Of a stretch of 64,000 bases of DNA, positions 1 to 64,000 are shown piece after piece; within the stretch, counting starts at the first letter, position 1, and the number at the start of each line of letters is the position of its first letter. A program made the translations under genes and the position numbers. This DNA comes from Ktedonobacter racemifer DSM 44963 (GTDB taxonomy: Bacteria; Chloroflexota; Ktedonobacteria; Ktedonobacterales; Ktedonobacteraceae), in the NCBI RefSeq assembly GCF_000178855.1, contig NZ_ADVG01000002.1:2604001-2668000 (forward strand), read 5' to 3'. The notes under the pieces were generated by a model. It searched no databases. It saw only the letters and a program-made list of their open reading frames with translations, and was not told the origin of the DNA.

Positions 1-1
1 C

Positions 2-37
2 GAGATGTTGCCCGAGCCTGAAGCCGCCCTCTTCTAG
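2..37 (+). CDS. C-terminal end of an upstream gene (partial)
   Basis: An open frame enters from the left edge and encodes EMLPEPEAALF before a TAG stop. The acidic tail and the recX gene just downstream would fit the end of recA, but eleven residues cannot prove this. The frame is followed by a stem-loop at 75-106. Confidence 0.3.
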   Translation, partial: EMLPEPEAALF

Positions 38-74
38 GAGCGCAAGCTTCAAGTAGTCATTTCATTCAGCCAGG

Positions 75-106
75 AGGTTGGATGAATTACTACTTACATC
101 CAACCT
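75..106 (+). terminator. Stem-loop after the partial first gene
   Basis: Perfect 10-bp stem (AGGTTGGATG at 75-84 with CATCCAACCT at 97-106) and a 12-nt loop. There is no clear T-run, so termination is inferred from position only. Nothing else recognisable lies in 107-250. Confidence 0.45.
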
Positions 107-253
107 ACCAAACGTTTGTAAGGCTCCCTCCAAGCCCTCCTCATTTCACAGATCCACTCTAAGATTAGACCCTCTTCCACTTTTATAAGTATGTTTAAGA
201 ATAGGAAGGAAGCGTACTTTTGTCCGTGGAAAAAGGCTTATATGTGCCTCCAC

Positions 254-282
254 TTGGAGCCACACCGTAAAAAAACTATAAT
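254..282 (+). promoter_or_regulatory. recX promoter, probably giving a leaderless mRNA
   Basis: TTGGAG at 254-259, 17-bp spacer, perfect TATAAT at 277-282. The recX ATG starts at 289, six bases after the -10 box, where transcription should begin. No Shine-Dalgarno sequence can fit between them, so recX is likely translated as a leaderless message. Confidence 0.6.
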
Positions 283-288
283 ACCCCT

Positions 289-942
289 ATGCGAATTACA
301 TCACTGCAAACACAGGTCAATAATCCTGACCGTATAAATATTTTTGTCGACGAGCACTTCCTGCTCGGCGCCAATGCTATGCTGGTCTTACAGATGAGTT
401 TACATGTGGGACAGGAGATCACTCCCGCCCAGGTTGAGCAGATCCAGCAAGAGGAGGCCCTACAGCAGTCGGTCGACCGCGCCTTGAACTACCTCTCATT
501 TCGTCCCCGTAGCCGCCAGGAGGTTCGTAACTATCTTCGCCGCAAAGGTACCACTCCCGAACATATCCAGGTGGTACTAGAACGCCTGGACCGCATGGAC
601 CTGGTCAATGACCGCAGCTTTGCCTCGTTCTGGCTGGAGAATAGAGAGCAGTTCAGTCCCAAAGGTGCTCAGGCCCTTAAGAATGAGCTGCGCCAGAAAG
701 GCATACAGCGCGAAGTCATTGACGAGCTTGTAGATGAGGAGAACGACGAGGGGCGCGCACAACGCGCCGCGGAGAAGAAGGCGCGCAGCCTGCTACGCCA
801 GCCCAGTATCGACTACGCCACATTCTATCGTCGCCTGGGAAGCTTTCTGCAACGTCGTGGCTTCAGCTTCGAAATCACCAAGCGCATCGTCAAGCGTATC
901 TGGGAGGAACAGCGACAGGAGACGGTGGGAGAGGAAGAATAG
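289..942 (+). CDS. recX: Regulatory protein RecX
   Basis: A 217-residue protein with the RecX three-helix repeat pattern (LNYLSFRPRSRQEVRNYL, then RLDRMDLVNDRSFASFWLENR, then LRQKGIQREVIDEL). RecX binds RecA filaments and modulates recombination and SOS signalling in the cytoplasm. Length is somewhat above the usual 150-200 residues because of an N-terminal extension of about 60 residues, seen in many Gram-positive and Chloroflexota forms. The ATG sits at the predicted transcription start. It converges on the kinase gene across a long inverted repeat. Confidence 0.88.
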   Translation: MRITSLQTQVNNPDRINIFVDEHFLLGANAMLVLQMSLHVGQEITPAQVEQIQQEEALQQSVDRALNYLSFRPRSRQEVRNYLRRKGTTPEHIQVVLERLDRMDLVNDRSFASFWLENREQFSPKGAQALKNELRQKGIQREVIDELVDEENDEGRAQRAAEKKARSLLRQPSIDYATFYRRLGSFLQRRGFSFEITKRIVKRIWEEQRQETVGEEE

Positions 943-976
943 AGCGGAGACGCAGGAGCATTCAGCCCTGGTAGCC

Positions 977-1060
977 CGACGCTGCTAAAGCACGCGTCTA
1001 CATATGAAGGTACGGGGCATCTCGCGCCTTTATATGTAGACGCGTGCTTTAGCAGCGTCG
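977..1060. terminator. Long inverted repeat between convergent recX and kinase genes
   Basis: Arms 977-1010 and 1027-1060 pair over 34 bp with a single mismatch, closing a 16-nt loop. It lies between the stops of recX (942) and the minus-strand kinase (1106) and can act as a bidirectional terminator. The arms are much longer than in a typical intrinsic terminator and lack a strong T-tract. Confidence 0.7.
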
Positions 1061-1105
1061 TCTCCCCAGCGTCAGCCCCTGGTTTTATTCTTCCTCCACT
1101 GGTGA

Positions 1106-3391
1106 TCATTGCCCCATATAGCGAGGATCATATGGCGGGAAAGCCGGGCTTCCCATACTGTTATTATCATCGTTATTGTCGGAATTATCCGTCGTAGGCG
1201 TATTCTGCGGCGTGGGTACTGCTGGTAGCTGGACGGAGGGCAGGGTCGCGGGATTCTGGCTTGACACTGTGATCTGCTGCGCATTGCCGGGAAGAGTATC
1301 GCCATACGAGAGATTGACCGAAACGCTATTGGGATCAATCCCCTCCTGCTTTGCGATATACGCCCGGGCATCGCTTTTCTTCATGCTCTTGAGATGATTC
1401 TGCATAGCCTGGAGCTTCTGAGGCGTGATCTGATAGCGTATCACGCTGGCAATCGGTACCAGCAGCGTTGCCCCCTGCGCATCAGTTCCTTTAAGCACGG
1501 GTTGGCCTACGCGTACCGTAGAATTCATCACCTCAAAGTTCGCCCCCGCATCCTGCAACAGTTTCTGGCGCGCCACCGCCTGCGCATCGCTGTTGCTGTA
1601 GTAGCTCAGTATCCCCTCCTCCGTCAGCGTCACGGAGACGGTAGAACTCTTCTGGCCAACTTCGGGCTGGTATGAACTCTGCTTATCGTTAAAGGAAGGC
1701 TGCCCCAGCGGACTGGCGTTTTTGCCTTTGACCTCGTTATTCAAATCCTGGGTCAACTGTTTAATCAGACCTTGTTTGGTTTCAATACCCAGGTTAATAA
1801 TATCGTTGCTGGCAACCACGGTCGGGCAATTAAAGAGGCAGAAGAAGGGGCGACCCGTAGCTGGACCAGAGCGTGTACCCGTCTCGGTCTTACGAGCCTC
1901 ATTAATAGGAATGGTGCCCGCGTTAGTATCCACATGAGAGGTTCCATCGACGGCCCGAATAGTATACACCTTGCTGATCGTCTGTACCTGTGGGCTAAAT
2001 GTCACTTTGGCCGTAATGGCATTCTGAAAGACAAAGAGCGACATCCCAATAATCAGTACAACAATTGCTACGATACCAATGGGAATAAGAAGGGCTAAAG
2101 GACGCCTGTTCTTTTGTGGCCTGGGTGCCGGAGGACGACTCATCTGTGGTGAGGATTGCCGCAGTTGCGCAGGATCCACAAATGAGGTTGGCGCATCATA
2201 GTCGCCACCGCCAAAGGACTTCGTACTGCCAGGCAGGATAAACTCTTCGCGCTGCAAGACCGCCTGCTCCTTGCGAGGCGGGATAGGACTCTTTTTTCCA
2301 GGCAGTCCTTGCCCGAGATCGGGTGAGCTCTTCTCCCGCACCTGCATGCCCTCGGCTGAGGTAGCTTGATAGCTACGTGGAGAGGCAGGAATCGCGGGAT
2401 AAGCTCCCGAGGGCATGCCAGACGCTGTCTTACTAGCCAGATCACGTCCCTGACGTGTGGGCGTTGGCGGTACATTGGATGGCCCAGCAGATTTTGGCGT
2501 TGGCGAGACGACGGGAAATTTATCGCTCAGGCCAGAGGGCCGCGTCTCGGGCGACACACGCAGAGACCGATAGGCTTGCTCAAATGCCTGAAGTAGTTCG
2601 TCGGCGCTGGCATAGCGGCGCGCAGGATCGGGGGCGACAGAGCGCGCAACAACCTCCTCAAGTGGAGGCGGCAGCATCGTACCGGTGCTGATATGCGGCA
2701 GGTGCCCCGTAATCATTTGATAGAGAATAATGCCCAGCGAATAGATATCATTGCTGGGAGCTGCGACGCCATCAGCCCGTTCAGGCGCCATATAAGCCAC
2801 AGTCCCAACCTCATGATCAGCCGTGGTCAGAGGAGGGCTGGCAAGCGACCCCTGAAGCGAGGCAATCCCAAAGTCGATCAGGCGCACATAGACCTGGTTC
2901 CCATCATCCTCGCGATCCAGCAGAATGTTACTGGGCTTCAAGTCGCGGTGAATGACACCTCGCTTATGAATATAGGCAATAGCCTGCACCAGGGCTTTAA
3001 AGAGCTGATAGATTTCGCCATATGAGAGCGGCCCCTGCTGCAAACGCTGCGCTAGCGTGCCGCCCTTGATATAGGGGGTTACGAGGAAGAGGCGTCCCTG
3101 CTCCTCGCCAAACTCGAACAAGGGGAGAATATGTTCATGCTTCAGATGCGCGCTAACCTCGGCCTCGCGTAGAAAGCGCTTACGCGCTACACTGTCATAG
3201 GCCAGGTCCGAGCGAATAATCTTGACCGCGACTTCACGGCCAAAAGCACTACGCTGGCGCGCCAGGTAGACCTCGCCCATACCACCCACGTCGATACGAT
3301 GCACCAGGTCATAGTTGCCAAATTTCTGCGGGTTCGCTTGACCATCTGTCGCACCAGACAAATTTCTCAGATTTCCACGCTGTTCTTTCAT
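1106..3391 (-). CDS. Membrane Ser/Thr protein kinase (PknB/Hanks type)
   Basis: A 761-residue protein. The N-terminal kinase domain (about 27-290) shows the Gly loop (VGGMGEVY), catalytic Lys57 in AVKII, HRDLKPSN with Asp150 and Asn155, and DFG at 173-175. A Pro/Ser-rich linker follows, then one membrane helix near residue 430 (ALLIPIGIVAIVVLIIG) and an extracytoplasmic domain of about 300 residues with no PASTA repeats that I recognise. It should phosphorylate cytoplasmic targets in response to an outside signal. No strong Shine-Dalgarno precedes the ATG. Confidence 0.88.
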   Translation of the reverse strand: MKEQRGNLRNLSGATDGQANPQKFGNYDLVHRIDVGGMGEVYLARQRSAFGREVAVKIIRSDLAYDSVARKRFLREAEVSAHLKHEHILPLFEFGEEQGRLFLVTPYIKGGTLAQRLQQGPLSYGEIYQLFKALVQAIAYIHKRGVIHRDLKPSNILLDREDDGNQVYVRLIDFGIASLQGSLASPPLTTADHEVGTVAYMAPERADGVAAPSNDIYSLGIILYQMITGHLPHISTGTMLPPPLEEVVARSVAPDPARRYASADELLQAFEQAYRSLRVSPETRPSGLSDKFPVVSPTPKSAGPSNVPPTPTRQGRDLASKTASGMPSGAYPAIPASPRSYQATSAEGMQVREKSSPDLGQGLPGKKSPIPPRKEQAVLQREEFILPGSTKSFGGGDYDAPTSFVDPAQLRQSSPQMSRPPAPRPQKNRRPLALLIPIGIVAIVVLIIGMSLFVFQNAITAKVTFSPQVQTISKVYTIRAVDGTSHVDTNAGTIPINEARKTETGTRSGPATGRPFFCLFNCPTVVASNDIINLGIETKQGLIKQLTQDLNNEVKGKNASPLGQPSFNDKQSSYQPEVGQKSSTVSVTLTEEGILSYYSNSDAQAVARQKLLQDAGANFEVMNSTVRVGQPVLKGTDAQGATLLVPIASVIRYQITPQKLQAMQNHLKSMKKSDARAYIAKQEGIDPNSVSVNLSYGDTLPGNAQQITVSSQNPATLPSVQLPAVPTPQNTPTTDNSDNNDDNNSMGSPAFPPYDPRYMGQ

Positions 3392-3584
3392 GAGTTATTT
3401 TTCGAGGGCAATAGAAAAAACGGACTCTGTAGAGTACTACGAAGACAGAAGCGATAAGTCGCAAGAAGATAAACGCTTTTCAGCCCAGTTTTCCACGTCC
3501 TCTCCTCCCAGGTAGCTCTCATTGTCTACCACGCCTACCAATTCTCAACAGGTACCTACCAGGAGCAGCTCGCTAGCTCGCATC

Positions 3585-3667
3585 GGGTAAGGTGTGTCTG
3601 GTGGTGGGCTGGCGAAGCCAGCCCACCACCAGACACACCTTACCCCTGAGCGCCGCAGGCGCGAAGG
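3585..3667 (+). repeat. Long hairpin with conserved right-flank motif (class II)
   Basis: Perfect 29-bp arms (3585-3613 and 3617-3645) close a GAA loop. The motif GAGCGCCGCAGGCGCGAAGG follows at 3648-3667. The same motif, slightly varied, follows the hairpins at 40487-40549 and 48278-48334, and a weaker version follows 32927-32995. All four lie upstream of a plus-strand gene rather than at a gene end. Confidence 0.75.
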
Positions 3668-3884
3668 ACACTGTATAAAAAGACATGTTGAATAACTTCC
3701 ATAATGGCTCTATTTTGCAGTATAGCATCTAAAGAGAAGGAATGGAAGAGAAGGTTATCATAAGAAGAGAAGGGGCGAAGGCAGTAACGTACTCATCAAT
3801 ATAACGTAGAGTCTCTCACTAGCGCGTTATAGCTTTTCGTGTCCCTTAGCTGCACGCCATAGGCAAATTTTGGGTGCGAAACCC

Positions 3885-3913
3885 TTGCACATTCGCCATT
3901 GATGGTGTATTAT
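3885..3913 (+). promoter_or_regulatory. groES-groEL promoter
   Basis: TTGCAC (3885-3890), 17-bp spacer, TATTAT (3908-3913): a housekeeping-type promoter. Transcription should start near 3920, so the CIRCE operator lies at the start of the transcript. Confidence 0.75.
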
Positions 3914-3921
3914 GTATGCGG

Positions 3922-3948
3922 TTCGCACTCTCATGCGAAGAGTGCTAA
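3922..3948 (+). promoter_or_regulatory. CIRCE operator (HrcA site)
   Basis: TTCGCACTC, nine bases, GAGTGCTAA. This matches the CIRCE consensus TTAGCACTC-N9-GAGTGCTAA except for one base in the left arm. HrcA repressor is known to bind this element and block chaperonin transcription until heat stress titrates GroEL. hrcA itself is not in the window. Confidence 0.93.
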
Positions 3949-4032
3949 ATTAAAAGATCTTGCCGAAGATCATGCAAAGATCAGATCCAGTCATCTGGAA
4001 TAAAGCAAAGCAGTAATCAGGGAGAAAAGAGT

Positions 4033-4335
4033 ATGCCAACTGTGAGTGTCAAGCTTCGACCACTTGGTGATCGCGTGGTAGTTAAACCCCTGGCTCGTGA
4101 AGCCGTCACGAAGAGCGGTATTGTCCTGCCGGATACAGCCAAAGAGAAGCCTCAGGAAGGCGAAGTGCTAGCAGTTGGTTCTGGCAAAGTGCTAGACAAC
4201 GGCAAACGCACCACTCTCGAGGTTCAGGTTGGTCAGACCGTCCTATTTGCGAAATATGCTGGTACTGAGATTAAGCTCGAGGGTGAGGAGTATCTGATCC
4301 TCCGCGAGAGCGACATCATGGGTATTATCGAGTAG
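4033..4335 (+). CDS. groES: Co-chaperonin GroES (Hsp10)
   Basis: A 100-residue protein with the typical start [15 protein letters not shown], mobile loop region ([19 protein letters not shown]) and C-terminal [14 protein letters not shown]. It forms the heptameric lid of the GroEL chamber. GGAGAA precedes the ATG by six bases. groEL follows after 83 bp in the same CIRCE-controlled operon. Confidence 0.98.
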
Positions 4336-4406
4336 ACCAAGACACACATCATTGAAGAGAAGGCAAACAACTTCTCCAAGAAATACAACCAATGTACCAT
4401 AAATAG

Positions 4407-6054
<1,648 letters not shown>

Positions 6055-6056
<2 letters not shown>

Positions 6057-6138
6057 TATTGCCCAGGGATAAAAAACAAAAGAGGTGGTTCTGCGTACGC
6101 AGAACCACCTCTTTTGTTTTTTATCCCTGGGCAATATT
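6055..6138 (+). terminator. 84-nt perfect palindrome at the end of groEL
   Basis: Two 42-bp arms meet without a spacer at 6096/6097 (centre GCGTACGC). The groEL stop codon overlaps the left end. The arms carry A-rich and T-rich tracts, so the RNA hairpin ends in U-rich sequence and can terminate transcription. It is the longest inverted repeat I found in the window. Confidence 0.85.
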
Positions 6139-6257
6139 TTGTATAGTACCTTCGTGAGAAGCATACAATATCTCAATGAATTTATACATAAAAAAGCGTC
6201 TATAAAAACAGAGCAATACATAATTTACATCTTTTAACGCTGAGGAGAACACCTGGT

Positions 6258-7919
6258 ATGTCGCAACCATCTCATGCTGATGCAGATACGGCAATACCGC
6301 AACAACTAGTTGCTGGTAGTAATAGTTGGTTACAGCCTCTTATACTGACAAGGTACCGACATTGGATTGCAGGGATTTGCATATTTATTCTAGCTATTGT
6401 CTTTTGCTTCTATCACCTGGGAACACCAAGTATCTGGTTCGATGAGGCTTTCTCTGTAGAATTAGCGCGTCAACCATTATCTTTAGTCTGGCGTCTAATT
6501 ACTGGCCCTGAGCCCAATATGGAGTTATATTATCTCCTGCTACATTTTTGGCTACAAGTCACATCGCTCTTCGGCTTTCAACCGACAGAATTTATTGTGC
6601 GCTTTCCCTCGGCTCTCAGTGCCTCGTGTTGTGCATTGATCATCTATATGCTTGGCCGGCGCGCAGTTGGGCTTATTGGTGGCTGCCTGGCAGCATGTCT
6701 CTATATTTTGAGCGATTTACAACTCACCTATGCACAACAGACTAGGGGCTATGCGCTTCAATCACTGCTGCTTTGCCTCTCATTCCTGGCACTCTGGCAA
6801 GCAATCCTCGGACAGAAGCATCAAGCTCGCTGGTGGACTATTTATACCATAGCTGGTGTACTCGCAGTCTATACCCATCTCTTCAGTGTTCTCGTATTGT
6901 TAGCCCAGGGAATCGCACTAGCAGGTATCCTCCTCGTTCCCAATGCCTGGCAAAAACAGTCACGAAGCCAATTTAAAGCCATGCTACTGAGCGCGGTCAG
7001 CATGGGTGTGCTTTTGCTCCCAGTGATCATTCTCACCCGCCACGGCTCAAAAACTGGCTGGTTACCTGTTCCTCATCTCTCCAACATTTATCATTTATTC
7101 CAAACATTCAGTGGCAACCAAAAATTCTACTTCTATGGAAGCCTGGCCTGTATTTGCGCGGCCATTCTCATCGTAACCACATCATATCTTTTGCAATATC
7201 AGCCCAGGTTACGCGAAAGTGTCATACAAAAGAGTAACTCGACAGAAACGTTACTCTCGCAACAAAACCTTCTCCCCTGGTTATGGCTCTTACTCTGCTG
7301 GCTTGTTATTCCGATTGTAGCCAGTTTCATCGTTTCCCAGGGAGCAACTCGTCTCTTCTCCTCACGCTATCTAGTGGTTGTTCTACCAGCATTCTTCTTA
7401 TTAGTAGCAAGCGGAGTAACAGCATTACGCAATCGAGGAGTGCAGGCGTTGCTAATCATAGAGCTGCTCTTTCTCGCGTATAGTACTGTTCCCACATATT
7501 ATCGCAGTGCCCAGGTCGAAGACTGGAACGTATCCTCCGCATGGCTGGTAGAGCACTATCAGCCAGGTGATGGACTTGTCTGCTACGACAATATCCAGGG
7601 GTGCCAGATTTCAATGGAATACTATCTTCACGCTTATCCCGCCAATGATGCCCACTTTTCTCCTGATTCACCAGGTTTCTTTTCGTGGGAAACATATAAC
7701 TTCAACAACGCTCCTGATGCCTTAGATACCAAAAAGCTAGCGGCATATGGTACCAAACATCCGCACCTGTTTCTGATTATTGCTCGCCTTTCTAGCTATG
7801 AGTCAGTCAAAAGAGTACATGCAACAGAGCAATGGCTGGATATGCATTTCCATTACGCTGATCAATTTGTAACTCGTACTGTGACTATCAGAATCTATGC
7901 TACTTCCACACAATCCTAA
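6258..7919 (+). CDS. GT-C type membrane glycosyltransferase (family 39/PMT-like)
   Basis: A 553-residue polytopic membrane protein with roughly ten to twelve hydrophobic helices. The first luminal loop carries the acidic motif WFDEAFSVELARQPL, typical of polyprenol-phosphate-dependent GT-C enzymes, followed by LYYLLLHFW. Known relatives move sugars from lipid carriers to proteins, lipids or glycans outside the membrane; the acceptor here cannot be told. GAGGAG lies about ten bases before the ATG. Base composition is more AT-rich than groESL upstream. Confidence 0.8.
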   Translation: MSQPSHADADTAIPQQLVAGSNSWLQPLILTRYRHWIAGICIFILAIVFCFYHLGTPSIWFDEAFSVELARQPLSLVWRLITGPEPNMELYYLLLHFWLQVTSLFGFQPTEFIVRFPSALSASCCALIIYMLGRRAVGLIGGCLAACLYILSDLQLTYAQQTRGYALQSLLLCLSFLALWQAILGQKHQARWWTIYTIAGVLAVYTHLFSVLVLLAQGIALAGILLVPNAWQKQSRSQFKAMLLSAVSMGVLLLPVIILTRHGSKTGWLPVPHLSNIYHLFQTFSGNQKFYFYGSLACICAAILIVTTSYLLQYQPRLRESVIQKSNSTETLLSQQNLLPWLWLLLCWLVIPIVASFIVSQGATRLFSSRYLVVVLPAFFLLVASGVTALRNRGVQALLIIELLFLAYSTVPTYYRSAQVEDWNVSSAWLVEHYQPGDGLVCYDNIQGCQISMEYYLHAYPANDAHFSPDSPGFFSWETYNFNNAPDALDTKKLAAYGTKHPHLFLIIARLSSYESVKRVHATEQWLDMHFHYADQFVTRTVTIRIYATSTQS

Positions 7920-7931
7920 GTCACAATAAAG

Positions 7932-7978
7932 CAAAAAAAAGTATGGGCCTGTGCTTCCTAGGAGAGCATAGGCCCATA
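7932..7978 (-). terminator. Intrinsic terminator of the peptidase operon
   Basis: A 14-bp stem with one mismatch (7942-7955 with 7965-7978). On the minus strand it is followed by an uninterrupted T-run (the A-tract at 7933-7940). It ends the S9-M32 peptidase operon and faces the end of the glycosyltransferase gene. Confidence 0.8.
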
Positions 7979-7994
7979 GGCGTATTTAGGCTAT

Positions 7995-9539
7995 TTACAG
8001 GTTGTAGATGCCGGAGAACTTCTCGGTCAGATAGCGGACGAAGTACTGGGGGTCAGCCTCTTCGCCCACGACACGCTTGAGCAGGTCGGCAGGCTTGTAG
8101 GTCGCGCCATAGGCGTACATGTTTTCCTGCAACCAGCTCAGGACGAAGCGGGTATCACCCTGCTCCAGGCGCGCGTCGAAATCGGGGAAGACGCTACGCA
8201 GCTTGGAGTAGATCTGAGCGCCATACAGGTTGCCCAGGGTGTAGGACGGGAAGTAGCCAAAGCCAGAGGACCAGTGGACATCCTGCAACACGCCCAGGCT
8301 ATCGGTTGGCGGCTCAACGCTCAGGTACTCTTTGTACTTGCTGCTCCAGATGCTGGGCAGCGACTCAACGGCAATATCACCGTTGATCAGGGCGCGCTCG
8401 ATCTCAAAGCGAATGATGATGTGCAGGTTATAGGTGACCTCGTCGGCCTCGGTGCGGATCAGGCTTGGCTCCACATGGTTAAGCGCGTGGGCAAAGGTTT
8501 TGGCATCCAGGTTCTGGAACTGCTCGGGGAAGGCGCGCTGGACGATGGGGAACTGACCACGCCAGAAGGCCTCAGAGCGACCAATGCCATTCTCCCACAG
8601 GCGCGACTGCGACTCATGCACGCCCATTGAGGCGCCACTGGCCAGCGGTGTGCGTAGCAGCGAGGGCGCACAGCCCTGCTCATAGACGGCGTGACCGCCC
8701 TCATGCAGGGAGGACATGATCGACCAGGGCAGATTCTTCTCGTCGTAGCGCGTGGTCAGGCGCACATCTAGAGGCGAGCCAAAGCTGGTGGTAAAGGGGT
8801 GCGCGGAAACCGCCATCTGCCCACGATTGAAGTCATAGCCCATGCTCTCCAACAGGTGCTTATTCAGCTCTTGCTGCTTCTCGACAGGGAAGGTGTTGGA
8901 GAGACTACTGGTGTCAACCTTGTGGCCACTCTCCTGAATACGCTTGAGTATGGTGGCGCTGACCTCACGGACGGGAGCGAAGAGTACATCGACGCGGCTA
9001 GCAGTCAGACCCGGCTCGTAGAGATCAAGCAAAGCATCATAGCGGCACTCCTGGTAGCCAAAGCGGTCCGCGACCTCGCGCTGAAACTCGACCGTGCGCT
9101 GGAGCCAGGGCGAGAAGCTGGCAAAGTCGTTGTTGTGGCGCGCCTTGACCCAGGCCTCAAAGCTCTTCACGCGCACACGCTCCATCTCTTCAACCATCTC
9201 GCGCGGGAGCTTGGTTGACTGGTCGTAGGAGCGGCGCGCATGATACACCAGGCCACGATCAGCATCGGTATACTCCGGCTGCTTGACGACCTCTTCGAGC
9301 TGCAATACCAGCTCACCCAGGCGAGGATTGGTCAAGCGCTCATGAATCAGGCCCTGCATGGTTGCCATCTGGTGCGCACGCGCCTCGCCCGCCCCCTCTG
9401 GCATACCCGTCTGCTGGTCCCAGTCGGCCAGGGCGGAGAAGGCCCCCAGGTCGGAGATAATATTCATATGCGTGAGCAGTTCTCTGATGTGTTCGTCGCT
9501 GCTCGTAAATTGAAGATTCTTCTGTTCTGTCGCCGTCAC
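7995..9539 (-). CDS. M32 family metallocarboxypeptidase (Taq type)
   Basis: A 514-residue cytoplasmic protein, the normal M32 size. It has the zinc motif [11 protein letters not shown] (HExxH), followed by [10 protein letters not shown] and the family's [19 protein letters not shown] segment. It removes C-terminal residues from peptides. It is the second gene of an operon, 15 bp after the S9 peptidase, so the pair likely degrades oligopeptides in the cytoplasm. Confidence 0.93.
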
Positions 9540-9554
9540 GGTATGTCCTCTCTT

Positions 9555-11483
9555 CTACAAATTCTCTATCTCGACTGGCTCAACCTCGTCTGCAAGGGAG
9601 AAGCCAAAGATACGGGCGTAAAAGTATAGTTCGGCCTCCAGGGAACGTTTGATGTTCTCCGCCATGCGGAAGCCATGCTGCTCTCCCTCAAAGGGAAGAT
9701 AGGCCACGGGAATTTCCTTGGCGCGCAGGGCTTCAACCATGACCTCGGCCTGACTGGGAGGTACGATCTTATCTTCAAGACCCTGGAAGAAGATAATCGG
9801 ACGAGCAAGCCGATCTATGTAGGTCATGGGCGAGCGCTCGACATAGAGTTGCTTCGCCTCGGGATAGGGACCAACCAGGCCAAAGAGGTAGCGCGACTCA
9901 AACTTGTGTGTGTCATGCACAAAGGTCGTAAGATCGCTGACGCCAAAGTGACTGGCTCCGGCGGCAAAAGTGTCGCGGAACGAGAGGGCACACAGGGTTG
10001 TATACCCGCCCGCGCTCCCACCATGAATGAGCAGGCGCTTGCCATCGGCCAGCGAGCGCTCAACCAGGTAGCGCGCGCCATTGACGCAGTCATCAACATC
10101 TACAACGCCCCACTGGCCCTTCAGGCGCTCACGATAGGCCCGACCATAGCCAGTACTGCCACCATAATTGACATCCAGGAGCGCGAAGCCTCGGCTGGTC
10201 CAGAAGAGGCGCCCCAGACCCAGGACACTCGATGTCGAACTAGTCGGGCCACCATGGATCTCTACAATCAACGGGGGAAGCTCGCCCTCTGGCGCTTGAA
10301 ACTCGGGGTTAGTTGGCGGGTAGTAGTAGGCATACGCTGTCTGGCCGTTGGTAGTGGGAAACTCGATTGGCTGGGGTAAGGCGAAGTAGCGCTCGTCGAG
10401 CTCAACAGCTTCAGCGGCACGTAGGACCTCAAGTTTCTTGTTGGCGAGATCATACTGCACAATCGCCGGGCGCTGCGTCGGCGAGCCAGCGATGAAGACG
10501 ACGCGCTCAGAAGAGATGGCGGGCGCCCCCAGCGAGGTATAGAGCGTCTCTATCTCCGTTAATGCACCGGTCTTCAGGTCGATGATTCCCAGGTGGTCGC
10601 CGTTCTGGCCATAGATGCATACCAGGCGCTCAGCCGAGGCAAAGTCGTAGGTGCTTGTACTAAAGGTCCATTGCGGGCGCCCAAACTCGGCCTCCATTGG
10701 GCAAATGGCCTCGATGGATTCGCCCTTCAGGCGGTAGAGGTTCCACCAACCGCTGCGATCAGAGACGAAGTAGAGTGTGCCATCAGGCGACCAGGCAGGT
10801 TGAAAAATCGACTCGCTCGCTCCCCCAGCGACATATTGGGCATAGCTCACAAAGCCGTTAGCATCCAGTTCACCAACCCAGAGTTCGGTGCCATCCCAGG
10901 GCATGTTGGGGTGATTCCAGGTCAGCCAGCAGAGGCGTGTCTTATCGGGACTCAGGCGTGGTGTGGAGTAGAAATCATTGCCTGCGACCAGCGTATGAAC
11001 CGATCCACTTCCGTCCAGGGCGATGCTCACCAGAGTATTGACGGCCTCGCGCTGTGTATTGGTATGGTCCTCACAGACACAGAGTAGGCGCTGCCGCTGC
11101 CCATCGATAATCAGGTCGGCATAGCGCTTATTGCCGGGTTCGGTTAGCGGCTCTGGCTCTCCACCCAGAGGCTGGCGATAGAGGCGCTGGTCGCTAAAAT
11201 TCGCGAAATACACTGTATTTTCGTGAACTATATAATCGCCGCCGCCATATTCGTGGACCCGCGTGCGGGCGTTAAACGGGGCTGGTGTGATATCCTGCGT
11301 CACACCATCGGCTCCCTGGCGCACGATTACACCACGCCCACCTTCTTCGGGGCGCACTTCCAGCCAGTAGGTATCCTGGCCCTGAATCTGTACCTGTCCT
11401 CGCCTGACCGCTTTAGCAACAATCATATCGGTCGTGATGGGAGATGCCCAGGCACCATAGGGGGCAATTTGTGGTTTTGTCAT
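9555..11483 (-). CDS. S9 family prolyl oligopeptidase / acylaminoacyl peptidase
   Basis: A 642-residue protein: N-terminal beta-propeller (about 1-380, with WSPDGTLYFVSDRSG-type blades) and C-terminal alpha/beta hydrolase. The nucleophile motif is GGSAGG, with the acid in GLEDKIVPPSQ and His in GEQHGF. The open frame runs upstream to 11648, but the ATG at 11483 has GGAGAA at the right distance and starts the conserved region (MTKPQIAPYGAW), so I use it. First gene of the peptidase operon; no signal peptide. Confidence 0.9.
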   Translation of the reverse strand: MTKPQIAPYGAWASPITTDMIVAKAVRRGQVQIQGQDTYWLEVRPEEGGRGVIVRQGADGVTQDITPAPFNARTRVHEYGGGDYIVHENTVYFANFSDQRLYRQPLGGEPEPLTEPGNKRYADLIIDGQRQRLLCVCEDHTNTQREAVNTLVSIALDGSGSVHTLVAGNDFYSTPRLSPDKTRLCWLTWNHPNMPWDGTELWVGELDANGFVSYAQYVAGGASESIFQPAWSPDGTLYFVSDRSGWWNLYRLKGESIEAICPMEAEFGRPQWTFSTSTYDFASAERLVCIYGQNGDHLGIIDLKTGALTEIETLYTSLGAPAISSERVVFIAGSPTQRPAIVQYDLANKKLEVLRAAEAVELDERYFALPQPIEFPTTNGQTAYAYYYPPTNPEFQAPEGELPPLIVEIHGGPTSSTSSVLGLGRLFWTSRGFALLDVNYGGSTGYGRAYRERLKGQWGVVDVDDCVNGARYLVERSLADGKRLLIHGGSAGGYTTLCALSFRDTFAAGASHFGVSDLTTFVHDTHKFESRYLFGLVGPYPEAKQLYVERSPMTYIDRLARPIIFFQGLEDKIVPPSQAEVMVEALRAKEIPVAYLPFEGEQHGFRMAENIKRSLEAELYFYARIFGFSLADEVEPVEIENL

Positions 11484-11583
11484 GATGGATATTCTTCTCC
11501 AAATATATTCTTCCCTGCTATATACTAGCACATTGCCATATGGGCCAACTACTTTTCTATGTTCTCCTGAGGCGGGTATAGAT

Positions 11584-11662
11584 AACATTTGGGATAGGTG
11601 GTATGGTGCGCCCTGGCAGCCTTCGGTTGCCAGGGCGCACCATACCACCTATCCCAAATGTT
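11584..11662 (-). terminator. Long inverted repeat after the NB-ARC-WD40 gene
   Basis: Arms of about 38 bp (11584-11621 with 11625-11662), one G-T wobble near a TTC loop. It ends five bases before the stop of the minus-strand NB-ARC gene (11667) and lies upstream of the S9 peptidase gene, so it likely separates the two transcripts. Confidence 0.75.
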
Positions 11663-11666
11663 GTTA

Positions 11667-14600
11667 TTACTCTTCCACGGCTCCAAGGGCGCGGAGCATG
11701 GCGCGCTGGGCGGATGAGATGCCAGTCACACCGCGAATATTCATGCGCTCGTATGGGCGCTCCCGGCGGAGCGTTTTGACGCACTCGCCGTTCTGCACGT
11801 CCCAGAGGCGAATGGTGCCATCATAGCTCCCGCTGGCAACCATATGCCCCTGAGGGTGAAAGGCCACGGCATAGATGCGCTTGTTATGCTCACTTCCCGT
11901 CCAGAGTAGGCGCCCGCTTGCGACGTCCCACAATCTGACGCTATTGTCATCCCCACCGCTGGTCAGGCAGCTCCCATCAGGGCTGAAGGCGACCGACCAG
12001 ATCCAGTTGATATGGCCCTTAAAGATGCGTACACATTTGCCGGTCGCCAGTTCCCAGATCCGGATTGTACTATCATCGCTACAGCTTGCCAGCACCAGGC
12101 CATCCGGGCTAAAGGTGACGGAGCGCACACGCCGCTCGTGCCCATGCAGTTCTCGCAGGCATTCACCCGTCTCCTTGTGCCAGAGGCGCACGACGTTATC
12201 CTCACCCCCACTGGCAATCGTATGGCCGTCCGGGCTGAAGGCGACCGACCACAGGCGGCTCTGCCGATGCTGTAAGATGCGTATGCAGAGGCCAGTGTTG
12301 ACCTGCCAGAGGCGCACAGTCTGGTCATCGCTGCCACTCACTAGCTGCGTACCGTCGGGGCTGAAATCAACGGCGCGCACCCAGTTCTCGTGCCCGCCCA
12401 GGGTACGCAGACAATAGCCAGTATTCACATCCCAGAGGCGAATGGTCTGGTCATCACTGCCACTGGCGACAATATTGCCGTGGGGACTGTAGGCCACGGC
12501 ATAGATCCAGGTGCTATGGCCTTGCAGGGTCTTGATGCTCTGGCCACTTGCCACATCCCAGAGGCGCACGGCGCGATCATCACTACCACTTAAGAGGCGC
12601 GTGCCATCCGGGCTAAAGCGCACGGAGCGTACACGGCTACTATGACCCTGAAGCGTTTTAAAGCACTGGCCGTCCTCACAGTTCCACATGCGAATGGTCT
12701 GGTCATCACTGCCACTGACGATGATGCGGTTATCAAAGCTATATGCCAGCGCCCAGACACGGTTATGGTGCCCCCGGAGCGTGGAGAGACATTCTCCACT
12801 GGCAACATCCCAGATACGGATAGAGCGATCCTCGCTGCCGCTGGCAAGCTGCTTACTATCGTAGCTAAAACGTACAGGCCAGATGCGCCCGGTATGGCCC
12901 TGGAGCTTTCGTAGACACTCACCAGTTTGTAGGTCCCACAGGCATATCACCTGGTCCTCACTACCGCTCGCCAGGTAACGCCCATCGGGGCTGAAGGTCA
13001 CAGAGTGCACGCGCCCGCTATGTCCATTGAGCACGCGCACACACGCACCATTCTCCACATTCCAGACACGCACGGAAAAATCACTGCTCCCACTGGCAAC
13101 ATACGCTCCATCCGGGCTATAGGCCACAGACCAGATGCGGCTCTCATGCCCGCGAAAGATGCGCAGACACTCGCCTTTCTCCAGATCCCAGAGCATCAAG
13201 GTCATATCATCACTACCGCTGATCGCCCGGTCGCCCGCGGGCGCGAAGGCAATTGAGCGAATGCGGTTGGTATGGCCAACGAGCGTCTTCAAGCATTGCG
13301 TGGTCCTGGTATTCCAGAGGCGGATAATTTGATCGTCGCTGCCGCTAATGACACGTTTTCCATCATAGCGAATATCGACGGCGCGCACCCAGTCGGTATG
13401 CCCCTGGCAGATGCCCTGTGGCGCGCCCGTATGCGCGTTCCACAACCTCACATCGCCGTTAGCAGTTCCCGCCGCCAGGCGCTCCCCATCGTTGCTGATA
13501 GCAACTGAGAGGATACTACCAAAGGTATCGCTAAAGACGCAGCGCTCCAACTGGGCATTAGCGAAGTTAACCTCGGGGAGCGAGACATCTTGCAGGTAGG
13601 CATTCCAGACCACCAGGTTAGAGAAGTCGTAGCCACGCAGGTCAATCTTAAGCTGCACCAGCAAGTTGAGAATATTCCCCGCCGCATATTCGGGCGTTTG
13701 TGGGCGCTGTAGCTGAAGGTTGTGTAGCATCGTCTTCAGCCGCGCGCCACACTCCATCATTCCCAGGCGCGTGAGGAGTTGGAGCGCAATTGGCTCAAGA
13801 AAGAGACGCACCTGGTTGTTGCGAATATGGTCCTTAGCCTCGGCCCGCACCAGGGCGTGGCTGGTGAGGAGCGCGTATTTATCTTGCTCAATCTCTTGAC
13901 AGAAACTGCTCACCAGGGCATCTGTCACATACTCCATGATGACAGGCTGGAGGCCGAAGTGCGCGCCACTGCTATTCTCAATCATAGAGCGTCGCCGCAG
14001 GGAATCAAGGGCGGTAAGAAGCATGCGTCGTGGAACGGGACGCACGATTTCTTTAGCAAGGTCGTTCAAAGAGACCGGCTCGCAGGCCAGCGCCAGCCAG
14101 TAAATCATCTCGCGCTCTTCGTCTGAGAGGCGATGAAACTGCTTATCAATGAGATCATAGACATCGCCAATCACCATACCACGTTCGGCGAGAAACTCAG
14201 AGATATCTCCACCAAAGACCTCGCGGATGGGCGCGGCGACCAGCTTGAGCGCCAGAGGGTTACCAGCATAGCTATGAATCAACCGGGAGAAATCCTCGTC
14301 GCTGCCGAGTAGCTCGCGTTCCTGGAGGATCATACGCCCCTCATCCAGGCCAAAGCCGGATAGGTGGAGTACCTGCCGCCGGGGATGATTCCAGAACTCT
14401 ACTTCCTGGGGCAGCTCACGACTCGTCAGCACCAGGCTACTCAAGTGCTCGCTATTGCTGACATACTCAATGAATTCGCCATATCCCTCGTAGCCAGGGC
14501 GATAGCTTCCTACGCTCTGGCCGCTCGCCAGAATGGTCTCCACATTATCCAGGATCAAGAGACAGCGATGGGCGCGTAAATATGAACCAAGCTGTTTGAT

Positions 14601-15326
14601 CAGCTCGCCAACGTCTTCTGGCAGCTCTACCTGTTCCAGGCCAGAGAGGAAGCGAATACAGTCTACGAGAAATTCTTCCAGGGGGAGTGCATTTTGGAGT
14701 GTCCGCCAATAAACAAAATCAAAGGTCTCCCTCAGGCGTTCCTTAAGCATAGAGGTTAGCGTTGTCTTGCCAACTCCACCAATGCCCAGGACAGCCGCGA
14801 TACGACAGTGATCCTGGGCTACCCACTGTTCCAGGGTCGCCAGCTCCTGGTTACGCCCATAGAAGTTTGTGATACGGGGCGCCTCACTGGTCTGCTCCTG
14901 CGCGCGCGCGGCTTCTAGTACCGTGGCCTGCTCGCTTACAGCTAGATGCGCGCCCCGCTTATGATCGGGCGCCTCCGGTTCCTCTTCACCAGATTCAGTT
15001 CCATGCCTTTGCATCTCCATATCTGGATGCAGCACACTACTGCCAATGCCAGCCGTGACAGGCTGGACCACTATCACAGGTTTGCTGATCTGCTCCAGGA
15101 GCGTTCCTCTCGCAAGTGCTAACGCCTGTTCATATGCCAGGAGTAGTTCTTGCGAAGGGCGACCATACCCATTTTCAACTGCGGAGAGTCGGCTTTTGGT
15201 ATAGCCGATCTGACGCGCCATATCAGAGAGGCGAATGCCCTTCTCCTGGCGTGCCAGGCGCATCCTGGCCCCTACCGAGGTTGCCTCTCCATTCTCAAGT
15301 TCAATATGCTTTTCTTTTCGACCCAT
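11667..15326 (-). CDS. HTH-NB-ARC-WD40 repeat STAND protein
   Basis: A 1219-residue multidomain protein. An XRE-type helix-turn-helix (about 18-75, [18 protein letters not shown]) is followed by an NB-ARC STAND NTPase with P-loop GIGGVGKTT (181-189) and Walker B LLILDNVE (256-263). A short pentapeptide-like linker leads to 14 WD40 repeats of 42 residues (about 600-1185), enough for two seven-bladed propellers, then a tail ending [19 protein letters not shown]. The open frame extends to 15464, but AGGAGG before the ATG at 15326 decides the start. STAND proteins act as ligand-triggered switches; regulation or defence is inferred. Confidence 0.9.
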
Positions 15327-15589
15327 CGCGTTTTCCTCCTCTTTCACAGTATAACGCAAAAAGGGCGGGAACAAAATAGTTTTGTCAACAAAAATTGCTC
15401 TGTAATGTATTGCCCTCTTATAGTTTTCTATGTTATTATTGTTTTGTAAGCCACAATGAAACAAAGAAACAATTTGAACTGTTCTCCTTTGAAAACAAAA
15501 ACAATTTTACTGTAGGGAAGAAACCCACGTAGTAAAGTAACACCTATGGATGGACACCACAGCAGTAAGCCATATAAGGAGACTCGATC
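15327..15589. other. Divergent AT-rich region between the STAND gene and the sigma-like gene
   Basis: This 263-bp gap has two copies of an A-rich motif (AAACAAAGAAACAATTT near 15458-15474 and a similar GAAAACAAAAACAATTTT at 15491-15508). It presumably holds both promoters. A TATACT on the minus strand near 15350 is a possible -10 box for the STAND gene. Confidence 0.35.
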
Positions 15590-16288
15590 ATGCAAGCGAC
15601 CATGGCGGTGCCAGTAGACACAGAACCTCCCCTATATCCTGCTGGGCAAGAGATAGACTGCTTTTTTGACCAGTACGACAGCTACATCAGTCTTCAGGCA
15701 CAGCGCCGCTTTAGCCGGAAGAATAGTATGGCTCGCGCCGAGACATATGATCTGGACGTGGATGATGTGAAGCAGAGCCTGCGCCTGCATTGCTGGCTCG
15801 TGCTACGCCAGCACACCATCGAAAACCCCAGGGCCTACATCAGCCGGGCGGCCTTCAATGAAACAGTCTCGCTCGCTCGCCAATATAAACCATGCAGTCA
15901 GCTTACCCTTGACGATGATGGCGAACTCTTCCAGGGCAACATCTCTCAGACCTTGCATACGAGCAACCAGGACCTCGATCCCGCTGAAGTGGTGGAACAT
16001 AATGAAGACGCCACTCACTGGCTGGAGCTAGCCATTAACGCCATAGTGCAGCTACCACAAACACAGCGTTATGCCATGCTCAGCTCAATCAAAGAGCGCT
16101 TCGATGATCCGCAACAGTTGCGTGCCGTTTGCCATAAACACAATATCGATCTGGACGGCATCCAATGGCCGGAGCATCCCGTTGAGACACAGCGCCTGCG
16201 CGCCTCGCTCTCGGTCGCGCGCAAAAATAAAGCGATGCAGCATCTACGCCTGGCCCTTCAGCACAAGCTGGAAAATCCTGCTGAATGA
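15590..16288 (+). CDS. Diverged sigma-70 family-like protein
   Basis: A 232-residue protein. Residues about 55-110 (DDVKQSLRLHCWLVLRQH, NPRAYISRAAFNETVSLARQ) resemble sigma region 2 of ECF-type factors. Residues about 145-225 have spaced helices where region 4 would be, but its helix-turn-helix is weak. AAGGAG precedes the ATG well. It starts a two-gene plus-strand unit with the TrpD-like gene. It may be a working sigma factor or a diverged derivative; I cannot decide from sequence alone. Confidence 0.55.
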   Translation: MQATMAVPVDTEPPLYPAGQEIDCFFDQYDSYISLQAQRRFSRKNSMARAETYDLDVDDVKQSLRLHCWLVLRQHTIENPRAYISRAAFNETVSLARQYKPCSQLTLDDDGELFQGNISQTLHTSNQDLDPAEVVEHNEDATHWLELAINAIVQLPQTQRYAMLSSIKERFDDPQQLRAVCHKHNIDLDGIQWPEHPVETQRLRASLSVARKNKAMQHLRLALQHKLENPAE

Positions 16289-16303
16289 CTTTTCGTCTAC
16301 CTG

Positions 16304-16332
16304 TTGACAGGATGATAGTTATGCCTTACTTT
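16304..16332 (+). promoter_or_regulatory. Possible promoter of the TrpD-like gene
   Basis: TTGACA (16304-16309), 17-bp spacer, TACTTT (16327-16332), in the 174-bp gap before the TrpD-like gene. The -35 box is perfect, the -10 box weak. The gene may thus be expressed apart from the sigma-like gene. Confidence 0.45.
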
Positions 16333-16462
16333 ATACTGGATATAAAGAAGCCTGCACACCGAGAAGGTCACAGCTCACTGGTTTTCTCAGCACAATAACA
16401 AAACTAGAATTTTCTCTGGCATTTCATAATTTTTATCTAGTATCAAAGTAAGGCAACAACAT

Positions 16463-17794
16463 ATGGGAAGTAGTATTCAATTGCCATCTAATGCGCATAG
16501 ATTGCAGGTCCGTCTTCAGAAAGACGACCTTCATCGCCTCTTTACTTCTCTTGAAGATGCAGAACATGAGGAGGCTATACTCTGCCAGCTCGGGTCTTTG
16601 CGCAAGACCTTCGCCAATTTTCTGGCACACGAGCGACAGCTCGATCCGCCCGATAACGCGACGCTGACACGCTATTTTGACGCCTGTAGCGATCCCGAAC
16701 AGGGCCCACAGGAACTGCTAGAAATCTTGCGGCTCCTCGCGCCGGGCAATGGGCATATCGGGCGCAACCAGGTCAACTTTCTGGCCGATCACCTGCGCAC
16801 ACGCGTTGAACACTTTCTACAGAGCAAGCAGCAGGACCTGTCACTTCTGCACACACACGACCACGTCTTCGGTAGCGGCGGCGACTTCTGCAAAACAATT
16901 CACGCTAGCACAGCCGCCGCGATTGTTGCCGCTCCCCTGGTAACAATTTGTAAGACCGGCACCACCAACGTTACTTCCTATCATGGGAGTGCCCAGGCGA
17001 TGGAGACCTTTGGCTATCGACACTCGCACTTATCTATTCCTACACTCAATCAAGAGCTTGATAGCTATGGCTTTACCTTTATCCCACTCTCAGCCTTAAA
17101 TTTCCCCTACTCCCAGGCGCTCAAACAAGCGCGCGAGGCACTCTGGCACGAAGCCATGAATCAGTTAACTCAGCACTGTGACGTGGGCGACCCCAACTGG
17201 CAGGAAACACTACGAACCACCCCGCTTACGCTTGATATCTTTAAAATTGTTTCTCCTAACGCCCAGGTCCTGCGCCCCACCCATCACTCTACAGGCATCT
17301 GTAGCCTGGCAATGCTCCCCTATGTGCTCTCACTCTATCTCCACCTGGAGAGCGAGGGCATCATCGTCCATTGCTACGATGGCATTGATGAGCTCTCCAA
17401 TGCCTCCAGCCTCTCCGATCCCCAGCAGCCCACAAACCTGCTCATCCAGGTTACACGCGATGAGATCGTCTTTGAGGAATGCTCGCCTGAGGATCTCGGC
17501 CTGAAACGAGCTCGGCTGGAGGAGATTCGTGAAGAAGTAGACTTAGCAGCCACGCAAAGCGATACATGGCATATTCTCGCTGGTGAGGAGCAGGGACCTA
17601 GGCGTGACTTCATCGTCGCCAACGCCGCCCTGCTGCTAGTTGCCAACCAGGGCATCGTCCCATCCCAGGACAGCCTGCACTCCCAGCTGCGCGAGGCCAT
17701 CGCCCTCATCAACACCGTGATCGACTCGCATCAGGTCGCCGACAACTTCACCCAGCTCCTCAACGCCCACCAGCAACAACATATACAACTATAG
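16463..17794 (+). CDS. TrpD-like glycosyl/phosphoribosyltransferase (family 3), diverged
   Basis: A 443-residue protein with the fold signature of anthranilate phosphoribosyltransferase: GSGGDFCKTIHASTAAAI (PRPP loop region), KTGTTNVTSYHGSAQAMETFGY (KHGNRSVSS region of true TrpD) and IVHCYDGIDELS (VVHGxDGLDE region). It is longer than TrpD (about 340) because of a 90-residue N-terminal extension, and the usual KHGNR segment is changed. No trp genes are nearby, so a role in tryptophan synthesis is doubtful. Its stop codon lies in a long palindrome shared with the convergent gene. Confidence 0.6.
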   Translation: MGSSIQLPSNAHRLQVRLQKDDLHRLFTSLEDAEHEEAILCQLGSLRKTFANFLAHERQLDPPDNATLTRYFDACSDPEQGPQELLEILRLLAPGNGHIGRNQVNFLADHLRTRVEHFLQSKQQDLSLLHTHDHVFGSGGDFCKTIHASTAAAIVAAPLVTICKTGTTNVTSYHGSAQAMETFGYRHSHLSIPTLNQELDSYGFTFIPLSALNFPYSQALKQAREALWHEAMNQLTQHCDVGDPNWQETLRTTPLTLDIFKIVSPNAQVLRPTHHSTGICSLAMLPYVLSLYLHLESEGIIVHCYDGIDELSNASSLSDPQQPTNLLIQVTRDEIVFEECSPEDLGLKRARLEEIREEVDLAATQSDTWHILAGEEQGPRRDFIVANAALLLVANQGIVPSQDSLHSQLREAIALINTVIDSHQVADNFTQLLNAHQQQHIQL

Positions 17795-17860
17795 AGGATA
17801 ATGCAGAAGTGGCTCTCGGCGTTCGCCGAGAGCCACTTCTGCATTATCCTCTATAGTTGT
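17785..17860. terminator. Palindrome holding the stop codons of two convergent genes
   Basis: Arms of 37 bp (17785-17821 with 17824-17860) are separated by a central TT. The left arm contains the TAG of the TrpD-like gene (17792-17794) and the right arm the TAG of the minus-strand peroxiredoxin fragment (17851-17853). The last codons of both genes are therefore mirror images. Confidence 0.85.
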
Positions 17861-18252
17861 TTTAAAATCTTTAAAGCCTCATCGACATGCTTCTGTGGCG
17901 CGAACTGCGACGAGAAGATATGGCGCACAACTCCCTGCTTATCAATAATATAGGTCACACGCCCCGGCAAGAGGCCAAGCGTTGAGGGCACTCCATAGCG
18001 CTTACGCAGCGCACCGCCCTCGTCGCTAACGAGAATAAAGGGAAGATTGTTCTTCTTCGCGAAGCGGTCGTGGGCCTCGCTCGAATCTGAGCTTACGCCA
18101 ATCACTTCCGCGCCCGCCTCCTGAAAGACCTCGTAGCTATCACGGAAGGAGCAGGCCTCGGCGGTACAGCCTGGGTGAGGTATTGGACACCTGCGAAGTT
18201 TACGTTCTCTCTTGCATATGGTGTTTCCACAACTGCGCCTGGGAAGATACAC
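17851..18252 (-). pseudogene. N-terminally truncated BCP-type peroxiredoxin
   Basis: From PGCTAEACSFRDSYEVF to the C-terminus this matches the intact peroxiredoxin at 18470-18967 closely. The first 60 or so residues of the thioredoxin fold, including PKDDT before the peroxidatic Cys, are missing and replaced by an unrelated basic stretch (KRERKLRRCPIP). Homology breaks near 18170. It is probably a remnant of a duplication or rearrangement and not an active enzyme. Confidence 0.75.
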
Positions 18253-18364
18253 GTAAATGTGTATAATTTCGCCATAGTTAGATAGCCGCGTAGCGGGGGA
18301 GATGCTGTAATCGCATTTCCTCCCGCCAGCTTGTTAGTGCCAGCCCTCGTCCCGTCAGCAACGA

Positions 18365-18393
18365 TTGACAGCGTTCAGTGTGGTGTGTCTAAA
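18365..18393 (+). promoter_or_regulatory. Promoter of the peroxiredoxin gene
   Basis: TTGACA (18365-18370), 17-bp spacer, TCTAAA (18388-18393). A perfect 7-bp hairpin (18440-18456, loop AAA) then lies directly before the ribosome binding site AGGAG (18457-18461) and could affect translation. Confidence 0.55.
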
Positions 18394-18469
18394 TTCAAGG
18401 TATACGCACTTTGTGCGAACAGTCTACTATATTGGTACAGGCCGTCAAAGACGGCCAGGAGTTGTCTAT

Positions 18470-18967
18470 ATGGACACAGATACCCAGCAGGCTCCATCCG
18501 GTAAAGGTAAACTTCAGGTTGGAGACCGCGCTCCTGATTTCACACTTCCCACGCAAAAGACAGGTGAATCATTTCATCTTTACGACATGGTTGGAAAATC
18601 GGCCATAGTTTTATATTTCTATCCAAAAGATGACACCCCAGGCTGTACGGCAGAAGCCTGCTCATTTCGAGACAGTTATGAAGTCTTTAAAGAGGCGGGC
18701 GCAGAAGTGATTGGCGTAAGCTCTGATTCGGAAGCATCACATCAGCAATTCGCAAGCAAATATAAACTCCCCTTCATTTTACTGAGCGATAAAAACGGAG
18801 AGCTTAGAAAAAAATATGGGGTGGCTACAACACTCGGATTTATGCCAGGACGCGTGACCTATGTGATCGACAAAGAAGGCATTGTACGTCACATATTTTC
18901 GTCGCAATTCGCACCACAGAAGCACATTGCCGAAGCAATCCGCGTTTTACAAGAGACTACTCATTAA
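18470..18967 (+). CDS. bcp: Thioredoxin-dependent peroxiredoxin (BCP/PrxQ)
   Basis: A 165-residue cytoplasmic thiol peroxidase. PKDDTPGCTAEACSFRD carries peroxidatic and resolving cysteines five residues apart, the atypical 2-Cys arrangement of BCP. It reduces hydrogen and organic peroxides using thioredoxin. The frame is open back to 18365, but AGGAG at 18457-18461 selects the ATG at 18470, where the conserved region begins soon after. A truncated paralogue lies divergently upstream. Confidence 0.93.
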   Translation: MDTDTQQAPSGKGKLQVGDRAPDFTLPTQKTGESFHLYDMVGKSAIVLYFYPKDDTPGCTAEACSFRDSYEVFKEAGAEVIGVSSDSEASHQQFASKYKLPFILLSDKNGELRKKYGVATTLGFMPGRVTYVIDKEGIVRHIFSSQFAPQKHIAEAIRVLQETTH

Positions 18968-19032
18968 AACATTCTCCCTTTCACAGACTAACGGCTACCT
19001 CCGCAGCGGGGTGGCCGTCAATATTCATCAGT

Positions 19033-19572
19033 TCAGTTTGCAGGCGGGAGATCAGATGTGCAGGGCAAGGCTCGTTGGCGGGCAGCTTGACGTGTGCCAT
19101 CGACATCGAACACCACCCAATGAGTTCCCTGCCGATCCCAGAGCCCTCCCGTTTTCTCCACCTTCTCCAGAGGTCGAGCGAACAGGTCTTCGAGAAACAC
19201 GATGAGCAATGCCTCAACCGCCTGTTGATCCAGAGCAGCAAGAAAGCTGGAGAGGGTCGAGCGTGCGGGCAGACGCTCCCGTCCAAACAGTGCCATGAAC
19301 GCGTCGTCAAAAGGCTGCACATGCTCATAGAATGCTTCGAGGATGCGTTCAGAGCTTGCCGCATAGCCTAACAGCACAGCTACAAAATCAATGACTTCAT
19401 ACAACCCGAAGCGACGACGGGCAAAACGCACGCATTCTGAGATAGCGGAGAAGATGCTGACGCATCGAAGGGAGTGAGCAAGGAACGTGAGTTCGCCGAA
19501 CCAGGAGGGAGTCGAAGGGACAGAGCAGGAAGAGGTCTGGATGTTCACGGATGGATCGCAGAGACTGCTCAT
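19033..19572 (-). pseudogene. Transposase N-terminal remnant
   Basis: The product (STPSWFGELTFLAHSLR, FARRRFGLYEVIDFVAVLLG, MALFGRERLPARSTLSSFL, WVVFDVDGTRQAARQRALP) resembles the N-terminal third of a DDE-type transposase common in Ktedonobacteria; I cannot name the IS family with certainty. It stops after ALPCTSDLPPAN, long before any full catalytic triad could be completed. This suggests an old insertion that was later truncated. It sits between the peroxiredoxin and the TetR gene. Confidence 0.6.
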
Positions 19573-19618
19573 GTCTTCTCCTTGCCCGAACGGCTCGCGA
19601 AAGGCCAGGGGAGCTAGT

Positions 19619-20200
19619 TTATGCACCTTTTCCTGCCAGATGGCCTGCCAGATAGTCCAACAGCGCTCCCAACAAGCAACCAAACGTTTCATCGTTCACA
19701 TTCGGGAGGCCAAATCCCCCAATGCGTTCTAGAGAGACGCATCCATGAACGATGCTGCGGAGCATGCGCACTACAAGCCGAGTAGCATCGTCTGAGAGTC
19801 GGTAGGCAGCCAGAGCACGGATCATGGTCTCAACCACCTCTCGTCCAGCCACCTGCCACTCGCGGTCCTCGAGATCAGGTGCGCGCGAGGCAGCTTCATA
19901 GAGCCCTGGATGAACACTCGCAAAGTCCCGCAGGGCGTGCGCAAGGGCAAGCACGGCATCATCGCCAGCCTTCCCCTGAACTGCCTGTCCCACCCGAACT
20001 GATACTTCCTGCAATCCCAGAAGGGAAAGCTGGCGTCGCAATCCTGCCAGTCCCGCAAAGTAGTGGTAGAGCGCCGGAGGACGGACTCCCAATTCGGAGG
20101 CGAGGGTGGCCATGGAGAGGGTATCCAGCCCCCCCTTGTCCGCAAGTTCAGCGGCTTTTTGCACAATCGTCTCGGAATCCAAACCAGCTCGTGTTGCCAT
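19619..20200 (-). CDS. TetR/AcrR family repressor
   Basis: A 193-residue regulator. The N-terminal helix-turn-helix is clear (IVQKAAELADKGGLDTLSMATLASELGVRPPALYHYF); the C-terminal half resembles the WHG-type ligand-binding domain. AGGAGG lies eight bases before the ATG at 20198-20200, which is preferred over upstream starts. The ATG overlaps the TGA of the hydrolase gene, so the two are translationally coupled. It probably represses its own operon through the palindrome at 21104-21118. Confidence 0.9.
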   Translation of the reverse strand: MATRAGLDSETIVQKAAELADKGGLDTLSMATLASELGVRPPALYHYFAGLAGLRRQLSLLGLQEVSVRVGQAVQGKAGDDAVLALAHALRDFASVHPGLYEAASRAPDLEDREWQVAGREVVETMIRALAAYRLSDDATRLVVRMLRSIVHGCVSLERIGGFGLPNVNDETFGCLLGALLDYLAGHLAGKGA

Positions 20201-21036
20201 CATCGCACCTCCTGCAAAGACGAGGCTATTGATTGCTGGCATGTTTCCAGAAAGGCCAGGATGCTTTGCCCAACCACCTCTGGCTCCTCAACGTGAAGAT
20301 GGTGACCAGCGCCCTCGATGATCTGCACAGTTGCGTGTGGCAAACGTCCAGCGAGGGTGAGAGCTTCCTGTTCGGGGGCTTTGAAATCAGGATCACGCGA
20401 CCCCATTAGGATCAGGGTTGGAGCCTGGACCTCTCCATGACGAGCGTAGGTCTCCCCACTGCTCTCGGAGAATAACTGTCGTAAGGCTCGCAAGCGGCCA
20501 GGTTCCTTGAGCATCGCCATCACGCGGCGGCGGTGCTCCTCAAAATCAGTGGGGCGGGCTTTGGGGTACATTCTCGGAAAGTACGAGCGAAACATCGCTA
20601 CACCCCAGAGAGGTGCTAACAGGAGAGAAACCGTCAGCTTGGTAAGCAAAGCGGATCGTGGGGCTGCGACAAAAGGCCCGATGAGAACCAATCCACGTAC
20701 GAGAGTAGGCTCTTGCAGTGATGCCTGAAGTGCAGCTCCGGTCGCTTTGGATGTGCCAATAAGGAAGGCAGGAAGGGTGCCCAGATGTTTCATAAGTGCC
20801 AGCATATCCGAACCGAGCGCCGCGTCAGTGTACGCGAGCCAGTTGACACTCGATTCCCCTTGCCCTCGCATATCCATCGTCACGACACGGTATCCTGCAG
20901 CAACGAGTTGAGGAGTCAGATAGCGATATTCGGAGCGCAAGTCCCCTCCAGCAGGCATACAGAGGACGAGAGGACCCTGGCCCTGATCATCAAAAGCAAT
21001 GATCCCATCGGTCACTTGCAAGTAGTGTGTGGGCAT
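20200..21036 (-). CDS. Alpha/beta hydrolase
   Basis: A 278-residue hydrolase-fold protein. Strand and oxyanion region GPLVLCMPAGGDLRSEYR, then DMRGQGES, nucleophile elbow GTSKATG, acid in MGSRDPDF and His in GAGHHLHVEEPE. The elbow is GxSxA rather than GxSxG. The start at 21036 is chosen because GAAAGG precedes it and family homology begins there. It is co-transcribed with the TetR gene that likely controls it. Substrate unknown. Confidence 0.85.
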   Translation of the reverse strand: MPTHYLQVTDGIIAFDDQGQGPLVLCMPAGGDLRSEYRYLTPQLVAAGYRVVTMDMRGQGESSVNWLAYTDAALGSDMLALMKHLGTLPAFLIGTSKATGAALQASLQEPTLVRGLVLIGPFVAAPRSALLTKLTVSLLLAPLWGVAMFRSYFPRMYPKARPTDFEEHRRRVMAMLKEPGRLRALRQLFSESSGETYARHGEVQAPTLILMGSRDPDFKAPEQEALTLAGRLPHATVQIIEGAGHHLHVEEPEVVGQSILAFLETCQQSIASSLQEVR

Positions 21037-21096
21037 AGTCGTGCCTTTCTGGAAGAAATGTTCTCTGTTCATGAGCATTTTATTTAATGCTATTTT

Positions 21097-21125
21097 ATTC
21101 TAGTTTAATATCATTAAATTTTCAA
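21097..21125 (-). promoter_or_regulatory. Hydrolase-tetR promoter with a palindromic operator in the spacer
   Basis: On the minus strand: TTGAAA (21120-21125), 17-bp spacer, TAGAAT (21097-21102). The spacer is almost filled by the perfect palindrome TTTAAT-N3-ATTAAA (21104-21118). A TetR dimer on this site would block RNA polymerase; autoregulation is inferred. Confidence 0.6.
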
Positions 21126-21178
21126 GGGCAAGAGCTTTTTGTTGATGGTTCTCAAAAAGAACAGAGGATGTAACCTCG

Positions 21179-21475
21179 TTGCGTATCCCGTGGGAAAAAA
21201 TAGTCCAAGAATATGGCGGAGTGATAGCAAAGGTCATGGCTGAGGTAAAAACTAAATACCCAACAATGGTATTTCCTAGCTCAATGTTGCCTGCGAGCAA
21301 AGCTGATATTAAAGATGCCTTTGATATGTTTCTAGAGCCTGGTAACTTTGATCTTCCAAAACAACAACGATCTTCAATGTCGTCTATCTATATGGTCCTT
21401 GATAGATTTATCGACGATGAAGATGCAAAAGCAAAGGACGAGGAATATCAAGCGTTTCGCAAAAAAGCAAAATGA
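21179..21475 (+). CDS. Small hypothetical protein
   Basis: A 98-residue frame starting with TTG (MRIPWEKIVQEYGGVI...). It is rich in charged residues at the C-terminus (DDEDAKAKDEEYQAFRKKAK) and has no membrane segment or motif I recognise. AGAGGA lies about ten bases upstream. Codon use is AT-rich, unlike the surrounding genes, which fits either a transferred gene or a spurious frame. Confidence 0.4.
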   Translation: MRIPWEKIVQEYGGVIAKVMAEVKTKYPTMVFPSSMLPASKADIKDAFDMFLEPGNFDLPKQQRSSMSSIYMVLDRFIDDEDAKAKDEEYQAFRKKAK

Positions 21476-21501
21476 TATGATGAGCTGGATCTCACTGGTG
21501 A

Positions 21502-22089
21502 TCAGCGCTCTGAAGCCGGCCGATACGTCGCAATGATGACGCCGGTAGCTGCGGTCACCGAATCGACTAACTTGAGTTTCGTGTGTGGACTGCCATCAGG
21601 AAACAAACGGCGACCTTTGCCGAGTACTAGGGGATGAATCTGTAGTTTAAACTCGTCAACAAAATTACGCCTCATCAGCGATTGGACCAGCATACCGCTG
21701 CCAAAGATTACCAGAGTCTTATCATGCTCCTTCTTGAGTTTGGCGACCGTGTCGGTGGCGTCACCCTACAGCAACGTGGAGTTTTGCCAAGGCAATCCGA
21801 TCTGGGTGGTGGAGGCTACGAACTTCTCGACGTTGTTGAGCATATCTGTCATAAGGTTAGAGGGCTGCTTAGGCCAGAAGCCATAGAGATCCTCATAGGT
21901 GACGCGCCCAACCAGCAGGGACCACGAACTGCCCACGCTGGCGCCTATCACTTCCTGCATCTTGGGATCATTACCGGCCATGGCCCAGCCACCATACTCT
22001 AAGCCGTCGCGGCGGTCCTCGTCAGGACGCGCTGGTCCTTGCATTACTCCATCAAGCGTCACGTGCTCGATCGCTACGACTTTGCTCAT
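21502..22089 (-). pseudogene. Dihydrofolate-reductase-like (RibD C-terminal) protein with an internal stop
   Basis: The 196-codon frame from the ATG at 22089 (MSKVVAIEHVTLDGVMQGP) to 21502 encodes a full DHFR-like reductase of the YyaP/RibD_C type. One in-frame TAG at 21766-21768 splits it: ...LPWQNSTLL-stop-GDATDTVAKLKKEHDKTLVIFGSG. Both halves are in the same frame, so a single C-to-T change of a CAG would explain it. AAGGAG lies upstream of the start. Inactivation looks recent because the rest of the frame is intact. Confidence 0.8.
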
Positions 22090-22283
22090 TTCTCTTGCTC
22101 CTTTTCTTGTTATATTTACATGAGCCATTATGCTAAGCAAATCATCTGCATAATCGTACAAAGCCATCTATACGTGTACGAGAGCTTGAATTGTCAAATA
22201 CGGATCTTTAGACTCAAAAGTTCGAAGTACGCCCACTAGGGGGACTGTTTAGTATTAGCCCTGTTGCTTATACGGCTATAGAT

Positions 22284-23024
22284 TTACTTATCCGTTGGTT
22301 GGGCTTTAATAGCTTCATCGTCTTTTCTGTAGATAAGTATGCAGGCAACCGGCCACGGTTCAGGTGCTTTTACGCCCCCTTCGATAATGTGCTTCTTAAC
22401 TCCTGCATACACCAGTAGTCCAGCTTCACGCAAACGGGTAAGTTCTGTACTCATCGCAAACTCTGCTTGTATGCGGCCGCTTGGCTCAATATCATCCCAT
22501 ATGTCGATGTAGTCGAGAGTGTCTTGAAAGAAAGCGCCAATCAGGTCAGCCTCCTCGATTGACTGAGGCTCAGGGTTATCGTGGTGAGCAGCGAGCGTAT
22601 GCGCCACAATGCTCATCAATTCCTTGCCAGTATCAATACGCTGGAGCATAACCAGTTTGCCTGCTTCTGGGTCACGGATTTTGATTGCAGGAGGGGTTGC
22701 TGAGATACGATCTTTCACCCACTGTTCGTGCTCACGCTTCAGAGCGTGCAGACGTTGCTCTGTAAAATAGGTGACTTGCTCATCAATTATCTTATGGTCC
22801 GCAGGACAGGCAAGAAGGAGGTTGGCATAACTGTCAACCTCGTTTTTAGGCATCGGGCGGAAGCGTGGTCCGTTTGGCTCTTCGCTCACAATGTGAGCTT
22901 CTTCTCCCAGTACCACGTCTCTATCGCCATCCTTTGCATCCGCCGTTAAATGACTTTTGCAGAGAGTGCACGAACCGCCAGCACGCGCCCAAAGTAATTT
23001 ACGATCACGAGCGGTTATAGGTAT
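22284..23024 (-). CDS. HNH endonuclease-type protein with an unusual start
   Basis: A GTG at 22916 gives 210 residues, but the same frame stays open further upstream and encodes the missing half of the HNH zinc site: ARDRKLLWARAGGSCTLCKSH before GEEAHIVSEE and NLLLACPADHKIID. No ATG, GTG or TTG exists in that upstream part before a stop. The only candidates are ATA codons at 23022-23024 or 23016-23018. A perfect extended -10 box ends five bases before the first ATA, so a leaderless message with a non-standard or mutated start is likely. Function: probable DNA endonuclease of the accessory island. Confidence 0.6.
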   Translation of the reverse strand: MPITARDRKLLWARAGGSCTLCKSHLTADAKDGDRDVVLGEEAHIVSEEPNGPRFRPMPKNEVDSYANLLLACPADHKIIDEQVTYFTEQRLHALKREHEQWVKDRISATPPAIKIRDPEAGKLVMLQRIDTGKELMSIVAHTLAAHHDNPEPQSIEEADLIGAFFQDTLDYIDIWDDIEPSGRIQAEFAMSTELTRLREAGLLVYAGVKKHIIEGGVKAPEPWPVACILIYRKDDEAIKAQPTDK

Positions 23025-23029
23025 AGCTC

Positions 23030-23038
23030 ATTATAACA
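23030..23038 (-). promoter_or_regulatory. Extended -10 promoter of the HNH gene
   Basis: On the minus strand TGT-TATAAT (TATAAT at 23030-23035). No good -35 box is seen 17 bp upstream, which is usual for extended -10 promoters. The start of transcription would fall at about 23024. Confidence 0.5.
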
Positions 23039-23079
23039 TTTACCAGCGTGCAGCCGCCTGCCGCGTACCTCTATAAAAC

Positions 23080-23693
23080 TCAACTGGCCCTCAGTTGCAT
23101 CCACCTATCAGACATGTCCTGATCTTGCGCTATTTTCAGAAGTTCCATATTGAAGGCCATCACTACTTTACTGTGCTCAAGGTTACTCTGTGGGTCCAGG
23201 GGAACTTTTGACGTAATAAACTTTTGCAGCAAAAGCGTGAGCGGTTCACCTATCGCTTGCTTGAAGTTAAAGCCGACTAGCTGTAAGACGGTTAGCATCT
23301 CAACCGAGAGTAACGGCGTTAGGGCGTCGAGGGCTTTTTCCATATTTGCAGCCTCAGCACTATTGCCGTCATTTGAAGTCTGCTCAATCAGTTTTTTCAG
23401 CACAGGTATAAAGCTGTCGGTAATATATTCGATATCTTTCTGGGAGATTTTATGAGCAACAAATTCTTGCTCATAAGCCTGGGCGATTTGAAGCACCTCT
23501 TTTTATCATCTATTAAGCTGTATATTATTTCTTGCAGTTCGTTAATGGTCGCTTTATCATCCCGTTTGGCTTTTACTGTTTTAATTCTGTCAGCTATAGC
23601 AGTGGCTGTATTTCTGACTGCCGTCTCTCCGAGCCTAACGCCAAGATCGGCTATCTGTTGTGCCATATGCGGGTCAATACTTGTAACATCCAT
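23080..23693 (-). CDS. Unknown protein split by a -1 frameshift
   Basis: The upstream frame (from ATG 23693, MDVTSIDPHMAQQIADLGVRLGE... LIDDKK) and the downstream frame (EVLQIAQAYEQEFVAHKISQKDIEYI... to 23080) join into one about 204-residue protein if one base is skipped back at the A-run near 23500. At that point the bases T-AAA-AAG precede GAG GTG. This could be programmed -1 slippage or a frameshift mutation. The protein is helical and acidic, with no motif I recognise. It belongs to the accessory island. Confidence 0.5.
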
Positions 23694-23756
23694 CTAGCTA
23701 TTCCTCCTTAAATCTCTATACTTCTGAACAAGTGATTGAGAGCCTGTCAGTGATGT

Positions 23757-23969
23757 TTATCGTTCCTCTGGCTCAACATCCTCAAATAGCTCAGTGGCAG
23801 GCACTCCCAGTGCTTTTGCAATCCGGTTAATCGTATCGGTCGTGACGACCCGGTAGGGATTTTTATAAATATCCTGTATGACGTGGTAGCTGACCTGCGA
23901 TAGCTGGGACAGCTTATTCATGGATAGTTTTTTCTCGGTGGCTATTTCTTTCACTTTTAGACGAAGCAC
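23757..23969 (-). CDS. Small XRE family regulator
   Basis: About 70 residues, nearly all helix-turn-helix (KLSMNKLSQLSQVSYHVIQDIYKNP, then TINRIAKALGVPATELFED). Such Cro/CI-type proteins control phage or integrated element genes. A GTG at 23969 has AGGGG eight bases upstream and is preferred to the GTG at 23978. It is divergent from the small plus-strand genes of the island. Confidence 0.8.
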   Translation of the reverse strand: MLRLKVKEIATEKKLSMNKLSQLSQVSYHVIQDIYKNPYRVVTTDTINRIAKALGVPATELFEDVEPEER

Positions 23970-24291
23970 AAGTAACACCCCTGTTTTTTAGGTCTATCAT
24001 ACCAGTAGTTTCTACTCTTGAGAACCTATCCCCTACGTTCTAACGTATATTTTCTACTTTCTGTGTTATATCTTAAAAGTTATAACTTCTATTGCAAAAA
24101 ACGGGTTTTCCTGGTAAAATTCGGATAGATACAGTTTTTCTCGGGCACGGATAGCGAGGTGCAAAAGAAAGACTCTCCTGCGCCAACAGGAGAGCCATAT
24201 TGTGAGATTATCCCCGAAACGGTAGGTAATGATGGGGTACTCATGTAAATTCATGCCACATGGATACCCCTCTGTCAAGAGAGGTGTACCT
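23970..24291. other. Divergent control region of the accessory island
   Basis: A 322-bp AT-rich region between the XRE gene and the plus-strand island genes. It contains a perfect 8-bp hairpin (CTCTCCTG at 24173-24180 with CAGGAGAG at 24187-24194, six-base loop). No clear promoter pair could be assigned. Confidence 0.4.
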
Positions 24292-24495
24292 ATGCAACCT
24301 TACGCAGATAACATTATTCAAGTAATACCCGTACTGGACGAGCCAGTCCATACCGACGCCCAGCAATTCTGCAGCGACCCGACATGCGGTTGCCACGACA
24401 ACCTGGCGCTGATCGACCCCGTAAACCAGCAGTATCTTGATGGCTTGCTTACCGCCGAGGAAGCCACCCGCACCCTTCAGGGAAGGCAGGTGTAG
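24292..24495 (+). CDS. Small cysteine-containing protein of the island
   Basis: A 67-residue protein, MQPYADNIIQVIPVLDEP..., with CSDPTCGCHDN in the middle, which could bind a metal, and a charged C-terminal helix (LTAEEATRTLQGRQV). GAGGTG precedes the ATG at 24292. It is followed after two bases by the membrane protein gene, so both belong to one operon. Function unknown. Confidence 0.6.
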   Translation: MQPYADNIIQVIPVLDEPVHTDAQQFCSDPTCGCHDNLALIDPVNQQYLDGLLTAEEATRTLQGRQV

Positions 24496-24497
24496 TC

Positions 24498-25100
24498 GTG
24501 ACGTACCGACCTGTACGCGAAATGCCAACACCACCAGATAAGCCGCACAAGAAAAAGCCCAAGCTCACTACCGCCTCGTTCGCCCATAACGGCTACATGC
24601 TGGTGGAGGAAGCGCCGCCCTTCGATCCCCGACAAATCCAGTTTATGAAGAAAAAAGACTTGCAGCGGTACGACGACGAACCCGAGCCGAAGAAGGGTAG
24701 TGTGCTACTGTCTATCGGTGGCGGCCTGTTTATTGGTCTGCTGCTCCTCATGTTCACCGTCAACGTGCTGCTGCCAGCCTGGAATGGCTTACAGGCCCAG
24801 TGGCACTATGGGGATGCTCACATCAGCCATTACGAGCAATCAGGCCATCACTTTATCGGTGAGGTCTACCAAGGCTTTGTGACTGTCTACGACATTCTCG
24901 AAGGCCACCCGGAAAAGGCCCAAACCTTTATGCTGCAATCCGCCACAGACAACGCCGTGGTGCAGTTTGAGACACGAGACGTAAACAATGATGGCATCCC
25001 CGATGTGACCGTGGGCACCAAGGGTAGCCCCATTGGTGTCACCTTATACGGCACCAAAGATAATTCGTTCGCGAAGCAACCACCGGAGAGCACAAAATGA
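24498..25100 (+). CDS. Single-pass membrane protein of unknown function
   Basis: A 200-residue protein starting with GTG. A basic, proline-rich cytoplasmic part (1-75) precedes one strong membrane helix (about 76-96, GGGLFIGLLLLMFTVNVLLP) and an outside domain with DVNNDGIPDVTVG, an EF-hand-like calcium-binding pattern also seen in FG-GAP proteins. It overlaps the next small gene by ATGA, indicating translational coupling. Confidence 0.65.
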   Translation: MTYRPVREMPTPPDKPHKKKPKLTTASFAHNGYMLVEEAPPFDPRQIQFMKKKDLQRYDDEPEPKKGSVLLSIGGGLFIGLLLLMFTVNVLLPAWNGLQAQWHYGDAHISHYEQSGHHFIGEVYQGFVTVYDILEGHPEKAQTFMLQSATDNAVVQFETRDVNNDGIPDVTVGTKGSPIGVTLYGTKDNSFAKQPPESTK

Positions 25101-25300
25101 CGATCTTAGAGCTTCCCTTTGACATTGAACACCCCGACGTACAAGCGGGCTTTCAGGCAGGCAAGCAAGCCGTCTATCGTGATACGCGGCCCGTGACGGA
25201 CATGGAGCTGGTGACGTTTATTCGCGACTTTATGAGCGACAGTTCACACCGCCTGGCTTACAACATCGGCTTTCTGTTTGGACTCTACGCCCAAGAATAA
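25097..25300 (+). CDS. Small hypothetical protein
   Basis: A 67-residue acidic protein (MTILELPFDIEHPDVQAGFQAGKQAVYRD...), no membrane segment. Its ATG overlaps the TGA of the membrane protein gene. An intrinsic terminator follows, so it is the last gene of this small operon. Confidence 0.6.
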   Translation: MTILELPFDIEHPDVQAGFQAGKQAVYRDTRPVTDMELVTFIRDFMSDSSHRLAYNIGFLFGLYAQE

Positions 25301-25321
25301 CGGGCGATACGCGTTGTTTAA

Positions 25322-25349
25322 GGGACGGCTCATCGTAACCGTCCCTTTT
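25322..25349 (+). terminator. Intrinsic terminator before the recombinase gene
   Basis: A 7-bp GC-rich stem (GGGACGG at 25322-25328 with CCGTCCC at 25339-25345) followed by TTTT. It lies right before the AGGAGGA ribosome binding site of the recombinase (25354-25360). Confidence 0.75.
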
Positions 25350-25367
25350 CTTTAGGAGGATACAGCG

Positions 25368-26717
25368 GTGGCAGACACTATCATAAGCAAGAACCGGGCG
25401 ATCATCTACTGTCGGGTGAGCACTGATAAGCAGGAGCAGGACGGCGAGAGCCTGGAATACCAGGAAAACAAGTGCCGCCAGTACGCAGAGCTGCACAACA
25501 TTGACGTGGTGACGGTGCTGGCTGAAGCCAAGAGCGGCTTTATCCACTACTCCTTACGGGAAAAGCTAACTCTCGCCCGCCAGTTTATCCGCGATTGTCA
25601 GGCGGATATGATTATCGTCTGGGACTTGCGCCGCTTCAGCCGTAACTTCGTCCACTCAGCCCTGATCTTTGAAGAAATCGAGAGCCACGGCGGCGAAGTC
25701 GTCTCTGTCTCCGAGAAGATAGACAGCTCTCTCACTGGTAAGCTTATCCGCTCCATCTTGGCATGGAGCGCCGAATCAGAGCGTGAAAAGATCGTTGAGT
25801 ATGCCAACCGCCGTTGGCAGACACGGTTAGAGCTGGGCCTACCCGTTGGCACGGGACGGGCACCCTACGGCTGGGAATGGAGAGATAAAGACAAGACCTT
25901 TTACATGGTCAACCACGAGGAAGCTGCCATTCGCTTCTCGATCTTCCAGATGTTTGTTGAGCTGGATATGAGCATCCGGGGCATCGCCCATAAGTTGACC
26001 GAAGACGGTATTATACCGCCCGCCCGTGCCCGTGGCTTCAACGTCAAGAACACAGTCTGGCTACCCTCCACTGTTCATATGATGCTCAAGGACGTGGCAA
26101 ATATCGGGACGTTGCAAATCTGCAAGAGTAAGAAGGCGCTGACAGCCAAAGGCACTGAAACCAGGCGGCCCAACGAAAACATGAAGACAATCCCCGGTGG
26201 CCTGCCTGCTATCGTGCCGGTGTCACTGTTCGAGCGGGCCCAGGTTAGGCTGAAAACCAACCGCGCCGAGAAAAGTCACTTACCCCATATCCCCGAGGAC
26301 TTTCTGATGAAGGGGCACATCTACTGCAAGACCTGCGGCTACAAGATGCACTCCCACTACTACCGCAGCAAGAAAGAACACGTCTACCCGTACTACGTCT
26401 GTGTCAACCATGCGAATAGCCTTGGGGCGTGTCCGGCACTGCCGCAGGTGCGGACGCACCACATTGACCGGCTGGTGTGGGAAGATTGCTGCCACGTCTT
26501 TGAAGGACTAGACCTCATTCGAGGTACCATTGAGCGCAATATCCAAGAGTCGCTGCATACCATGCTGGAAGACGTACAGGGCAAGCAGCTTATGACGCAG
26601 CTTCAGAACGACATCGCCTACGCTATTGCTGAACGCGATAAGCATCCCGAAGGCAGTTACTACTACACGCTTATCGACCAACATCCGCGGCAAACAAGAC
26701 CGTTTACGCCGTTGTGA
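25368..26717 (+). CDS. Large serine recombinase, catalytic part (frameshifted gene)
   Basis: Starts with GTG after AGGAGGA. The N-terminal resolvase domain (about 8-150) has YCRVSTDKQEQDGESLE with the catalytic Ser and WDLRRFSRN. A recombinase domain (GRAPYGWEW...) and a zinc ribbon (IYCKTCGYKMHSHYY ... YYVCVNHANSLGACP) follow. Such enzymes integrate and excise elements at att sites. The frame ends early (DQHPRQTRPFTPL) because of a frameshift around 26676-26683; the rest of the protein continues in another frame. It is likely the integrase of the island at about 22.2-27.2 kb. Confidence 0.85.
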   Translation: MADTIISKNRAIIYCRVSTDKQEQDGESLEYQENKCRQYAELHNIDVVTVLAEAKSGFIHYSLREKLTLARQFIRDCQADMIIVWDLRRFSRNFVHSALIFEEIESHGGEVVSVSEKIDSSLTGKLIRSILAWSAESEREKIVEYANRRWQTRLELGLPVGTGRAPYGWEWRDKDKTFYMVNHEEAAIRFSIFQMFVELDMSIRGIAHKLTEDGIIPPARARGFNVKNTVWLPSTVHMMLKDVANIGTLQICKSKKALTAKGTETRRPNENMKTIPGGLPAIVPVSLFERAQVRLKTNRAEKSHLPHIPEDFLMKGHIYCKTCGYKMHSHYYRSKKEHVYPYYVCVNHANSLGACPALPQVRTHHIDRLVWEDCCHVFEGLDLIRGTIERNIQESLHTMLEDVQGKQLMTQLQNDIAYAIAERDKHPEGSYYYTLIDQHPRQTRPFTPL

Positions 26718-27174
26718 GGAAGAGTACGCCAACTCTCACGACGTGCGGAAGCTGGCCGATGTCTACCAGCAGAGCATCATGGGGTTCTTAGATTTCTTAA
26801 ACACGATGCAGGGCCGCTACCATGAGGCGACGTTCCAAGAGAAGAGAAACGCGCTCGATGTCTTAGGGGCCAAAGTCTACATCCATCCTGACCCAACTAC
26901 CGCGCCAGATAAAGTGGCTATTGAGAGCGGGCCGGAATGGTTATCCGTTGCCGGAGCAGCGGAGCTGACGGAACTAGCTAAGCGGACATTGTGTCAACGT
27001 CTCCAATATGGTCAACTGCCGGGACGCAAGAACCCGCAGACCCGTACTTGGCTTATCCACCGTGACGATCTCGTACAGTTCTTAGAAGATTCTCGTATCC
27101 GGCCAAAGACGACCGAAGAACACATTGAGGAGCGGGTGGAAGTCACCTACTCGCCAAAATTCACAGGTGTATAG
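26683..27174 (+). pseudogene. C-terminal part of the serine recombinase, out of frame
   Basis: From IRGKQDRLRRCEEEYAN this frame continues the recombinase: coiled-coil segment, GFLDFLNTMQGRYHEATFQEKRNALDVLGAKVYI, then an added DNA-binding domain (WLSVAGAAELTELAKRTLCQRLQYGQLPGRK...TWLIHRDDLVQFLEDSR) like MerR/excisionase helix-turn-helix modules. One base must be skipped to join the two parts. Integrase and excisionase-like domains in one chain is unusual. Confidence 0.75.
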
Positions 27175-27188
27175 TCATCCAAAGAGAT

Positions 27189-27260
27189 AATAGTAGTAGA
27201 GAGAATGTGGAGTGGAGATGCCCGCGGGCATCTCCACTCCACATTCTCTCTACTACTATT
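27189..27260. terminator. 72-nt perfect palindrome between convergent genes
   Basis: Two 36-bp arms meet without spacer at 27224/27225 (CCCGCGGG). It lies between the end of the recombinase (27174, plus) and the DUF3037 gene (27270, minus) and should terminate both. Confidence 0.85.
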
Positions 27261-27269
27261 TACTATATA

Positions 27270-27680
27270 TCAGGCGTGTGCTATTTTCTGCTTGCGTAGG
27301 CGGACCATGGTATCGAGGAGGTGCTGGAGCACTGCGGCAGGATCGTTACAGAGGCCTGAGTGGACCGCCGAGGTCTGGATGATGGCGCTACGCGGCGCAA
27401 CCAGCCAGTGGAAACGCTCGGAGAGTGAGAGGTGCGCGATTGGCCCCCCTTCTGCCTTCCCCTCACAAATCAAGGCGATGGTCTCCAGGTGCTCGCGTAC
27501 CACCGCCACATCGATATCTGGGTCGAGCGCGAGCAGACGCTGCTCATCAAGCTCGATGCGCGCGCAGAGGAACTGGCGCGTGCGACAGAAGAGGATCACA
27601 CCCACATTGAGGCACTCACCACGCTCCACGCTTGGCACTACACGCACAAGGGCGTAATCATACGAGCTGTTCGCGGGCAT
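27270..27680 (-). CDS. DUF3037 family protein
   Basis: A 136-residue protein with the family's opening YDYALVRVVPSVERGECLNVGVILFC. It overlaps the end of the HipA-like gene by 23 bases. The pairing of DUF3037 with HipA-like kinases is common in bacteria and suggests a joint role, possibly toxin-antitoxin-like; this is inference. No DNA-binding motif is visible. Confidence 0.8.
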   Translation of the reverse strand: MPANSSYDYALVRVVPSVERGECLNVGVILFCRTRQFLCARIELDEQRLLALDPDIDVAVVREHLETIALICEGKAEGGPIAHLSLSERFHWLVAPRSAIIQTSAVHSGLCNDPAAVLQHLLDTMVRLRKQKIAHA

Positions 27681-28440
27681 GCAACGCCTCCTCTACAAAA
27701 ACATGTGAAGCCGACAAACGATCCTGTAAATAGGCCAGGTATGCGGCTCGATGCGCATCGGGATCGGTATAACGTGCGTCATTCTCCAGCCAGGATGTAG
27801 GAATGGCGGCGACAATATCGGCCAGGCGCGTAACAGGTAATAACGACTTCATGCGCGCGTCCACCTCTTGCAAGCCATTGGCAAAAGGCAGGAGGACATG
27901 GTCTTTGATAGCCACAAATGGCGTACGACTGCGCTCCATGTAGTCGATTGGCATATGGTGAAAATAGAGCGAGGAGCCATGATCAATCAGGATCAGGCGG
28001 CGATGCCAGAGCAGCATATTCGTATTGCGTGGCGTGCGATCCACGTTGGAGACATAGGCGTCGAACCAGACAATGGAGGCGGCCAGGAATGGATCTAGCT
28101 CACGCGCATCGCGTGGATCAAAGGCCAATGAGCCCGGCAGATAATCTAGCGCCAGGTTCAGGCCCGCGCTCTGCTTGATCAGGGCCTGGATCTCAAAATC
28201 TGGCTCTGAGCGACCCAGCACAGGGTCCAGCTCCACAAAAACAATTTCAGGCACGGGGAGATCAAGCGCACGACCAATCTCGCCAGCAACCAGTTCGGCA
28301 ATCAAGGCCTTTGGTCCCTGGCCGGCACCGCGAAATTTCAGCACATACAGACCATCATCATCGGCCTCTACAATCGCGGGCAGTGAGCCACCCTCGCGTA
28401 AGGGTGTCACATAGCGTGTGGCGGTGAGTGTTCTTAACAT
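27658..28440 (-). CDS. HipA-like kinase domain protein (HipA_2 type)
   Basis: A 260-residue protein. YVLKFRGAGQGPKALIAELVAGEIGRAL matches the ATP-binding start of the HipA_2 family; VWFDAYVSNVDRTPRNTNMLLW (catalytic loop, D-x-x-x-x-N) and LILIDHGSSLYF (metal-binding Asp) follow. True HipA phosphorylates GltX, but this shorter family has no proven substrate. The ATG at 28440 begins the conserved region. It is the first gene of a two-gene unit with DUF3037. Confidence 0.8.
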   Translation of the reverse strand: MLRTLTATRYVTPLREGGSLPAIVEADDDGLYVLKFRGAGQGPKALIAELVAGEIGRALDLPVPEIVFVELDPVLGRSEPDFEIQALIKQSAGLNLALDYLPGSLAFDPRDARELDPFLAASIVWFDAYVSNVDRTPRNTNMLLWHRRLILIDHGSSLYFHHMPIDYMERSRTPFVAIKDHVLLPFANGLQEVDARMKSLLPVTRLADIVAAIPTSWLENDARYTDPDAHRAAYLAYLQDRLSASHVFVEEALHAREQLV

Positions 28441-28946
28441 GGGGTTATTGTAGCATACATTAGGCCAAAAAGTCCTATGCACCCTTCGCTCTCTTTTCTG
28501 AAATCCGAGAGAAACCTTATATGCCTACAAGCAAACAAACAGCCCATGAGTACTAGGAGGGCACTACACATTTTTGCCAGGCCCCATCATCAAAAGCGTT
28601 TCCCTGTTATTATTTCTCTAATCTCTGTGTTAACTCAGGTATAGAGACGCTTGCAGGAGCCTGTAAGCACGCTAGAGTACTCTCCGGTAAGATGTCTTTC
28701 TCGTAGTATCACGCTACGTCACTTTCTGCTCGTAACCAGAGGAGAAGAAAGTCGCATTCAGAGATTGAAACATGTCTGAACTTTAGCATCGGTACAATTA
28801 AAGCTAGCCCCTGGAAGGGTGTAACACGGGCAGGAAGCATATAACATACCGGGTACCCCTCACACTCCTGGCGTTTCGCGCGCCTGGCGTGACTGTTCAC
28901 TCTTAACGCATCGTAGCGAAGTATCAGGTAGAAAGTTATTAGTATT
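28441..28946. other. Divergent intergenic region
   Basis: This 506-bp gap separates the HipA-like gene (minus) and the glycogen-debranching-type gene (plus). I see only weak short repeats (TTCAGA/TCTGAA at about 28757-28781) and no convincing gene, RNA or promoter. A minus-strand 63-codon frame at 28709-28900 has no support. Confidence 0.4.
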
Positions 28947-31118
28947 ATGACGGATCACAAGCCAGATGTACTGCTGCTTCCAGCAGAAGAAGGCCCCGAT
29001 GGAGCCTTCAAGCAACCAGAGATAGTCGAAGAAAAGGCCCATTCAAGCGCCACACACATCACTTTGAAGAGCGGAGATGCTTTTCTTGTCGCCAATATAC
29101 GCGGCGATTTGTTGGGCGCGAACCAGGCTATGGGTCTCTACTGGCATGGGACACGCTTTCTCCGCGAGAGCAATTTCTTTCTAGAGGGTCATCCTCTGGT
29201 CATGCTTTCGCACCATGTCTCACCATCAGGGCTTGCCAGCCAGGTAGATTTAACGAATCCAGCGCTCAGAGTCGACGCTGACACCTTCATTGAGCAAGGC
29301 GAAATCTATGTCAGTCGACTTCTGGAGCTACATAATGAGGAGCTGATCCAGACCTTTACCATTACAAGCTTTCGCGAGCTTCCACGACCGCTCCGTTTTA
29401 GCCTCAAGTTTGGTAGCGACTTCTGCGACCTCTTTGAGGTGCGCGGACTCAAGCGCGAAGAGCATGGTCAGTTACAGCCAGCCCAGGTTACCGACAAGGG
29501 CGTAACTCTGAGTTATATCGGACGTGACCAGGTCACTCGCGAGACGCAAATTACCTTTACGCCACCTAGCAAATATATCAGTGAGGATCGCGTCCACTGG
29601 TCGCTACAGCTTGAGCGCGGCAAGCCAGTCGTGCTCCAGATGCGCGCCCAACTGCGCGAGCTTAATGCCGAACGCTTTGCCAAACATATTGAGGTTGAGG
29701 GCGTTCGTCCTCTTGAGCGTCCAACAATACATACAGATGATTACCTCTTGAACCGCCTGCTCAAACGTGGGATGGATGACCTGTTAATGCTCTGCACACT
29801 GACACCTTATGGCTACTATCCCTACGCGGGCATTCCCTGGTTCTCCTGCCCCTTTGGGCGCGATGGCCTGATTACCTGCCTGCAATATCTCCCCTGGTTC
29901 CCCGAGGTCGCACGCGGCACGCTGGCCTTCCTGGCCATGCACCAGGGTACAAAAACCGATGATTTCACTGAAGAAGAGCCAGGCAAGATGCTCCACGAGA
30001 TGCGCACAGGCGAGATGGCGAACTGCCGCGAGATCCCCTATGTGCCCTACTATGGAAGCATCGATGTCACGCCGCTCTTCCTGATCGCCCTCGGCGAGTA
30101 TATTCGTTGGACCAATGATCTCGATTTCCTGCGCCAGCTCTGGCCAAACGCGCAACTGGCCGCGCGCTGGATGGTCGAGTATGGCGACAAAGATGGCGAC
30201 GGCTTCCTGGAGTACCACCGCGTTCTTGATAGTGGCATCTCCAATCAGGGCTGGAAGGACTCCTGGGATTCTACCTCCCATGAGAACGGCGAGCTGGCTC
30301 ACTCTCCCATCGCGCTCAGCGAGGTTCAGGGCTACGCCTTTGCCGCGTACCGCAATATGCATTACCTGGCCGGACGCCTGGGTTACGAGGACGAGGCCGG
30401 GCATTGGGAGCAGAAGGCAAGCGAGCTCCAGGGTAATTTCATGCGCGCTTTCTGGTGGGAAGAGGAGCAGAGCTTCTATATCGCGCTTGACCGCGAGAAA
30501 AAGCCCTGCAAGACGGTTAGCTCCAACGCTGGTCAGTGTCTCTGGAGCGGGATCGTTCCCGAAGAGCAGGCTAAGCTGGCCATCGAGCGCCTGATGCGCG
30601 AGGACATGTTCAATGGCTGGGGCATGCGTACCCTCTCAACCAGCGCTATTCGCTATAATCCCATGAGCTATCACAATGGCTCGGTTTGGCCACACGATAC
30701 GGCCATGGTTGGAGCTGGCTTCGCGCGCTACGGTGGCAAGTCTGAGGCATCTCAATTGCTCAAAGGACTCTACCAGGCCAGTCAGCATTTCGAGGATGCA
30801 CGCCTACCCGAGCTGTTTTGTGGCTTTATCCAGCGCGAGGGCTTTGGTCCGACACGCTACCCGGTCGCCTGCTCGCCCCAGGCCTGGGCCACGGGCGCAC
30901 CCGGACAGATCCTTAACGCACTTCTTGGCCTGCGTGCCGACGCCGAGCAGAAGCGGCTGGTGCTCGAACAACCGGCCCTACCCTCCTGGGTCAATACTCT
31001 GGAGGTACGCGGCCTCTACATAGGTGACCAGCATGTACACTTCCACGTGCGCCGTCATGGCTCACAAATAGAGGTTCAGCCAGGCACAGAGAACGAAATA
31101 GAAATTATAGTAAGCTAA
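28947..31118 (+). CDS. Glycogen-debranching-type amylo-alpha-1,6-glucosidase (GDE_N plus GH catalytic domain)
   Basis: A 723-residue protein. The N-terminal beta domain (about 35-240: LGANQAMGLYWHGTRFLRE, LLELHNEELIQTFTI) is the GDE_N_bis type; the C-terminal (alpha/alpha) barrel (about 260-700) has GIPWFSCPFGRDGLITCLQ, DSGISNQGWKDSWDS and YHNGSVWPHDTAM with likely acid/base residues. Relatives act on glycogen, trehalose or mannosylglycerate-like glycans. No signal peptide, so cytoplasmic. Its TAA is inside a 26-bp-arm hairpin. Trehalose genes 2 kb downstream suggest a link to storage or stress sugars. Confidence 0.85.
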   Translation: MTDHKPDVLLLPAEEGPDGAFKQPEIVEEKAHSSATHITLKSGDAFLVANIRGDLLGANQAMGLYWHGTRFLRESNFFLEGHPLVMLSHHVSPSGLASQVDLTNPALRVDADTFIEQGEIYVSRLLELHNEELIQTFTITSFRELPRPLRFSLKFGSDFCDLFEVRGLKREEHGQLQPAQVTDKGVTLSYIGRDQVTRETQITFTPPSKYISEDRVHWSLQLERGKPVVLQMRAQLRELNAERFAKHIEVEGVRPLERPTIHTDDYLLNRLLKRGMDDLLMLCTLTPYGYYPYAGIPWFSCPFGRDGLITCLQYLPWFPEVARGTLAFLAMHQGTKTDDFTEEEPGKMLHEMRTGEMANCREIPYVPYYGSIDVTPLFLIALGEYIRWTNDLDFLRQLWPNAQLAARWMVEYGDKDGDGFLEYHRVLDSGISNQGWKDSWDSTSHENGELAHSPIALSEVQGYAFAAYRNMHYLAGRLGYEDEAGHWEQKASELQGNFMRAFWWEEEQSFYIALDREKKPCKTVSSNAGQCLWSGIVPEEQAKLAIERLMREDMFNGWGMRTLSTSAIRYNPMSYHNGSVWPHDTAMVGAGFARYGGKSEASQLLKGLYQASQHFEDARLPELFCGFIQREGFGPTRYPVACSPQAWATGAPGQILNALLGLRADAEQKRLVLEQPALPSWVNTLEVRGLYIGDQHVHFHVRRHGSQIEVQPGTENEIEIIVS

Positions 31119-31164
31119 GAAGAAGCCGGTGGGGGTGACCCCCACCGGCTTCTTCTTAGCTTAC
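31110..31164 (+). terminator. Hairpin containing the stop codon of the debranching-type gene
   Basis: Perfect 26-bp arms (31110-31135 with 31139-31164), loop TGA. It begins inside the last codons of the gene (stop at 31116-31118). The IS110 non-coding region begins right after it. Confidence 0.85.
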
Positions 31165-31484
31165 GTGACTCATATACTAATTGTTAGGAGAGAAGAGAGA
31201 AGGCAAAAGCTCATCTCTTCTCGACGATGGAACCAACAGGAGAGCCTTTGTCGTGACATGCGGCCTGTTGACCCTAACGGTGACCGCCTTGAGTAGACGG
31301 CTCTCTGTCCATCAGGATGGCAAACGACCATTGGGCTTGTTGCAGCGTTTGTCGCAGAGAAGATGACTGCCGATCCAGCGTGAGTTCTCGCTTCTCCTGA
31401 AAGGACAGGACTCCTGTTGCGACGACCTGGGTGGAGCATGGATGCATGCGAGAACCAACTCCATGAGAAAGGAGAAGGCTGATC
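31165..31484 (+). ncRNA. IS110 left-end region with probable bridge RNA
   Basis: A 320-bp non-coding segment upstream of the IS110 transposase. It has an 8-bp hairpin (GAGAAGAG 31190-31197 with CTCTTCTC 31215-31222), a pairing AACAGG/CCTGTT near 31234-31271, and a perfect 8-bp stem (GTTCTCGC 31384-31391 with GCGAGAAC 31448-31455) that encloses a 56-nt internal loop. IS110 elements are known to make a bridge RNA from this position, with two loops that pair with target and donor DNA. The exact RNA ends cannot be set from sequence alone. Confidence 0.6.
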
Positions 31485-32726
31485 ATGTCCAACAGCAATG
31501 TTGTCCCGACGCCGCCAGAACCGGCATCTCTTCGGTATGTGGTTGGAATCGACATTGGCAGTCAAACCTGCGCCATGTGCTGTTTGACTCCTGAGAAACG
31601 GCAGGTCTTCAAACCAAGCACCTTTGCCAATACGAGAGAGGGCTTTGACTGGCTCTTTGAGAAACTCGCGAGCCTCAAGAGCGATCCCTCCTCGATTCTC
31701 GTTGGATTAGAGGCGACCTCGCGTTACGGAGAAAATCTTTCGCAGGCCCTGCTCAAGGCTGGATACCGGCTTTGTCTGTTGCATCCGGCTCAAGTGCATG
31801 CCTTTGCGCAGCAGCGAGGCCTGCGTGCCAAAACGGATCAACTGGATGCCGGCACCATCGCACGCGTCTTGCTCAGTGGGGAAGCCCGCTTTGGCTACTT
31901 GCCCGATGAGCACACTGGGACCTACCGCGAACTGCTTCGCTTGCAACAACAACTCAGTGAGGATGTGGTCCGCTACAAAAACGAACTGCATGCGCTTCTG
32001 GTCGTTTTGTTTCCTGAGTTCGTGCAGGTGTTTGCCGACCCAACACGCCCCACCGCTCTGGCAGTCCTGAAGCGCTATCCCAGTGCTCAGGCGGTCGTGG
32101 ACGCCGGGGTCGAGCAGCTGTCTCACCTCTTGCATGAGTTGGCTCCTCACCATTATGGCCGCCCAACTGCTCAAGCTCTTTTCGCCTTGGCTCAGACCTC
32201 GATTGCCAGCGGGGTGGCGGTGATGGCACGCTCGAAAAGCATGTCGATTGTGTGTGATCAGCTGGAGCATACGCTCATCAATCTGGCTCAGCTTGAGCAA
32301 GAAATTGATCAGCTGCTGACCAATGATCCCCAGGCCAAGCGCTTGCTGGCTGTTGCCGAGTTTGGACCACTGACCGTTGCAGTGCTGCGAGCCGAATTGG
32401 GGGACGTGCAGCGCTTTGCCCATATGGATCAAGTCGTGGCCTACGTTGGGTTGGATATCCAGGTGAAGCAGAGTGGGAAATGGAAAGGACAAAGCAAGCT
32501 CTCCAAACGGGGGAGCGGACGAGTTCGTCGCTTGCTCTACCTGGCTGCCTTGCGCTCGCTGCATGAGAAACACTCTCCCTTCAAGGACTACTATCAGCGT
32601 CTGGTGGATCGTGGCTTGAAAAAAGGGACGGCTTTGGTTGCCGTGATGCGAAAAATGATCATCGTGGGTGTTCACCTGCTCAAGACCCAGGATCTCTACG
32701 ATGCGAACAAGGTTGGCATCCAATAG
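31485..32726 (+). CDS. IS110 family DEDD transposase
   Basis: A 413-residue recombinase. The RuvC-like N-terminal domain has the four acidic residues Asp23 (GIDIG), Glu76 (GLEATSRYGE), Asp118 and Asp121 (KTDQLDAGTIAR). The C-terminal Tnp_20 domain contains VVAYVGLDIQVKQSG and SKRGSGRVRRLLYLAAL with the likely catalytic Ser344. It works with the bridge RNA. AAGGAG precedes the ATG. All expected active-site residues are present, so the copy may be active. Confidence 0.95.
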   Translation: MSNSNVVPTPPEPASLRYVVGIDIGSQTCAMCCLTPEKRQVFKPSTFANTREGFDWLFEKLASLKSDPSSILVGLEATSRYGENLSQALLKAGYRLCLLHPAQVHAFAQQRGLRAKTDQLDAGTIARVLLSGEARFGYLPDEHTGTYRELLRLQQQLSEDVVRYKNELHALLVVLFPEFVQVFADPTRPTALAVLKRYPSAQAVVDAGVEQLSHLLHELAPHHYGRPTAQALFALAQTSIASGVAVMARSKSMSIVCDQLEHTLINLAQLEQEIDQLLTNDPQAKRLLAVAEFGPLTVAVLRAELGDVQRFAHMDQVVAYVGLDIQVKQSGKWKGQSKLSKRGSGRVRRLLYLAALRSLHEKHSPFKDYYQRLVDRGLKKGTALVAVMRKMIIVGVHLLKTQDLYDANKVGIQ

Positions 32727-32763
32727 GTGAGCTAGCCGCGCGGCTAGCTCACCTATTGGATGC
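32716..32763 (+). terminator. 48-nt perfect palindrome at the end of the IS110 transposase gene
   Basis: Two 24-bp arms without spacer, centred at 32739/32740. The TAG of the transposase (32724-32726) lies in the left arm. It has the same design as the hairpins of the host genes. Confidence 0.8.
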
Positions 32764-33109
32764 GCCCCCCACCCCCCGAGGGAATGCGGTGGGGTTACAC
32801 CTGGAAGGTTTCCAGGCGCTCGGGGGAGAGATTGTGTCTTTTCCCGTCAAGCGAGAAGAAATCCCCCCAAAAAGGGACTTGACAAATGTTATGGCTTCTA
32901 CTCATGACTTCTCGCCACTACGTGGCTCGCGGGGTTATGGGATGTGGGATGGAAATGCCTAAGGCATTTCCATCCCACATCCCATAACCCCGCGAAGCGT
33001 CGCAGACGCTGAGAGTATCTCTTGAAGAGAGGAGCTAAGTAGTTACTCAGCGTACTATAATGAGGTGAAAACGCACAAGAAGACATTCTATTTAGAGAGA
33101 AAGGCATTC
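32764..33109. other. Intergenic region between IS110 and otsB
   Basis: This 346-bp stretch begins with C-rich sequence, holds a TTGACA at 32879-32884 (no good -10 box), a long hairpin (32927-32995), a variant of the class II flank motif, and the 13-bp palindrome TCTCTTGAAGAGA (33018-33030), which also occurs at 61076-61088. No gene is supported. Confidence 0.5.
32927..33012 (+). repeat. Long hairpin with variant class II flank, upstream of otsB
   Basis: Perfect 34-bp arms (32927-32960 with 32962-32995) around a single base. The right flank CGAAGCGTCGCAGACGCTGA is related to the GAGCGCCGCAGGCGCGAAGG motif. It is not at the end of any recognisable gene. Confidence 0.65.
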
Positions 33110-33937
33110 ATGAGCAAGATACAATTGCAAGACGTTCTGGCACAGCGGCCGCTGGGACTGGTTTTTGATATTGATGGCACTCTAAGCGAGATCGTTCCCA
33201 CCCCTTCAGAGGCCAGGCTCTACCAGGGCGTCGCTGAGCTCCTCACCGAGCTGGCTGGCTACGCCGAGGTAGCCATTATGACGGGCCGGGCCGCAGAGGA
33301 TGGCGCGCGAATGGTTCAGGTTTCCGGACTGACATATATAGGGACACATGGACTGGAGTGGAGCGAGGACCTGCCGACAAGCAGCGCCCAGATCCAGCTT
33401 GTGCCCGAAGCGCTGAATTATGTAGAGCCTGGTAAGCGCCTGCTGGCCCTGGTGGCGCGCGAAATGGCACATGAAACCGGCATTATTGTCCAGGCCAAAA
33501 GCGTGGGCGGCTCCATTCACTATCGTCAGTGTGCCAATCCAGACGGGGCGCGTGAGCAAATTCTGGCGCTGCTCGAAGAGCCTGCGCGCCAGGAGGGTAT
33601 GGTGATCGGCGAGGGAAAGCGTGTCGTCGAGGTACTCGCGCCCTTAAAAATCAACAAGGGTGAGGCGCTCAAGCGTTATATAGGGCACAAGCAGCTTCGT
33701 GGCGTGGTCTTCGCGGGCGATGACCGCACCGACCTCAACGCCATCTACACGGTACGTGAGCTACGCCAGGAGGGATTCACCGGCTATACCATCGCCGTCC
33801 GGCATACTGACGCCCTGCCCGAACTGCTGACAAGCGCGGACGAAGTAGTGGACGAGGTGCCCGGCATGGTAGAACGCCTGCGACAGATACGGGATATGCT
33901 GGCTACACTGCAGCAATCCGGAAGGCATAAGGAGTAG
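33110..33937 (+). CDS. otsB: Trehalose-6-phosphate phosphatase
   Basis: A 275-residue HAD-superfamily enzyme. LVFDIDGTLSEIVPTP carries the DxDGT nucleophile motif, IMTGR is motif II, and GDDRTD the C-terminal magnesium motif. It removes phosphate from trehalose-6-phosphate to give trehalose. The frame can start at GTG 33065, but the ATG at 33110 follows GAGAAAGG and fits the family length. otsA, which makes the substrate, lies next to it in convergent direction. Confidence 0.92.
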   Translation: MSKIQLQDVLAQRPLGLVFDIDGTLSEIVPTPSEARLYQGVAELLTELAGYAEVAIMTGRAAEDGARMVQVSGLTYIGTHGLEWSEDLPTSSAQIQLVPEALNYVEPGKRLLALVAREMAHETGIIVQAKSVGGSIHYRQCANPDGAREQILALLEEPARQEGMVIGEGKRVVEVLAPLKINKGEALKRYIGHKQLRGVVFAGDDRTDLNAIYTVRELRQEGFTGYTIAVRHTDALPELLTSADEVVDEVPGMVERLRQIRDMLATLQQSGRHKE

Positions 33938-33971
33938 AGTGGGAGGGGAGAAGAGAAAATAGAAGCCCGCT

Positions 33972-34006
33972 CTTCGGTGATGACGCAACCATTGCGTCCA
34001 CCGAAG
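33972..34006. terminator. Hairpin between convergent otsB and otsA
   Basis: Outer stem CTTCGGTG/CACCGAAG (33972-33979 with 33999-34006) and inner stem GACGCAA/TTGCGTC with loop CCA, with a two-base bulge between them. No T-run follows, so terminator function is inferred from place and structure. Confidence 0.55.
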
Positions 34007-34138
34007 GTGCTTCCAATCCTGATATATAGATGACCTCTATGAGGATACTATCGAGGGTGCGAGAAGCCAGCTTGTGGGCTGCTGGCATCTATTCATCTAT
34101 CTATCTAAAGAGTTCGCTCAGTTCGCTACGAAAAGCCT

Positions 34139-35710
34139 CTACCCAACGTTCGCGACGACATCGTCTGGGGAACCTTCGGCTTCTTCAACTGGCGTCTCCG
34201 CTGGCTCGCGCTCAAGGAGATCATTGATATCATTGATCTGCTTCGCTAGCCAGGTTGTCAGATTGCTACGCTCCACCGCCTGGCATGCGAAGGTCGCCTT
34301 CGCGTGACGCTCCTCTTTCGACATTGTCAGCGCCTTATAGAGCGCCTGCGCTGTCTCCATCACATCTGTGGGCGAGGTAGGAACCGCCCCCTTCGCGAGT
34401 TGCTGGAACGCGCCAACGGTACGCGAGAGTACCAGCACCCCATCTCTCTGATTGACGATCGGCCCTTCTTTGGCAACCAGGTTCATACCATCAATAATGG
34501 GGTTAACCAGCAGCACATCATAGAACTGCATAGCCGCAAGGGCGCGTACACGATCATTGCCATAAAAGGCGTGAATAGGCGTCCAATTGTCGGTACTATA
34601 TTTCTGATTGATCTCCTCTACAATCGCCTGAACCTCCGCAGTTGTACGGCGGTAGATGGGCAATGATTGGCGTGAAGGCACCAGGAAAGCCAGGAAGTTC
34701 ACGCGACCAATCAGCTCTGGATGCTCCTCAAGCATATAATCATATGCCTGGAAGCCACGAAGAATGTTCTTGGTGGGTTCAATACGATCTGTGCGCATGA
34801 TCGTAAATTCGTTGAGGAGAGGCTTCATCTCCTCGGTGGCACGCTTGCCGGGCGCGCTTTTCACAACGCGTCGCTCTTCATGAACGGAGATCGAGATGGG
34901 ATAGGCTCGCGCCTGCGTGCGGTGGCCCTGCCACCAGACAGCCCCCTCTTCAAAATCCACCACGGCCCCCTCTAAGAGGGTGCGTGCCCCTTCCAGGAAG
35001 TTGCGTGCATCGCGCTCTGTCTGAAAACCAATGATATCATTGCCTACCAGACCGCTATAGATAGCCTGGGTGATATTGCTTGGCAGAAAATGCCAGCAGC
35101 GAACATCGGGCCAGGGGATGTGAATAAACTGCTGAATAATGATCGAGGGGTGGACTTTGCGAATGAGCGAGGAGACTAAGTAGAGATGATAGTCATGTAA
35201 CATAACAACTGGCATCGAGTCTTCGCGCTCAATTTCGTCGGCTACAGCATCCGCGATAGCCTGGTTGGCCTCGCAATACCCATTCTCCCAGGCGTCTTGC
35301 AACTGTCGCATGTTACTTTGAACGGGATCATACATATAATGCTGTAGAAACCAGAGCAGTTCATTACTAATCTTATCGTAATGCTTACGGTAGGTTGTTT
35401 TGGGAACCGAGACGTAGTGCAGTTTCATCTTCTGACCACGTAGTGGAGAAGGCATTACGCCTCCATGTTGCTCCATCTCCTTGACGATCATGCGATCGCC
35501 TTCGGTCATGGTCATCGCAACCCATGTCATATCGAGTTGGTTCCCAACATCAATGAGGGCAGTTACCATTCCACCTGCGCCACGTCTTGCTTTGAGCGTA
35601 TTATCCTGGCCGAGTTGGAACTCAACGGGACCGCGATTGGAAGCAATAATCAGACGACGCGCATGCTTCAACTGCGGAAGATGAACATCCGTCTTCATCC
35701 GCGTGGGCAT
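34139..35710 (-). CDS. otsA: Trehalose-6-phosphate synthase (GT20)
   Basis: A 523-residue GT-B glycosyltransferase. RLIIASNRGPVEF opens the domain, RRGAGGMVTAL binds the donor, MLHDYHLYLVSSLIRK and IGFQTERDARNFL are family motifs, and RIEPTKNI plus DGMNLVAKE form the C-terminal donor site. It joins a nucleotide-activated glucose with glucose-6-phosphate. A 15-residue-longer C-terminus is Glu/Pro-rich. AAAGGA precedes the ATG. With otsB it gives the full OtsAB trehalose pathway. Confidence 0.94.
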   Translation of the reverse strand: MPTRMKTDVHLPQLKHARRLIIASNRGPVEFQLGQDNTLKARRGAGGMVTALIDVGNQLDMTWVAMTMTEGDRMIVKEMEQHGGVMPSPLRGQKMKLHYVSVPKTTYRKHYDKISNELLWFLQHYMYDPVQSNMRQLQDAWENGYCEANQAIADAVADEIEREDSMPVVMLHDYHLYLVSSLIRKVHPSIIIQQFIHIPWPDVRCWHFLPSNITQAIYSGLVGNDIIGFQTERDARNFLEGARTLLEGAVVDFEEGAVWWQGHRTQARAYPISISVHEERRVVKSAPGKRATEEMKPLLNEFTIMRTDRIEPTKNILRGFQAYDYMLEEHPELIGRVNFLAFLVPSRQSLPIYRRTTAEVQAIVEEINQKYSTDNWTPIHAFYGNDRVRALAAMQFYDVLLVNPIIDGMNLVAKEGPIVNQRDGVLVLSRTVGAFQQLAKGAVPTSPTDVMETAQALYKALTMSKEERHAKATFACQAVERSNLTTWLAKQINDINDLLEREPAETPVEEAEGSPDDVVANVG

Positions 35711-36544
35711 GAGGTTTGTCCTTTCTAACAGGTGCTTACTGTTATGGCCTGGGAGACCGGCTACAATTGTTTCCTCCAGGTGGGAAGCAAATTTACCCCT
35801 CTTATCTCAAGAGTACACCTGGCACATACAAAGGTATGATCAGACCAGACAATATAAGAAAGCGTTACGCAAGACACCATGTGTAATGTTACCATACAAT
35901 GGAGCAGAATTACCAGAACACACCAATGCCTATGGAAATAATGCGACGCTGCACCCACATTCAAGGCCCTCTTAGGAGCTATGCCTTTATCTCGACAGTA
36001 CTTTGAGAACACAGGACGGTTCCTTCATCTATGACACGAATCAGTAGATGAAAATAGACTCAACAAGTAGTTCTTATGGGGGAGTAAGGAGCGCAAGAGG
36101 CGCAAGAAATCCCCCAGAGAGTTAGACGCAAATCACAGCCATTCTATCAAATAGCCCGTTAGAGAGCAGCCAAAAGTTTCATCGTTCTCCCTCTAAAAGC
36201 TATCGCATGTTCAGTACCATAGTACTGCCTGTCGTTTCTTCTCACGACGCTCCTCGTTGTAAAGAAGAGAAAGAAGGCAAATAACTGTCGTGTGCCAGGA
36301 CTGCCACCTCGTTTTTCCGCGTCTCCCTGGTCAAAAACATGCCTCGTTATCTGTTATTTTAAATAACAGCGAAATAAAATCAAGGTAGCACAGAAGCATC
36401 GACATCACCCATAACTACCTGCCTTCTAGACAAAATTTGCAGTTAAATGGGGCGCATGCTAGAATCAGCTTTGCATAAGTCCAAGAAACGTATCGCAAAA
36501 ATAGTACTCTGTCGAACCAGTGGCAGAACCGAGAGGAGCGCATT
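35711..36544. other. Large divergent intergenic region
   Basis: This 834-bp gap between otsA and a membrane protein gene has no supported ORF. Visible elements are an AT-rich perfect inverted repeat CTGTTATTT-T-AAATAACAG at 36351-36369, which could be an operator, and the promoter at 36437-36465. Confidence 0.5.
36437..36465 (+). promoter_or_regulatory. Promoter of the 388-residue membrane protein gene
   Basis: TTGCAG (36437-36442), 17-bp spacer, TAGAAT (36460-36465). Transcription would start near 36472, leaving a leader of about 73 bases before the TTG start. Confidence 0.6.
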
Positions 36545-37711
36545 TTGGAAGAGAGGAAAGGCAATAGCTGGCTAAAACGCATCCTGGATTTTGTGAATCC
36601 ACTGCGCGATCCTAGCCTGATGGTCGCCGCAGTACTAACCTTCATAGAAGAAGCGGGAAATCGTGACCCCTGGTACATGATTGTCATTCTGGCGCTCGTA
36701 AACTGGTTAGCAGTGCGCGGTATTGTCTGGCTGGTCGTCAATTTTACATTTGCCTCAACGTTCCTGGTCCGCCGCTTCTGGTGGGCAATGAAACACCCCC
36801 GCCTGGCCTGGCGCATTCTGGATGCCGTAGGCCACGAAGAGATCGTGATTGGTGGCCTGCCCTCAGAGGGTGTGCTCCTGCAAGATGGAACCGCCATCAT
36901 GGGACCCATGCTTGGTGCCAGTGGCATTCAAGTCATTGGTGAGCTCCCCGCAGGCACTGAGATTCCTATGCTTGGCTTTCCCAATCCCAATGGGCAGATG
37001 GGCCAGTTTACGACCGATGGTCAGAACATGCACACTCCTGGGTTCTTTCCCAGTGCTGGATCATTCGCGAATGTCAATGGTTTCGGCAATCAGGGCATGG
37101 GCAATAATAGTTTTGGTAATAATAATTACGTCAGCACGCAGAGCACGGATGGCTTACCGCGCAGCTTCCCTCAACGCTCATCTGAAGAGGAAGAGCGCCT
37201 GCGCCAACAACTGGCTACTTACTCGCGCCTCCTCGACGACTGGATTCAGTTTACCGAAGAGAAATGGCGCACAATTAGCGACGGCCAGCTTGGCTGGAAA
37301 CCCCTCCGTGGCCGTTGGAGCGACTGGGACGATATCTTCCAGGATGTTTACGCCGCCAAAACCTCCGACCCCATGGCCGAGGCCGCGCAAGCCGCGGGTG
37401 CCGCGACATCTCGACGCTTTGACTCCTCTCGCGAAAAAGGGTCCGCCGCCTCAGCTGTCGCTTGCTTTATGCGTGATATGATGACACTGCGCCAGGGTCT
37501 GGATATCTTACAGGGTTCAACGGTTACAGCAAGTGAGTCTTCCAGCACCAATATCGAGCAGCAGCCGACGCCGGTCCCGCCGCTCAATCGCCCATTCGGA
37601 GGCATGAATAGTGGCAACCTGGGCGGTGGCACAACAGGCAGCTTTAGCCCGCGCAGCACTCTCATTCGCAGGCCCGCGCAGATCTTCGTCGACGCCGATT
37701 CAGAGAAGTAG
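36545..37711 (+). CDS. Membrane-anchored protein of unknown function
   Basis: A 388-residue protein starting with TTG, preceded by GAGAGG. Residues about 20-75 hold two hydrophobic helices (LMVAAVLTFIEEAG; MIVILALVNWLAVRGIVWLVVNFTFASTFLV). A Gly/Asn-rich stretch (about 155-200, FGNQGMGNNSFGNNNY) leads to a helical region with WIQFTEEKWRTISDGQLGWKPLRGRWSDWDDIFQDVY. The C-terminus is Pro/Ser/Gly-rich. I do not recognise the family. It may be co-transcribed with hisC, which begins 12 bp after its stop. Confidence 0.65.
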   Translation: MEERKGNSWLKRILDFVNPLRDPSLMVAAVLTFIEEAGNRDPWYMIVILALVNWLAVRGIVWLVVNFTFASTFLVRRFWWAMKHPRLAWRILDAVGHEEIVIGGLPSEGVLLQDGTAIMGPMLGASGIQVIGELPAGTEIPMLGFPNPNGQMGQFTTDGQNMHTPGFFPSAGSFANVNGFGNQGMGNNSFGNNNYVSTQSTDGLPRSFPQRSSEEEERLRQQLATYSRLLDDWIQFTEEKWRTISDGQLGWKPLRGRWSDWDDIFQDVYAAKTSDPMAEAAQAAGAATSRRFDSSREKGSAASAVACFMRDMMTLRQGLDILQGSTVTASESSSTNIEQQPTPVPPLNRPFGGMNSGNLGGGTTGSFSPRSTLIRRPAQIFVDADSEK

Positions 37712-37723
37712 GACTAGTCGTAC

Positions 37724-38836
37724 ATGTATACATACTCTTCTCCCCGTCTTGTTACGGTGCGCCCAGAGATGGATCGCCTGGCTCAATATGCTCCAGGCGA
37801 GTCTCTGGAGGCATTTAGCGAGCGCACAGGTATTCCCATAGAGGATATTATTAAACTTAATAGTAATGAAAGCTCCTATGAACCCGCACCTACAGTATTG
37901 CAAGCACTTAGCAATTTTAGAAACTATAATAATTATCCTGACGCGAACTCAACCGCTTTACGCAATTCACTCGCCGATTATACTGGTGTCGATGGACGCC
38001 ATATCGTCGTGCATCATGGGAGCGCCGAGCTTATCAATCTCCTCTGGCACCTCTTTCTCTCGGTAGGAGATAACGTTCTCTGCTGCCCCCCAACCTTTTC
38101 ACTCTATACCTCGGTCACGACCTTCTGTGGCGCGCATGTACTGGAGGTTCCCCGCAAGCCGGGCTATGAGCTTGATATCGATGCCATCCTCGATGCGCTC
38201 ACTCCTGAAACCAAGCTCATTGTGCTGACTTCGCCCAATAACCCCACTGGCAACTCCATTTGCGAGCAAGATATATTGACGCTGCTCGATACAGGTCGCA
38301 TTGTGATTGTGGACGAGGCATATGTGGAGTTCGCGGATAATCCTCACGGCTTCGCTTACCTGGTACCTCAGTATGAAAATCTGATCGTGATGCGCACTTT
38401 TAGTAAATGGGCCGGGTTAGCAGGACTCCGCATCGGCTATGCCCTGACCCCTGAGTGGATTCAGGCCTATATGCGCCGCGCACAGTGTCCCTTTGAGGTG
38501 AATGTCGCTGGTCATATCGGCGCGATTGAGACCCTCAAGGCCCTGGATTATACTCTGGATAACGTCCGACGCATTACGCAGGAGCGCGAGCGACTGTACG
38601 CCCTCCTGGACAGCTACTCCTTCCTTCATCCAGTACCCTCGCAGGGAAACTTTATCCTGATGCGCGTAGATGAAGACCAGGTGAGCGTGCGAGAGATTCG
38701 CGCTGCGGTTGAGGCCCATGGCATCCTGCTCCGCTACTTCTCGCAGCCAGAGATGCGCGACTTTATCCGCGTCACCGTGGGCAAGCCAGAGCACACCGAT
38801 AAGATCGATAGCGCTCTACATAATCTCTTACCATAA
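37724..38836 (+). CDS. hisC: Histidinol-phosphate aminotransferase (class II PLP enzyme)
   Basis: A 370-residue PLP enzyme, fold type I. LNSNESSYEPAP, the SPNNPTG motif, IVDEAYVEFA and RTFSKWAGLAGLRIGYAL with the PLP lysine (FSK) are all typical of HisC. It converts imidazole acetol phosphate and glutamate to histidinol phosphate. No other his genes are near, so a related substrate (for example another aromatic amino acid) remains possible. It follows the membrane protein gene by 12 bp. Confidence 0.9.
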   Translation: MYTYSSPRLVTVRPEMDRLAQYAPGESLEAFSERTGIPIEDIIKLNSNESSYEPAPTVLQALSNFRNYNNYPDANSTALRNSLADYTGVDGRHIVVHHGSAELINLLWHLFLSVGDNVLCCPPTFSLYTSVTTFCGAHVLEVPRKPGYELDIDAILDALTPETKLIVLTSPNNPTGNSICEQDILTLLDTGRIVIVDEAYVEFADNPHGFAYLVPQYENLIVMRTFSKWAGLAGLRIGYALTPEWIQAYMRRAQCPFEVNVAGHIGAIETLKALDYTLDNVRRITQERERLYALLDSYSFLHPVPSQGNFILMRVDEDQVSVREIRAAVEAHGILLRYFSQPEMRDFIRVTVGKPEHTDKIDSALHNLLP

Positions 38837-38853
38837 CACGGTACCTGCCTATG

Positions 38854-38929
38854 CTAGTGTCGAAGAGAGGTACATGGTTTATGCTCGCCCTCGGGTGAGC
38901 ATAAACCATGTACCTCTCTTCGACACTAG
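38854..38929 (+). terminator. Long inverted repeat after hisC
   Basis: Arms of 37 bases (38854-38890 with 38893-38929), one G-T wobble, TC loop. It begins 17 bp after the hisC stop and should end that transcript before enolase. Confidence 0.75.
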
Positions 38930-38994
38930 AGGGATTGCTTGCCCACCCCCCTCTTCAGGATGTACAATAGCCACGGCGAGGGTGTATGGCACTT

Positions 38995-39023
38995 ATTACA
39001 TCCTGTACTGGTATGGCTATACT
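38995..39023 (+). promoter_or_regulatory. Possible enolase promoter
   Basis: ATTACA (38995-39000), 17-bp spacer, TATACT (39018-39023). A GCTATAC/GTATAGC inverted repeat (39016-39022 with 39034-39040) overlaps the -10 box and the start site and may be an operator. Confidence 0.45.
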
Positions 39024-39040
39024 ACCTATGTATGGTATAG

Positions 39041-40447
<1,407 letters not shown>

Positions 40448-40486
40448 GCACGCTATAGTATAGATAACCCGTGTGCAAAACCTTCA

Positions 40487-40574
40487 TGGTTGGTGGTGTG
40501 ATGCTCCCTGGTGACCATTGGCCACCAGGGAGCATCACACCACCAACCAGGGCGAGCGCCGCAGGCGCGAGAAG
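40487..40574 (+). repeat. Long hairpin with class II flank motif between eno and the hydrolase gene
   Basis: Arms 40487-40513 and 40523-40549 pair without error, with a partial inner stem. GCGAGCGCCGCAGGCGCGAG follows at 40552-40571. It is 40 bp after the eno stop and 88 bp before the next start, so it may serve both as terminator and as an upstream element. Confidence 0.75.
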
Positions 40575-40636
40575 TCAAGTCAGGAACAACGCACACATAT
40601 CACATAGATATCATTTATCCAATCAAGAGAGGACTT

Positions 40637-41506
40637 ATGCCTACAAGATTCAATACCTCAAGGGAGCGGCGCACAGGGCGCGCTATCCATTACAAATATA
40701 GCTACATCGTCCAGAACGCCGAGCGTGGTCCCGAGGGGGCAATCGTGCTCCTGCATGACCTCCCCGCCGGCGCCTTCGCCTGGGAAGAGATCATGCCCCT
40801 GCTAGCTGGCCTGGGCCGCGCGGTCTACGCCTTCGACATGCTTGGCTACGGTCAGTCGGAGCATCCCTGGCCCGCCGATACCTCGGTCTGGGGACAGGCA
40901 GACGGCCTGGCCCTGCTCTTCAAAGACCTCAAATTGAATAATATCATCCTGGTCGGGCATGGCGTTGGCGGTGGCGTCGCGCAGATCCTGGCGACGCGCC
41001 TCTATCGCGAGCAGACCTCGGCCCTGGTCCTCCTGGATACGATTAGCTACCTCCACTCCTTCGACGAGAACTGGCCCATGTCCGAGATGAGCAAGCGCCA
41101 GGATTTTGACGCCCCTAAAGAGGCTTCAGTCGAGGATGTCGTACGCGATCTGCGTGAGACCCTGGGCAAGGGCGTGGTCAATGTCAAAGGCTTCGCCAAC
41201 GTGATCGATAACTATATCGCGCCCTGGAACAGCGAAGTGGGCAAAGAGGTGCTCTACCAGCACATTCGCCTGCTCATCCCCTACTACACCAATGCCGTCT
41301 CCACCGACCTGGCAGTGCTCAACAAGCCAGTCCTCCTCATCTGGGGTGAGAAAGATCAGCAGATGCCGCTCACATATGCCGAGCGCCTGCACCGTGAGAT
41401 TCCCCATTCCAGGCTGGCAATTATCCACAATGCCGGCCACCTGGTCAATTTCGACGCCCCCGAGGCCGTGGCCAAAGAGCTCGTCAATTTCGTCAATGGC
41501 CTGTAA
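40637..41506 (+). CDS. Alpha/beta hydrolase-fold protein lacking the nucleophile Ser
   Basis: A 289-residue protein. The fold is clear: IVLLHDLPAGAFAWEEIMP (oxyanion region), FDMLGYGQSEHP, ILVGHGVGGGVAQILA (elbow), LLIWGEKDQQMPL (acid) and HNAGHLVNFDAPE (His). The elbow is GHGVG, so the usual nucleophile (Ser in GHSxG or Asp in GHDxG) is Gly. It may be non-catalytic or use another mechanism, as some cofactor-free dioxygenase relatives do. AGAGAGGA selects the ATG at 40637. The TAA lies in a palindrome. Confidence 0.85.
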   Translation: MPTRFNTSRERRTGRAIHYKYSYIVQNAERGPEGAIVLLHDLPAGAFAWEEIMPLLAGLGRAVYAFDMLGYGQSEHPWPADTSVWGQADGLALLFKDLKLNNIILVGHGVGGGVAQILATRLYREQTSALVLLDTISYLHSFDENWPMSEMSKRQDFDAPKEASVEDVVRDLRETLGKGVVNVKGFANVIDNYIAPWNSEVGKEVLYQHIRLLIPYYTNAVSTDLAVLNKPVLLIWGEKDQQMPLTYAERLHREIPHSRLAIIHNAGHLVNFDAPEAVAKELVNFVNGL

Positions 41507-41576
41507 ATATCGTAGGTCAAAAAAGAGGGCGCAACCGTCAGGTTGCGCCCTCTTTTTTGACCTACGATATTTACAG
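41501..41576. terminator. 76-nt inverted repeat holding the hydrolase stop codon
   Basis: Arms of 36 bp (41501-41536 with 41541-41576), loop GTCA. A and T tracts in the arms give a U-rich 3' side. The right edge touches the IscB element; TTAC at 41571-41574 is a typical IS200/IS605 insertion tetranucleotide. Confidence 0.85.
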
Positions 41577-41647
41577 AAATACGGGACAGGGAGCCCCGGT
41601 CTTTGCAAGCCGGGGGGAACCCCCATAGGGGGCATGGTGCCCGTTCC

Positions 41648-42973
41648 TTACGGGCTGGTTGGGGTTGGGGCAGCGTGCCGTGTCCCAACCTGGTAGGCGT
41701 AGCCAGTGCTGCGCCCAATTAGCCAACAAAAGCGGTGAGGCACATCGGTGACCTTGCCGTGCGCCGTCGTGATGGTAAAGTAGCCGCTGGCTTTCACCGC
41801 CACACGCCCCACGTGAGTACCCCAGCAGGCAAAGCGCTCGGGGACCACGGCTCGCACCAGATCCCCCATTTGATATCCAAAGTAGCGCTTGTGGCGCTTG
41901 CGGTGGCTGACCGGGAACCCCAGCGCATTGACGTTGCACAGCCGTCGGTGCCCACGCCCCGTCGCTTGCACGAGCAGGGGCACGACGTCCGCCGTGCGCA
42001 AGCGCTCAGGCGTGGAGGCTCCCACGACTGCCGCGTCGAGCCAATGCGTCTTGGGGAGGGCCCGTGTGGTTCGATTGTACTTGGTCAGGCCTCCAGAACC
42101 CGTTTCCACGGGCAACCCGGTCGCCTTGAGCCGCTCGAAGAGTTCCCAGCGCGTGACATTGACGGCCGCCGCAGCTGTGAGCGGGGTCTTCGCTTGCCTG
42201 AGAATGCGCTCCAAACGCACAGGATCGTGGGCGAGGAACACGCGAATATCCTGGGTGCCCTTCTTGCGGTTACAGGCTTCACACGCCAGAGTGAGGTTGG
42301 AGACCCGCTGGCTGCCCCCCTTGGCGCGCGCAACGATGTGTTCCAATTGAAGTGGGACGCCCGTTGATCCGCAGTACGCACATGCCCTTCCCCATTTCTC
42401 CAAGCAGTACTCCCGCACTTCATACCCAAAAAGGGTGCCCTGCTGATACTCGATGCCGGAGATGTCTGGGTACTCCATCTTCTGCAGGTCGAAACGCACC
42501 AGTTCCTGGGAGAGCGCGGTCACGTGAGCGATCCTGCTGATCCGCGTGACCCAGGTCAGGATGTTTTCCACCCGCGAGACAAGCGAGGGGGGCAGCCAGC
42601 CGGCTCTGCGCCTCCGGTTGGCAAAGCGCGGGGCGCGATAGCGGGTCTTGCGGGATCGGCGCCCCCGGCGCACCGTCCGGCGAGTGTCCAGGGCTTTTTT
42701 GATCGCAGCTCCCCGATGGGTGAGTTCGGCCGCCCAGACGACATCCCCGCCCGCATCGTCCACCAGCGCCAACCCCGTGGTGTGGGCGCCCGGATCGATC
42801 TTGAGCCGCAGCGGGGCGGGGGCAGGATGCTCGACCTCCCGCTTGAGGATGATGGTAAAGGGAGAGGTCCGATAGATGGCTGCCTTGCTGGCCTTGAGCA
42901 GCAGGCGGGCCCTCCCTGGATGGACCGGGGTCAGCGGCCGTTTCATGGTATCGAGAACAAAGACGTTGGACAT
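41648..42973 (-). CDS. iscB: IscB RNA-guided nuclease (RuvC-HNH, Cas9 ancestor family)
   Basis: A 441-residue protein, about normal for IscB. The N-terminal PLMP-type segment reads MKRPLTPVHPGRARLLL. RuvC-I Asp60 (LKIDPGAHTTGLAL), an Arg-rich bridge helix (RRTVRRGRRSRKTRYR), RuvC-II Glu157 (SQELVRFDL), HNH with Cys198/Cys201, His212 (LEHIVARAKGG) and Cys231/Cys234, and RuvC-III with Asp313 (HWLDAAVVGAS) are all present, so both nuclease sites look intact. Known IscBs cut DNA with an omega-RNA guide. AAGGAAA precedes the ATG; the omega-RNA region lies directly upstream. Confidence 0.95.
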   Translation of the reverse strand: MSNVFVLDTMKRPLTPVHPGRARLLLKASKAAIYRTSPFTIILKREVEHPAPAPLRLKIDPGAHTTGLALVDDAGGDVVWAAELTHRGAAIKKALDTRRTVRRGRRSRKTRYRAPRFANRRRRAGWLPPSLVSRVENILTWVTRISRIAHVTALSQELVRFDLQKMEYPDISGIEYQQGTLFGYEVREYCLEKWGRACAYCGSTGVPLQLEHIVARAKGGSQRVSNLTLACEACNRKKGTQDIRVFLAHDPVRLERILRQAKTPLTAAAAVNVTRWELFERLKATGLPVETGSGGLTKYNRTTRALPKTHWLDAAVVGASTPERLRTADVVPLLVQATGRGHRRLCNVNALGFPVSHRKRHKRYFGYQMGDLVRAVVPERFACWGTHVGRVAVKASGYFTITTAHGKVTDVPHRFCWLIGRSTGYAYQVGTRHAAPTPTSP

Positions 42974-42974
42974 G

Positions 42975-43290
42975 GGTGTTTCCTTGTTTGGTGCCCCGAA
43001 GGGCCTCCGTTTTCACGGGTAAAGCTCACCTCGACAACGTGTGCAAGCGGTTTGTTGGAAAGCGCACTGGCTTCTCCCTCTACACCTTTTAACGCTTCCC
43101 CGCAGAGGTTCAGGCTGGTGAAGCACCTGAACGTGCCTATGGACATCGGCTGTGCCGCATTCGCTTGCAACGGAGCCCGATGGGAGGAGCATGCTCCTCC
43201 CCTGGCTGAGTCTGCTCATGTCTCGGGCCTGCGAACGGCGCGAGCGCCCCTCGCAAGCCCCCGCATTCGATGCGGGGGTACATGACCCTA
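42975..43290 (-). ncRNA. IscB omega-RNA (HEARO-type) region
   Basis: The 314-bp non-coding stretch upstream of iscB is full of stems on the minus strand: a 9-bp GC hairpin near the 5' side (43258-43266 with 43270-43278), enclosed by TCATGT/ACATGA pairing; a perfect 20-nt palindrome GGGAGGAGCATGCTCCTCCC (43182-43201); and GTTCAGG/CCTGAAC (43108-43114 with 43126-43132). This is where IscB omega-RNAs are known to lie, with the guide at the 5' end. The guide would then come from the sequence just beyond 43288, which is the end of the neighbouring gene. Confidence 0.75.
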
Positions 43291-43572
43291 CGAGGCTTTC
43301 CTACGTTGACGACGCTCCTTTGGGCGCTCCTCGCCCTGTGACACACACATAAGCTGCTGCGAAGTCCGCACAGCGGGCAGTGTGCTTCTGGCCTGCTGCT
43401 GCTCCACGAGATAGGACTCGGAACATCGGTTATACTCTTCGACAGCGAGCATATACGTGTTAAAGAGCCGCTCAAGGGTCGGGAGCGAGGCTCCCTGCTG
43501 CTCGGCAAGCGCCAGGTCATACCATTTCTGTTTCATACGCTTTTCGGCGTACTCGATATCGCTAGGAGTCAT
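43288..43572 (-). CDS. Small helical protein of unknown function
   Basis: A 94-residue protein (MTPSDIEYAEKRMKQKWYDLALAEQQGASLPTLERL...), helical and charged, with a basic C-terminus ending RPKERRQRRKAS. It follows the Rad52-like gene by 26 bp on the same strand and likely shares its promoter. Its last codons overlap the presumed guide part of the IscB RNA, so the C-terminus may have been changed by the insertion. Confidence 0.6.
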   Translation of the reverse strand: MTPSDIEYAEKRMKQKWYDLALAEQQGASLPTLERLFNTYMLAVEEYNRCSESYLVEQQQARSTLPAVRTSQQLMCVSQGEERPKERRQRRKAS

Positions 43573-43598
43573 GTAGAATCAAGCTTTCTGGAGGATGG

Positions 43599-44369
43599 TT
43601 AGGACGCCTTTTTCTGTTGCTTCTGCGCCCTATACTCCTCCGTAAACTGCTGGAGCAACTGTTTCGCATTTAAGAAGGTCAGATTCGAGAGGTTATCTGG
43701 TTCTGGCTTCTCCAGATGCTGACAGAGCTTCTTAATGCTAGAAATCTGCTGCTCCGTCGCAGCCGCGTCAGGCGCTGGTTCACTCTTGCTCGCGCCTCCA
43801 TTTGGGCCCTGCGCGTTCGCGCTCTGCTGCCCCTGACCGCTAAAGCGCCCATTAGCGGTGGCCGCAAAGCCACCCTGTGTGTGACTATTGCCATTGCTAC
43901 CAGCATAGCTGCCATTCGTGGGCCGCTCTACGGGCGCATCGACAATGCGCTGCTCCTCGTTAAGTTCTGGCGCGAACTGCGTGCCATAGCCAAGCGCGGC
44001 CAACGCACGGCCAATAGAGCCCGACTCGGCCTTCTCGATGAAATCTGGAAAGTTCGCCGCGTTCTCCGACTTGGTCCCCATCGCCGATCCGCCCTTGCCA
44101 TCATGGACAGTCGCACGGAAGATGGCCACGCCTTTGGCTGTCTTCACGACCTTCTCGCTACGCCGCTTCTCGGCGTTCCACACAAAGGCCTCAGCCTCGA
44201 CATCCTTATCCAGGTCCAGGTGTACGATTTCGGTTTCGATTGTCCCCTGGGGGCACTCCTGGCGGAACCACACCAAACGCCACTTCACCTCCAGGTACTC
44301 CGATACGCCCTTCCCATTCTTAATATTTATCAGGTGTTCTCTAGGGTTAAATGTCTGGCCGTTACTCAT
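43599..44369 (-). CDS. Rad52/DdrA-like single-strand annealing protein (putative)
   Basis: A 256-residue protein. EYLEVKWRLVWFRQECPQGTIETEIV, RATVHDGKGG and ENAANFPDFIEKAESGSIGRALAALGYGTQF match the core of Rad52-like annealing proteins such as DdrA and phage recombinases. A low-complexity Gly/Asn/Gln stretch (about 145-200) separates this core from a C-terminal helix, as in ssDNA-binding proteins. The ATG at 44369 has AGGAG upstream. A consensus promoter with an operator over its -10 box (44536-44575) suggests damage-inducible control. Confidence 0.65.
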   Translation of the reverse strand: MSNGQTFNPREHLINIKNGKGVSEYLEVKWRLVWFRQECPQGTIETEIVHLDLDKDVEAEAFVWNAEKRRSEKVVKTAKGVAIFRATVHDGKGGSAMGTKSENAANFPDFIEKAESGSIGRALAALGYGTQFAPELNEEQRIVDAPVERPTNGSYAGSNGNSHTQGGFAATANGRFSGQGQQSANAQGPNGGASKSEPAPDAAATEQQISSIKKLCQHLEKPEPDNLSNLTFLNAKQLLQQFTEEYRAQKQQKKAS

Positions 44370-44535
44370 TACTAACACTCCTATTAGATGATTAATCACG
44401 TTGTCGTCTCTGGGAAATATGCGCTTTGCCCAGTATGTACGCCTACTCAGTACAACTCTACTGTGCCATCCCTGACAGAAACACCCATTCACGTTCCGCT
44501 AAAATCTCGCCCCATTCAATCCATAACTTGAAAAT

Positions 44536-44557
44536 TTGTTCTAATATTATAGAACAA
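44536..44557 (-). promoter_or_regulatory. 22-bp palindromic operator over the Rad52-like promoter
   Basis: TTGTTCTA, six bases, TAGAACAA: a perfect palindrome that covers the -10 box of the promoter at 44546-44575. GTTC/GAAC half-sites are usual in LexA operators of several phyla, so LexA is a good candidate, but spacing differs from the classic Gram-positive box. Confidence 0.6.
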
Positions 44558-44575
44558 CCTGGAGCATGCTGTCAA
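44546..44575 (-). promoter_or_regulatory. Consensus promoter of the Rad52-like gene
   Basis: On the minus strand TTGACA (44570-44575), 18-bp spacer, TATAAT (44546-44551). Both hexamers are perfect, making it one of the strongest promoters in the window; transcription would start about 170 bp before the ATG. Confidence 0.75.
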
Positions 44576-44796
44576 GTTATGAAGATTGGTCACGAGAAGG
44601 CTGCTAGCATGGCTTGAACCCTATATCCACCTCGCCTATCGTAAGGAAGATTCTCGTTATCGTGCCACTATCATATTCTTTTCACGTAGGCCAAAAGAGG
44701 AAAATACTAGCGACCAGGAGGAGAGATTGTAGCCGATGTAATAGTATAATATCAGGATAAGTATTCAGCGATTGAGTAGTACGCGAGAGGTGGGCA

Positions 44797-45627
44797 ATGA
44801 CTGCCATTACTTTGTACAATGAGATTCAGGCGGCCCTGCGACGTGGTGAGCGCGTCGTCGTGGCCACAGTCGTGAAGACGATGGGTGCGGCCCCCTGCGA
44901 GATTGGCACCAAACTATTGATCGCGGCGGATGGCACACCCCAGGGGCGTATGGCGGGACCCGTCACAGATAAAAAGGTCGTCGATGAGGGGTTGAAGGCG
45001 CTGAGTGAGAATCACTCACACCTGGCGCATATTCATATCGATGCCGATAACGGCGAGTCAGTTGGCAGTTGTGGTGCGACGCTAGAGGTCTTTTTTGAGG
45101 TCCTACGCCCAGAGCCACGCCTGGTTATCGTAGGCGCGGGCTATGTGGCACAGGCCCTGGCGCGCCTGGCACATACGCTAGATTTCCGCATTGTCGTGGT
45201 GGACGACCGGCGCGACCTGGCCGATCCTCAGCTCTTTGGCGAGAAGGTGCAGCTCATCTTCGGCGATATCCCCGCGACCATCCAGGCCCTTGAACCCGAT
45301 GAGTCGAGCTGGCTGGTGATCGTCACGCGCGGGCATCAACTGGATAGAGACGCCTTAAAGGCCGCGCTATCCACCCGGGCCGCCTATATCGGTATGATCG
45401 GGAGCACCAGCAAGGTCAAACAGATTTTTCATCGCCTGCGCGAAGAGGGCATCCCACGCAAGCAACTGGAACGCGTCCACGCCCCCATCGGCCTGGACCT
45501 GGGCGCGGAGACTCCCGATGAGATCGCGTTGAGCATCGCCGCGGAAATGGTGATGCTACGCCGCCAGGGAAGCGGCCTCTCGCTCAAAAACAAGCACAAT
45601 CTTCTAGAGAATGAGGTGCTCGCCTGA
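44797..45627 (+). CDS. XdhC/CoxI family protein
   Basis: A 276-residue protein with the two family parts: N-terminal CoxI-like domain (VVVATVVKTMGAAPCEIGTKLLI, VGSCGATLEVFFE) and C-terminal Rossmann-like XdhC_C domain (RLVIVGAGYVAQALARLA, IVVVDDRRDLAD, IGMIGSTSKVKQIF, HAPIGLDLGAETPDEIALSIAAEM). XdhC proteins bind molybdenum cofactor and insert it, after sulfuration, into xanthine or CO dehydrogenases. No such enzyme lies in the window. A small hairpin with its TGA follows. Confidence 0.9.
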   Translation: MTAITLYNEIQAALRRGERVVVATVVKTMGAAPCEIGTKLLIAADGTPQGRMAGPVTDKKVVDEGLKALSENHSHLAHIHIDADNGESVGSCGATLEVFFEVLRPEPRLVIVGAGYVAQALARLAHTLDFRIVVVDDRRDLADPQLFGEKVQLIFGDIPATIQALEPDESSWLVIVTRGHQLDRDALKAALSTRAAYIGMIGSTSKVKQIFHRLREEGIPRKQLERVHAPIGLDLGAETPDEIALSIAAEMVMLRRQGSGLSLKNKHNLLENEVLA

Positions 45628-45636
45628 GCACCTCAT
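45611..45636. terminator. Hairpin at the end of the XdhC-like gene
   Basis: Perfect 11-bp stem (45611-45621 with 45626-45636), loop GCCT; the TGA stop (45625-45627) lies at the loop edge. It separates convergent XdhC-like and chitinase genes. Confidence 0.65.
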
Positions 45637-45655
45637 CTCACACGCCAGGAATAGA

Positions 45656-47026
45656 CTAATCGTCTGAATCAGAGTGGAAGCCATTGTAGACCGTCGTGGT
45701 CAGGGTAGCCGAGCTATCGTCCCCATCCAGCGACCAGAACATCGCGCCAGCCAGGTCGTGGCTTTTCACATAATGGACCTTAGTAGCTACCGCCGTGGCG
45801 TCGTCAAACGACCAGAAGGTGGTGCCATCAAAGATCCAGGATGCCTTGGTAATGGGGTCACGATACGTAGGATAATTGAGCTGTGCCAGGACTTTGTAAT
45901 CATTGATACCAGCCTCATACACGCCGGGCGCGGGCTGCATGTCTGGACTGCTCTGATAGAGTCCATGGTTCTGATTTGGTACATTCGTCCAACCGTGACC
46001 ATAGAAGGGAATACCGACCACCAATTTTTCTTCCTCAAAGCCCGCTCTCAAGTAGGCACGCACAGTGTTATCGACGCTGTACGCATTTGTGGGAGCAGGG
46101 GAGGGATCCTTATGGCTGCTATAGAGCGGGGCAGCAAAATCGGTTGGTCCCTGGGCATCCCATGCCCCATGCAGATCATAGGTCATCAGGTTAGCCCAGT
46201 TCAGGGAATGACCAATCTTATTTAGCTCGATCTTCTGATACTTATCCGGGCCAGCAGGCAAAGCAGCCGATAAGAGATAGCGCTTCCCGGTCTGCTTGCT
46301 TAAGGCATCAAGCTGATGACGGAACTCGGCCAGCAGGGCCGTAAAGTTCTGCGTATCCTCGGGCCGATAAACGTTACCAGTGTTACCAGGCGCGGCTGGA
46401 TACTCCCAGTCAATGTCAATACCATCGAAGACGCCAGCCCCCGCGCCATTGGCGGATGGCAAATTGCCCTTGATATAGAGATCGATGCAGGACTGGACAA
46501 AGGCTGCCCGGTTCTGAGGTAGTGCCGCGTCCGAGAAGAGCGCGGACCAGCTCCAACCGCCAATCGAGATCATGGTCTGGAGACCGGGATGCAAGGCTTT
46601 CAGCTCCTTGAGCTGATTAAAGTTGCCCCGCAAGGGATCGGACCAGCTATCAGCCTGGCCGTTCACGGCCTCGGTGGCGGCGAATGGTCTGTCAGTATCC
46701 GCCCAGCTATCCCCAAGCTGACACTTAAGATCGCTACTGATGTTGCTAAAGGCATAGTTAATGGTCGTCAGCTTGCCAGCCTGACCATTAACATCTACGT
46801 TATGCAAATTATAGTTGCGTCCATAGATGCTCCAGGCCGTGAAATAACCCACAATACGCTTGCTCGCGGGAGCTGGCGCGGCGAACATGTCATCGCCACT
46901 CTTAGCAGCAGAGAACGTCTGTGCATAAGCCTTGCCACCACCATTGAGCAGGGTAAAAGCACAGAGATAGAAGAGAAGGAGAAAGAGGGTGCCTCCCAGC
47001 ACCAGGGGTCGACGAGAGTGCGTCAT
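45656..47026 (-). CDS. Secreted GH18 chitinase
   Basis: A 456-residue enzyme. An N-terminal signal peptide (RRPLVLGGTLFLLLFYLCAFTLLNGGGKAYA) is followed by a GH18 barrel with SIGGWSWS and the catalytic DGIDIDWEYP (Asp201, Asp204, Asp206, Glu208). NLMTYDLHGAWD and FWSLDGDD complete the active site. It cleaves chitin outside the cell. AAGGAG selects the ATG at 47026. The promoter carries a DasR-like operator, suggesting induction by N-acetylglucosamine metabolites. Confidence 0.94.
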   Translation of the reverse strand: MTHSRRPLVLGGTLFLLLFYLCAFTLLNGGGKAYAQTFSAAKSGDDMFAAPAPASKRIVGYFTAWSIYGRNYNLHNVDVNGQAGKLTTINYAFSNISSDLKCQLGDSWADTDRPFAATEAVNGQADSWSDPLRGNFNQLKELKALHPGLQTMISIGGWSWSALFSDAALPQNRAAFVQSCIDLYIKGNLPSANGAGAGVFDGIDIDWEYPAAPGNTGNVYRPEDTQNFTALLAEFRHQLDALSKQTGKRYLLSAALPAGPDKYQKIELNKIGHSLNWANLMTYDLHGAWDAQGPTDFAAPLYSSHKDPSPAPTNAYSVDNTVRAYLRAGFEEEKLVVGIPFYGHGWTNVPNQNHGLYQSSPDMQPAPGVYEAGINDYKVLAQLNYPTYRDPITKASWIFDGTTFWSFDDATAVATKVHYVKSHDLAGAMFWSLDGDDSSATLTTTVYNGFHSDSDD

Positions 47027-47111
47027 ACAGCTCTCCTTTCTGGCAATCATTGCCAGCACATTTTAAATACGCTTTTTGGGACCTATACCCGAACGATATA
47101 TTCTAAAAGAA

Positions 47112-47140
47112 ACATTACCCACTTCCCATGGCTTTGTCAA
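47112..47140 (-). promoter_or_regulatory. Chitinase promoter
   Basis: On the minus strand TTGACA (47135-47140), 17-bp spacer, TAATGT (47112-47117). The leader is about 80 bases. The operator below touches the -35 box. Confidence 0.6.
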
Positions 47141-47155
47141 GACATCTAGACCACT
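47140..47155 (-). promoter_or_regulatory. DasR/NagR-type (dre-like) operator
   Basis: AGACATCTAGACCACT (plus strand) agrees at 13 of 16 positions with the dre consensus AGTGGTCTAGACCACT as I know it from DasR of Streptomyces. On the minus strand there is also a direct repeat of GGTCTAG, as in Streptomyces chitinase promoters. DasR-type GntR repressors release DNA when bound to glucosamine-6-phosphate. Confidence 0.55.
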
Positions 47156-47171
47156 AGACCTTATAAATAAA

Positions 47172-47205
47172 ATTGCAGGGTCCATGCCGGCATGGACCCT
47201 GCAAT
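47172..47205 (-). terminator. Perfect palindrome after the LLM oxidoreductase gene
   Basis: 17-bp arms without spacer (centre 47188/47189). On the minus strand a T-rich run follows (ATTTTATTTATAA). It ends the oxidoreductase transcript before the chitinase promoter. Confidence 0.8.
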
Positions 47206-47216
47206 AACTATATTGC

Positions 47217-48161
47217 TTAGGCGATGAACTCTTGAGCGAAGAAGCGCAAGGTGTCCAGTTGCAAGACCTCTGAGGAGAATCCAAGGATGACTTCCTGGAC
47301 ACCAGCTTCCTCCAACTCAGCAAGCTGGCGGCGAATGGTATCCAGGCTGCCAATCAAGGCGCCTGCTGCTACCGGCCTGCCCAGGAGCGTGGCGGGGAAT
47401 TTCGCCCTGGCCTGCTCGTCGGTCTCGCCAATGGCACATAGGCAGGTAATCGTGCGATGAATACTTTCATAATCGCGCCCGACCGTTTTGCAATGCTCTT
47501 TGAGCACGGCCAGTTTTCGCTTGATGGCTTCTAGATCGCCGCTCAGGTTGCATGCATCAGCGTATTGCGCGACCAGCTTGAGCGTCACTTTTTCACCGCC
47601 ACCTCCAATGAGCAGGGGGATATGCGGCTTTTGCACGCCTTTGGGCTGATTGATAGCTCCGCGTACCTGGTAGTATTTCCCCTCGAAGGCGGCTTCCTCC
47701 TGAGTCCACATGGCTCGAATAACCTGCACAGCCTCTCGTAGGTACCGCAGGCGCTCAGGTGCCTCGGGATAGTCATATCCATAAGCACGATACTCATGCT
47801 CAAACCAGCCCGCACCGATACCAAAGTTGAGCCGTCCATGCGAGAGCACATCGACGGTACTGGCCATTTTCGCAAGCAAGGCAGGGTTACGATAGCCATT
47901 GCAGGTGACCAACTGGCCTACGCGTATACGCGTCGTGTCGCGCGCAAGGGCCGCGGTGGTGGTCCAGCATTCAAAGGTGAACTCCTGGGATGGGCGTGGG
48001 ATGGTATGAAAGTGATCAACAAGCCAGGCAGATACAAAACCCACTTCTTCAGCAACCTGAGCCACGCGCGTCATTGCTTCATAGGCTTCGACTGGATCCT
48101 TAATTCCCACCAGTTCCATTGCCCAGCCTTGCGGCAGGGATACACCAAACTTCAGAGACAT
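47217..48161 (-). CDS. LLM class F420-dependent oxidoreductase
   Basis: A 314-residue luciferase-like TIM barrel. Opening KFGVSLPQGW, SAWLVDHFHT, RIRVGQLVTCNGYRNPALLAKMASTVDVLSHGRLNFGIGAGW and IPLLIGGGGEKVTLKLVAQYAD are typical of the F420-dependent branch, which is common in Chloroflexota and Actinobacteria. Substrate unknown. It stands alone between a palindromic terminator and a divergent regulator. Confidence 0.9.
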   Translation of the reverse strand: MSLKFGVSLPQGWAMELVGIKDPVEAYEAMTRVAQVAEEVGFVSAWLVDHFHTIPRPSQEFTFECWTTTAALARDTTRIRVGQLVTCNGYRNPALLAKMASTVDVLSHGRLNFGIGAGWFEHEYRAYGYDYPEAPERLRYLREAVQVIRAMWTQEEAAFEGKYYQVRGAINQPKGVQKPHIPLLIGGGGEKVTLKLVAQYADACNLSGDLEAIKRKLAVLKEHCKTVGRDYESIHRTITCLCAIGETDEQARAKFPATLLGRPVAAGALIGSLDTIRRQLAELEEAGVQEVILGFSSEVLQLDTLRFFAQEFIA

Positions 48162-48484
48162 AGAATAATTTCCTCGCTTCTAGCAAACATTTACAGAGCT
48201 TCCAATGCTCTTCTGACTCTCACCTCGGTCCTCCACGCCATCCCTCTGACTCTCACCTCGGTTCGCCAGTCTTCAGGGGTAAGGGTGTGTGCGTAAAAAA
48301 CGGCTTTGCTGTTTTTTACGCACACACCCTTACCGCGAGCGCCGCAGGTGCGAAGGTTCTCTTGAGGAAAAGAAGCTAGGCCCTGTTGACGCAGGCGCCT
48401 GGCTTGACTATACTCTGTTGCTGATGCCAGGAACAGGGTTTCTTGATCATAGGTCTCTCACCACCAGGATAAGGAGCAACCGAT
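48162..48484. other. Divergent region between the LLM oxidoreductase and the XRE regulator
   Basis: This 323-bp gap contains a near-direct repeat (TGACTCTCACCTCGGT at about 48216 and 48247), the class II hairpin at 48278-48334 and its flank motif. No gene is supported; promoters could not be assigned with confidence. Confidence 0.5.
48278..48356 (+). repeat. Long hairpin with class II flank motif upstream of the XRE regulator
   Basis: Arms of about 27 bp (48278-48304 with 48308-48334, one G-T wobble). GCGAGCGCCGCAGGTGCGAA follows at 48335-48354. It lies between two divergent genes, so it cannot be an ordinary gene-end terminator. Confidence 0.75.
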
Positions 48485-49303
48485 ATGCATGAGCGTGAAC
48501 GCCGTCAGACCCTTGCCACTTTTTTACGCCAGCGGCGGATGCACCTTTCGCCCACCGATGTGGGACTGCCGCCTGGTATCCGCCGTCGCACGCCAGGACT
48601 GCGCCGAGAAGAGGTTGCACAGCTTGCCAATATTGGCACCTCCTGGTACGTCTGGCTGGAGCAGGGACGCGATGTGCATCCCTCGGCCCAGGTTCTTGAG
48701 AGTATCGCCCAGGCGCTCAAGCTGACCTCAAATGAACGTCGGCACCTCTTTGTGCTCGCTGGGCAACCACTGCCGACTCCGCTTTCTCCTACACACGAGA
48801 GTGTCAGTCCGGCGCTCCAACAAGTACTTGACGATCTCGATCCGACTCCCGCGTATGTCATGGGCCGCCGGTATGATTATTTAGCCTGGAATAAAGCTGC
48901 TGACACCATCTTCTCCATTTCAAACGCAACCTCCACATACACACGCAACCTGGTATGGCGCCTCTTCACCAGCCCCACGATGCGGGCACGCTCAAATTGG
49001 GAGGCGATTGCGCGAGGCACATTGGCGGAGTTCCGGGCGGCTAGCGCGCGCTATCCCGATGATCCCTATTTCGAGGAGTTAATTGAGGATTTGAAGCAGG
49101 TAAGTCCCGAGTTTTGCCAGTGGTGGCCCCACCATGATGTACGGAGCGCACTGGACGGTCCCAAGGTCATAGAGCATTCAACCCTGGGCATTCTAGAGTT
49201 TGAGCATTTCACCTTGCAGATGCTCGGTAGTGCTGATATCAGGGTCATAATCTACACACCTAATAGCCGGACCCGAGCAATCCTGCAAAGCCTTAACATT
49301 TGA
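48485..49303 (+). CDS. XRE family regulator with MmyB-like ligand-binding domain
   Basis: A 272-residue regulator. The N-terminal helix-turn-helix (GLRREEVAQLANIGTSWYVWLEQGRDVHPSAQVLESIAQAL) and the C-terminal MmyB-like PAS-type domain (PTPAYVMGRRYDYLAWNKAADTIF ... STLGILEFEHFTLQM) are classic. In Streptomyces relatives the domain binds fatty-acid-like ligands. AAGGAG precedes the ATG. It faces away from the LLM oxidoreductase, a frequent pairing with redox enzymes. Confidence 0.9.
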   Translation: MHERERRQTLATFLRQRRMHLSPTDVGLPPGIRRRTPGLRREEVAQLANIGTSWYVWLEQGRDVHPSAQVLESIAQALKLTSNERRHLFVLAGQPLPTPLSPTHESVSPALQQVLDDLDPTPAYVMGRRYDYLAWNKAADTIFSISNATSTYTRNLVWRLFTSPTMRARSNWEAIARGTLAEFRAASARYPDDPYFEELIEDLKQVSPEFCQWWPHHDVRSALDGPKVIEHSTLGILEFEHFTLQMLGSADIRVIIYTPNSRTRAILQSLNI

Positions 49304-49400
49304 AACCTCGCCACGGATGCCTCTCGTTTTATTTCCTTTGTCTCCGTCGTGGGATCGAAAATACCTCTCTTCCCACTCTCAAGACGAGCGCTCCCCTCTC

Positions 49401-50651
49401 TTACTCACCTGGTCGAGCTTCCTCTTTTGCGCCCAGGCTGTGCATCGTTGGTGATAAGAAGCCGCCTACCCCGGCTAACACACATGCAATGCCAGAAAGA
49501 CCAATAACCAGTGCGGGAGAGAGGTATTGCAAAAGGAATCCACCTATCAACGCCCCAAATGGAGCAGCCGCAGTCGTCAAGGCAAGGCGCGCACCGAAGA
49601 CCTGTCCCCTCATCGCAGGCGGGATGAGTCGCTGCAAAAGAGCGGTTTCTATGGGCATATACGGAGCCCAGGAGCAGGCTCCCAGAGCGAGACAAAGAAG
49701 TGCAAGGGGCAACGAATGGACAACCATCAGTGGGCAAAGGAATCCTCCCCAAAGGATGGCGATCAGCGGTTGGCTCATCCCTGGCCGCACCCTCGCGGCA
49801 ACGAAACCCGTGAACAACGTGCCAACCAACGCTCCTACCCCGAAACCAGTCCAGAGCAAGCCATACCCCTGGGCTCCGGCATGCAGCATCCTCTCACTGT
49901 AGAGCGGCAGAGCTGCTTCCAGTGGACCATACGAGAAAAAGAAGATTACTGATAAGCTTGTGAGGAGGAGAATCTCCTTTTTACGGAAGATCAGATCAAA
50001 GCCACCCAACCATTTTGTCTTTCCCAGAGACGCTTCTTTGAGCGTGTGACTAGCGATGGGAGGAAGCGAAAAGACGAGGAGCCCCATGAGGAGGAAACTC
50101 ACTGCGTCAATCAACAAGGCGAAGGCCCCTCCTACCTGAGTGACCACAATTCCAGCAAGTGCAGGACCAAGAAGCGACGCAAATTGCAAACTGGTTGAAG
50201 AAAGCGCATTTGCTCGCGGAAGCTCATCCTCTGAAACAAGATGTGGCAAGATGACGCGAACACCCGCTCCCGTCGCGGGAGAGAGCGCTCCTGCAAGCAA
50301 TGCCAGGGCATAGATATGCCACAACTGCAAGATACCCAACCAGGAGAGAACAGGAAGAGCCCCGATCAGGAGCGCGCGTGTACAGTTATCTATCCCCATC
50401 ACAAGACGAGGCTGCCAGCGATCCAACATCGTTCCAAGCAACGGTCCTGTCAGCATGCCAGGGAGTTGAAAGCACAGCAGAACCAGGCTGATCGCCACCC
50501 CTGACCCGGTGAGTTGTAAGACAAACCAGAGCAACGCAATGGTCGTGAACTGATCGCCCACATAAGAAATGCTTAACCCCAGCCATAATCGCAGAAAGGC
50601 ACTGGAACGCAATGGACTACGAGCCACAGAGAACTTGAAGAAACTGAACAC
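49401..50651 (-). CDS. MFS transporter (drug-exporter type)
   Basis: A 416-residue protein with about 12 membrane helices: FLRLWLGLSISYVGDQFTTIALLWFVLQLTG opens the first pair, MLDRWQPRLVMGIDN is the loop 2-3 motif A region. The family (MFS_3/enterobactin exporter-like) exports small molecules. The frame is open to 50795, but GTG at 50651 has AAGGGGG at the right distance. It follows the AhpD-like gene on the same strand but a palindrome lies between them. Confidence 0.85.
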   Translation of the reverse strand: MFSFFKFSVARSPLRSSAFLRLWLGLSISYVGDQFTTIALLWFVLQLTGSGVAISLVLLCFQLPGMLTGPLLGTMLDRWQPRLVMGIDNCTRALLIGALPVLSWLGILQLWHIYALALLAGALSPATGAGVRVILPHLVSEDELPRANALSSTSLQFASLLGPALAGIVVTQVGGAFALLIDAVSFLLMGLLVFSLPPIASHTLKEASLGKTKWLGGFDLIFRKKEILLLTSLSVIFFFSYGPLEAALPLYSERMLHAGAQGYGLLWTGFGVGALVGTLFTGFVAARVRPGMSQPLIAILWGGFLCPLMVVHSLPLALLCLALGACSWAPYMPIETALLQRLIPPAMRGQVFGARLALTTAAAPFGALIGGFLLQYLSPALVIGLSGIACVLAGVGGFLSPTMHSLGAKEEARPGE

Positions 50652-50747
50652 AAAACCCCCTTGACATGATACGGCACCGAACGTCCGAGATGGGAAGATG
50701 AACGCGTGTATCGAAGAAATCTGTAACGACGGAGTTAAAATCGGCGC

Positions 50748-50786
50748 GAATCTCAAATCGGCGCGAATCGCGCCGATTTGAGATTC
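50748..50786 (-). terminator. Inverted repeat after the AhpD-like gene
   Basis: Perfect 19-bp arms (50748-50766 with 50768-50786) around one base. AAATCGGCGCGAAT also occurs as a direct copy just left of it (about 50737-50750). It separates the AhpD-like gene from the MFS gene. Confidence 0.7.
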
Positions 50787-50796
50787 ATCATTCACA

Positions 50797-51252
50797 TTAC
50801 CACTTCTGGCCCGCCACCTGCCTGGTGGTGGCGTTGAGGCGGTTGAAGAGGTTGGTCGTGGCGATCATGAGAATGATGGCGGCCAGCCCCTGCTCGTCGT
50901 AGTGGCAGGCGGCCTCGTTCCAGATCGAGTCTGGGACCGGGTCAGTCCGGTCGGCGAGGCGAGTGGCGGCCTCGGCGAGCGCGAGCGCAGCGCGTTCGGC
51001 GTCGGTGAAGTAGGGTGTCTCGCGCCAGGCTGCCACGGCGAAGAGCCGCTCATCTGTTTCGCCTGCCTTTTTGGCGCTGCGTGAGCCTGAGTCAACACAG
51101 GCACTACAGCCATTGATCTGGCTCGTGCGCAGGTGGACAAGCTCAAGCGTCTGCTGCGGTACGCCGCCCTTTCTCGTGGCTTTGAGCAGGGTGAGTATGG
51201 CATTCATGGCATCAGGAAGAATCGTTGCTGGATTGCTCATTCGTGCTTGCAT
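50797..51252 (-). CDS. Carboxymuconolactone decarboxylase / AhpD-like protein
   Basis: A 151-residue protein. VHLRTSQINGCSACVDSGSRSAKKAGETDERLFAVAAWRETPYF contains the CxxC and distant His pattern of AhpD-like alkylhydroperoxidases, which relay electrons to peroxide reduction. AAGGAGAAG lies upstream of the ATG at 51252. It is followed by no partner enzyme; the DoxX-like gene upstream on the same strand may be co-expressed and both could serve oxidative stress. Confidence 0.88.
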   Translation of the reverse strand: MQARMSNPATILPDAMNAILTLLKATRKGGVPQQTLELVHLRTSQINGCSACVDSGSRSAKKAGETDERLFAVAAWRETPYFTDAERAALALAEAATRLADRTDPVPDSIWNEAACHYDEQGLAAIILMIATTNLFNRLNATTRQVAGQKW

Positions 51253-51321
51253 GATGGATTTCTTCTCCTTATGGGTATCTTTGTTGTACATAGATAGATG
51301 ATGCTGAACCGGGATGCTGGT

Positions 51322-51768
51322 TTACGCACGTTTCAGAATGCTACAGGTACCATCAGTCAGTTTCCCAAGTGTGCGGCTTTGTGGTCGAAGCGCCCAGGAA
51401 GCGGCTATGAGAAGAACTACGGAACCGGTCGCGATGAGATGGGATACACCATCACCGACAACGGAGTGAGAGATAAAGGCGCCAGTCATGTTAAAGAACA
51501 TGCCGGCATATGCCCATTCCTTGAGCCGGGGAAAGCGCGGCACAACGAGGGCTATGGTCCCAAGTACCTTCCATATCCCGATGATCGTCAAAAGGTAGAG
51601 TGGGTAACCAAGGATCGTGTGCGTCTCCAGAGTTCCCCACTGATGCGTCAACTCTCCCACAGCTTCCGAGAACATCACGAACATAAGGAGCGCAGTGGTC
51701 ACCCAATAAGCTATCACTTTTCCTTTTATTTTCATCATAGGGATACTCATTGATGCTCTCTGTTCCAT
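51322..51768 (-). CDS. DoxX-like membrane protein
   Basis: A 148-residue protein with four membrane helices (VIAYWVTTALLMFVMFSEAVGEL, YPLYLLTIIGIWKVLGTIALVVP, EWAYAGMFFNMTGAFISHSVVG, LIATGSVVLLIAASWALRP), the DoxX-like pattern with PRFPRLKEWAYAG. Long upstream ORF extension is ignored because AGGAGAAGG lies nine bases before the ATG at 51768. Together with the AhpD-like gene it may form a unit. Confidence 0.85.
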   Translation of the reverse strand: MEQRASMSIPMMKIKGKVIAYWVTTALLMFVMFSEAVGELTHQWGTLETHTILGYPLYLLTIIGIWKVLGTIALVVPRFPRLKEWAYAGMFFNMTGAFISHSVVGDGVSHLIATGSVVLLIAASWALRPQSRTLGKLTDGTCSILKRA

Positions 51769-52165
51769 GTTGTTTTCCTTCTCCTGATAGTGTGTGGCTG
51801 TCTCCACACTGCTAAAAGTTCTATTCATACGAGATGTACTCTTTTTGTTGTAATCCACCTGTCTCTGTTGAGATGATGCTGCATCGGGATGATCAGTATT
51901 CCGCATTCGCATCTCTGGCGCCCACTTCACTTCCGTTCAACGGAAGCCGGCCTCCATGTCCTCTCAGTGGATTTCCCCCGTCACTTCTCTGACAGAACGA
52001 GGCGAGGAAATGTGACCGAAGCCTCTTCTCTCTTTGTGGTTCTCCTATGCCAAAGAATAGCGTATGGACTGTGTATTGACAGTCGCCAAAAGTCTACCTC
52101 AAGGGAGAATATTGAAAAGGGGAAGACGCAGATGTTGGGGAGGAAAACGCTTAGAGTAGAGAGTA
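51769..52165. other. Intergenic region without recognisable genes
   Basis: About 400 bp between the DoxX-like gene and the remains of a LuxR-type gene. I see no supported ORF, repeat or RNA. The short ORFs here have no family resemblance. Confidence 0.4.
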
Positions 52166-52745
52166 GGCGCGTGCCTACGCAATCGCCTGGGTGCGATTTT
52201 CTGCTCCCAGTTTCAAGATAAGACTGCCGACATATTTCTTGACAATTGAAAGTTGGATCACCAAATCTCTGCGATCTGCTGGTTGGAGGCTTCCTCGGCC
52301 AGCAGGCACAAGGGATTCCAGGCATCCGGGGAGAAGGTAGTTTGCGCCGCCCACGCTGAGTCCTCGGTCAGATTCGCCTCCGCCAGCCACAATTTGATGC
52401 GCAGAACGATGACCCAGGGAGCATGATGGGCAAACCCACCTTGCTCAAACAGGGCTTTGAATTGGTGCAGGGCCTCTTCGGCAACCGAGAGATCTCCTCT
52501 TGCCAACCCAAGCTGCGCTGAGAAAGTCTCCCCTACGGCCAGCAATTGCATCTGTTGCCAGTTCTGCTCAAGACGCCGCAAAAGCTAGAGCCAGTCAGAG
52601 GCCTCTTCCAGCCGATTCCAGGCGTAGGAGATAACGAACAGGCAATAATACAGATGCCCTTCCCATAGGATATGCGCACCAATCTGTTCGGCCATGGCAA
52701 GGGCTGACAGTGCTTCCTGAGCAAGGAGTAGAGGCATTTGTGAGT
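52166..52745 (-). pseudogene. Remnant of a MalT/LuxR-type transcriptional regulator
   Basis: Pieces in several frames line up as the C-terminal part of a large LuxR-type regulator: YYCLFVISYAWNRLEEASDWL, stop, LLRRLEQNWQQMQLLAVGETFSAQLGLARGDL...SPDAWNPLCLLAEEASNQQIAEI, frameshift, IQLSIVKKYVGSLILKLGAENRTQAIA, stop, ARAYSL. At least two stops and one frameshift break the frame and the N-terminal part is missing. The last segment is the typical LuxR DNA-binding helix. Confidence 0.7.
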
Positions 52746-52765
52746 AACCTGCAAAGCCTTGACGC

Positions 52766-53527
52766 TTAGACCTCGCCCTGCCAGGCCTGGCGCACTAGCT
52801 CCGGCAGGGTCTGCCCGGCAGGTCCATTGAGCTGGTAGAGGTCAGGCGAGGCCAGCGGCTCGACTTCAAGATTGAGAACGACAATGGTGGCCCCAGCCCG
52901 GCGCGCGACCTCGGTCAGTGAAGCAGCTGGCTCCACAAGGCCCGAGGTGCCGATAGAGAAGAAGAGATCACAGAAGATCGCGGCCTCAAGCGCCTGCTCA
53001 AAGGTCTCCTCCGGCAGCGATTCCCCGAACCAGACCACGTCTGGTCGCAACAGGCCACCACAGCGAGGACAATGAGGTGGCACCTCGCCATTCGCCGACC
53101 AGGACTCCACCAGCGTATCCTCTTCAAAGCACCTGGTGCGCGCGATATTGCCATGCAGTTCCAGCACGTTCCTGCTGCCCGCTCGCTGGTGCAAACCATC
53201 GATGTTCTGGGTGATAAGCGTAAAGGTCGCGGCATGGCGCTCAATGGCCGCCAGGGCCGCGTGCCCTGGATTGGGCTGAGCCAGGCCCATCAGCTCGCGC
53301 CGGTGCGCATACCACTCCCAGACCAGTTTAGGGTTGCGCTGGAAGGCCTCAGGAGTCGCCAGGTCCTCCGGGCGAAACTTCTCCCAGAGACCCGTCTGGG
53401 GATCGCGAAAGGTTGGAAGGCCACTCTCAGCGGAGATGCCCGCCCCCGTCAGGACAGCGACATTCTTCGCGCCACGCACCGCCTCCACCAACCCCTGGGG
53501 AATAGAGACCGCAGCTTGCTCACTCAT
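52766..53527 (-). CDS. Sirtuin (NAD-dependent protein deacylase)
   Basis: A 253-residue Sir2 protein. VAVLTGAGISAESGLPTFRD (NAD loop), TQNIDGLHQRAGSRNVLELHGN (catalytic His) and RPDVVWFGESLP are present. The zinc part is CPRCGG on one side, but the other side reads RCFEED with one Cys instead of CxxC, a variant also found in other bacterial sirtuins as far as I recall. It removes acyl groups from lysines of metabolic enzymes. It stands downstream of the ABC operon beyond a palindrome. Confidence 0.92.
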   Translation of the reverse strand: MSEQAAVSIPQGLVEAVRGAKNVAVLTGAGISAESGLPTFRDPQTGLWEKFRPEDLATPEAFQRNPKLVWEWYAHRRELMGLAQPNPGHAALAAIERHAATFTLITQNIDGLHQRAGSRNVLELHGNIARTRCFEEDTLVESWSANGEVPPHCPRCGGLLRPDVVWFGESLPEETFEQALEAAIFCDLFFSIGTSGLVEPAASLTEVARRAGATIVVLNLEVEPLASPDLYQLNGPAGQTLPELVRQAWQGEV

Positions 53528-53596
53528 AATTCATCTCTTCTTTCTTACGAAAATCAGCTCGCCTCTCTCTTAATATTACCAGCAAAATAAGGACAA

Positions 53597-53665
53597 AAAC
53601 AGATAGAGGGTGTATGGGTACGCACTGGCTCCGCCAGTGCGTACCCATACACCCTCTATCTGTTT
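53597..53665 (-). terminator. 69-nt inverted repeat at the end of the ABC operon
   Basis: Perfect 33-bp arms (53597-53629 with 53633-53665), loop TCC. The stop of the ATPase gene (53664-53666) overlaps the right arm. The minus-strand RNA ends in a T-rich run (TGTTTTTGTCC). Confidence 0.85.
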
Positions 53666-55256
53666 AATTCTCTTCGTGGTGACCGCCACCGGTCATGAGT
53701 ACGCCGAGTTCCTCCTCAGTGATCTCTGGTCCGACGATGTCTACGATTCGCCCTTCGTACATGACTGCGATGCGGTCAGAGAGGGAGCGGATCTCATCCA
53801 GCTCGGCTGAGATCAGGAGCACGGCCTTACCGGCATCACGCTGCTCAATCAGGCGGCGATGAATAAACTCGATGGCACCAATATCGACGCCACGCGTAGG
53901 CTGGGCCGCGATCAGGGCCTCGGGATTGCTCGCAAGCTCACGCGCGATGATCACCTTCTGCTGGTTACCACCGGAGAGCGCTCTGGCGGGGATATCAACC
54001 GATGGCGTACGCACGTCGAAGTCCGCGACCAGCTTGCGCGCCGCCTCGCGAATCTTGCCCAGCGAGAGCAAGAACTTGCCACGTGCGAACTCGGGCCAGC
54101 GCTGGCGGCCCAGGATGATGTTGTCGCTGATCGACTCGCTGAGCACCAGGCCGCTCTCGCGCCGGTCTTCGGGAATATGCGCCAGGCCCATCAAGCGCTC
54201 ATCGTCGGCGTGCATATTGGTCAGGTCAACGGTCTTGCCCGCCTTCCCCTCTTTGACCGGAGTGATGGTGATCTGACCCGAGGTCGCCTTGCGCATGCCA
54301 GAGATAACCTCGATCAGCTCAGACTGGCCGTTGCCCTCGACGCCCGCGATGCCCAGGATCTCGCCTGAGCGTACCTCGAAGTTGATATCATACAACACAT
54401 CAAGGCCCAGGTCGGACTTCGCGCAGAGGTCCTTCGTTTGCAGCACCACTGGTCCCGGCTGGGCAGGCGTTTTCTCCACCCGCAGCAGTACGTCGCGGCC
54501 AACCATCATACGCGCGATCTCGCGCCGGTTGGTGTCCCGCGTCACCAGGCTGCCAGCGTTCTTGCCCCGGCGCAAGACCGTGATGGTATCGGTCAGATCC
54601 AGGACTTCGCGCAGCTTGTGGGTAATGAAGATGATGGTCTTGCCCTGCTTGACCAGGCCACGCAGCACACCAAAGAGTTCATCCGTCTCCTGGGGCGTGA
54701 GCACGCCCGTTGGCTCGTCCATGATCAGGATGTCCGCGCCTCGCGCCAGGACCTTGAGGATCTCTACGCGCTGCTGCAAACCTACCGAGAGGTCTTTGAT
54801 CTTGGCGTCGGGATCAATGGGCAGGCCGTACTGATCGCTCAAGCGTTTCAGCTCGGCGTGCGCTTGCTTTAGATTCAAAGTGCCAGCCACACCACCAGGT
54901 TCGCGCCCAAGAATGATATTCTCTGCCACCGTCAGGGGTGGGATGAGCATAAAGTGCTGGTGCACCATGCCAATCCCCAGGCGAATAGCATCACGCGGCC
55001 CGTGGATGGAGACCGGTTTGCCGTTGACCAGGATCTCTCCGCTGTCAGGCCGAATCAGACCATAGAGGATATTCATCATGGTCGATTTTCCCGCGCCATT
55101 CTCGCCCATGAGGGCATGAATCTCGCCCTGGCGCACTTGCAGGTTGACATGATCGTTGGCGATCACGCCGGGCCAGACCTTGGAGATCTCACGCATCTCT
55201 ACCGCGTAGGGAGCGTTACTCTCGCCCACGGGTTGTATAAGCGTGCTTTCTTGCAT
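53664..55256 (-). CDS. Nucleoside/simple-sugar ABC transporter ATPase (double domain)
   Basis: A 530-residue ATPase with two ABC domains. First: GENGAGKST, SVGLQQRVEILKVLARGADILIMDEPT; second: GVEGNGQSELIEVISG (degenerate P-loop, as usual in this family), ALSGGNQQKVIIARELASNPEALIAAQPTRGVD. This is the RbsA/YufO (NupO) type that powers uptake of nucleosides or sugars. AGGAGG precedes the ATG. It is the last gene of the operon permease-permease-ATPase. The substrate-binding lipoprotein is not nearby. Confidence 0.93.
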   Translation of the reverse strand: MQESTLIQPVGESNAPYAVEMREISKVWPGVIANDHVNLQVRQGEIHALMGENGAGKSTMMNILYGLIRPDSGEILVNGKPVSIHGPRDAIRLGIGMVHQHFMLIPPLTVAENIILGREPGGVAGTLNLKQAHAELKRLSDQYGLPIDPDAKIKDLSVGLQQRVEILKVLARGADILIMDEPTGVLTPQETDELFGVLRGLVKQGKTIIFITHKLREVLDLTDTITVLRRGKNAGSLVTRDTNRREIARMMVGRDVLLRVEKTPAQPGPVVLQTKDLCAKSDLGLDVLYDINFEVRSGEILGIAGVEGNGQSELIEVISGMRKATSGQITITPVKEGKAGKTVDLTNMHADDERLMGLAHIPEDRRESGLVLSESISDNIILGRQRWPEFARGKFLLSLGKIREAARKLVADFDVRTPSVDIPARALSGGNQQKVIIARELASNPEALIAAQPTRGVDIGAIEFIHRRLIEQRDAGKAVLLISAELDEIRSLSDRIAVMYEGRIVDIVGPEITEEELGVLMTGGGHHEEN

Positions 55257-55270
55257 AACTCTTTAACCTC

Positions 55271-56215
55271 CTATTCCGTGCCTGGCTCGTAAGGAACGCC
55301 ATCGGCAGCTGGTGGAATCGTGCGACCGACCAGGCCAACGAGGGCGAACAGCGTCAGGATGTAGGGCAGCGTGCTCAACAGGTTAGGATCAATGCCCGGT
55401 CCCTGTAGGCGTGAGACCAGCGCCTCGCCCAGGCCAAAGACGACACACGCGCCCGCGGTCCCCCACGGGGTCCATTTGCCGAAGATCATCGCTGCCAGCG
55501 CGATAAAGCCTGTGCCAGCCGTCATATTGGAGGTAAAGACGCCAGCAATGCCCAGCGAGAGATAGGCGCCCGCCAGGCCAGCGAAGGCGCCGCTGGCACC
55601 CACGCAGATGTAGCGCATCAAGCGTACATTGACGCCCGCTGTATCCGCGGCATGGGGATGCTCACCGACCGCGCGAATACGCAGGCCAAAGTTGGTATGG
55701 AAGAGCAGGAACTGCGTCGCGAACAGGATCACCACGGCGACATAGAAGATAATATTCTGTTGCAGGAAGACGGGACCGATAAAGGGAATGTTGGAGAGCG
55801 GACCAAGCGAGACCTGGGGCAGGCGCAGCGAATCATTCAGTGAAGGCACGCCCTGGCCCGCCGTCTGGATAAAGACGATATAGTTGGTCAACCCCAGCGC
55901 GAACAGGTTGATCGCGATACCGCTGACGACCTGGTTGGCCTTGAAGTTAATCGAGACCAGCGCATGAATCAGGGAGATCAGCGTGGCCGCGACAATCGCG
56001 CCCACGACGCCTAGCAGCACGTTATTGGTCGCACGCGCCACCATGACACCCGCGCATGCCCCGGTCAGCATCATGCCTTCCATAGCGATATTGGTGATAC
56101 CGCTGCGCTCTGAGATCACGCCACCCAGCGCGGGCAACAGCAGGAGGGCAGCGAACTGAAGCGTCGCGGCCCACAGGTCGCTTGAACGCAGCACACTCAA
56201 GATTAAGCCAAGCAT
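55271..56215 (-). CDS. ABC transporter permease (NupQ/YufQ type)
   Basis: A 314-residue permease with about ten helices. LPALGGVISERSGITNIAMEGMMLTGACAGV and VSINFKANQVVSGIAINLFALGLTNYI are typical of the BPD_transp_2 family of nucleoside importers. GAGGAGGG lies before the ATG, and only two bases separate it from the upstream permease gene. It forms the membrane channel together with the other permease. Confidence 0.92.
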   Translation of the reverse strand: MLGLILSVLRSSDLWAATLQFAALLLLPALGGVISERSGITNIAMEGMMLTGACAGVMVARATNNVLLGVVGAIVAATLISLIHALVSINFKANQVVSGIAINLFALGLTNYIVFIQTAGQGVPSLNDSLRLPQVSLGPLSNIPFIGPVFLQQNIIFYVAVVILFATQFLLFHTNFGLRIRAVGEHPHAADTAGVNVRLMRYICVGASGAFAGLAGAYLSLGIAGVFTSNMTAGTGFIALAAMIFGKWTPWGTAGACVVFGLGEALVSRLQGPGIDPNLLSTLPYILTLFALVGLVGRTIPPAADGVPYEPGTE

Positions 56216-56217
56216 TA

Positions 56218-57597
56218 CTAACGACCCTCCTCAATGGGATTTGATGGGCGCTCCTCGGAGTGGATGCTCTCGACAGGAATCCCCTCGTGCTTTGTCATCA
56301 CCGCGTCCGACGCGCCAGGCTCGACTTCGTGCAAGGTATCGTTCTCAATCACGATCAGGGGATTGCCTACGATGGGACCCGCCAGCGGAACCTCAATCGC
56401 AGGCACGGCCGCGCGCCTGGAACGGCGACGGAAGGCACGTGTAATCGCGGGCAGGAACTCGGAAGCGATACTAAAGAGCACCAGCGCCTGAATGACATAC
56501 ACCATGTCGCCAGGAATCTTGGCAAAGAGCTGCATCGTGGTTCCACCCTGGCGCAGGCCACCAAAGAGGAGGGCGCTCAAGAGGATACCCACGCCCGTGG
56601 TCCGCCCGAGCAGCGAGACGCCAATCGCATCAAAGCCGGTCGGGTCAATCGCAAATGTCGAGCCAAACAATTGATACGGAGGCTGACCCATGAGGTGGAT
56701 CGCGCCCGCCAGGCCAGAGAAGGCACCGGACAGCGCCATCACCAGGAACATATTGCGCTTGGTGCGGATACCCGCATATTGCGCGGCCCTGGGATTCTGC
56801 CCAATGACGCGAATTTCATAGCCGAAGGCGGTCCGGCTCGTAAGGAACCAGTAAAAGATGAGAACGACAAGCGCAATTAGCAAGCCGACATCGGTAAGAT
56901 ACTGCTCAGGATTGGTAATCTGAGGCAAGAACTGGCCCAGCGTATTATTATAGGTCGTGGCCAGGAAGGGAAGTTGCGCCTGAGTTGGCAGAGACGGCGT
57001 CTGCGTCGCCTGGTGAGGAGCCTTGTAGGGGCCAGAGATGAGATAGTCGGTTACATAGAAAGCTATCCAATTGAGCATGATCGTGGTCACCACTTCGTGC
57101 GCGCCACGCCAGGCTTTAAGCAGGCCGACAATACCACCCCAGATACCACCAGCGACAATGCTTCCCAGCAGCATCAGTGGCACAAGCACGATGCCCGGGA
57201 GGGTGGGAAAGGTATAGGCGATAATACCCGCGGTCATGGCTCCAACAGCGAGCTGGCCCGCGGCACCAATGTTAAATAGGCCAGCCCGGTACGCAATAGC
57301 GACAGAGAGACCAGTCAGTATCAAGGGACCTACGCGCACAAGAGTATAGGAGAGACTCTGTGGATCGCCAAAGGAGCCCTGAAAAAGGTACTGATAACCG
57401 CTCAAGACGGTATTCAGTCGATCATCAAACGTGCCCGAGGTCGTCGCCATGATAAAGATACCGCCGACAATCAACGCCAGCAGCACCGCGAAGAGGGGAC
57501 GACTCAGAGCAATCCAGATTCTATACAACCAACCGAGAAAATTCGACGCCGAAGAAGGTGTACTCTTCGCTTCGCGCCGACCTGGTGGCACGGCCAT
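56218..57597 (-). CDS. ABC transporter permease (NupP/YufP type)
   Basis: A 459-residue permease, BPD_transp_2 family: YTLVRVGPLILTGLSVAIAYRAGLFNIGAAGQLAVGAMTAG and GFDAIGVSLLGRTTGVGILLSALLFGGLRQGG. It has an extra C-terminal cytoplasmic tail of about 70 residues (from RRRSRRAAVPAIEV) not seen in the shorter partner. GGAGGAA selects the ATG at 57597; the frame is open to 57690. First gene of the operon. Confidence 0.9.
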   Translation of the reverse strand: MAVPPGRREAKSTPSSASNFLGWLYRIWIALSRPLFAVLLALIVGGIFIMATTSGTFDDRLNTVLSGYQYLFQGSFGDPQSLSYTLVRVGPLILTGLSVAIAYRAGLFNIGAAGQLAVGAMTAGIIAYTFPTLPGIVLVPLMLLGSIVAGGIWGGIVGLLKAWRGAHEVVTTIMLNWIAFYVTDYLISGPYKAPHQATQTPSLPTQAQLPFLATTYNNTLGQFLPQITNPEQYLTDVGLLIALVVLIFYWFLTSRTAFGYEIRVIGQNPRAAQYAGIRTKRNMFLVMALSGAFSGLAGAIHLMGQPPYQLFGSTFAIDPTGFDAIGVSLLGRTTGVGILLSALLFGGLRQGGTTMQLFAKIPGDMVYVIQALVLFSIASEFLPAITRAFRRRSRRAAVPAIEVPLAGPIVGNPLIVIENDTLHEVEPGASDAVMTKHEGIPVESIHSEERPSNPIEEGR

Positions 57598-57642
57598 AAG
57601 GCTTCCTCCGAAACAGGAGACGGCATGATGCGCCGCCAACAA

Positions 57643-57670
57643 ATTGTAAGTCAGGAATGTATATCGACAA
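57643..57670 (-). promoter_or_regulatory. Promoter of the ABC transporter operon
   Basis: On the minus strand TTGTCG (57665-57670), 16-bp spacer, TACAAT (57643-57648). The first repeat copy covers the spacer and -35 region. Confidence 0.5.
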
Positions 57671-57690
57671 TCAGGAATGCATATCGACAA
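57651..57690 (+). repeat. 20-bp tandem repeat, two copies
   Basis: TCAGGAATGTATATCGACAA and the same with C at position 10 stand head to tail. They overlap and lie just upstream of the ABC promoter, where an activator or repressor could bind two turns of helix apart. Confidence 0.8.
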
Positions 57691-57949
57691 TTATGATAAC
57701 ATTAGCAATGGAGATAACACAAGCATAGATCTGGGGTGGCAAAGAGACGCAACATGGCATAACGAGAACTAGCTCTACTGTTTCCAGAGAGCCAGCAGCG
57801 CATCATCTTGTGATTCTAACGAGATAGCAGGCACCTGCTCGACACCCTCACCCAGCGGTGTTATACTTCTCTTAGCGCTGAGAATCTTCTATCAAGTGCG
57901 CTCCTACCAACTAACCGTAATGGCTATATCTTTCTCCTGCGTGTGAGCA

Positions 57950-59164
57950 ATGACACAAGAACCATTTGAGAAACAACCAGTCGAAACTCCTTCGCTGCTA
58001 CATAATAACCGTGACCTGGCGGTGCTCTATGATATTGCGAGCTACCTGAATCATAGTATCGATGTTCACGAAGCCCTCCAGGAGGTCCTGGTCCGTGTCA
58101 CGGACCTGCTCGGGCTACGCACGGGCTGGGTCTGGCTGCTAAATGAATGGGGCAGTACCTATCTCGCGGCCTCACAAGATCTCCCGCCCTACCTGGCGGA
58201 CCACCCTGAGCGCATGACAGGCTCCTGTCAATGCCTCGATACCTTCTTAGGTGGCGAGCTTTCGGGTGCCTCAAATATCGACGTGCTACGTTGTAGCCGC
58301 TTAAAGAACGCGGAACGCAACAGCGATCCCTCGGCGCTTGGCCTACGCTTTCATGCCAGCATCCCTATTTACGCTGGCGATACGCGCATCGGCGTTCTCA
58401 ATGTCGCCAGCGAAGATTGGCGCGAGCTACAGCCAGAAGAGCTGCAACTGCTACACATCATCGGCGACCAGATCGGCCTGGCAATCCAGCGAGCACGCAT
58501 CTCGTCGCAACACATGCGCGCCGCGGCTCGCCTTGCAACCATCGAGGAGCGCAACCGCCTGGCCCGTGAGATTCATGACACGATTGCCCAGGGCCTGGCC
58601 GCGGTCACCCTGCAACTGGAGACCGCCGACGCCCTCGCCGAGAGCAAACCCCAACGGGCACACGAGGCCTTGCAGCGCGCGCTCCGCCTGGCTCGCGGCA
58701 ACCTGGAGGAGGCACGACGCTCAGTGATGGATCTGCGTGCCGCGCCACTTCAGGGACGCACCCTGCCCGAAGCCCTTGAGGCCCTGGTCCATGAGGAGAA
58801 GGCGCACGAAGAGCAGGCGCCGCGCGCGCTGGTTAGTTTCCGGTATGCGCCAGAGGCGCTCTTTCCGCCGCTCCCAGCAAGCGTGGAGTCTGGTCTCTAC
58901 CGCATTGCGCAGGAGGCGCTCAACAACGCCCATCGACATGCGCAGGCCACGCATATTTACCTGGAGCTGACCGCCAACGAGCACCAGGTTCAGTTAAGCA
59001 TCAAAGATGATGGTCAGGGCTTCGACCTCGACACGCTTGCCACCCAGGAGGGGCACTTTGGACTCAAAGGCATAGGCGAGCGCGTCAAGCTTCTCAATGG
59101 CACGCTCTGCCTTGAAAGCGATCCCGGCCAGGGAGCACATCTCTATATCGCGGTCCCATACTAA
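57950..59164 (+). CDS. GAF-domain sensor histidine kinase (NarL partner type)
   Basis: A 404-residue soluble kinase. A GAF domain (about 20-180) carries Cys93, Cys95 and Cys115 (GSCQCLDTF, LRCSRL), which could bind an iron-sulfur cluster or sense redox state. The HisKA_3 box RNRLAREIHDTIAQGLAAV has His209; the ATPase part has NNAHRHAQA and DDGQGFDLD. It phosphorylates the response regulator encoded 51 bp downstream. No membrane segment, so it senses an internal signal. Confidence 0.93.
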   Translation: MTQEPFEKQPVETPSLLHNNRDLAVLYDIASYLNHSIDVHEALQEVLVRVTDLLGLRTGWVWLLNEWGSTYLAASQDLPPYLADHPERMTGSCQCLDTFLGGELSGASNIDVLRCSRLKNAERNSDPSALGLRFHASIPIYAGDTRIGVLNVASEDWRELQPEELQLLHIIGDQIGLAIQRARISSQHMRAAARLATIEERNRLAREIHDTIAQGLAAVTLQLETADALAESKPQRAHEALQRALRLARGNLEEARRSVMDLRAAPLQGRTLPEALEALVHEEKAHEEQAPRALVSFRYAPEALFPPLPASVESGLYRIAQEALNNAHRHAQATHIYLELTANEHQVQLSIKDDGQGFDLDTLATQEGHFGLKGIGERVKLLNGTLCLESDPGQGAHLYIAVPY

Positions 59165-59172
59165 CGGGAAGA

Positions 59173-59190
59173 GTCCATGCTTGCATGGAC
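59173..59190 (+). other. Intercistronic hairpin between kinase and regulator genes
   Basis: Perfect 8-bp stem GTCCATGC/GCATGGAC with loop TT, in the short gap before the response regulator. It may stabilise mRNA or modulate translation of the second gene. Confidence 0.5.
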
Positions 59191-59215
59191 TAACATGAAG
59201 AGAAAGGCACAGACA

Positions 59216-59878
59216 ATGATCCATATATTGCTGGCAGACGATCATCCTATCGTACGCGAGGGATTGCGCGCGGTACTGGAGACCCAGCCCGACTTTGAGG
59301 TCATCTCAGAATGTGCCAGCGGCGACGAGGTCATCCGCCAGGCCGAGCTCCTCAAGCCAGATATCTTGCTCTTAGACCTGGAAATGCCCATCATGGACGG
59401 AGTCGAGGCCATCAAGCAGCTTCGCCAGCGTCGGCAGAATGCGCGTATCATTGTCTTTACCGCCTTTGATACAGATGAACGCATCATTCACGCCATCCAG
59501 GCGGGCGCAGATGGCTATCTGCTCAAAGGCTCGCCCCGCGATGAGATCTTCAAGGCCATCCGCCTGGCTATGGAGGGAGGCTCGCTCCTCCAGCCTCTCG
59601 TCGCCTCTAAGCTGCTGCGGCACATGGGCCAGCGCGAACGCGAGAACAACTACCGGACCCTGCAAGGCATTCCCCGGGTTGAAGAGCTCACCGAGCGCGA
59701 GCTGGAGGTGCTGCGCCTCCTGGCTCAGGGCATGCCTAATAAAGAGATAGCCTCCCATCTCGTCATCAGCGAGCGCACCGCCAAATTTCACGTCAGCTCC
59801 ATCATGAGCAAGCTAGGCGCGACCAACCGCACCGAAGCCGTCGCCCTCGCCGCCCAACGCGGATTGATAGAGTTGTAA
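59216..59878 (+). CDS. NarL/FixJ family response regulator
   Basis: A 220-residue regulator: receiver domain with DDH at 8-10, phosphoacceptor Asp54 (LLLDLEMP) and Lys in LLKGSPRDE, then LuxR-type helix-turn-helix (LTERELEVLRLLAQGMPNKEIASHLVISERTAKFHVSSIMSKLGA). The frame is open from 59177, but GAAAGG and the start of the conserved domain support the ATG at 59216. Target genes unknown. Its TAA lies in a long palindrome. Confidence 0.94.
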   Translation: MIHILLADDHPIVREGLRAVLETQPDFEVISECASGDEVIRQAELLKPDILLLDLEMPIMDGVEAIKQLRQRRQNARIIVFTAFDTDERIIHAIQAGADGYLLKGSPRDEIFKAIRLAMEGGSLLQPLVASKLLRHMGQRERENNYRTLQGIPRVEELTERELEVLRLLAQGMPNKEIASHLVISERTAKFHVSSIMSKLGATNRTEAVALAAQRGLIEL

Positions 59879-59946
59879 AGAAGCACGCTGTGGTGATGGG
59901 CTCTGCCGAAGGCAGAGCCCATCACCACAGCGTGCTTCTTTACAAC
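59872..59946. terminator. 75-nt inverted repeat between convergent regulator and rsgA
   Basis: Perfect 36-bp arms (59872-59907 with 59911-59946), loop GAA. The stop of the response regulator (59876-59878) lies inside the left arm; rsgA ends 19 bp beyond the right arm. Confidence 0.85.
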
Positions 59947-59964
59947 ATTGATACTGAATTTGGC

Positions 59965-61029
59965 CTAGCGTTCGTCTCCGTTGTAGATGCGAATATAACT
60001 ACGATAGCGGTGCGTATCAATCACATCATCCTCAACGGCCTGAATAATAGCACAGCCCTCTTCGTCGATATGGTTACAATCGTTAAAGACGCATTCGCCC
60101 AGGTAGGAGCGAAACTCGACAAAGCAGCGCGGAAGATCCTCTGGCGAGACATCCCAGGCGGCGAGGGCGCGAATACCCGCCGAGTCCGCCAGCCAGCCAC
60201 CAGAAGAAAGCGGGTAGAGCTGCGAGCCGGTCGTCGTATGCCGACCCTTGCCCGTCGCCTCGCTAATCAGACCCGTACGGATCGCCATCTCTGGCTCGAT
60301 AGCGTTCACCAGCGACGATTTACCCACGCCTGAAGGCCCGGTAAAGAGAGTAGTGCGATCCTGCAAGATCGTACGCAACTCTACTATTCCCTGTCCATCT
60401 TGCGCACTGGTCCAGATGACGGGATAGTCCAGCTTGGCGTAGAGATCAGCAGCCTCATCAACACGCGAAGAATGAGGAAGATCGGCCTTATTAAGACAGA
60501 TGATGGCGCGAAGTTGCGCCGCCTCACAGATGACGAGGTAGCGATCCAGAAAAGCGAAATGCGGCTCTGGCTGGGCCACCGACAGCACGATAATCACCTG
60601 GTCAAGGTTTGCCAGCAGTGTCTGCGGAATCGCTTTACGTTCCGTTGAGCCAGCGTCCAGGCGCGAGAGCTCGCTCTGGCGCGGCAGAATCTCTTCGATC
60701 AGGCCTGTACTCTCATCAAGCTTGCGCAGCCTGACATAATCGCCTGGCGAGAGGCGTGACTGAATAGGATTTTCGGGTTCAAGTGCGGGTTTATTATTTT
60801 TCTCACGTTCACGTTCGGCGCGTCGCAACTGATACTCATTCAGCTTGCGCCCTTTGGCGACAGCCTGGGTGCTCTGCGACTGGACGCGTGCGAAGGCTTT
60901 CTTTAATTTTCCGCGCAGCGTACAACGAAAGACGCCTGTGTCAGTGTGAACGTCATAGATGCCATGTGCTCCATTGAGCACAACACCGGTAAGCAAAGCC
61001 GGATCATCAATCAAGCTGTTCCCTCCCAA
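59965..61029 (-). CDS. rsgA: Ribosome small subunit-dependent GTPase A
   Basis: A 354-residue circularly permuted GTPase: G4 (NKAD) and G5 (TSAQ) come before G1 (GPSGVGKSSL) and G3 (DSAGI), as in all RsgA proteins. A C-terminal zinc knuckle (ECVFNDCNHIDEEGC) is present. The N-terminal OB-fold is interrupted by a charged insertion of about 35 residues (QLRRAEREREKNNKPALEPENP). It helps late 30S ribosome maturation. It stands alone on the minus strand. Confidence 0.95.
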   Translation of the reverse strand: MGGNSLIDDPALLTGVVLNGAHGIYDVHTDTGVFRCTLRGKLKKAFARVQSQSTQAVAKGRKLNEYQLRRAEREREKNNKPALEPENPIQSRLSPGDYVRLRKLDESTGLIEEILPRQSELSRLDAGSTERKAIPQTLLANLDQVIIVLSVAQPEPHFAFLDRYLVICEAAQLRAIICLNKADLPHSSRVDEAADLYAKLDYPVIWTSAQDGQGIVELRTILQDRTTLFTGPSGVGKSSLVNAIEPEMAIRTGLISEATGKGRHTTTGSQLYPLSSGGWLADSAGIRALAAWDVSPEDLPRCFVEFRSYLGECVFNDCNHIDEEGCAIIQAVEDDVIDTHRYRSYIRIYNGDER

Positions 61030-61139
61030 GGAATTGCAGAAAAACGGCAGCCATACTGCCAGGCAGACATAGCCATCTCTTGAAGAGAGGCATGTTGCAC
61101 TGGTTCATTGATAGAAGAATGGCGCGCTACAAACAACGG

Positions 61140-61475
61140 CATGAAGGTGTCTGCCACGTGGGAGGGAGTGTCGACCTCTCAACTGGGGAAGCACTACGTT
61201 GAGAGCCTTTTCCAGTCAACCCATGGCCTCCTTATGCGAAAACCAACCCCTTTCGGGGGCGGCTAGCGCTCACGCGCTCAGGTTTTCGGAGAGGCATGAC
61301 CGGAAGCGATACAGACAGGCAATACTAGCGTGCGCCAGGTACCTGCTGAACCAGGAGAATCAAGGGAACCTGGCGGGCGAAAGACTGTCTGTAACACTCG
61401 CCTCATGCCGGACAGACAAGGTGCATTCAAGCACACAGTAACAGATCTTGTGCTTTTGCATAGAACTGCACCTCC
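61140..61475. ncRNA. Strongly structured non-coding region (candidate RNA)
   Basis: Perfect pairings: CTCTCAAC 61176-61183 with GTTGAGAG 61198-61205; CGAAAACC 61237-61244 with GGTTTTCG 61281-61288, closing a three-way junction with two inner hairpins (CCCC/GGGG 61247-61258; AGCGC/GCGCT 61265-61278); ACAGACAG 61311-61318 with CTGTCTGT 61385-61392, enclosing CGCCAGGT 61333-61340 with ACCTGGCG 61368-61375; and GGTGCA 61420-61425 with TGCACC 61467-61472. GTCTGT 61387-61392 can pair instead with ACAGAC 61412-61417. The strand is not proven. It could be an orphan omega-RNA, a regulatory leader or another RNA. Confidence 0.5.
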
Positions 61476-61700
61476 TTTAAACTGGCCAGGCCAGAATTTG
61501 AACGAACGGTTCCTCGTACTCCAAGCATACTCGGAACAAATCGTTTTTGTCAACGTTCGCTCTTCTCATTATCGGCATTTCGCCAAAATTCATTTGCTTT
61601 GCAAGGCTCAAGCAAATAGTGACCCATAAAAAGAGTTTTCAACAGTTCTTAAAAAGAGAGGAGAATGTAGACAAAGCGTGGCAATATGCCCATAAAGTCC

Positions 61701-61722
61701 ATTCTCATAGACACATGAGAAT
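61701..61722 (+). repeat. Subterminal hairpin of the TnpB element (left end)
   Basis: ATTCTCAT at 61701-61708 pairs with ATGAGAAT at 61715-61722 around AGACAC. IS200/IS605 elements carry such short hairpins near their ends for recognition by TnpA. Confidence 0.5.
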
Positions 61723-61779
61723 AAATGTTCTATACCAGAAGAAAGAAGGGGTATTGACGTCTATCAGGAGTGGTGGGCA

Positions 61780-62958
61780 ATGATTCGCGCGCATAAGATA
61801 CGCCTGCATCCAACAGAAGAACAGAAAGGCTATTTTGTCAGAGCTGCAGGTGTTTCTCGCTTTACCTGGAACTGGGCACTGGCAGAATGGAACCGGCAGT
61901 ATCAAGCGGGCGAGAAGCCAACTGCTTTGAAATTGAAGAAGCAATTCAACCAGATCCGACGGCAAGAGTACCCCTGGACCTGGGAGGTCACCAAGAATGC
62001 TTCCGATCAGCCATTCCTCGACCTGGCAAAAGCCTGGGCCGCCTATTTTGAAGGCTTGAAAACGGGAAAAAAGACCGGTCGGCCCACATTCAAGAGCAAG
62101 AAGAAAAGCAAACTGAGCTTTTATCTGGCCAATGATCAATTTGAGCTTGGGGACCATCGGATCTGGATACCCAAACTCGGCTGGGTGAATATGGCAGAGT
62201 CGTTGCGCTTTGTGGGCAAAGTGACAGGCGCGCGCATTACCAAAACGGCCGACTGGTGGTTTGTGTCCATCCAGGTCGAACTCCCGGATGCGATCCCGGC
62301 GAAGAAACCGGCTGCGTGTGGCATCGATGTCGGACTGAACCGACTGGCAACCTTGAGTACCGGCGAGGGATACGAGAACCAAGCCTTCCTCAAAACAGCG
62401 CTCAAGAAACTTCGTCAGGCGAACAAGCGGCTCCATCGCCGCAAACTGGGCTCAAAAAACCGGGAGAAAGCTCGCAGACAGGTGGCACGGCTGCATTATC
62501 GGATTGCGTGTCTGCGTGATGACGTGCTCCATAAGCTGACGACCCAGCTTGCTAACTGCTATGGGATCATCGGCATTGAGGATCTCCATCTCAAAGGGTT
62601 GCTGAAAAATCGCACGCTGGCTCGGTCATTTTCGGATGCGGCGTTAGGCAAACTGCTTGCTCTGCTTACCAGCAAGGTAGAGCAGCGAGGCGGGCAGGTG
62701 ATCAAAGTGGATCGCTTCTTTCCATCGAGTAAAACCTGCCATGGTTGCGATTGGAAGTGGGAAACCATGCAGTTGTCGGACCGCGTGTTCCTCTGCCAGA
62801 ACCCCACATGTGCGTATTATCAATTCGGGCAGGAGAGAGATCAGAACGCAGCGTTGAATATCCTGGGTGAAGCCCTCCGCCTGATCGGGCTCATTGACCA
62901 GGCCGTCTCCGGTACTGGCTCGGACGAAGACGCTAACTTGGCTGTGGACGCGGGGTAA
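61780..62958 (+). CDS. tnpB: TnpB RNA-guided nuclease (IS200/IS605 OrfB, Cas12 ancestor family)
   Basis: A 392-residue protein. The N-terminal HTH (KIRLHPTEEQKGYFVRAAGVSRFTWNWAL) is typical. RuvC residues Asp183 (GIDVGLNRLA), Glu267 (IGIEDLHLKGL) and Asp354 (ERDQNAALNI) are all there. The zinc ribbon has Cys320, Cys323, Cys339 and Cys344; the second pair is spaced CxxxxC instead of CxxC. AGGAG lies upstream of the ATG. Known TnpBs cut DNA with an omega-RNA made from the 3' end of the element. Confidence 0.95.
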   Translation: MIRAHKIRLHPTEEQKGYFVRAAGVSRFTWNWALAEWNRQYQAGEKPTALKLKKQFNQIRRQEYPWTWEVTKNASDQPFLDLAKAWAAYFEGLKTGKKTGRPTFKSKKKSKLSFYLANDQFELGDHRIWIPKLGWVNMAESLRFVGKVTGARITKTADWWFVSIQVELPDAIPAKKPAACGIDVGLNRLATLSTGEGYENQAFLKTALKKLRQANKRLHRRKLGSKNREKARRQVARLHYRIACLRDDVLHKLTTQLANCYGIIGIEDLHLKGLLKNRTLARSFSDAALGKLLALLTSKVEQRGGQVIKVDRFFPSSKTCHGCDWKWETMQLSDRVFLCQNPTCAYYQFGQERDQNAALNILGEALRLIGLIDQAVSGTGSDEDANLAVDAG

Positions 62959-63036
62959 GACCAAAAATGTGCTGGTCACATTGAGGCACCTACGAATGAA
63001 GCAGCAACAACGAAATTCGGTGTGGGTGTGTGCTTG
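62830..63036 (+). ncRNA. Probable TnpB omega-RNA (reRNA) region with guide
   Basis: By analogy with known TnpB loci, the scaffold should overlap the last 130 bases of tnpB and run past the stop. A GTGC/GCAC stem (62970-62990) precedes CACCTACGAATGAAGCAGC. The guide would be the following host sequence (about 63016-63036). Limits are inferred. Confidence 0.45.
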
Positions 63037-63242
63037 CATACATTTGCATACGAAAATTGGAGCAGATGGAAATATTCTACAGCATGAGGGGTGATAGTAG
63101 GCTAAGAGGATAGGAGGAGAAGTGCGCAACATTGCGCCTTTCACTGAGCGGCCAGTGAGTCGTCATGTAAACATCCATTGCTTTCAGAAGGGTTACCAGG
63201 TAGGCATTGGCACTGTCGGACGATGCATATGGGTCAAAGAGA
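63037..63242. other. Intergenic region after the TnpB element
   Basis: About 200 bp between the TnpB element and the zinc-ribbon gene, without recognisable features. Short ORFs here lack support. Confidence 0.35.
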
Positions 63243-63956
63243 TTAAAGTTCGTAGTAGAGAATGCGACCACAATTGGTGCAGACCTGAAGTTCAGGACTA
63301 CGGAGCGCCTCTTGTAATTCGCTGGGGGCAAGCACGGCCAGGCACCACTGGCAAGAACTCTGTTCAACTCTGGAAATGGCCCGTCCTTGCTTGGTGCGCC
63401 GCATTAAGGTATAGCGCTCAAGCAGGTCCGTTTCGAGAACTGAGGTAATCAGGGAGCGCTGTTGATCGAGATTGGTGCGCTGCGTCTCAAGTTGCTGCTG
63501 GCGAGTCAGTTCTGTAGAATTATCCCGCGACCATGATTCTTGTGCCTGCTCTAACTCGCGCGCGTAACGCTCGGAGGTTTCTTTCAGCGATTCAGTAACG
63601 TCTACAATCTCACGCAGAGACTCTTCCTGACGAGCGTGCTGAGCTCGAAGCTGCTGGACCTCCTGCTGGAGCGCCTGCAAATCCCGCGTATTGCTCAGAC
63701 TCCCACTGTTAAGGCGCTGCTCTTGCGCCTCGATACGCTTCGTCAGGTCTTCGAGATGCCATTCAGCCTCGCGTTGTGTCTGGAGACTGGCCTGCAACTG
63801 TTGCGCAACGCTCTGCTGCTCAGACTGTAGCTTACGCAGCGTATAGTTGTTCTGGAGAGATTGCTGAAGGGACTGAAGCTCAGCCTTGACGCGATCGAGA
63901 TCCAGGTCGAGCTCCTGTAGCTGGAACAACCGCGCGGCTAGCTGGGTCGTACTCAT
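63243..63956 (-). CDS. Coiled-coil protein with C4 zinc ribbon (COG1579 type)
   Basis: A 237-residue protein. Residues about 5-190 are one long coiled coil rich in Gln, Leu and Glu (LQELDLDLDRVKAELQSLQQSL ... RDLQALQQEVQQLRAQ). The C-terminal zinc ribbon has CQWC and CTNC (SSCQWCLAVLAPSELQEAL...ELQVCTNCGRILYYE). The family is widespread; links to nucleic acid or envelope processes are not settled. AAGGAG lies about a dozen bases before the ATG at 63956. Confidence 0.88.
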   Translation of the reverse strand: MSTTQLAARLFQLQELDLDLDRVKAELQSLQQSLQNNYTLRKLQSEQQSVAQQLQASLQTQREAEWHLEDLTKRIEAQEQRLNSGSLSNTRDLQALQQEVQQLRAQHARQEESLREIVDVTESLKETSERYARELEQAQESWSRDNSTELTRQQQLETQRTNLDQQRSLITSVLETDLLERYTLMRRTKQGRAISRVEQSSCQWCLAVLAPSELQEALRSPELQVCTNCGRILYYEL

Positions 63957-64000
63957 GAGTAGAATTTCTCCTTTCAGCGCGTCCGACATTCTACCATAGA

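Follow-up and report, generated by a model that had tools for sequence, protein, structure and literature searches.

A putative translation-dependent attenuator in the 5' leader of rsgA in Ktedonobacter, interrupted by a mobile cloverleaf repeat

In the 64,000-nucleotide stretch of Ktedonobacter racemifer DNA analysed here (the window), rsgA, encoding the ribosome small-subunit-dependent GTPase, lies on the minus strand at 59965 to 61014 and starts with TTG (TIGR00157, E 8.8e-69, above the cut-off); its Shine-Dalgarno (SD) sequence, GGGAGGGAA, occupies 61019 to 61027. Between 60950 and 61750 there is a single match to a sigma-70-type promoter, on the minus strand at 61524 to 61553 (TTGACA, an 18-nucleotide spacer and TATGCT, with the -35 element at 61548 to 61553; score 10/12), and nearly all relatives have a TTGACA(AA)-N17/18-TATGCT/TATCCT promoter at the same place. 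Judged from the sequence, the promoter and 5' leader of rsgA together span 61553 to 61014. A TnpB element (61628 to 62958) is inserted just upstream of this promoter; its left end lies at about 61628, where its other genomic copies begin too, and its left 130 bp or so has about 10 close copies (85 to 92%) elsewhere in the genome. An earlier note had singled out positions 61140 to 61475 as an undescribed structured RNA and had correctly placed them outside the TnpB element.

RNA folding of 61140 to 61475 gave -137 kcal/mol on the plus strand (z -5.3) and -136 kcal/mol on the minus strand (z -4.0), with 0 of 100 shuffled sequences as stable in either case, so strong pairing above chance is present on both strands. 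Perfect inverted repeats with arms of at least 7 bp number 8, compared with 2.7 ± 1.6 in shuffles (1 of 200 reaches 8), and those with arms of at least 8 bp number 4 against 0.8 expected. Arms of 5 and 6 bp show no excess over shuffles (40 versus 42 and 15 versus 11); the "more than six pairings of 5 to 8 bp" first reported therefore hold for arms of 7 bp and longer but are at chance level for the shorter ones, and such a count is only partly informative. Two mutually exclusive stems do share the strand 61386 to 61392, which can pair with either 61310 to 61318 or 61411 to 61417, and the reported three-way junction corresponds to 61228 to 61297.

Relatives were gathered through the flanking gene rsgA (TIGR00157), and their upstream DNA was compared with the window. 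Across the family this DNA matches 61401 to 61507 at about 70 to 96%, so the conserved signal is tied to rsgA, which is read on the minus strand. The first 100 nucleotides or so of the leader (61401 to 61499) are present in 21 Ktedonobacteraceae genomes, always as a single copy upstream of rsgA and never elsewhere, yielding 21 distinct leader sequences, all at rsgA loci. A covariance model of this 5' module has exactly one match in each of the 21 family genomes and no match in any other genome of the order, genus g13 included; in g13 and the order's other families, the DNA upstream of rsgA likewise lacks the leader element. In g13 (L042, L043), a similar promoter (TTGACAAAG...TGTAATCTG) precedes rsgA, yet without the conserved leader module. 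A core-pattern scan of 84,980 species returned matches in 18 Ktedonobacterales only (Ktedonobacter, Dictyobacter, Thermosporothrix, Tengunoibacter, Ktedonosporobacter, and metagenome assemblies). A search of the K. racemifer genome with 61297 to 61500 found no credible second copy, which indicates that this part is not a repeat. Read in the rsgA sense, the elements in relatives follow the order promoter TTGACAAA-N17/18-TATGCT; AAATTCTGGC..GCCAGT (hairpin P1); AAGGAGGTGCA..ATG (SD and start of a short upstream open reading frame, uORF); about eight variable codons; GTGCTTGTATGCACCTTGTCTACCC; GAGGGTAA; a CCAGG/CCTGG hairpin; and TTCCCTCC-GCACGGTAGACA...ACCGTGTTTTTTT...GGAGGGAA-TTG, where rsgA starts.

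The uORF occupies 61360 to 61461 on the minus strand, encodes 33 codons (MQKHKICYCVLECTLSVRHEASVTDSLSPARFP), and begins with ATG behind a near-perfect SD (AAAGGAGGTG, 61469 to 61478) whose GAGGTG is invariant in 17 of 17 aligned leaders. The statement that no open reading frame covers the region is thus contradicted: an SD, an ATG and an open frame of 33 to 44 codons occur in all 19 genomes tested, and the other two frames mostly close earlier. In codons 10 to 17, synonymous sites are more conserved than nonsynonymous ones (pS 0.03, pN 0.15), which points to a constraint on the RNA and not on the peptide, and the flanking codons vary freely. On this comparison it is the nucleotides of the uORF that are constrained rather than its peptide, and the feature that has been kept is a translatable frame.

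Around the uORF start, hairpin P1 (CUGGC...GCCAG, 61482 to 61494) lies inside a near-invariant block, AAATTCTGGC...CCAGT, in the 17 aligned leaders. The 5' arm of P2 (AGGUGCA, 61467 to 61473) overlaps the uORF SD and pairs with the 3' arm (UGCACCU, 61419 to 61425), which masks it; P2 is paired in 99% of the cells of the 17 leaders. Since P1 and P2 are almost invariant, no covariation can be drawn from them. Directly 3' of P2 and within the uORF lies s1 (61411 to 61418; UGUCUGUC here, UGUCUACC in relatives), a putative switch strand that is complementary to s2 (61148 to 61155; GGCAGACA here, GGUAGACA in relatives) just 5' of rsgA. The distance between them is some 90 to 140 nucleotides in most relatives and about 255 in the window. 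In an alignment of excised windows placed by hand, s1:s2 is paired in 96% of 136 cells, compared with 27 to 43% when the strands are slid. Two of its pairs show double compensatory changes (A-U to G-C in Ktedonobacter, G-C to A-U in L027), the remaining changes are mostly wobble, and 4 of 500 shuffles reach the same covariation score. By our estimate an 8-nucleotide complement between two such stretches arises by chance about 0.15 times per sequence; because a lone complement is not rare, the weight of s1:s2 rests on its conservation and compensation.

Downstream, the anti-SD CUCCCUCC (61161 to 61168) pairs with the rsgA SD in 92% of cells of the same hand-placed alignment, with a C-G to U-A change in L026 and L040. 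Relatives have a terminator hairpin, CACGGU...ACCGUG-UUUUUUU, whose 5' side overlaps s2, so that s1:s2 and the terminator, which have GGU in common, are mutually exclusive; the terminator stem carries a C-G to U-A change in L032 and L108. Compensatory changes are few overall (two pairs in s1:s2, one in the terminator and one in anti-SD/SD), and the covariation expected of homologues of a structured RNA is accordingly present but modest for this part of the leader. A competing local partner of s1, P4 (61397 to 61404; GAGGCGAG here, GAGGGUA in relatives), is weak in Ktedonobacter, and as L028 breaks it, P4 (UACCC/GGGUA) is retained as a weak competitor. An inner stem, P3 (AAGCAC/GUGCUU), was rejected, being broken in L029, L033, L035, and L036.

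Thermodynamic folding of whole leaders gives s1:s2 a mean pair probability of at least 0.83 in 13 of 21 leaders, and of 0.94 in the window. Blocking the sequence from the uORF start through s1, in imitation of a ribosome, moves s2 into the terminator, the probability rising from 0.00 to 0.82 in L030, from 0.01 to 0.93 in L036, and from 0.07 to 0.95 in L033, and most leaders with a scored terminator behave in this way. L028 and L031 fold to the terminator with or without masking, and in L034 and L040 the terminator stays down when s1 is masked. Little or no s1:s2 is seen for L026, L032, L035, and L091, of which L035 (an inserted base) and L091 (a wrong s2 position) are badly registered and have uninformative folding values.

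Most of 61176 to 61400 is genus-specific and absent from other genera. The strand common to the two mutually exclusive stems of the earlier note, ACAGACAG (61385 to 61392), is one such element and can pair with either s1 or CUGUCUGU (61311 to 61318). Hairpin P5 (61333 to 61375) is formed by CGCCAGGU (61368 to 61375) and ACCUGGCG (61333 to 61340); by eye, a CCAGG...CCUGG pairing is retained at this site in most relatives. A further genus-specific hairpin, CUCUCAAC/GUUGAGAG (61176 to 61205), has a counterpart in L026, UCUCAGCC...GGCUGAGA, with a compensated change seen by eye. The platform before rsgA is also rebuilt in Ktedonobacter: only a weak hairpin forms at s2, and another terminator-like hairpin, TGGCAGTATGGCTGCCG-TTTTT, specific to the genus, is found at 61040 to 61061, whereas relatives have CACGGT...ACCGTG-TTTTTTT at s2. 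With the clear terminator lying away from s2, the sign of control is less certain in this genus.

The three-way junction at 61228 to 61297 on the minus strand, previously described as an outer stem closing two GC hairpins, has CGAAAACC/GGTTTTCG as its outer stem. A whole-genome search with the region identified it as a member of a dispersed repeat with the layout GTGCCTCTYCGAAAACC-hairpin-hairpin-GTTGGTTTTCGCATAAGGAG and the end sequence CTTCTTATCCGAAA.... Search-based counts, several of them lower bounds, give at least 146 copies in the K. racemifer genome, at least 118 to 124 in each sister species (more than 115 per Ktedonobacter genome), at least 124, 76, and 35 in three further genomes (G022, G008, and G019, respectively), and few or none elsewhere. 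For many of the copies in the 400 to 460 kb around rsgA of three species of Ktedonobacter, the corresponding site in a sister genome is cleanly empty, and insertions duplicate about 3 bp of the target (e.g., CTA, GTA). Copies at shared sites often differ by a hairpin unit of about 19 bp (68, 87 to 88, or 105 bp); at L137:5078-5165, L136:227-297, and the orthologous sites in L157, L159, L179, and L180, whole units of this size differ, as if hairpins had been gained or lost or copies replaced. All stems of the repeat covary strongly: an alignment of 57 copies, fitted to the model, has double changes at 13 pairs, and 0 of 500 shuffles match its covariation.

Within the leader, this copy occupies the loop of the hairpin formed by UCCGGUC (61298 to 61304) and GACUGGA (61211 to 61217). 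In L026 (G001), by eye, the equivalent hairpin UCCGGU...ACCGGA closes directly and the repeat is absent; on this comparison, the cloverleaf repeat is an insertion into the loop of the leader hairpin. The dispersed copies resemble miniature inverted-repeat elements (MITEs). Like MITEs and REP/Correia-type palindromic repeats, the cloverleaf is about 70 bp long and abundant, with terminal inverted repeats, a duplication of about 3 bp, and precise empty sites; unlike them, its internal hairpins covary as well and are gained or lost in units of about 19 bp. Two further copies (L014:1492-1560 and L015:1492-1575) lie between genes of the same direction, before argD-like and thiolase-like genes, with the end AAGGAG at or near the place expected for the SD of the following gene. 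At 42995 to 43016, just 3' of a HEARO RNA on the minus strand, a weak match (GTGAAAACGGAGGCCCTTCGGG) to the 5' part of the repeat is probably due to chance. No earlier report of the cloverleaf repeat or of miniature inverted-repeat elements in Ktedonobacter was found in the open-access literature. The earlier note had read the wrong strand and fused two things, the rsgA leader and a mobile repeat. Its suggestion of a switch-like leader was right in kind and misplaced in strand, as the leader is that of rsgA on the minus strand, and the suggested remnant of another element fits 61228 to 61297.

A leader ORF with an SD and a conserved frame (19/19) thus coexists with mutually exclusive antiterminator/terminator or anti-SD pairings, the combination that characterizes uORF-dependent attenuators. 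We consider it probable, on these sequence comparisons, that the region is a long 5' leader of rsgA on the minus strand that acts as a translation-dependent attenuator, interrupted in Ktedonobacter by the mobile cloverleaf repeat. Ribosomes loading on the uORF would open P2 and cover s1; s2 would then be free to form the terminator and the SD-masking hairpin, switching rsgA off. When initiation on the uORF is poor, P2 would stay closed, s1 would capture s2, the terminator would be blocked, and rsgA would be on. We infer both the expression sign and the signal: the "on" state follows from the folding test, in which s2 mostly went over to the terminator once the stretch between the uORF start and s1 was masked, and ribosome (30S) loading is the suggested signal, instead of a particular peptide or amino acid, because the uORF peptide itself is not conserved. 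Such a signal would create a feedback loop for RsgA, a 30S maturation factor. More tentatively, the leader RNA may gauge the ease of 30S initiation on a near-perfect SD, independently of the peptide, and so set the amount of RsgA as a direct feedback on ribosome assembly.

Other readings explain parts of these data. A ligand- or protein-binding riboswitch, or an autoregulatory rsgA leader with an incidental or secondary uORF, is a rather unlikely alternative: the near-invariant 5' block AAATTCTGGC..CCAGT and P2 do resemble a binding module, and the uORF peptide is not conserved, but every genome tested retains an SD, an ATG, and a frame open for at least 33 codons, whereas the other two frames usually run into an early stop, and no Rfam riboswitch matches. 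The uORF might instead encode a sequence-specific arrest peptide, with the conserved core xCTLST, that stalls on a drug or an amino acid; a C-T-L-S core does occur in nearly all leaders, but P2 and s1 require these very nucleotides, Leu is changed in L026 and L028, and synonymous sites there are the more conserved while other codons vary freely. Following the codon test this reading, which we regard as highly improbable, was set aside.

Nor is it at all likely that the region is a patchwork of mobile-element debris whose inverted repeats have no regulatory role. One segment is indeed a mobile repeat and 61176 to 61400 is mostly unshared with other genera, yet the conservation of 61401 to 61499 and of the s2/anti-SD/SD platform at the rsgA locus extends over 11 genera and includes compensatory changes. 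Scarcely credible is an orphan omega-RNA of HEARO or TnpB type on the plus strand, as once proposed. HEARO and TnpB do occur in the window, and the region has GC hairpins under an outer stem, as does the HEARO/IscB omega-RNA (RF02033), but beyond this outline it shares nothing with the HEARO RNA at 43019 to 43286 (minus strand), the resembling part is the mobile repeat, and both strand logic and genomic context differ. A covariance search of the region with HEARO and the other Rfam models gave no credible match even at E ≤ 5. Its homologues lie upstream of rsgA and not beside iscB or tnpB, conserved together with a minus-strand promoter, and the TnpB element does not begin until about 61628. 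Rfam 15, applied to the window, the region, and 13 relatives, gave nothing above the gathering score for the leader, its only hits being tRNAs and the HEARO RNA, which is the single above-threshold non-tRNA match in the window; Rfam has no family for the rsgA leader.

Should the proposed attenuator be real, it offers a testable idea, namely that ribosome loading on a uORF sets the cellular capacity for small-subunit assembly. The cloverleaf is a separate and very abundant repeat family, whose covarying internal hairpins vary in number at the same site, and its position here illustrates that a mobile element can occupy the loop of a regulatory hairpin and leave the conserved parts intact. In the open-access literature, we found no report of leader-RNA control or attenuation of rsgA. 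In kind, the rsgA leader resembles the known uORF-dependent attenuators, of which Bacillus subtilis vmlR (PMC9226507) and the Escherichia coli topAI uORF (PMC12121999) are examples. These two are reported to have a short translated leader ORF, alternative stems, and a terminator and/or SD masking downstream, as the rsgA leader would. The rsgA leader differs in its putative target, a 30S assembly GTPase, in its lack of a conserved stalling peptide, in its confinement to the Ktedonobacteraceae, and in a platform that combines a terminator with an anti-SD/SD pairing.
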